Assembly (NCBI GenBank): GCA_017394605.1
Contig: JAFPXU010000157.1
Coordinates: 1-19,676 of the forward strand
DNA length: 19,676 nt
Source of the DNA: Clostridia bacterium
GTDB lineage: Bacteria > Bacillota_A > Clostridia > Christensenellales > CAG-138
Reading direction: 5' to 3'
Part shown: positions 1 to 19,676 of the stretch, one piece after another
Layout of the letters: every line of letters begins with the position of its first letter
Position numbering within the stretch: position 1 is the first letter of the stretch
Translations under genes and position numbers: made by a program
Notes under the pieces: model-generated
What the model was told of the DNA's origin: nothing
Database searches by the model: none
Seen by the model: the letters and a program-made list of their open reading frames with translations, nothing else

Positions 1-620
1 CCAGCCGCTGCGCAGGTCATAGTAGAAGCTCTTTCCGGCAGCTTCGCAGGCAGCGATGATCGCTTCGAGGTTGCTGGGATCGGTGATAACGCTCTTGTCA
101 TAGAACAGGAAGTATCCGTTGTCGGAGGTCATCGGGAACGCCCAGACCGTGCCGGCCATGGTGGCGGCGGCAACGGAACCGGCATCGTTCTCAGCCGTGA
201 CTTTGGCAACGTTCTCGTCGGACAGCTCGATCAGGGCGTTAGCTGCAACCAGACGGGCGAGCTGATCCTGCGGGAATCCGAAGATGTCCGCGCCGGCCTC
301 GACGTCGGTGAGCATGTTGGAAGCTGCGTCGCCTTCACCGACGGGCTCTACCGTGACGGTATAACCTGCGTACTCGGGATGCGCTTCCTGGAATTTGCGA
401 CCTGTTCCTTGGTGAACTCAACGACCGCTTCCGCGACCCAGATCTTCAGGGAACCGGTGGCGGGTTCTGCGGGTGCGGCTGCGGGTTCCGCGGGAGCGGC
501 CGCAGCAGGCGCGGCTGCCGCGGGAGCGGGCTCGCTCTGGGCAGGCGCAGTGCTCTTGGCGCAGGCAGCCAGTGCAAAGACCATGGCTACAGCCAAAAGA
601 AGTGCAACAATCTTTTTCAT
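1..620 (-). pseudogene. sugar ABC transporter substrate-binding lipoprotein, frameshifted and partial
   Basis: Extracellular solute-binding lipoprotein (family 1, maltose/maltodextrin-like), truncated by the window edge. Start ATG at 620 has AGGAGG at about 627-632. A signal peptide (MKKIVALLLAVAMVFALAAC) ends in a lipobox with Cys20, then comes a Pro/Ala-rich linker (about residues 24-55) and the first strand KIWVAEAVVEF. After Ala75 the frame is lost and a TAG follows at 348. The shifted frame continues without a stop to position 1 and gives convincing binding-protein sequence (for example DIFGFPQDQLARL, TVWAFPMTSDNGYFLFYDKS). Adding one A on the minus strand at 394-396 (GCAAATTCC to GCAAAATTCC) restores AKFQEAHPEY. 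It is therefore either a genuine one-base deletion or a sequencing error in an A run. The neighbouring divergent amylase supports a maltodextrin role, but the substrate is inferred. Confidence 0.85.
451..548 (-). repeat. Pro/Ala-rich low-complexity linker coding repeat
   Basis: GC-rich, imperfectly repeated GCN/CCN/GAG codons encode the Ala-Pro-Glu linker between the lipidated cysteine and the folded binding domain. On the plus strand it reads as reiterated gcggg/gcggct blocks. Such tethers are common in Gram-positive binding lipoproteins, and the repeat may vary in length between strains. Confidence 0.55.
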
Positions 621-729
621 AGTGTTTCCTCCTGTATAAATGGTACATTTATTCAAAGGCATGTCACGCCATTGAATCCGAAAACGAACTGTTTGATTTC
701 ACAATGATTATACTCTTTTGGTGAAAAAT

Positions 730-758
730 ATTATATACTTCCGTTTTTTGTTTGTCCA
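730..758 (-). promoter_or_regulatory. promoter of the sugar-binding lipoprotein gene
   Basis: Read on the minus strand: -35 TGGACA (758-753), 17 bp spacer, -10 TATAAT (735-730). A second TATAAT lies at 712-707 but has no recognisable -35. The predicted leader is about 100 nt. Confidence 0.6.
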
Positions 759-769
759 TATTCGGACAA
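752..769. promoter_or_regulatory. inverted repeat, candidate operator
   Basis: TTGTCC, six bases, GGACAA: a perfect 6+6 inverted repeat in the divergent region between the binding-protein and amylase genes. It overlaps the -35 hexamer (753-758) of the minus-strand promoter, so a bound protein would block that promoter. The regulator is unknown and is not encoded in the window. Confidence 0.4.
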
Positions 770-864
770 TTTGAACAGTCGGATTGCTTCCGTAAGCACT
801 GTGCTTTTGATGCTGTTTTCATTGAAATCGGAAACCGGGAAAATGGCGGTCGGCCGTGCCTTTC

Positions 865-894
865 TTGACAAATGGTCGGATCTTTCGATACTAT
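865..894 (+). promoter_or_regulatory. promoter of the alpha-amylase gene
   Basis: TTGACA at 865-870, 18 bp spacer, TACTAT at 889-894. Predicted transcription start is about 901, downstream of the ATG at 872, which argues against that ATG as the translation start. Confidence 0.55.
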
Positions 895-904
895 CCTCAC
901 GGAG

Positions 905-2566
905 GTGATTCCCGCGAAAAGAATTTTTTGCTTTGTCTTTATCACGATCCTGTTGGTCACGAGCGCCGCGGGATGCAGGCGTCAGGCAACGCCGGAAGTC
1001 CCTGCGCAGGAAAGCGTTTCCGCGGAACAAACGCCCGGCGGCGAAATCGTTCTCACCGGAGACGGTCTGATCCCAGCCGCGGACGCAAGTGACAACAACC
1101 GGGTGTTCTACGAGATTTTTGTCGGCTCATTCTCCGACTCAAACGGAGACGGCATCGGTGATCTGCGCGGGGTTATAAACCGTCTGGATTACCTGAACGA
1201 CGGCAATCCGGATTCCGGTCTCAGCCTCGGCGTGGAAGGGATCTGGCTGACGCCGGTCTTCCTCTCCCCCTCCTATCACAAATATAACGTAACCGACTAC
1301 TATACCGTTGATCCCGCTTTCGGGACGATGGAGGATCTGGAAGCCCTGATCGCCGCCTGCCATGAACGCGGGGTCAAGCTTATTCTGGATCTGCCCGTCA
1401 ACCATACCGGTTCGCAGAACGCCTGGTTTTCCAGTTTTCAGTCCGCACACCGGAGCGGGGACACAGCTGATCCGTTCTACGACTTCTACTCCTGGTGTTA
1501 TGCGGACGACCAGCCGGGCGGGCGCGCCTGGAACTGGATCCCGGACACGCAGGAGATGGTGGAGTGCAACTTCTCCCCGGACATGCCGGAACTCAATTTC
1601 GGAAGTGACTCCGTCCGGTCGGAATTGCTGAACATCGCGCGTTTCTATCTGGAAAAGGGTGTGGACGGCTTCCGCTTCGACGCCGCCAAGTATCTTTATC
1701 TGAACGACCACGCGGCAAACATGGACTTCTGGAACTGGTATCTGCGGGAACTGCGGAACATCAACCCCGGTCTCTATGCCGTGGCGGAAGTCTGGGACGC
1801 GGATCCCGTAACGGAACAGTACTATCCGGCCGTCAACTGTTTCAACTTCACTGTCTCGCAGGCGGAAGGCACGATCGCCCGGGCTGCCAAAGGCGGTTCC
1901 GTCAGCCGTTACACCGACTACGTGGAAAACTATCTGCGCACGATCCGTCCGCTTCGTAATGATGCGGCCTTTGTTCCCTTCATCGCAAACCATGATACCG
2001 ACCGCGCCGCAGGTTTTTTGCCGGTCTCCAGCGGAGCCATGCAGATGGCGGCCAACCTCTATCTGCTCTCTCCCGGATCTCCGTTCATCTATTACGGTGA
2101 GGAGCTCGGCATGCGCGGAACCAGGGGCGGCGCAAACACGGACGCAAACCGCCGTCTGGCAATGCTGTGGGGCGATGGGGATACCGTTCAGAATCCGGAA
2201 GGGTCCGATTACGATCCGTCCCGTCAGATCACGGAAACGGTCTCCGACCAGATCCGAAGCGCCGACAGTCTGTATACCTACTATAAAACGCTTCTTATGA
2301 TCCGACGCGCACATCCGGAAATCGCCCGTGGGGAATATCGCTCCCTTTCCTTCGGCGATACGAAACTCGGCGGTTTCATCTCAAGCTGGGAAGGCAGCTC
2401 CGTCTGCGTCCTGCACAACACCACGACGGACCCCCTCACCATAAACCTTGCGGACGCTGGGGCGGCAGGCTTTACAGCAATCAGCGCCACAGTCGGGAAG
2501 GGCTCCGCCCTGATTGATGGAAGCACAGTCACACTCGACGCGCAGACCAGCGTCGTTCTGAAATAG
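905..2566 (+). CDS. GH13 alpha-amylase family lipoprotein
   Basis: Secreted, lipid-anchored glycoside hydrolase family 13 enzyme acting on alpha-1,4-glucans or oligosaccharides outside the cell. Numbered from the ATG at 872 (564 aa): lipobox TSAAGC with Cys35, (beta/alpha)8 start VFYEIFVGSF about 78-87, conserved region I DLPVNH about 173-178, region II GFRFDAAKY with nucleophile Asp270, region III AEVWD with acid/base Glu306, region IV NHD with Asp375, then a C-terminal beta domain to about 564. All three catalytic acids are present. The start is uncertain. ATG 872 lies inside the promoter and has no ribosome binding site. GTG 905 gives a typical 23-residue signal peptide but sits on the only GGAGG. 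Position 905 was chosen on signal-peptide grounds. It is divergent from a sugar-binding lipoprotein gene, so the products probably feed that transporter. Exact specificity (alpha-amylase, neopullulanase, glucosidase) cannot be told. Confidence 0.92.
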   Translation: MIPAKRIFCFVFITILLVTSAAGCRRQATPEVPAQESVSAEQTPGGEIVLTGDGLIPAADASDNNRVFYEIFVGSFSDSNGDGIGDLRGVINRLDYLNDGNPDSGLSLGVEGIWLTPVFLSPSYHKYNVTDYYTVDPAFGTMEDLEALIAACHERGVKLILDLPVNHTGSQNAWFSSFQSAHRSGDTADPFYDFYSWCYADDQPGGRAWNWIPDTQEMVECNFSPDMPELNFGSDSVRSELLNIARFYLEKGVDGFRFDAAKYLYLNDHAANMDFWNWYLRELRNINPGLYAVAEVWDADPVTEQYYPAVNCFNFTVSQAEGTIARAAKGGSVSRYTDYVENYLRTIRPLRNDAAFVPFIANHDTDRAAGFLPVSSGAMQMAANLYLLSPGSPFIYYGEELGMRGTRGGANTDANRRLAMLWGDGDTVQNPEGSDYDPSRQITETVSDQIRSADSLYTYYKTLLMIRRAHPEIARGEYRSLSFGDTKLGGFISSWEGSSVCVLHNTTTDPLTINLADAGAAGFTAISATVGKGSALIDGSTVTLDAQTSVVLK

Positions 2567-2590
2567 TATTAAGACGACTCCTATATAGAA

Positions 2591-2617
2591 AGAGCCGTAC
2601 CGAACTGATACGGCTCT
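2591..2617. terminator. bidirectional rho-independent terminator
   Basis: AGAGCCGTA (2591-2599), nine-base loop, TACGGCTCT (2609-2617). It is followed by GTTACTTTT on the plus strand and by TTTCTATAT on the minus strand. It sits between the convergent amylase and DUF2156-GNAT genes and can end both transcripts. Confidence 0.8.
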
Positions 2618-2720
2618 GTTACTTTTGGGCTGTCGGTCATCACCGCAAAGGAAGTCCGCTCGGTTCGGAATGGTACCCTTTCACGCGGTTTCCGGCGTAT
2701 TTGCACGGAACGGCATGGAA

Positions 2721-4136
2721 TCATGCCCTGCTGAAATAGTAGAAACTTTCGTCCTGGCGTATCATCCTGAATCCGGATTCGGTGATCATATGATAGGACG
2801 GCGTGTTTTCAAGGAAACATCTCGCGCGGCACTTCAGCCCGAGCTCCCGCTCGGCAAAATCCGCCAGCGCGGAAAACGCGGCCCTTCCGTATCCTTTTCC
2901 GTGATACTGCGGCATCAGGCGGAGTCCGATCTCGGCGGATCCGTCGGGCAGGAACTGCCATAAAATCCCCTCTCCGATCAGATCCCCGTCTTCGGAAAGG
3001 CGCAGGGCGAAATTGATGGAATCCCCCGCCGCCATATCGTACTGAACGGATTCATAGAACAGATCACCGTTGATCGGGCCCGTCAGCATGAGATCTTCCC
3101 TGTAATCGTAGCCCCAGAGACGGTTGTTTTCGATATCCGTGTTCAGTTCGAAATAAGCGTCCTTGTCCGTCTCGCGCATCGCGGTCAGCACGACATCCCC
3201 GGCAGGAATGTCCGGAATCCCGGACAGCCTCGCGGCAGGAGAATGCACGTGCACAAGATATTTGTCCACCATCCCGACCGGATGATACTGCAGTTTGGAA
3301 ATCCTGAGACCGGGATTGCCGGAGTCGTCTTCCCGGTTAACAAGCCGAAGCGGATGTCCGAGGCGGTCCCCGACCAGACGGACGAACCCGTTATACATGG
3401 TCGGATACGCCCCTTCGTACTTCAGAAGCGCTTTCTCCACATGAATCACCAGCACGTCGTGAATGACCTCTCCGATCGAGAACGCGGCGATCTCCCCGCC
3501 GACGACAAGGCACGCAGCATAGAGTCCGAGTCTCTCATATGCGTCGATCAGTCTTTTCGTTCCTGCGAATTCCAGCTTTTCCAGCTCAAATCCGTCCTTA
3601 TGATCGTTTTCATACAGGGCAACCATCCGGTCAAGCGCGGGACGGTCTTCCGTGCGGAGAAACCGGATCTCCGGCTCGCCGTACAGTTTCCTGAAGTGAT
3701 TGATATGATTGCGCTGACCGCTGAATTTTTTGCCCGCGAACGTGGCCGCGGACTCGAACGAATAGACATAGTCGCTCCAGCTGCGGTCAAACGCGTGCGC
3801 AAACGGCTGCAGACGGCCGTCCTTTGCGATGGTCTCCAGAAGATCCCCGTCAATCGCGAAGAAACGAAGCGCCAGATTGTTTTCCCGGGTATACGCGACC
3901 AGCTCGTCGATCATGCCGTCCGGATCAGCGCCGATCGGCCAGCTGAACGCAGGCTGTTCCCCAACGTCCTGCCGTACCGTAAAGGTATCGTTCCAGACGC
4001 AGAACCGCATATCGGTCCCTTCCTGCCACATCAGCAGAGAGCCTGCTGTCAGATCGCTGCACAGCTGTGTCCCTCGGTGCAGATACGGCTGAATCCGTAT
4101 CAGCCCTTCCAAAGAAAATGGATCAAACTCCAGCAT
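2721..4136 (-). CDS. DUF2156-GNAT fusion protein (putative acyl/aminoacyl transferase)
   Basis: 471 aa, cytoplasmic. Residues about 1-305 resemble DUF2156, the fold related to the C-terminal domain of phosphatidylglycerol lysyltransferases and FemX/Fem enzymes. Supporting stretches are FSGQRNHINHFRKLYG, VIHVEKALLKYEGAYPTMYN and LRLVNREDDSGNPGLRISK. Residues about 315-471 are a RimJ-type GNAT acetyltransferase with the acetyl-CoA loop QYHGKGYGRA at 410-419. Each half belongs to the acyltransferase superfamily and this fusion recurs in Clostridia. The substrate is unknown. Start ATG 4136 has AGGGG at about 4143-4147. It lies 16 bp after the nitroreductase stop, so it is the last gene of the radical SAM-HxlR-nitroreductase operon and ends near the bidirectional terminator. 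Confidence 0.8.
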   Translation of the reverse strand: MLEFDPFSLEGLIRIQPYLHRGTQLCSDLTAGSLLMWQEGTDMRFCVWNDTFTVRQDVGEQPAFSWPIGADPDGMIDELVAYTRENNLALRFFAIDGDLLETIAKDGRLQPFAHAFDRSWSDYVYSFESAATFAGKKFSGQRNHINHFRKLYGEPEIRFLRTEDRPALDRMVALYENDHKDGFELEKLEFAGTKRLIDAYERLGLYAACLVVGGEIAAFSIGEVIHDVLVIHVEKALLKYEGAYPTMYNGFVRLVGDRLGHPLRLVNREDDSGNPGLRISKLQYHPVGMVDKYLVHVHSPAARLSGIPDIPAGDVVLTAMRETDKDAYFELNTDIENNRLWGYDYREDLMLTGPINGDLFYESVQYDMAAGDSINFALRLSEDGDLIGEGILWQFLPDGSAEIGLRLMPQYHGKGYGRAAFSALADFAERELGLKCRARCFLENTPSYHMITESGFRMIRQDESFYYFSRA

Positions 4137-4152
4137 AAAAATCCCCTGTTCT

Positions 4153-4965
4153 TTATCTCAATACAAAAGTGGAAACATAGCGGATATCCTGGGGAACGGA
4201 TAATCCGGGATCGCAGACCGCCACTTCAAACGGTCGTCCGGCTTCCTCGAGCCCGCAGGCGAAATGGCGCATGCCGATTCCGATATCGATCTTCTGGATA
4301 TCCCATCCATCCCCGCTCACGTATCCCCTGCTCTGTTTCTCATAGAAATGTGCGGCTTCCCCGGTCACCACGACCCGCCAGGGCTGTCTGTTCACGGCCG
4401 ACGGCGCAAACCTTACCATCTCCAGCGCGTTCATCAGGCCTGCGGCTCTCTCCTCCGTGAGCGGTGTTTCAAAATTCCCTTCGAAAAACAGCGAAGAAAA
4501 CTCCAGACGGCTGTCTGCCTTGATGCCTTTCCGCATCAGCGTTTCCCGGATGGACATCCTGCCCGAAGGGTATCCGAGCGGACTGATGCAGGGCATGACC
4601 TCGTCTTCCTTCAGTTCCATCGCGCGTTCAAAGGCTGCACGGTCCATCGTTCCTGCGATCCATGTCGTTCCGATCCCAAGTGATTCCGCAAACAGCACGA
4701 TCTTCTCAAAAGAATAGCCGAAGGCCTCCTCCGCGTGCGGCTGCCGTGCCATTTTCCCTGCGATATAGGTATCCGCTCCCGTGATCACCGGGACAGAAAG
4801 CCGTTTGGCCGCCGCCGAAAGCAGTTTCCAGGTTATGCCGATTCCATAGGGATTGGTCGCAGCTTCCGCAAACGAAAGTATACGTTCCGCGTTTTCCGGA
4901 AGAAGCGGTCTGCCGTCGAAAGTCCTTACGCTCCGTCTGTGACGGATCAGTTTCATTGTATTCAT
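4153..4965 (-). CDS. nitroreductase family protein
   Basis: 270 aa FMN-dependent nitroreductase-fold protein. It has an N-terminal FMN-phosphate motif RHRRSVRTFDG (about 8-18), a second half with APSAVNRQPWRVVV (about 187-200), and DIGIGMRHFACGLEEAG near the end. The layout matches the TM1586-like putative nitroreductases, which resemble two fused half-domains. Substrates are probably quinones, nitro compounds or other electron acceptors; this is inferred. The open frame extends to 4986, but ATG 4965 has AGGTGA just upstream and gives the expected N-terminus. It lies 33 bp after the HxlR gene stop. HxlR regulators commonly control adjacent reductases, which supports an electrophile- or oxidant-responsive role. 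Confidence 0.85.
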   Translation of the reverse strand: MNTMKLIRHRRSVRTFDGRPLLPENAERILSFAEAATNPYGIGITWKLLSAAAKRLSVPVITGADTYIAGKMARQPHAEEAFGYSFEKIVLFAESLGIGTTWIAGTMDRAAFERAMELKEDEVMPCISPLGYPSGRMSIRETLMRKGIKADSRLEFSSLFFEGNFETPLTEERAAGLMNALEMVRFAPSAVNRQPWRVVVTGEAAHFYEKQSRGYVSGDGWDIQKIDIGIGMRHFACGLEEAGRPFEVAVCDPGLSVPQDIRYVSTFVLR

Positions 4966-4998
4966 AAAGTCACCTGTCCTTTTCATCCTTACATTGAT

Positions 4999-5364
4999 TC
5001 ACGCGTCCCGCTTCTCTTCCGGAGCGTCTCGGTTTGCCCAGTGCGCCAGGCTGTGCAGGATCGGCCACAGTTCTTTTCCGTGTTCCGTCACAGCGTATTC
5101 GACGCGCGGAGGAATCTCCTCATACTGCGTTCTGGATACAAGCCCGTCCTGCTCCAGTTCTTTCAGGGACGCGGAAAGCACGGCAGGCGTGATCCCCGTA
5201 ATTCTTTTTCTGATATCGTTGTACCGGAGTGTTCCGTCCAGCGTCAGTGCGCACAGAATGCGCATTTTCCAACGTCCGCCGATCATCCTGACCGCGTCGC
5301 CGATCGGACACGCTTCCGAACACGGGCAGATATTCTGTTTTTCCGGTTCCAATTTATCGCTCAT
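4999..5364 (-). CDS. HxlR-family winged-helix transcriptional regulator
   Basis: 121 aa, a full-length HxlR/MarR-like DNA-binding protein. Family marks are GGRWKMRILCAL (about 29-40), LRYNDIRKRITGITPAVLSASLKELE split over the recognition helix (about 46-71), and the wing segment DGLVSR..PPRVEYAVTEHG (about 73-95). The N-terminus carries three closely spaced cysteines, CPCSEAC (Cys13, 15, 19), before the first helix. A cysteine in this region is the redox sensor in characterised HxlR-type regulators such as HypR, so thiol sensing is plausible but unproven. It sits 15 bp after the radical SAM gene and ahead of the nitroreductase, in one operon, so autoregulation is likely. Confidence 0.88.
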   Translation of the reverse strand: MSDKLEPEKQNICPCSEACPIGDAVRMIGGRWKMRILCALTLDGTLRYNDIRKRITGITPAVLSASLKELEQDGLVSRTQYEEIPPRVEYAVTEHGKELWPILHSLAHWANRDAPEEKRDA

Positions 5365-5379
5365 GATCGTTCTCTCCGT

Positions 5380-6483
5380 TCAGCCGTTTTGTGATTGTGC
5401 GAGGAAGCGTTCCACCTGCTCCCTTTTTTCGAACAGAACACATCCGCCCGCATGATCTTCCTTCAGAACGCCCTCCGTACGGAGCGCCTCAAACAGTCTC
5501 GAATGGATCGCTTCCCTGAGAGAAGTATCCTTTACATTGATATCCGAATAAGGCGAAAAGGGGCAGGGTTCCGCTCCGCCTTGCGAATTGATGTGGAAAA
5601 AGCCTCTTCCCGCGGCAACGCAGCCTCCGGAATTCTTTTCGTCTCCCGGAAAAGCGATATAGACCATCCGGTCATCTTTTTCACGCAGCTCCGCGATCCG
5701 TTTCTGCATATAGGCGCGTTCACTGTCGCCCGGTGCCAGATGCTGCGCTTCGTCTGTTACGGGAACGAATTCCACGAAAATGACCGCCTTGCAGCCAAGG
5801 TCCGCCAATCCTCCGAGAAAACCGTCAGAGAACACCTCTTCCATGTTTTCCGTCGTGACGGTAACCGATACGCCGAAAATGAGCCCGCGTTCGCTGATGC
5901 TCCGCATGGATTCCGTTACCCTCTGATAGACGCCTTCCCCTCTTCTTCCGTCGGTCGCCACCTCGTCTCCCTCAATGGAAATGATCGGCACCAGGTTGCG
6001 GCTTTTGTCAAACAGATCCAGGTACTTATCCCCGACAAAGAATCCGTTCGTAAAGATCGGAAACAGAATGGAATCGTGGCCGGCCGCCGCCGTAATGACG
6101 TCTCTTCTGAGAAGCGGCTCGCCGCCGGCGAGGAGAATGAAACTGACGCCGAGCTCTTCCGCTTCGGAGAACACGCGGTCCCAGTCTTCCCCAGAAAGCT
6201 GGCCGACCGGCTCATCGTCCGAGCATGCGTGGTTCTGCCTGGAATAACATCCGGCGCAGTGAAGATTGCAGCTTGATGTAATGCTGGCGATGAGGAACCC
6301 GGGAACATGCTCTCCGTTCTTTTCCGCTTCCAGTCTCTTTCTGGAGGCCGCTTTCGCCGCAGCGGCAAAACGCGCCATAAACAGGGATTCTCTCGGATTC
6401 TTCAGGGTCGCCCGGATCACGTCCGCCACGAAATTCTGAATATTGCGTGAAAAGTACTCCTGGAAATCAAAATTCTCCTTCAT
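5380..6483 (-). CDS. radical SAM protein with SPASM-like C-terminus
   Basis: 367 aa from ATG 6483. The radical SAM cluster motif is CNLHCAGCY (Cys72, 76, 79), followed by the SAM-binding LAGGEPLLRRD (about 118-128), and a TIM-barrel region with IPIFTNG and SIEGDE type strands. The C-terminus has Cys288, Cys307 (GGAEPCPFSPYSD) and Cys348, spaced like a partial SPASM/twitch auxiliary cluster region. The open frame begins at 6519, but ATG 6483 has AAGAGG six bases upstream, whereas the upstream ATG codons have weaker sites. It is the first gene of the operon with HxlR, nitroreductase and DUF2156-GNAT. The reaction is unknown; the auxiliary cysteines are typical of peptide-modifying or related radical SAM enzymes. 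Confidence 0.85.
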   Translation of the reverse strand: MKENFDFQEYFSRNIQNFVADVIRATLKNPRESLFMARFAAAAKAASRKRLEAEKNGEHVPGFLIASITSSCNLHCAGCYSRQNHACSDDEPVGQLSGEDWDRVFSEAEELGVSFILLAGGEPLLRRDVITAAAGHDSILFPIFTNGFFVGDKYLDLFDKSRNLVPIISIEGDEVATDGRRGEGVYQRVTESMRSISERGLIFGVSVTVTTENMEEVFSDGFLGGLADLGCKAVIFVEFVPVTDEAQHLAPGDSERAYMQKRIAELREKDDRMVYIAFPGDEKNSGGCVAAGRGFFHINSQGGAEPCPFSPYSDINVKDTSLREAIHSRLFEALRTEGVLKEDHAGGCVLFEKREQVERFLAQSQNG

Positions 6484-6530
6484 CACAAACCTCTTGATAC
6501 GATACATTCCGCCCTGCATCCGGGCACGTG

Positions 6531-6571
6531 ATGATAATTATATATAATATGATAATAATAGTCAATATGAT
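6531..6571 (-). promoter_or_regulatory. promoter of the radical SAM-HxlR operon with ATGAT repeats
   Basis: Minus strand: -35 TTGACT (6565-6560), 17 bp spacer, -10 TATAAT (6542-6537), in a strongly AT-rich patch. On the plus strand ATGAT occurs at 6531, 6549 and 6567, exactly 18 bp apart (the first two extend to ATGATAAT), spanning the -10, the spacer and upstream of the -35. The element is a near-consensus promoter. The repeats are a candidate operator, perhaps for the HxlR protein encoded in the operon. Confidence 0.65.
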
Positions 6572-6616
6572 TTTCATACCGTTAGGAGACGGTTTCACGA
6601 CAGCATGCTGGCCGAT

Positions 6617-6642
6617 AAAAAAACGGCTCCGGAAGGAGCCGT
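6617..6642 (-). terminator. rho-independent terminator after the SH3b pair
   Basis: The minus strand gives ACGGCTCC, loop TTCC, GGAGCCGT, then a run of seven T (plus-strand A run at 6617-6623). It lies 23 bases after the stop of the second SH3b gene and ends that operon. Confidence 0.85.
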
Positions 6643-6665
6643 ATCCGTATCATTCGGATCAGAAC

Positions 6666-6923
6666 TCAGTTGATGACGGCGATAAAGTCCCTGTAGACCC
6701 AGCCAAGTTTCGCGCCGACTCTCAGCAGGTACCAGCCGTTCTCTTTGGCATAGTAGGCGTAAACGGTTCCCGCATAGGCATAGCCGATCTTCTCATACTG
6801 TTTGCCTGGGCCGGATCTGACGTTGCATGCATGCTCGCAGTTGATGATCTGGACATGTCCTCTTTCCGCGCTTGCGCCGCCGGAAATGCCTTCAAGTTCT
6901 TCGAGTTTCAGTTCTTCGCTCAT
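6666..6923 (-). CDS. double-glycine leader SH3b domain small protein (paralogue 1)
   Basis: 85 aa. Residues 1-16 (MSEELKLEELEGISGG) are a double-glycine leader: Gly-1, Gly-2, Ile-4, Leu-7 and Leu-12 match the pattern cleaved by C39 peptidase transporters. The predicted mature part is 69 residues and is a bacterial SH3 (SH3b) domain: ACNVRSGPGKQYEKIGYAY, GWYLLRV, LGWVYRDFIAVI. Cys29 and Cys33 (CEHAC) are conserved in the paralogue and are unusual for SH3b. The open frame starts at a TTG at 6944, but ATG 6923 has GGAGG eight bases upstream and gives a protein exactly as long as its paralogue. It is the second gene of a two-gene operon, 45 bp after the first. Its role is probably exported wall binding; the exact function is unknown and no characterised homologue is known to me. 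Confidence 0.82.
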   Translation of the reverse strand: MSEELKLEELEGISGGASAERGHVQIINCEHACNVRSGPGKQYEKIGYAYAGTVYAYYAKENGWYLLRVGAKLGWVYRDFIAVIN

Positions 6924-6968
6924 ATTCATATCCTCCGTTTTCAAGTATTGATTGATTGGTTCAGTCCG

Positions 6969-7226
6969 TCAGTCGATGACAGCGATAAAATCTTTGTACA
7001 CGTAGCCGAATTTGCTGTTGTTGATCTTCACCCTGTACCAGTTTCCGGTCTTTCCGTAATACGGAAGTTTCTCATTTGCGTAAGCGTATCCGATCTTCTC
7101 GCTCTCCGCGTTCGGTTCCGCCCTGACGTTGCACGCATGCTGGCAGTTAATGATCAGAACATATCCCTTCCTTACGCCGACGCCGCCGGTAACGCTTTCC
7201 AGATCTTTCAGTGTGATATCGGGCAT
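6969..7226 (-). CDS. double-glycine leader SH3b domain small protein (paralogue 2)
   Basis: 85 aa. The leader MPDITLKDLESVTGG (15 residues) has Val-4, Leu-7 and Ile-12 before the Gly-Gly cleavage site. The mature part of about 70 residues is an SH3b domain: ACNVRAEPNAESEKIGYAYA, NWYRVKI, FGYVYKDFIAVID. Cys28 and Cys32 (CQHAC) match the cysteine pair of paralogue 1. Ends of the two proteins are almost identical (Y-DFIAVI), while leaders and middles differ, so the duplication is not recent. ATG 7226 has AGGAGG eight bases upstream. It is the first gene of the operon, about 60 nt below an extended -10 and the 21 bp-spaced repeats. The transporter that would cleave the leader is not in the window. 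Confidence 0.84.
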   Translation of the reverse strand: MPDITLKDLESVTGGVGVRKGYVLIINCQHACNVRAEPNAESEKIGYAYANEKLPYYGKTGNWYRVKINNSKFGYVYKDFIAVID

Positions 7227-7293
7227 TGATACTTCCTCCTGTTTGTAATTTGTATTCTGGTGGCTTTCGCCATCGCCTCTTTTCTACAGTTAC

Positions 7294-7303
7294 AGTGTAG
7301 CAC
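7294..7303 (-). promoter_or_regulatory. extended -10 promoter of the SH3b pair
   Basis: Minus strand TGCTACACT (7302-7294): an extended -10 with TG, one base, TACACT. There is no consensus -35 (about ATCTTT at 17 bp). A weak -35 next to an upstream repeat pair is typical of an activator-dependent promoter. Predicted transcript start is about 7287. Confidence 0.5.
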
Positions 7304-7329
7304 GATATACGTTCGCAAAGATACCGCTT

Positions 7330-7360
7330 ATTTGGTGAAATTCACGCCTGATTTGGTGAA
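7330..7360 (-). promoter_or_regulatory. LytTR-type direct repeat, site A
   Basis: On the minus strand TTCACCAAAT occurs at 7360-7351 and again, identically, at 7339-7330. Starts are 21 bp apart (10 bp repeat, 11 bp gap), the spacing of paired LytTR boxes (9 bp plus 12). The inner copy ends 30 bp before the -10 of the SH3b operon, where an activator would sit. The site begins 5 bp beyond the stop of the upstream AH_C-like gene. Confidence 0.65.
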
Positions 7361-7364
7361 GTTT

Positions 7365-7766
7365 TCATGAATTCGGACCGGCCGCGGTATAGGCGCGCCA
7401 TCCGCCGTACGCCGTTATCTCCTTCATTCCCCTGACCAGCTCGGGTTCTCCGAGCATTCCGAAAACCGTTTCCCCGTCTTCGAGAAACACGCGGCCGATA
7501 CAGAGCCCTGCCGGTTCGCCGGCAAACACCTCCGCGAGCCCTTCCGGAGGAAGACTCCAGATCTCAAGCGCTACCGAACCGGCGCATGGATCGTCCTGGC
7601 CGGTACGGATCATGGCGGGGTAAGCGTCGGAAACGCTGTAGAGCCGGTAGCAGCGGGCGGTCCTTGCTTCCCTTATAAAGACAGCGCCTGCCCTGATCAG
7701 ATTGCCCTCCAGCTCCAGCCCGCGCATCAGCGTCCCGTTCACGGCAAACAGTACATCATTCCTCAT
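7365..7766 (-). CDS. allophanate hydrolase C-terminal domain-like protein
   Basis: 133 aa stand-alone protein resembling the C-terminal domain of allophanate hydrolase (AtzF), which has a gamma-glutamylcyclotransferase-like fold. Supporting stretches are FAVNGTLMRGLELEGNLI, RCYRLYSVSDAYPAMIR, LEIWSLPPEGLAEVF, LCIGRVFLEDGETVFGML and the hallmark ITAYGGWRAY close to the end. There is no amidase domain, so it is not itself an allophanate hydrolase; its reaction is unknown. ATG 7766 overlaps the MATE gene end by 11 bp and is preceded by GGAGGAG inside that gene, so the two are translationally coupled. No terminator is visible before the SH3b operon downstream, so some readthrough is possible. Confidence 0.75.
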   Translation of the reverse strand: MRNDVLFAVNGTLMRGLELEGNLIRAGAVFIREARTARCYRLYSVSDAYPAMIRTGQDDPCAGSVALEIWSLPPEGLAEVFAGEPAGLCIGRVFLEDGETVFGMLGEPELVRGMKEITAYGGWRAYTAAGPNS

Positions 7767-9132
7767 AGATAATCTCCTCCTGCGTGTCAGGCAGCGGTTT
7801 CTGCTTCATCCATCTTTTTGAAAGATAATAGCCCGTCCCGATCAGAAACGGAATATATCCCGCCAGCGCGTCTCCAAGCCAGAAGCCGAGACATCCGAGC
7901 CCGGCGGCAAATCCCAGAAGCGCGGAAATCCCGATCCGTGCGGCGATCCCGTCAATCAGCGCGACCATAAGGTTCAGGCGCGAATTCCCGGAACCGTTGA
8001 TCATGGAAAAGCCCATGGTACGGACCGCGGTTCCGAAGAAGTTGACGATGCACGGCAGGATAATGATCGGCGCTGCCAGCAGAACGGCAGCATCCTGTGT
8101 AAACAGTTCAAACACCTGTACGGGGAACGCCGCAAGCGCCAGGGAAAACACGAGAGAGATTGACGCGCCGAACAGCAGGACCCATCCGAGTATGCCCCTG
8201 ACCCGGTCATACCGCCGGGCGCCGAGGTTCTGGCTCATCATGGCGCCGCCCGTCGCGTTGAATGACGCGCCGACCACGTTGATCACGGTCCCGAGCTTGT
8301 TGAATATCCCTGCAACCGCGGAATTGATGACACCGTAGCTGTTGATCCAGGAAGTAACGACCATTTTGGAAAAGTTGACCGACGCGGACTGGATCGCCAT
8401 GGGAATCCCGAGTTTCAGGAGCGCCCTCCTGCATTCGGGGTCCATCCTGAAGCTTTCCGGACGGAAATCAAAATGGAACGCTTCCCTGCGGCGGTAGAGG
8501 AACATAATGGAAAACAGGAAACTTATCCCCTGTCCGATCACAGTCGCCAGTGCCGCGCCGAATACGCCCATTCCGAAAAACGCGACGAACAGCACATCCA
8601 GAACCGTGTTCAGGACTGCCGCGATGGAAATGAATAGAAACGGCCTTCTGGAATCCCCCATTCCTCTCAGGATCGCGCTCACGATGTTATATCCGTAGAT
8701 GAACACAAGTCCCGCCGCGCAGGTTGTCACATAGCGGAGCGCGTCCGCGTACGATTCCGGAGGGGTGTTCAGAACGTCCAGTATCCCGCGGCGGAACAGG
8801 ATGCAAAGAACGGAAACGGTCGCCGCGACCGCGAAAAGAAAGGTAAAGGTGGTCCCGATCATTTTCCGGATATCGTCTTCCCGCTTTTCCCCTACCAGGC
8901 GGGCGATCAGAATCTGCCCCGCGTTGGAAAAGCCGATGGACAGAAAGGTCAGGAAATGAAGCACTTCGCCTCCGATGGAAACCGCGCTCATTCCCGTCCC
9001 GCCGAGCACCTGTCCGACAACGATCATATCGACGATGTTGTAAACTGCCTGCAACGCGTTGGAAAGAAGCAACGGCAGCGTGAACGAAAGCAGGAGCTTC
9101 GGAATGCTCCCTTCCGTCAGATCGCGTATCAA
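7756..9132 (-). CDS. MATE family efflux transporter
   Basis: 458 aa inner-membrane multidrug/toxin or small-molecule exporter coupled to an ion gradient, with 12 predicted membrane segments in two homologous halves. Family marks are LTEGSIPKLLLSFTLPLLLS at the N-terminus, VYNIVDMIVVGQVLGG, GFSNAGQILIARLVG and, in the second half, GASFNATGGAMMSQNLGAR. The open frame reaches a GTG at 9162, but the promoter places the transcript start near 9170, leaving no ribosome site for that GTG. TTG 9132 has AAGGA eight bases upstream and begins at IRDLTEGSIPK, the usual MATE N-terminus. It overlaps the AH_C-like gene. Substrate is unknown; its place between the double-glycine genes and a LytTR regulator may or may not be functional. 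Confidence 0.9.
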   Translation of the reverse strand: MIRDLTEGSIPKLLLSFTLPLLLSNALQAVYNIVDMIVVGQVLGGTGMSAVSIGGEVLHFLTFLSIGFSNAGQILIARLVGEKREDDIRKMIGTTFTFLFAVAATVSVLCILFRRGILDVLNTPPESYADALRYVTTCAAGLVFIYGYNIVSAILRGMGDSRRPFLFISIAAVLNTVLDVLFVAFFGMGVFGAALATVIGQGISFLFSIMFLYRRREAFHFDFRPESFRMDPECRRALLKLGIPMAIQSASVNFSKMVVTSWINSYGVINSAVAGIFNKLGTVINVVGASFNATGGAMMSQNLGARRYDRVRGILGWVLLFGASISLVFSLALAAFPVQVFELFTQDAAVLLAAPIIILPCIVNFFGTAVRTMGFSMINGSGNSRLNLMVALIDGIAARIGISALLGFAAGLGCLGFWLGDALAGYIPFLIGTGYYLSKRWMKQKPLPDTQEEIIYEE

Positions 9133-9176
9133 GCTGTTGTTCCTTCTTTGCGTAGGCGACACCTCTTAACCATGCC

Positions 9177-9205
9177 ATTATAACAAATTCCGCCGTCCAT
9201 ACCAA
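9177..9205 (-). promoter_or_regulatory. promoter of the MATE-AH_C operon
   Basis: Minus strand: TTGGTA (9205-9200), 17 bp spacer, TATAAT (9182-9177). The predicted start near 9170 supports translation from TTG 9132 rather than GTG 9162. Confidence 0.65.
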
Positions 9206-9253
9206 ACGCCGGAAACGATTGTCCGGCATCCGAAAAGAAGCAGAACAGAAACT

Positions 9254-9279
9254 GCCCCGCTACGCTTCCGTATCGGGGC
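9254..9279 (-). terminator. probable terminator of the LytTR gene
   Basis: GCCCCG (9254-9259) and CGGGGC (9274-9279) form an outer stem, with an inner stem TACG/CGTA and a four-base loop. The T tract after the hairpin on the minus strand is poor (AGTTTCTGTTCTG), so efficiency is doubtful. Confidence 0.5.
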
Positions 9280-9305
9280 AGGCCGCTTCGTCATAAAAAA
9301 ACTGA

Positions 9306-10031
9306 TTACAGCTGGTAATGGATGAACGCTTTTCTGAAATCCGCCGCTTTCGTTCTGGAACAGAACAGGATCTCGCCGGTCTTCAGATAGATCTCATAGG
9401 AACTGCTCTTGAAAAACCGGACATTCATGAGATTAACGACCGCGCCGGACATGTACGGGAAGAAGGAATGTCCCAGTCCCTCAATGTTTTCGATCATCGT
9501 GTGAAATCCACCGCGGAACGACATGCTTGTGACGGTCGTTCCGTCGATCAGATGAAAACACGCGGTGCGGTCCACCTTTTCGATATACAGGATATCCCTG
9601 ACCGGAATGATGCAGTCCCCGCTGCGGGACTTGACCAGCACGACCGTACGCTGCGTAATGGATCTGCAGATCTCGTCCAGCGCTTTATTCAGATCCTCCT
9701 CCGGGACTGGTTTCAGAAAATACCGGTAGGGCTGCACCTCGAACGACTGAAACACATAGTCCGGTGACGCAGAAACGAAAATGATTTTTCCGTTGAACCC
9801 TCTGGAACGCAGTGCTCTCGCCGTTTCAAGACCGGAGCCGGTCTCCGGATCGATATCCAGAAAATATAGATCGTATTCGCCGGACTCGTCGACCGCTTCC
9901 AACAATCCGCGTCCCGTTTCAAAACAGTCCCACAGAATCTCCCTGTTGGTATTATCCCTGTAGGCGCTGAGCAGGTCTTCCATTCTGTTGTCCGCTGCTT
10001 CTTCTGCGCCGCAGATGGCTATCTTGAGCAC
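9306..10031 (-). CDS. LytTR-type response regulator
   Basis: 241 aa (AgrA/LytR/VirR class). The receiver domain is about 1-122 with phospho-acceptor Asp59 in YFLDID, Ser87 in FVSAS and Lys107 in FLKPVP. The LytTR DNA-binding domain is about 136-241 (IIPVRDILYIEKVDRTACFH, NLMNVRFFKSSSYEIYLKTG). The usual acidic pair after the first strand (ICDDE) is replaced by ICGAEE, leaving only Glu10 and Glu11, so the acid pocket is altered. Start GTG 10031 has GGAGGG about 11 bases upstream and no better codon is in frame. No histidine kinase is adjacent. LytTR proteins bind pairs of 9 bp repeats 12 bp apart, and two such pairs occur in the window, upstream of the SH3b and LysM genes, which makes these its likely targets. 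Confidence 0.9.
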   Translation of the reverse strand: MLKIAICGAEEAADNRMEDLLSAYRDNTNREILWDCFETGRGLLEAVDESGEYDLYFLDIDPETGSGLETARALRSRGFNGKIIFVSASPDYVFQSFEVQPYRYFLKPVPEEDLNKALDEICRSITQRTVVLVKSRSGDCIIPVRDILYIEKVDRTACFHLIDGTTVTSMSFRGGFHTMIENIEGLGHSFFPYMSGAVVNLMNVRFFKSSSYEIYLKTGEILFCSRTKAADFRKAFIHYQL

Positions 10032-10080
10032 GTACCGTCATTCCCTCCGAAAAACTGGTGAATATCGAATATCATAACAC

Positions 10081-10109
10081 AAAAAGGAGCGTTTTTGAAA
10101 TACGCTCCT
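10081..10109 (-). terminator. rho-independent terminator after the LysM gene
   Basis: Minus strand: GGAGCGT (10108-10102), nine-base loop, ACGCTCC (10092-10086), then TTTTT (10085-10081). It separates the LysM gene from the LytTR gene, which must then have its own promoter; TATGAT at 10076-10071 on the minus strand is a weak candidate. Confidence 0.8.
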
Positions 10110-10114
10110 CCATC

Positions 10115-10339
10115 TCATCCGATCGGAATGAGCAGTTTCCATCCCGGAATGATCAGATCGGGATCCTTGATCCTTTCGCTGTTCAAAAATACAAGCTCCC
10201 TGACCGTGGTATTGAACCGTTTCGCGATTGCGGACAGAGTGTCTCCCTTTTTGACTGTATAGATATAGAACCTGGTCCCGGCGCCTCCCGTAACGTTCTC
10301 AAGGTCTTTCTTCGTGGCTTCCTTCAAATCTTCCAGCAT
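10115..10339 (-). CDS. double-glycine leader LysM domain small protein
   Basis: 74 aa. The 19-residue leader MLEDLKEATKKDLENVTGG ends in Gly-Gly with Val-4 and Leu-7 and resembles the leaders of the two SH3b proteins (LKDLESVTGG in one). The mature part of about 55 residues is essentially one complete LysM domain: YTVKKGDTLSAIAKRFNTT, REL.FLN, DLIIPGWKLLIP. LysM domains bind N-acetylglucosamine in peptidoglycan. The open frame extends to 10402, but ATG 10339 has AAAGGAGG seven bases upstream and the longer form would bury the leader. It is preceded by its own 21 bp-spaced LytTR-type repeat and followed by a strong terminator, so it is a single-gene unit next to the LytTR gene. Its role is inferred to be exported wall binding. 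Confidence 0.82.
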   Translation of the reverse strand: MLEDLKEATKKDLENVTGGAGTRFYIYTVKKGDTLSAIAKRFNTTVRELVFLNSERIKDPDLIIPGWKLLIPIG

Positions 10340-10402
10340 TTTCTCCGCCTCCTTTCTTTCGCGCGTATGGGCATAAAGGGGAATAATTCCCCCCAGTACC
10401 AT

Positions 10403-10408
10403 TTTATA
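10403..10408 (-). promoter_or_regulatory. -10 element of the LysM gene
   Basis: Minus strand TATAAA (10408-10403), with no clear -35 at 17 bp (GGTAGG). It gives a leader of about 55 nt to ATG 10339. It lies 27 bp below the inner repeat of site B, compared with 30 bp in the SH3b promoter. Confidence 0.4.
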
Positions 10409-10435
10409 TGCTCCTTCTTCTCCTGCCTACCGCGG

Positions 10436-10466
10436 ATTTGGTGAAAAACCGCTTATATTTGGTGCA
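10436..10466 (-). promoter_or_regulatory. LytTR-type direct repeat, site B
   Basis: Minus strand TGCACCAAAT (10466-10457) and TTCACCAAAT (10445-10436), starts 21 bp apart, matching site A in sequence, spacing and orientation. The inner copies of sites A and B also share GCGGTA two bases further on. The site is about 50-80 bp upstream of the plus-strand sufC promoter as well, so an effect there cannot be excluded. Confidence 0.65.
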
Positions 10467-10516
10467 GTATTCCGGAAAGAATGATAGAATAGAAAACGGC
10501 ATGTGACCCGCATGCC

Positions 10517-10525
10517 TGGTATAAT
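10517..10525 (+). promoter_or_regulatory. extended -10 promoter of the sufC-sufB operon
   Basis: TGGTATAAT: consensus TATAAT with an extended TG one base upstream. The -35 region (CGGCAT at 17 bp) is poor, which is tolerated by extended -10 promoters. Predicted start is about 10532, with GGAG following before ATG 10549. Confidence 0.6.
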
Positions 10526-10548
10526 ATGCATCTGTGCGGAGTAAACGA

Positions 10549-11277
10549 ATGCTTGAACTGAAATCCATTTCTTACACGGTCTGTCCTGAAGATCAGGAAA
10601 AGCAGATCATCGAAGACCTCAGCGTGACGATCGGTGACAACCGGTTCGTCGTAATTACCGGGCCGAACGGCAGCGGAAAATCAACACTTGCGAAACTGAT
10701 CATGGGCGTGTATCCCGCTTCCGGCGGACAGATCCTGCTCGACGGGGAGGATATTACCGGTCTGAGCATCACGGAACGTGCCAAAAAGGGCATCAGTTTC
10801 GCGTTTCAGGCCCCGGTCCATTTTAAGGGCATCCGTGTGATTGATCTTCTGCGGCTCGCGGTCGGAAAACGTCTTTCCATGGCGGACGCCTGCGAATACC
10901 TTTCCCGGGTCGGTCTTTGCGCCAAGGATTATATCAACCGTGAAGTCGACGCCTCTCTGTCCGGCGGGGAACTGAAGCGGATCGAGATCGCCACCGTGAT
11001 TGCCCGAGGAACGAAGTACGCCATCTTTGACGAGCCGGAAGCCGGAATCGACATCTGGAGCTTCCAGAACCTGATCCAGGTATTTGAAAGGCTTCGCAGA
11101 GACGTTCACGGCACGGTCGTCATCATCTCCCACCAGGAGAGGATCCTGAACATCGCCGACGACATCCTTGTCATGGAAGCGGGACGAATCAAGCGCTACG
11201 GAAAAAAAGATGACGTCCTGCCGGAACTCCTCGGCACAGCGTCGGCTGTCGGCAGTTCCTGCTCGAAGCTTGCTTAA
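10549..11277 (+). CDS. sufC: SufC-like Fe-S cluster assembly ATPase
   Basis: 242 aa cytoplasmic ABC-type ATPase that energises Fe-S cluster building on SufB/D-type scaffolds. It has Walker A GPNGSGKST (38-46), Q-loop FQAPV (86-90), signature LSGGELKR (137-144), Walker B YAIFDEPEAGID (157-168) with the SufC-type DEPEAG in place of DEPT, and the H-loop His195. The open frame reaches 10534, but ATG 10549 has CGGAG seven bases upstream. It is followed 12 bp later by a SufB/D-like gene with no SufS, SufU or SufE. That two-gene layout is the minimal SufBC/SMS arrangement found in anaerobic archaea and Clostridia, so smsC would be an equally good name. Confidence 0.9.
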   Translation: MLELKSISYTVCPEDQEKQIIEDLSVTIGDNRFVVITGPNGSGKSTLAKLIMGVYPASGGQILLDGEDITGLSITERAKKGISFAFQAPVHFKGIRVIDLLRLAVGKRLSMADACEYLSRVGLCAKDYINREVDASLSGGELKRIEIATVIARGTKYAIFDEPEAGIDIWSFQNLIQVFERLRRDVHGTVVIISHQERILNIADDILVMEAGRIKRYGKKDDVLPELLGTASAVGSSCSKLA

Positions 11278-11289
11278 GGAGGCACATCC

Positions 11290-12210
11290 ATGCTTGACGC
11301 AATTCAGAAGAGAATGCTCGAAGAGATCGCCGACCTGCGCACCATGCCGGAAGGCGCATACAATATCCGCGCGAACGGCGCTTCCGCCGTGCGGAACACC
11401 ACGGCCAATATCGACATCCGGTCCAAAACGGATAATCCCGGCATCGATATCCATATCAAACCCGGCACGAAAAACGAAAGTGTCCATATCCCCGTCATTC
11501 TGAGTGAAAGCGGACTGAAGGAAACGGTCTACAACGATTTCTATATCGGCGATGGCGCGGACGTGACCATTATCGCAGGATGCGGAATCAACAACTGCGG
11601 CAACCAGGATTCGCAGCATGACGGCGTGCACCGGTTTTTCGTCGGTAAAAACGCGAGGATCAAGTACGTGGAAAAACACGTCGGAGAAGGCGACGGCAAT
11701 GGCAAACGCATCATGAACCCCCAGACGATCATCCATCAGGAAGAGGGCAGCCACGTGGAGATGGAGATGGTCCAGATCAAAGGCGTCGATTCCACCGTCC
11801 GCACAACGCACGCCGACCTGAAAGAAGGGGCGTCGCTCATCGTGCGCGAGCGTCTGATGACGCACGGATCCCAACATGCCACCAGCAAGTATGAAGCTGT
11901 GCTGAACGGTCCCCATTCCAATGCGGACGTCGTATCCAGATCGGTCGCCCGGGACAGTTCCGAACAGATTTTCTACGCGGATATCATCGGAAACACCGTC
12001 TGCAGCGGCCACGCGGAATGCGACGCTATCATCATGGACAAGGCACACGTGGTTTCCGTGCCGAAACTCGACGCGAACTGTGTCGACGCCGCTCTGATCC
12101 ATGAAGCCGCGATCGGAAAAATCGCAGGGGAACAGCTGATCAAGCTCATGACGCTCGGTCTGACCGAACAGGAAGCCGAAGAGCAGATCATCAACGGTTT
12201 CCTGCGCTGA
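11290..12210 (+). CDS. sufB: SufB/SufD-like Fe-S cluster scaffold (SMS-type)
   Basis: 306 aa, shorter than classical SufB (about 470-490 aa) and similar in size to minimal-system SmsB proteins. It forms the beta-helical core, on which clusters assemble with SufC. The conserved C-terminal block is SGHAECDAIIMDKAHVVSVP with Cys244, then ALIHEAAIGKIAGEQL with His271 and Glu272. These are the positions corresponding to the cluster-related Cys and Glu/His of SufB/SufD. Further cysteines lie at 98 and 103 (GCGINNCGNQDSQHDG). The C-terminal helices end in LTEQEAEEQIINGFLR, as in SufB/D. ATG 11290 has AAGGAGG nine bases upstream, 12 bp after sufC. The transcript is closed by a terminator at 12234. 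Confidence 0.88.
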   Translation: MLDAIQKRMLEEIADLRTMPEGAYNIRANGASAVRNTTANIDIRSKTDNPGIDIHIKPGTKNESVHIPVILSESGLKETVYNDFYIGDGADVTIIAGCGINNCGNQDSQHDGVHRFFVGKNARIKYVEKHVGEGDGNGKRIMNPQTIIHQEEGSHVEMEMVQIKGVDSTVRTTHADLKEGASLIVRERLMTHGSQHATSKYEAVLNGPHSNADVVSRSVARDSSEQIFYADIIGNTVCSGHAECDAIIMDKAHVVSVPKLDANCVDAALIHEAAIGKIAGEQLIKLMTLGLTEQEAEEQIINGFLR

Positions 12211-12233
12211 CCCCTGTCATCGTATCTGTAGGA

Positions 12234-12285
12234 AAAGCCGGTCGTCCCTCCTCATCCTGTGAACCGCCGGCTTTCCGCATTTTTT
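12234..12285 (+). terminator. rho-independent terminator after sufB
   Basis: AAAGCCGG (12234-12241) pairs with CCGGCTTT (12267-12274) over a 25-base loop, followed by a six-T run at 12280-12285. It separates sufCB from the aminotransferase gene. Confidence 0.65.
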
Positions 12286-12321
12286 GAGGACGTCTGTCCC
12301 GGTATACGGAGAGAATACGCT

Positions 12322-13467
12322 ATGCCTGAACTTTCCAGAAGAATCAATTCCATCATTCCCTCCCCGATCTCCGCGCTGATGGACCGGGCACGCGGGCTTG
12401 CAGCCGACGGCTTTCCGGTCATCGATCTGACCGTCGGGGAAACGGGGCTTCCCGTTCCGGACGAGATCAAGTCCGGAGGCATCCGCGCCATCCTTCTGAA
12501 TCAGACGGGATATACCGCTGCCGCCGGAACGGCGGAGCTTCGGAAAAAACTCGGGGAGAGATACGGCGTCGGACCGGAATGCGTCGCTGTATCCAACGGC
12601 GCCAAAACCGTCGTCAGTTCCCTGTTGCTCGCGCTGACCGATCCCGGGGACGAAGTGCTCCTTCCCGCGCCGTACTGGTCCTGCTTCAGGGAGATGATCC
12701 GCCTGGCCGGCGCAAGCGACGTCATCCTCCCGTGCAATGCGGAAACGAACTACCTGCCTACGGCGGAAACGGTCCGGGCGGCGTGCACGGGCAGGACCAA
12801 AGCCGTGATCGTGAACACGCCCTGCAATCCCGCGGGAACCGTATGCCCGGCGGAAAGGATCCGCGAGATCGCCGCTTTCTGCTCGGAACGCGGAATCTGG
12901 CTGATCGTGGACGGGAGCTATGACGGACTTACCTATGCGGGGAACGCGGAAAATCCGCTGCCCCTTCTGAATGATTCGGAACGGAGCGTTACCGTATATG
13001 TCTCGAGCGCGTCCAAAACCTTTGCAATGAGCGGCTGGAGGATCGGCTGGTGCGTTGCGGCGCCCTCCGTTGTTTCCGCTCTGTCCCGTGTCTTTACCAA
13101 CTGCATCGGCAACCCCTCCGCCATCGCGCAGGCCGCCCTTCTAAAGGGCCTGGAAACCTATCCGGCAGCGCCTGAGCAAATCCGGAACGAATGCCGCGAA
13201 CGCTGCGGATATGTCGCCGAACGCGTACGGAAGACCGGTCGTCTCTCCTGTGCGGATCCGGAAGGCGGGTTGTACGTATTCGCGGAACTCCCGCGCGGCA
13301 CGGATGACTGGTCGTTTTCGGAACAGCTTCTGGAGGACCGGAATCTCGCGGTCGTTCCCGGTTCCGCTTTCGGGCTTCCGGGGCACATCCGCATCGCGTG
13401 CACCCACCCGCTTCCGGTTCTGAAGGAAGCAATGGACCGCTTGGATTCCTTCCTGTCCTCCCGCTGA
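12322..13467 (+). CDS. pyridoxal-phosphate aminotransferase, class I/II fold type I
   Basis: 381 aa cytoplasmic aminotransferase of the aspartate/aromatic aminotransferase group. It has LNQTGYTAAAGTAELRKKL (substrate/PLP region, about 59-77), NTPCNPAGTV with Asn169 (165-174), PLP-ring Asp197 in IVDGSYDG, and the Schiff-base lysine Lys232 in SSASKTFAMSGWRIGW, with Arg240 in the same motif. Substrate specificity cannot be assigned. The open frame reaches 12259 but that start lies inside the terminator; ATG 12322 has GGAGAG eight bases upstream. It lies downstream of sufCB but is separated by the terminator. It is not a cysteine desulfurase (class V), so it does not supply sulfur to the Suf pair. 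Confidence 0.9.
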   Translation: MPELSRRINSIIPSPISALMDRARGLAADGFPVIDLTVGETGLPVPDEIKSGGIRAILLNQTGYTAAAGTAELRKKLGERYGVGPECVAVSNGAKTVVSSLLLALTDPGDEVLLPAPYWSCFREMIRLAGASDVILPCNAETNYLPTAETVRAACTGRTKAVIVNTPCNPAGTVCPAERIREIAAFCSERGIWLIVDGSYDGLTYAGNAENPLPLLNDSERSVTVYVSSASKTFAMSGWRIGWCVAAPSVVSALSRVFTNCIGNPSAIAQAALLKGLETYPAAPEQIRNECRERCGYVAERVRKTGRLSCADPEGGLYVFAELPRGTDDWSFSEQLLEDRNLAVVPGSAFGLPGHIRIACTHPLPVLKEAMDRLDSFLSSR

Positions 13468-13515
13468 TCCCGGACTGTCCGGATCCTCTCTTTCAAAAGG
13501 TCGGAGAAATATAAC

Positions 13516-13563
13516 AAAACCGCGCAGCGGAAGGGCTTTCGGCTCCTGTCCGCCCACGGTTTT
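13516..13563 (-). terminator. long hairpin, probable terminator of the DUF4342 gene
   Basis: Minus strand AAAACCG (13563-13557) pairs with CGGTTTT (13522-13516), with an inner GCGGA/TCCGC stem, followed by TTTTGTTATATTT. It is 27 bases after the stop at 13590. The region 13468-13589 holds nothing else, apart from a weak 5 bp CCGGA/TCCGG hairpin near 13470 that may end the aminotransferase transcript. Confidence 0.55.
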
Positions 13564-13589
13564 CATCTCCGTCAGTGTAACGGGTTGAT

Positions 13590-13976
13590 TCAGTCGACTT
13601 CTTCTTTCGATCCGTCCTTGTTTTCCACTTCGACCGTGCAGTCAAATCCGTATGCTGCGATCGCGGCAACGATCACCGCCACGGGAGCGGCAGCAACGCC
13701 GACGATTCCGCCGATGATTCCGAGGTTCAGCGGAACGGAAATGATTTCTTCGCCCTTCCGTCTGACCACGACCTTTTTCGCGTTTCCTTTTTTGATGATA
13801 TTGGTGAGCTTTTCCTTCAGGTCGTCAAGCTTTTTGTTTTCAGCCTTTTTCCCCTTGAGCGCCTCGATCGCCTCGTCGGCGTTTCCGTCCGCCGCTTCAA
13901 GAGCCGCCTTGACTTCCTGATAGGACGCCTTGGTCTCTTCCATGACCCGGTCCAGATCTTCAACCGTATAGTTCAT
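13590..13976 (-). CDS. UBA-like and DUF4342 domain protein
   Basis: 128 aa. Residues about 1-43 form a UBA/TS-N-like three-helix domain (SYQEVKAALEAADGNADEAI). Residues about 48-125 match DUF4342: KLTNIIKKGNAKKVVVRRKG, then EEIISVPLNLG and a hydrophobic Gly/Ala/Val stretch (82-109) that may be one membrane segment, then FDCTVEVENKDG. DUF4342 proteins are common in Clostridia; function is unknown. ATG 13976 has AAAGGAGG eight bases upstream. It lies 64 bp after the U32 peptidase gene, with a hairpin directly after that gene's stop (14016-14039), so it may share the transcript with partial attenuation. Confidence 0.82.
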   Translation of the reverse strand: MNYTVEDLDRVMEETKASYQEVKAALEAADGNADEAIEALKGKKAENKKLDDLKEKLTNIIKKGNAKKVVVRRKGEEIISVPLNLGIIGGIVGVAAAPVAVIVAAIAAYGFDCTVEVENKDGSKEEVD

Positions 13977-14015
13977 TGTTTTTCCTCCTTTTTCGTTTTG
14001 AATTCCTTTATGATT

Positions 14016-14039
14016 CCCGCGGCGTGTCCATGCCGCAGG
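14016..14039 (-). other. hairpin directly after the U32 peptidase stop
   Basis: Minus strand CCTGCGGC (14039-14032), eight-base loop, GCCGCGGG (14023-14016), an 8 bp stem with one G-U pair. No T run follows, so it is more likely an mRNA processing or stabilising element, or a weak attenuator between the U32 and DUF4342 genes, than a full terminator. Confidence 0.45.
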
Positions 14040-14040
14040 C

Positions 14041-16092
14041 TTACAGCAGTTCCCTGAAATACAGGCCGCCGGTCCGCTTGAAGTCGGGCGTTTCCCCTTC
14101 GCGGTACAGTTCCAGAACATGGCGGCACTGTTCTTTGGATTCCACCGTGAAATACAGCGTTTCAAAATCCGTATCCGGCATCCGCCGGTCCGCGACATAG
14201 ACCGGCAAGCAATTCAGCAGCTCGGAAAACTTCCTGTCCCTGCAGAGAAGCGGATACCTCTCACGCATCCGGTCGGTGAGAAATGTCTTCCCGGTGCATC
14301 CGCCGCAGCCGTTTCTGCCTTTTCCCGGACAGTTGCGGAATTTCATCAGGGGAAGATAGCCGTATCCCACGAATCCCCGCCGGATTTTCGATCCAACCAC
14401 GCCCATGTCCCTGTGCGGAAGTTCAAACGACAGCGTAAGGTCTGAGAATCCGTACTGAGCGTACCGTTCGAGCGCTTCCGTGTTCAGGATATTCAGCTCC
14501 GGACCGCCGTGAAGGATAAGACCCGTTCCGCGCACCAGTTCGGGAGCGCAGATATTACCCGAGAGAACATGTCCCAGTCCGTCTGCATGCAGTTTTGCAA
14601 GGCGGTCTCTGAGCTTCTCGCCGTCCCCTTCCCAGACCAGCGCCGGAAGCTCCGCAATGAGCCTTTCGCCGAACCGCCCGATCAGTCCGGGGTCTTGCTC
14701 CAGCAAACGGACCGGAAGGATCACTTCCGTATCCTCTCCGCCGTCAAACACCTGCTCCCCGTCCTCGAAACGGAGCCGGATTTTTTTAATGCCGGGCACA
14801 TACGCCTCATGTTCCCGGACCGGGGACTGCCGCTTTTGCGGGAGCTCCCTGCACCGGAGACCGGTCAGCGCGTCCAGCGCTTCTCGCCGCATCGCGTTGA
14901 TCTGTCCCGGCGGAATGGAAATGTCCGGACCGATCTCAGCGTCGAATCCATGCACCGAATAAGGCGTACCGCCCGTTTTGAGCAAGTTTCGCGCGGCGCT
15001 TTCCGCTGTCAGCGGCTGCGTCCTTGCCGGCTCCGGGATCTCTCCCTCCGACACGGACGTGTTGACCCCGTCCGTTACGGTCAGAACGGAAGGCTTCCCC
15101 GCCTCCGCGTAAAAATGCATATCCACCCGGATGCGCTGCGGGTCCCTGCGGTAAAGCTGTTCAAGGCCGGCAAGCACCTCTTTCGCGGCTGTCACGTCCT
15201 CCTTCGTCCGGATTCCGAACATGTCTGCCGTGCGCTTCCCGGTCAGAAAGCCATCGGTAAACCCGCTTCGGGAGAATACCGCGCGCAGGCTGTCCATATC
15301 CGGCGTCCCGCCCTCGATCGCCTCCCGGCATGCCGTAACGGCTGCAGCGACATATTCCGCGCGCTTCATCCTGCCCTCGATCTTGACGGAACATACCCCG
15401 GCATTCTCCAGGTCGCGGATCCTTCTGACATAGGAAAGGTCCTTCAGAGAGAGAACGTACTCCCTTCCGTCCTTTTCCCAGTTCAGTCTGCACGGCTGCG
15501 CGCAAAGACCGCGGTTGCCGCTCCTGCCGCCGATCATGGCGGACATATAACAATTCCCGGATACGCTCATGCAGTGCGCGCCGTGGACGAACACCTCGCA
15601 GTCTGCTCCGGTCCTTTCCGTAATGGACGCGATCTCTTCAAGCGTCAGTTCCCTGGCGAGAACGATTCTGTGATATCCCGCGTCCGAGAGAAGGCGCGCG
15701 CCCTCCGCGTTGTGGACCGCCATCTGCGTGGAAGCGTGCACCTGAACGGAAGGCCAGCATGCGCGGATATATTCCGCGACGGCAAGATCCTGCGCGATCA
15801 CCGCGTCCGCGCCGGAAGCGCATGCGATATCCGCCGCCTCGCGCATCTGCGGAAGTTCCCTGTCAAGGATCAGGGTATTAAGCGTGATATGTACTTTCAC
15901 ATCCCGTTCGTGACAGAAACGGATCGTTTCGGACAGGTCCTTGTCAAAGAAATTGTCCGCGTTCCGTCGCGCGTTGAACTGTTTCAGTCCGAAATAGACG
16001 GCATCCGCTCCGCAGTAGACCGCCGCCTTCAGCTGTTCGCTCCCGCCGACCGGAGCAAGTATTTCGATTGTCTGCTTTCCGTTCCGGTTCAT
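14041..16092 (-). CDS. peptidase U32 family protein
   Basis: 683 aa. N-terminal TIM-barrel U32 domain beginning IEILAPVGGSEQLKAAVYCG. The family signature EVFVHGAHCMSVSGNCYMS is at 166-184, followed by GGRSGNRGLCAQPCRLNW (188-205). The C-terminal third has a cysteine cluster (Cys588, 596, 599, 617; NGCGGCTGK) that may hold a metal or Fe-S cluster. Family members include secreted collagenase-like proteins and the RNA-hydroxylating RlhA/TrhP group. No signal peptide is seen, so an intracellular tRNA/rRNA-modification role is at least as likely as proteolysis. ATG 16092 has AGGA close by and matches the family N-terminus. An upstream TTG at 16128 lies three bases after GGGGGAGG and is the alternative start (12 extra residues). 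It is divergent from the GtrA gene. Confidence 0.9.
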   Translation of the reverse strand: MNRNGKQTIEILAPVGGSEQLKAAVYCGADAVYFGLKQFNARRNADNFFDKDLSETIRFCHERDVKVHITLNTLILDRELPQMREAADIACASGADAVIAQDLAVAEYIRACWPSVQVHASTQMAVHNAEGARLLSDAGYHRIVLARELTLEEIASITERTGADCEVFVHGAHCMSVSGNCYMSAMIGGRSGNRGLCAQPCRLNWEKDGREYVLSLKDLSYVRRIRDLENAGVCSVKIEGRMKRAEYVAAAVTACREAIEGGTPDMDSLRAVFSRSGFTDGFLTGKRTADMFGIRTKEDVTAAKEVLAGLEQLYRRDPQRIRVDMHFYAEAGKPSVLTVTDGVNTSVSEGEIPEPARTQPLTAESAARNLLKTGGTPYSVHGFDAEIGPDISIPPGQINAMRREALDALTGLRCRELPQKRQSPVREHEAYVPGIKKIRLRFEDGEQVFDGGEDTEVILPVRLLEQDPGLIGRFGERLIAELPALVWEGDGEKLRDRLAKLHADGLGHVLSGNICAPELVRGTGLILHGGPELNILNTEALERYAQYGFSDLTLSFELPHRDMGVVGSKIRRGFVGYGYLPLMKFRNCPGKGRNGCGGCTGKTFLTDRMRERYPLLCRDRKFSELLNCLPVYVADRRMPDTDFETLYFTVESKEQCRHVLELYREGETPDFKRTGGLYFRELL

Positions 16093-16141
16093 ATTCCTAA
16101 GCGTACGCCTGAAAAACCGTTTCCGCAAGTTCCTCCCCCGT

Positions 16142-16170
16142 TTGCTCCGCTGGGAAACAGGCGCTATAAT
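16142..16170 (+). promoter_or_regulatory. promoter of the GtrA-like gene, apparently leaderless
   Basis: TTGCTC (16142-16147), 17 bp spacer, TATAAT (16165-16170). The expected transcription start, seven bases after the -10, is the A of ATG 16177. Confidence 0.6.
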
Positions 16171-16176
16171 ACAGTT

Positions 16177-16746
16177 ATGGGAAAATCATCGTCCGGCCTC
16201 TCCGGCTTCATTGAAAAAACGGACCGGCGCGCCGAATCAAAAGGCCCGCTCGCGAAAACGCTGTGGCAGATCGTGAAGTTTCTGCTTGTCAGCGGTCTTG
16301 TCGCGCTTCTCCAGATCGTTCTCGTCAACGTGCTGTTCTTCGCGATGCGCGGCTGGAAGGCACCTCTTCCGGCGTTTCTTTCCGGCATTTTCTCGGAGCG
16401 CTCCGTCGGCGCGGGAAACAGCAACTGGGGCTATGTGCTTCCCTTTTTCCTGTCCAATCTGATCGCGAATATCTACGGGTATTTTCAGAACAGGAAAACC
16501 ACGTTCCGTTCCGATGCCCCGACGGCGAATGTCGCGATCTATATCCTCGTCATGATCTGCCTGATCCTGTTCTCGACATGGCTGCAGGGTGTCGTCGCGA
16601 ACGCGGTCATGAAAAGCGGATCTGCGTTCTGGTCCGCTCTTGCCCCGACGATCGCCATGGCGTGCGCCGGCACGCTTCAGGCCGTGATCCTTTTCCCCTT
16701 GGAGAAATTCGTCCTCCTCAAGGAATCCAGAAACTCCGGAAAGTAA
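16177..16746 (+). CDS. GtrA-like small membrane protein
   Basis: 189 aa integral membrane protein with four predicted membrane segments (about 33-56, 84-102, 117-140, 155-175) and a basic N-terminal tail. The second segment ends in the GtrA hallmark NLIANIYGYFQNRKTTF. GtrA-family proteins act in transfer of lipid-linked sugars for cell-surface polysaccharide decoration, but the donor here is unknown and no glycosyltransferase is adjacent. The first ATG of the domain is 16177; it lacks any ribosome binding site and coincides with the expected transcript start, so translation may be leaderless. The frame is open far upstream only because it reads antisense through the U32 gene. Confidence 0.85.
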   Translation: MGKSSSGLSGFIEKTDRRAESKGPLAKTLWQIVKFLLVSGLVALLQIVLVNVLFFAMRGWKAPLPAFLSGIFSERSVGAGNSNWGYVLPFFLSNLIANIYGYFQNRKTTFRSDAPTANVAIYILVMICLILFSTWLQGVVANAVMKSGSAFWSALAPTIAMACAGTLQAVILFPLEKFVLLKESRNSGK

Positions 16747-16766
16747 CACCGGTCTCTTTTCCGTTT

Positions 16767-16791
16767 GGAACGTCCGCGTTCCGGCGTTTTT
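16767..16791 (+). terminator. possible terminator of the GtrA-like gene
   Basis: GGAACG (16767-16772), loop TCCG, CGTTCC (16777-16782), followed by GGCGTTTTTC. The stem is short but correctly placed 20 bases after the stop. Confidence 0.5.
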
Positions 16792-16807
16792 CTGTCTGTC
16801 CCGGTTG

Positions 16808-17044
16808 TCAGGGAAACAGCTCCCGAAACAGGCTGATGAGCGGCATGACGGGCATCAGGACCAGCGCGGTGAGGCATCCGCCGGACGGCTGGTTCTGTCC
16901 GCTGTTTCCGCCCTGCTGCGGATAATGGCCGTTGGATGACTGTCCACTCTTGCCGGTGTCCTCATCCCCGTCCTTCTTGTCAAAATCCCCGGAGATCATC
17001 TTCATCGCGAACAAATCGTCCATCATCTGTTTCGGATCCTGCAT
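16808..17044 (-). CDS. small hypothetical protein with C-terminal hydrophobic segment
   Basis: 78 aa, not recognised. The N-terminus (MQDPKQMMDDLFAMKMISGD) is helical and rich in Met and acidic residues, the middle is a low-complexity Gly/Ser/Gln/Asn linker (about 27-54), and the C-terminus is hydrophobic (LTALVLMPVMPLISLFREL), possibly a membrane anchor. ATG 17044 has GGGAGG eight bases upstream; the in-frame GTG at 17050 lies too near it. A good promoter directly upstream supports a real gene. It is a single-gene unit facing the GtrA gene. Confidence 0.65.
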   Translation of the reverse strand: MQDPKQMMDDLFAMKMISGDFDKKDGDEDTGKSGQSSNGHYPQQGGNSGQNQPSGGCLTALVLMPVMPLISLFRELFP

Positions 17045-17072
17045 GTTCACCGCCTCCCGTGACTTTTTTCAT

Positions 17073-17101
17073 ATTCTATCAGTTCGGAGGGGCTTTTTCA
17101 A
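17073..17101 (-). promoter_or_regulatory. promoter of the small hypothetical gene
   Basis: Minus strand TTGAAA (17101-17096), 17 bp spacer, TAGAAT (17078-17073), about 30 bp before ATG 17044. Confidence 0.55.
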
Positions 17102-17137
17102 CGCACGCGGCCGGCGGGCCTTTTCCGGTGCCATAGA

Positions 17138-17171
17138 CAAAAGCGCCCCGGAAACATACTTCCGGAGCGCT
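17138..17171 (-). terminator. rho-independent terminator after ilvE
   Basis: Minus strand: 12 bp stem AGCGCTCCGGAA (17171-17160) with TTCCGGGGCGCT (17153-17142), one G-U pair, six-base loop, then TTTTGTC. It ends the oxidoreductase-nitrilase-ilvE operon 20 bases after the last stop. Confidence 0.85.
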
Positions 17172-17190
17172 GCGTTGGCTATGCGTTTTT

Positions 17191-18273
17191 TCAGATGCGG
17201 TAGGTCCAGCCCATGAAGTCTTCGACCGTGCCGGTCTGCATGCCGTAAAGCGTGTCGTACAGTTTCTGCGCGACAGGTCCGACTTTGCCGTCCGCCACCT
17301 GGAAGTCCTTGCCGTTGTAGTTCAGCCAGCCGATCGGAGAGATTACGGCTGCCGTACCGCTCGCGAAGATCTCCTTCAGCTCGCCGTTCTTTGAGGCTTC
17401 GGTGATCTCGTCGATGGAAAGCTTCCGCTCGGAGATCTTCATGCCCCATTTCTTCAGCAGATTGATGACGGAGTCGCGGGTAATGCCCGGAAGGATCGTG
17501 CCGGAATCGAGGGGCGCCGTGATCACTTCATCCCCGATCTTGAAGAAGGCGTTGGACGTTCCGATCTCTTCCACATACTTGTGTTCCTGCGCGTCGAGCC
17601 AGAGAACGTCCTTGCAGTCATATTTCAGAGCATCCATGGAAGCACGCATTCCGCCGCCGTAGTTGCCGCCGACCTTGGCGTATCCCGTACCGCCGCGGGC
17701 GGCGCGGATGTACTGATCCTGCACATAGATCCTCGTGGTGGACAGTCCGCCGTCGTTGGCCGCATAATACGAACCGGTCGGGCTCAGAATGATCATGAAG
17801 CGGTAATGCTTCGCGGGCAGCACGGAGAACGAAACCTCGTCCCCGAAAATGAACGGACGGATGTACAGCGCGGTTCCGGGAGCGGAAGGCACCCAGTCGA
17901 TATCCTCATGGATCAGGGCTTTGACCGCCGCGAGGAACAGATCTCCGGGAAGCTCCGGAATGCACATACGCTCGTTGGTCCTGGCCATACGCTTGATGTT
18001 CATATCCGGACGGAACAGCTGGATGCCGCCGTCGGGCGTTCTGTAGGCTTTCATGCCCTCGAACATCATCTGCGCGTAATGGAGAACGCAGGACGCGGGC
18101 TCAATCAGGAATGGCTCGTGGGGAACGATCCTGCCGTCGTGCCAGCCCTGTCCCTCATCATATTCCATCATGAACATATGATCGGTGAAATAACGCGCAA
18201 ACCCGAGCTTTGTCTCATCTTCCGGGCGCGGACGCGGATGCGTCGTTCTGGTTACAGGAAATGTGTACTCCAT
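17191..18273 (-). CDS. ilvE: branched-chain amino acid aminotransferase
   Basis: 360 aa, the expected length for the longer (BCAT-type) class IV aminotransferase. It interconverts Leu, Ile and Val with their 2-oxoacids using PLP and glutamate/2-oxoglutarate in the cytoplasm. Family marks are VLHYAQMMFEGMKAY (63-77), the PLP lysine Lys200 in GYAKVGGNYGG, VEEIGTSNAFF (234-244) for the cofactor phosphate, and EIFASGTAAVISPIG (301-315). The open frame extends to 18339, but ATG 18273 has AAGGAG eight bases upstream. It is the last gene of an operon with a 2-oxoacid:ferredoxin oxidoreductase gamma subunit and a nitrilase-family hydrolase, which suggests catabolic or reversible use with ferredoxin-linked 2-oxoacid chemistry rather than only biosynthesis. 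Confidence 0.93.
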   Translation of the reverse strand: MEYTFPVTRTTHPRPRPEDETKLGFARYFTDHMFMMEYDEGQGWHDGRIVPHEPFLIEPASCVLHYAQMMFEGMKAYRTPDGGIQLFRPDMNIKRMARTNERMCIPELPGDLFLAAVKALIHEDIDWVPSAPGTALYIRPFIFGDEVSFSVLPAKHYRFMIILSPTGSYYAANDGGLSTTRIYVQDQYIRAARGGTGYAKVGGNYGGGMRASMDALKYDCKDVLWLDAQEHKYVEEIGTSNAFFKIGDEVITAPLDSGTILPGITRDSVINLLKKWGMKISERKLSIDEITEASKNGELKEIFASGTAAVISPIGWLNYNGKDFQVADGKVGPVAQKLYDTLYGMQTGTVEDFMGWTYRI

Positions 18274-18295
18274 AATGAATTCTCCTTCTTTCATA

Positions 18296-19087
18296 TCATT
18301 TACAATTATAAAGATCCGGTCTGCGGTCCGCAAACACATTGATCGAATTTCTGATTCCGTTTACGACCGAAAAATCACACTCCGCGGTCAGGATCTCCTC
18401 CTGCTCGCCCGCGTCGGCAAGGCGAACGCCCCACGGATCCAGAATGGCCGAGTTCCCGCCGTAACGGGTCTCTCCCGCGGTTCCGCAGGAATTACAGCAT
18501 ACGACGAACATCTGATTTTCGATTGCCCTCGCTGCAGTAAGCGTTCTGAGATGCGCCGTGCGCACGTTCGGCCACTGGGAAACCATGAACATCAGGTCCA
18601 TGCCGGGAAGCGACATGCTACGGATCAGTTCCGGAAAGCGCACGTCATAGCAGATGATCACGCCGCACGGGATTCCGTCAAGGGTAAATCTGCACAGATG
18701 GTCTCCGGCGGTAAAGAAGCGGTCCTCCCCCATCGGGGTGAAAAGATGCGTTTTATCGTACGACGCGACGCACGCGCCAGAACGGTCAAAAACGAAACAG
18801 GTATTGTAGATCTTCCCGCCGCGTTCGTTGGCAACGCTGCCGGCAACGATATTGACCGAGCAGGAAGCTGCCATCCCGCCGATCTCTTTCCTGACCCGCT
18901 CGCCGTCCCGGTCGGAAAGCGTCGCAAGGTCTTCCTTCGGGAAAAAGCCCGTGTTCCACGTCTCGGGAAGTACGACCGTATCGGGACGCTCTTCTGAAAC
19001 GGCCCTTTCGATCAACTCCCGCGCGTGCGCGAAATTCCGGTCCGGCTGTCCCAGCTGCATATCCATCTGAATACAGCTGATCCTCAT
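18296..19087 (-). CDS. nitrilase/carbon-nitrogen hydrolase family protein
   Basis: 263 aa. The Glu-Lys-Cys triad is complete: Glu42 in VVLPETWNTG, Lys112 in SYDKTHLF, Cys146 in IICYDVRFPEL. The length and the LFTPMGEDRFF and YDVRFPELIR segments are closest to the omega-amidase/Nit2-type branch, which hydrolyses 2-oxoglutaramate and similar omega-amides of oxoacids. That fits its position between a transaminase and an oxoacid oxidoreductase subunit. Specificity is inferred. The start overlaps the stop of the upstream gene by four bases (ATGA), so it is translationally coupled. Its stop is 22 bp before ilvE. Confidence 0.9.
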   Translation of the reverse strand: MRISCIQMDMQLGQPDRNFAHARELIERAVSEERPDTVVLPETWNTGFFPKEDLATLSDRDGERVRKEIGGMAASCSVNIVAGSVANERGGKIYNTCFVFDRSGACVASYDKTHLFTPMGEDRFFTAGDHLCRFTLDGIPCGVIICYDVRFPELIRSMSLPGMDLMFMVSQWPNVRTAHLRTLTAARAIENQMFVVCCNSCGTAGETRYGGNSAILDPWGVRLADAGEQEEILTAECDFSVVNGIRNSINVFADRRPDLYNCK

Positions 19088-19623
19088 GACACGTACTCCT
19101 TCCCTGCGCGGATGGCTGCCATGTTGGAGTCAAACAGATCCGCCTTTCTTGCAGGAATCACCTTGTGCAGTGCGTCCGCGATGCCTTGCTCGTTCACGCA
19201 TCCCGTCTTTTCAATGACCGCGCCTAGCAGGATCATGTTCGCGAGTCCCCCGATGTTCATATCCATGGCCATCTGGGTGGCGGGCACGTACACTGCCGTC
19301 ACATCCGTCCGCTGCACTTTTCTTGTGATCAGGGAGGAGTCCACAAAGATCATGCCTCCCGGTCTGACCGTGCTCTCGTATTTGTCCAGAGACGGCGTGT
19401 TCATCACCATCAGGATGGTGGGATGCTGCACGATTGGCGAGCCGACCGGCGTATCGCTCAGGATAACGTTGCAGTTGGCCGTGCCGCCGCGCATCTCAGG
19501 ACCGTAGGACGGCAGCCAGCTGAGTTCCCTTCCCTCGAGCAGTCCCGCGTAAGCAAGGACCTTTCCGGAAAAAAGCAGTCCCTGTCCGCCGAATCCGGCA
19601 ATGATAATCTCGTTGTTCTGCAT
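19084..19623 (-). CDS. 2-oxoacid:ferredoxin oxidoreductase, gamma subunit
   Basis: 179 aa, full length for the gamma domain (KorC/VorC/PorG type). It carries the N-terminal motif IIIAGFGGQGLLFSGK (6-21), SYGPEMRGGTANCNVILSD, and the C-terminal half with LANMILLGAVIEKTG. The complex converts a 2-oxoacid and CoA to acyl-CoA, CO2 and reduced ferredoxin. Linkage to ilvE suggests a branched-chain 2-oxoacid substrate, but pyruvate or 2-oxoglutarate cannot be excluded. The open frame begins at a TTG at 19629; ATG 19623 has AAGGAGG seven bases upstream. It starts two bases after the stop of an upstream partial gene. Confidence 0.92.
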   Translation of the reverse strand: MQNNEIIIAGFGGQGLLFSGKVLAYAGLLEGRELSWLPSYGPEMRGGTANCNVILSDTPVGSPIVQHPTILMVMNTPSLDKYESTVRPGGMIFVDSSLITRKVQRTDVTAVYVPATQMAMDMNIGGLANMILLGAVIEKTGCVNEQGIADALHKVIPARKADLFDSNMAAIRAGKEYVS

Positions 19624-19625
19624 AT

Positions 19626-19676
19626 TCAAGCCTCCTTGCTGTGTCCCTGTAAACTCCGAGCGGATACTGCGGAAGC
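19626..19676 (-). CDS. C-terminal end of the preceding operon gene, probably another oxidoreductase subunit
   Basis: Only 16 codons and a TGA are visible (ASAVSARSLQGHSKEA). The frame stays open to the window edge and the stop lies two bases before the gamma-subunit ATG, with that gene's AAGGAGG inside it. By operon habit this is most likely the TPP-binding beta subunit, but there is too little sequence to show it. Confidence 0.5.
   Translation of the reverse strand, partial: ASAVSARSLQGHSKEA

Follow-up and report, generated by a model that had tools for sequence, protein, structure and literature searches.

Exporters of the NHLM type and double-glycine leaders are usually taken as marks of gene clusters for antibiotic-like peptides. 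Among the closest described systems, the NHLP/Nif11 precursors associated with such exporters (TIGR03794, TIGR03796, TIGR03797) carry long nitrile-hydratase or Nif11 leaders and a short hypervariable core; class II bacteriocins with LytTR regulons (Pln, Blp, Com) have a short double-glycine leader, 9-12-9 repeat sites upstream and a LytTR regulator in the cluster; and LysM and clostridial SH3b wall proteins are exemplified by LytE (8i2e) and the SH3 domains 2krs and 2kt8. The locus described here lies in a window of 19,676 nt, the whole stretch of Clostridia bacterium DNA that was analysed (contig JAFPXU010000157.1). With the NHLP/Nif11 systems it shares a double-glycine cleavage motif preceded by hydrophobic and acidic positions and, in genomes G001, G066, G375 and G046, the same exporter families, but the leaders here have 15-24 residues (15-19 in the window), the cargo is a conserved wall-binding domain, and no modification enzyme was recognised in the cluster common to the window and its close relative. 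With class II bacteriocins it shares leader, sites and regulator, and differs in its LysM or SH3b cargo and in a cluster with no recognised kinase, inducer peptide or immunity gene. With the wall proteins it shares the domains themselves, by profile, and differs in that a single bare domain stands behind a double-glycine leader, with no signal peptide (by reading) and no enzyme part. Searches of the open-access literature (subscription papers and preprints lay outside this scope) brought up no description of LysM or SH3b proteins with double-glycine leaders, and the portions of PMC3482391 and PMC9610097 available to us treat neither. Our analysis suggests that here an exporter normally associated with antibiotic peptides serves to bring wall-binding proteins to the outside of the cell.

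Small precursors with double-glycine leaders and wall-binding cargo

Three small genes on the reverse strand encode the precursors: SH3b-1 (6666..6923) and SH3b-2 (6969..7226), each of 85 aa with a bacterial SH3 domain, and LysM-1 (10115..10339), of 74 aa with a LysM domain. From their starts at 6923, 7226 and 10339 they open with leaders of 16, 15 and 19 residues (MSEELKLEELEGISGG, MPDITLKDLESVTGG and MLEDLKEATKKDLENVTGG, respectively). The cargo lies above the Pfam cut-offs, with 44.5 and 52.5 bits on SH3_3 (cut-off 27; E-values 1.8e-11 and 5.5e-14) and 58.6 bits on LysM (cut-off 20.9; E-value 6e-16), which bears out the three leader-cargo pairs of the preliminary description. The strong ribosome sites it had noted are likewise seen by reading of the sequence. 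A model of the SH3b protein matched 2krs in Foldseek (4.8e-4), and the domain scan found no catalytic domain in the precursors.

The strict leader motif was matched by 2 of the 154 six-frame ORFs of at least 40 aa in the window, both of them the SH3b genes (residue shuffles gave a mean of 0.02), and was not matched by the LysM-1 leader. The exporter leader motif with which the precursors were compared comes from the accessible part of PMC6363468; all 15 tabulated precursors have GG and Leu at -7, 14 have Val or Ile at -4, and 11 have Asp or Glu at -8. GG is conserved throughout both alignments, of 14 LysM rows, where the lowest identity to the window protein is 34%, and of 6 SH3b rows, both sets having been collected with these same proteins as queries. 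Retrieved proteins of up to 100 aa carry GG within the first 45 residues in 41 of 47 cases, a count biased by queries that had GG themselves; in protein search A3 (1053 matches, 120 listed), 80 longer proteins were retrieved, of which 9 have GG near the start. No NHLP/Nif11 leader family appeared among the NCBIfam matches of the window proteins up to E 0.1, and matches to bacteriocin profiles were all sub-threshold, the Pfam bacteriocin leader model giving 10.5 bits on SH3b-1 against a cut-off of 27.1.

With a leader, an exporter class and LytTR-type sites as in bacteriocin systems, the exported domains could be bacteriocin-like weapons or blockers that attach to other bacteria's walls and, for instance, mask or disturb wall synthesis. 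The mature proteins are basic and the genomes hold many paralogues each, as such a role would allow. However, the cargo is a conserved known domain rather than a hypervariable core, its dN/dS of 0.12-0.20 being similar to that of neighbouring genes and indicating purifying selection, and it has no catalytic part. By reading, no immunity gene was recognised in the window units or in the corresponding cluster of the relative, immunity proteins being diverse. Purifying selection and the failure to recognise an immunity gene together weigh against a bacteriocin, and we consider competition an unlikely function.

Paired repeat sites and a LytTR regulator

The preliminary description had treated 6617..10466 as one set; the LysM gene begins at 10339, the remainder to 10466 being promoter, and two further reverse-strand genes identified by family scan (which covered 8 window proteins), for a stand-alone AH_C/GGCT-like protein (7365..7766) and a MATE transporter (7756..9162), separate the two units (7365-9162). 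Its LytTR gene between the units is confirmed at 9306..10031 on the reverse strand, with Response_reg (2e-8) and LytTR (1.1e-5) domains. The single close relative found, a goat-omasum MAG (G001), retains gene order, leaders and sites in its locus L001, including the AH_C/GGCT-like and MATE genes and, at the same place, a regulator 85% identical to that of the window. A second LytTR protein of G001 has a stronger domain score, 60.3 vs 25.6 bits, which counts against the assignment of the sites to the regulator of the cluster. Beyond SH3b-1 lies a radical SAM gene; the idea that it encodes a maturase was dropped because L001 carries different genes at that place. As for the terminators proposed earlier, the hairpin past SH3b-1 (6623..6642, reverse strand) was found by a terminator scan that gave 8 in the region vs 4.7 in shuffles; the one past the LysM gene (10080..10109, reverse strand) was seen by eye and is absent from the scan list.

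Each unit is headed, before its promoter, by two 9-bp direct repeats with a 12-bp spacer, at 7330..7359 ahead of the SH3b unit and at 10436..10465 ahead of the LysM gene (both reverse strand, both kept in L001), an arrangement that corresponds to the layout of LytTR sites in the accessible part of PMC2714321. A -10-like hexamer follows each on the same strand: TACACT (7294..7299), 30 nt past the SH3b-unit site by hand count, and TAAAAT (10401..10406), found by a region scan, at a hand-counted 29 nt past the LysM site. The letters of the window repeats differ from the usual LytTR consensus, a point against this reading. When the window motif was searched across the G001 genome with up to 2 mismatches, 4 sites were obtained and none with the reversed control; all 4 precede double-glycine LysM or SH3b genes, 2 of which had not been identified before this search. 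Thus the earlier claim of a coordinated set gains support, because the same two-repeat site heads both units in the window and in the relative and led to two more such genes there. In G001, 4 of 9 double-glycine LysM/SH3b units have no repeat site. In other genomes, 9 LysM genes were checked and none is preceded by such a site; a search for period-21 repeats there gave only one, of low complexity, in L148. From its position, the window regulator is a candidate for binding the paired repeats, and in this lineage it would activate both units through these 9-bp elements, 12 bp apart and 29-30 nt before the -10 box.

A regulator gene between the units and repeat sites ahead of both would also suit a signalling loop. 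The exported domains could then be density or contact cues kept near the wall and coupled to the LytTR regulator in a ComC/ComDE-like manner, a logic shared with the Com, Blp and Pln systems as far as the available part of PMC2714321 describes them. Against this, no histidine kinase was recognised by reading among the window ORFs or in the L001 cluster, the receiver reads without the usual N-terminal acidic pair (CGAEE in the window, CGGKD in L001), and the cargo, being a folded domain, is unlike a short pheromone. We regard signalling as distinctly improbable.

The C39 exporter and a proposed route to the wall

By reading, and with families scanned for 8 of the window proteins, no C39 exporter was recognised among the window ORFs. 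G001 has one, of NHLM type (L026 8534-10717; TIGR03796, 906.7 bits; cut-off 853.3), at a locus with neither a double-glycine LysM/SH3b gene nor a repeat site. One C39 exporter is present in each of the 6 genomes in which double-glycine LysM genes were read, and such genes adjoin the exporter in G066 and G375. Of 22 exporter loci examined by reading, these are 2, and the remaining 20 have no adjoining double-glycine LysM gene. Three leader-like matches near exporters (L095 12709-13035, L102 22-159 and L190 204-329) were rejected on reading. The preliminary description had made its C39 export hypothesis depend on an exporter in the genome and on a leader retained in close homologues; examined in relatives, the exporter is there and GG is kept, so that neither check refuted it. 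Export through a C39 transporter is supported indirectly, by the exporter of G001, its presence in all six genomes and the two adjoining loci, the exporter having been seen in relatives of the window organism.

The rarity of such adjoining loci would also fit small cytoplasmic or spore-associated LysM/SH3b proteins that are not exported, in which the N-terminal GG has a different use or survives as a relic; the LysM part also bears a likeness to the spore-coat model SafA, at 40.1 bits (below its cut-off of 67.85). The invariant GG of both alignments, the invariant Leu at -7, the C39 exporter in all six genomes with double-glycine LysM genes and, with its query bias, the frequency of GG in short retrieved proteins argue against this reading, which we hold to be improbable.

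We propose instead, with about even confidence, that these proteins are substrates of a peptidase-containing exporter that bind the wall, are co-regulated by LytTR in this lineage, and may coat or remodel the producer's own wall. Self wall decoration, immunity and competition, the roles offered in the preliminary description, are all conjectural. The first 15-19 residues of the 74-85 residue precursors would be the leader that a peptidase-containing ABC exporter recognises. Encoded at another place in the genome, this NHLM-type C39 exporter would bind the leader and cleave it off after Gly-Gly, releasing basic single-domain proteins of 55-70 residues whose LysM or SH3b domains may attach to peptidoglycan. 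Many paralogues would provide varied binding. The possible generalisation is more tentative, and we rather doubt it as it stands: that the NHLM-type exporter is a Sec-independent route by which some Clostridia cover their own wall in a large number of bare LysM and SH3b domains, switched together in one lineage by LytTR, perhaps independently of phosphorylation. Should ordinary wall-binding domains be among their cargo as well, some of these exporters are wall-protein secretion systems, and bacteriocin calls from genome mining would need re-reading. The tie between one DNA site and one gene class defines a regulon small enough to be tested directly, and with proteins of this size both cleavage and attachment to the wall are easily measured.

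Related genes in other genomes

The LysM alignment had matches in 42 of 103 family genomes and A5 in 48 of 396 order genomes, in both cases mostly in longer frames; these were judged by frame length alone, and double-glycine genes may therefore have been missed. A quick gene picker masks small genes beneath longer antisense frames, as it did the LysM gene of L027, so that negatives are instead based on searches by profile and scans for leaders. Stretches around the order matches in G119, G152, G124 and G092 hold no double-glycine LysM gene, and G014 encodes a short LysM protein that lacks a GG leader. A phage or viral origin was rejected: the LysM alignment matched 13 viral contigs, and the 3 translated (L012, L015, L016) encode long proteins without a leader that resemble wall hydrolases by reading. 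For the SH3b alignment, 43 of 396 order genomes gave matches, with frames outside G001 of at least 204 aa among the matches listed. SH3b matches in Lachnoanaerobaculum, an oral Lachnospiraceae and Mesorhizobium (L002-L007) show 29-35% identity, from residue 22 onwards. G001 itself encodes at least 10 double-glycine wall-domain proteins, 7 with LysM and 3 with SH3b, one of the latter (SH3b-3) scoring 24.3 bits on SH3_3, under the cut-off of 27.

Small double-glycine precursors with LysM or SH3b domains

On the minus strand of the window lie, in this order, LysM-1 (10339 to 10115), a LytTR response regulator gene (10031 to 9306), a MATE gene, the gene of an AH_C/GGCT-like protein, SH3b-2 (7226 to 6969) and SH3b-1 (6923 to 6666). 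Each small precursor consists of a double-glycine leader followed by a single domain, LysM in LysM-1 (Pfam, 6e-16) and SH3_3 in the two SH3b genes (1.8e-11 and 5.5e-14). Reading and Pfam scan bear out the preliminary description, which had reported Gly-Gly leaders on two SH3b proteins and one LysM protein, with a LytTR gene between the units. No hydrophobic signal-peptide stretch was seen on reading the three leaders. A strict leader motif was matched by 2 of 154 six-frame ORFs of at least 40 aa in the window, both being SH3b genes (0.02 expected per residue shuffle); the LysM-1 leader fell outside it in the same scan.

Among 15 precursors from the window and genomes G001, G066 and G068, Leu at -7 and GG are invariant (15/15 each), with a hydrophobic residue at -4 in 14/15 and an acidic one at -8 in 11/15. 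For ComA, Leu -12, Glu -8 and Leu -7 are given in the leader by PMC6363468, which also describes LahT150, a C39 domain, as cutting very diverse double-glycine leaders. The predicted mature parts of the 15 precursors have 55-74 residues and a charge of +1.7 to +8.8. The SH3b model (mean pLDDT 78.3, built on 6 sequences) best matched the clostridial SH3 domain 2krs (E 4.8e-4, the sole match <0.001), which profile comparison also related to SH3b (1.4e-7). The LysM model had a mean pLDDT of 77.6, and comparison of the LysM profile with solved structures matched 34 sequences.

Short double-glycine SH3b proteins were found only in the window, in G001 and in three database clusters close to SH3b-2. 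Double-glycine LysM proteins are more widespread: GG stands near the start in 38 of the 44 LysM proteins of ≤100 aa that were retrieved, a count that leaves out three SH3b rows and is biased by the queries. Searches of the open-access literature turned up no description of LysM or SH3b proteins with double-glycine leaders, and we know of none. Peptidase exporter, double-glycine substrate and LytTR site are already known; what is new is the cargo.

Paired repeats, the LytTR regulator and a syntenic relative

Upstream of each of the two window units lies a 9-bp direct repeat with a 12-bp spacer, at 7330-7359 before the SH3b unit (TCACCAAAT twice) and at 10436-10465 before LysM-1 (GCACCAAAT and TCACCAAAT). 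Within the window, exact matches to the 8-bp core pattern are confined to these two places (0.00 expected, 200 shuffles), and the 9-bp form with 3 mismatches allowed still yields just these two (0.01 expected). By hand count, a -10-like hexamer follows 29 or 30 nt past each site. The layout is identical to that of the sites of the LytTR regulators PlnC and PlnD, for which PMC2714321 describes two 9-bp repeats, 12 bp apart, ahead of the -35 and -10 elements. The position of the window LytTR protein leads us to infer that it binds the repeats.

This regulator retains the FLDID stretch around the phospho-acceptor, Asp59 by count. No neighbouring kinase gene was recognised. Its receiver on reading is missing the N-terminal acidic pair (CGAEE in the window, CGGKD in the related locus L001), and the Pfam receiver match starts at profile position 27 or 28. 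A phosphorylation-independent mode of action is possible. A close homologue occurs in 1 of 396 genomes searched in the order, G001 (85% identity); the sole other order match at E 1e-30, in G181, has 31% identity. G001 encodes a second LytTR protein, with a domain score above that of the cluster's regulator.

Of the 7 loci obtained in a genome-contig scan, one is close: L001 (83% identity over the whole protein), from G001, a goat-omasum MAG titled Clostridia bacterium. Window and L001 are syntenic for SufBC, LysM, regulator, MATE, AH_C, SH3b-2 and SH3b-1, diverge beyond SH3b-1, and share both repeat sites. The stand-alone allophanate-hydrolase C-terminal (AH_C) domain at window 7365-7766, which adjoins MATE, is kept in L001. 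A search of all 2.1 Mb of G001 for the window motif, at ≤2 mismatches, gave 4 sites (reversed-pattern control 0), two being the syntenic ones and two preceding double-glycine LysM genes not recognised beforehand. A looser motif, drawn after the five G001 sites had been seen, gave exactly those 5, with no extra at 1 mismatch and a control of 0; the fifth lies upstream of a third SH3b gene, first spotted by eye, whose product scores under the Pfam cut-off (24.3 vs 27 bits). The short proteins with double-glycine leaders that alignment searches brought up in G001 comprise 7 with LysM and 3 with SH3b, all ten read out; they form 9 units, with the site before 5 and absent before 4 (all LysM). Before one G001 LysM gene, the site (L028, ~5738-5776) has an extra half-repeat, TTCACCAAATCTTCACCAAAT, immediately upstream. 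The site preceded none (0/9) of the LysM genes checked in genomes outside the window and G001, and seems limited to this lineage.

C39 exporters in genomes with double-glycine LysM genes

A C39 exporter, anticipated in the preliminary description, was sought in the relative, and G001 has one: its single C39 peptidase match lies in a 728-aa frame, for which TIGR03796 gives 906.7 bits (cut-off 853.3); a partner gene reaches 715 bits on TIGR03797 (cut-off 709.4). These families are exporters of NHLP/Nif11 precursors (PMC2887384). No strict-type site was found in the 3.4 kb around the G001 exporter. C39 matches occur in 23 of 103 family genomes (21 above cut-off), and all six genomes in which double-glycine LysM genes were read (G001, G066 and G068 in the family; G179, G340 and G375 in the order) have one C39 exporter each. 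Given the 23/103 background, simple arithmetic puts the chance of 3/3 family genomes at ~0.01, a figure for the family only; double-glycine LysM genes may have been missed in other genomes.

Exporter loci were read in 22 genomes. From the family these are G001, G066 and 17 others, which together make up all 21 that pass the cut-off except G020 and G021; from the order they are G375, G340 and G179. A double-glycine LysM gene adjoins the exporter genes in G066. In G375 (L152, 7136-13913), genes for an HlyD-like protein, a C39-ABC protein, a second ABC protein, an ECF sigma factor and an unknown protein, with two double-glycine LysM genes in line behind them, form an apparent NHLM exporter operon, in which the same cargo would apparently be under different regulation. 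Apart from G046 (below), scans of the remaining loci gave no neighbouring double-glycine gene, several stretches stopping at contig ends. The link between exporter and double-glycine LysM genes is real in two genomes, and is usually not through neighbourhood. G340 has at least four such LysM genes, two of them in tandem (L150, 7900-8389). Another non-bacteriocin-like cargo is encoded in G046, ~1.4 kb from an NHLM-type exporter: a small double-glycine protein of a different sort (L102, 1215-1472), with zinc-finger-like cysteines in two CxxC-like pieces by reading.

Selection, role and flanking genes

Between window and L001 the precursors share 81-85% identity, with dN/dS values of 0.12, 0.13 and 0.20. 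Values nearby were obtained for the regulator (0.14), for MATE (0.11) and for an aminotransferase gene on the flank (0.20); SufC (0.08) and SufB (0.045) lie below. The precursors are under purifying selection and are not hypervariable cores. The main rival reading of these sequences is that the small LysM and SH3b proteins may serve in competition. Since selection is purifying and no immunity gene was recognised, a steady role on the producer's own wall is favoured as a proposal.

Beyond SH3b-1 lie genes for a radical SAM protein (5380-6501) and a MarR/HxlR-like regulator (4999-5364), which are probably not parts of the system, since in L001 this place is taken by sugar genes and the gene of a LacI-like regulator. 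At window 348-662, a lipoprotein start with Ala/Pro-rich repeats reads as a solute-binding protein with its frame cut short; L001 encodes a lipoprotein of 446 aa that begins in a similar way.
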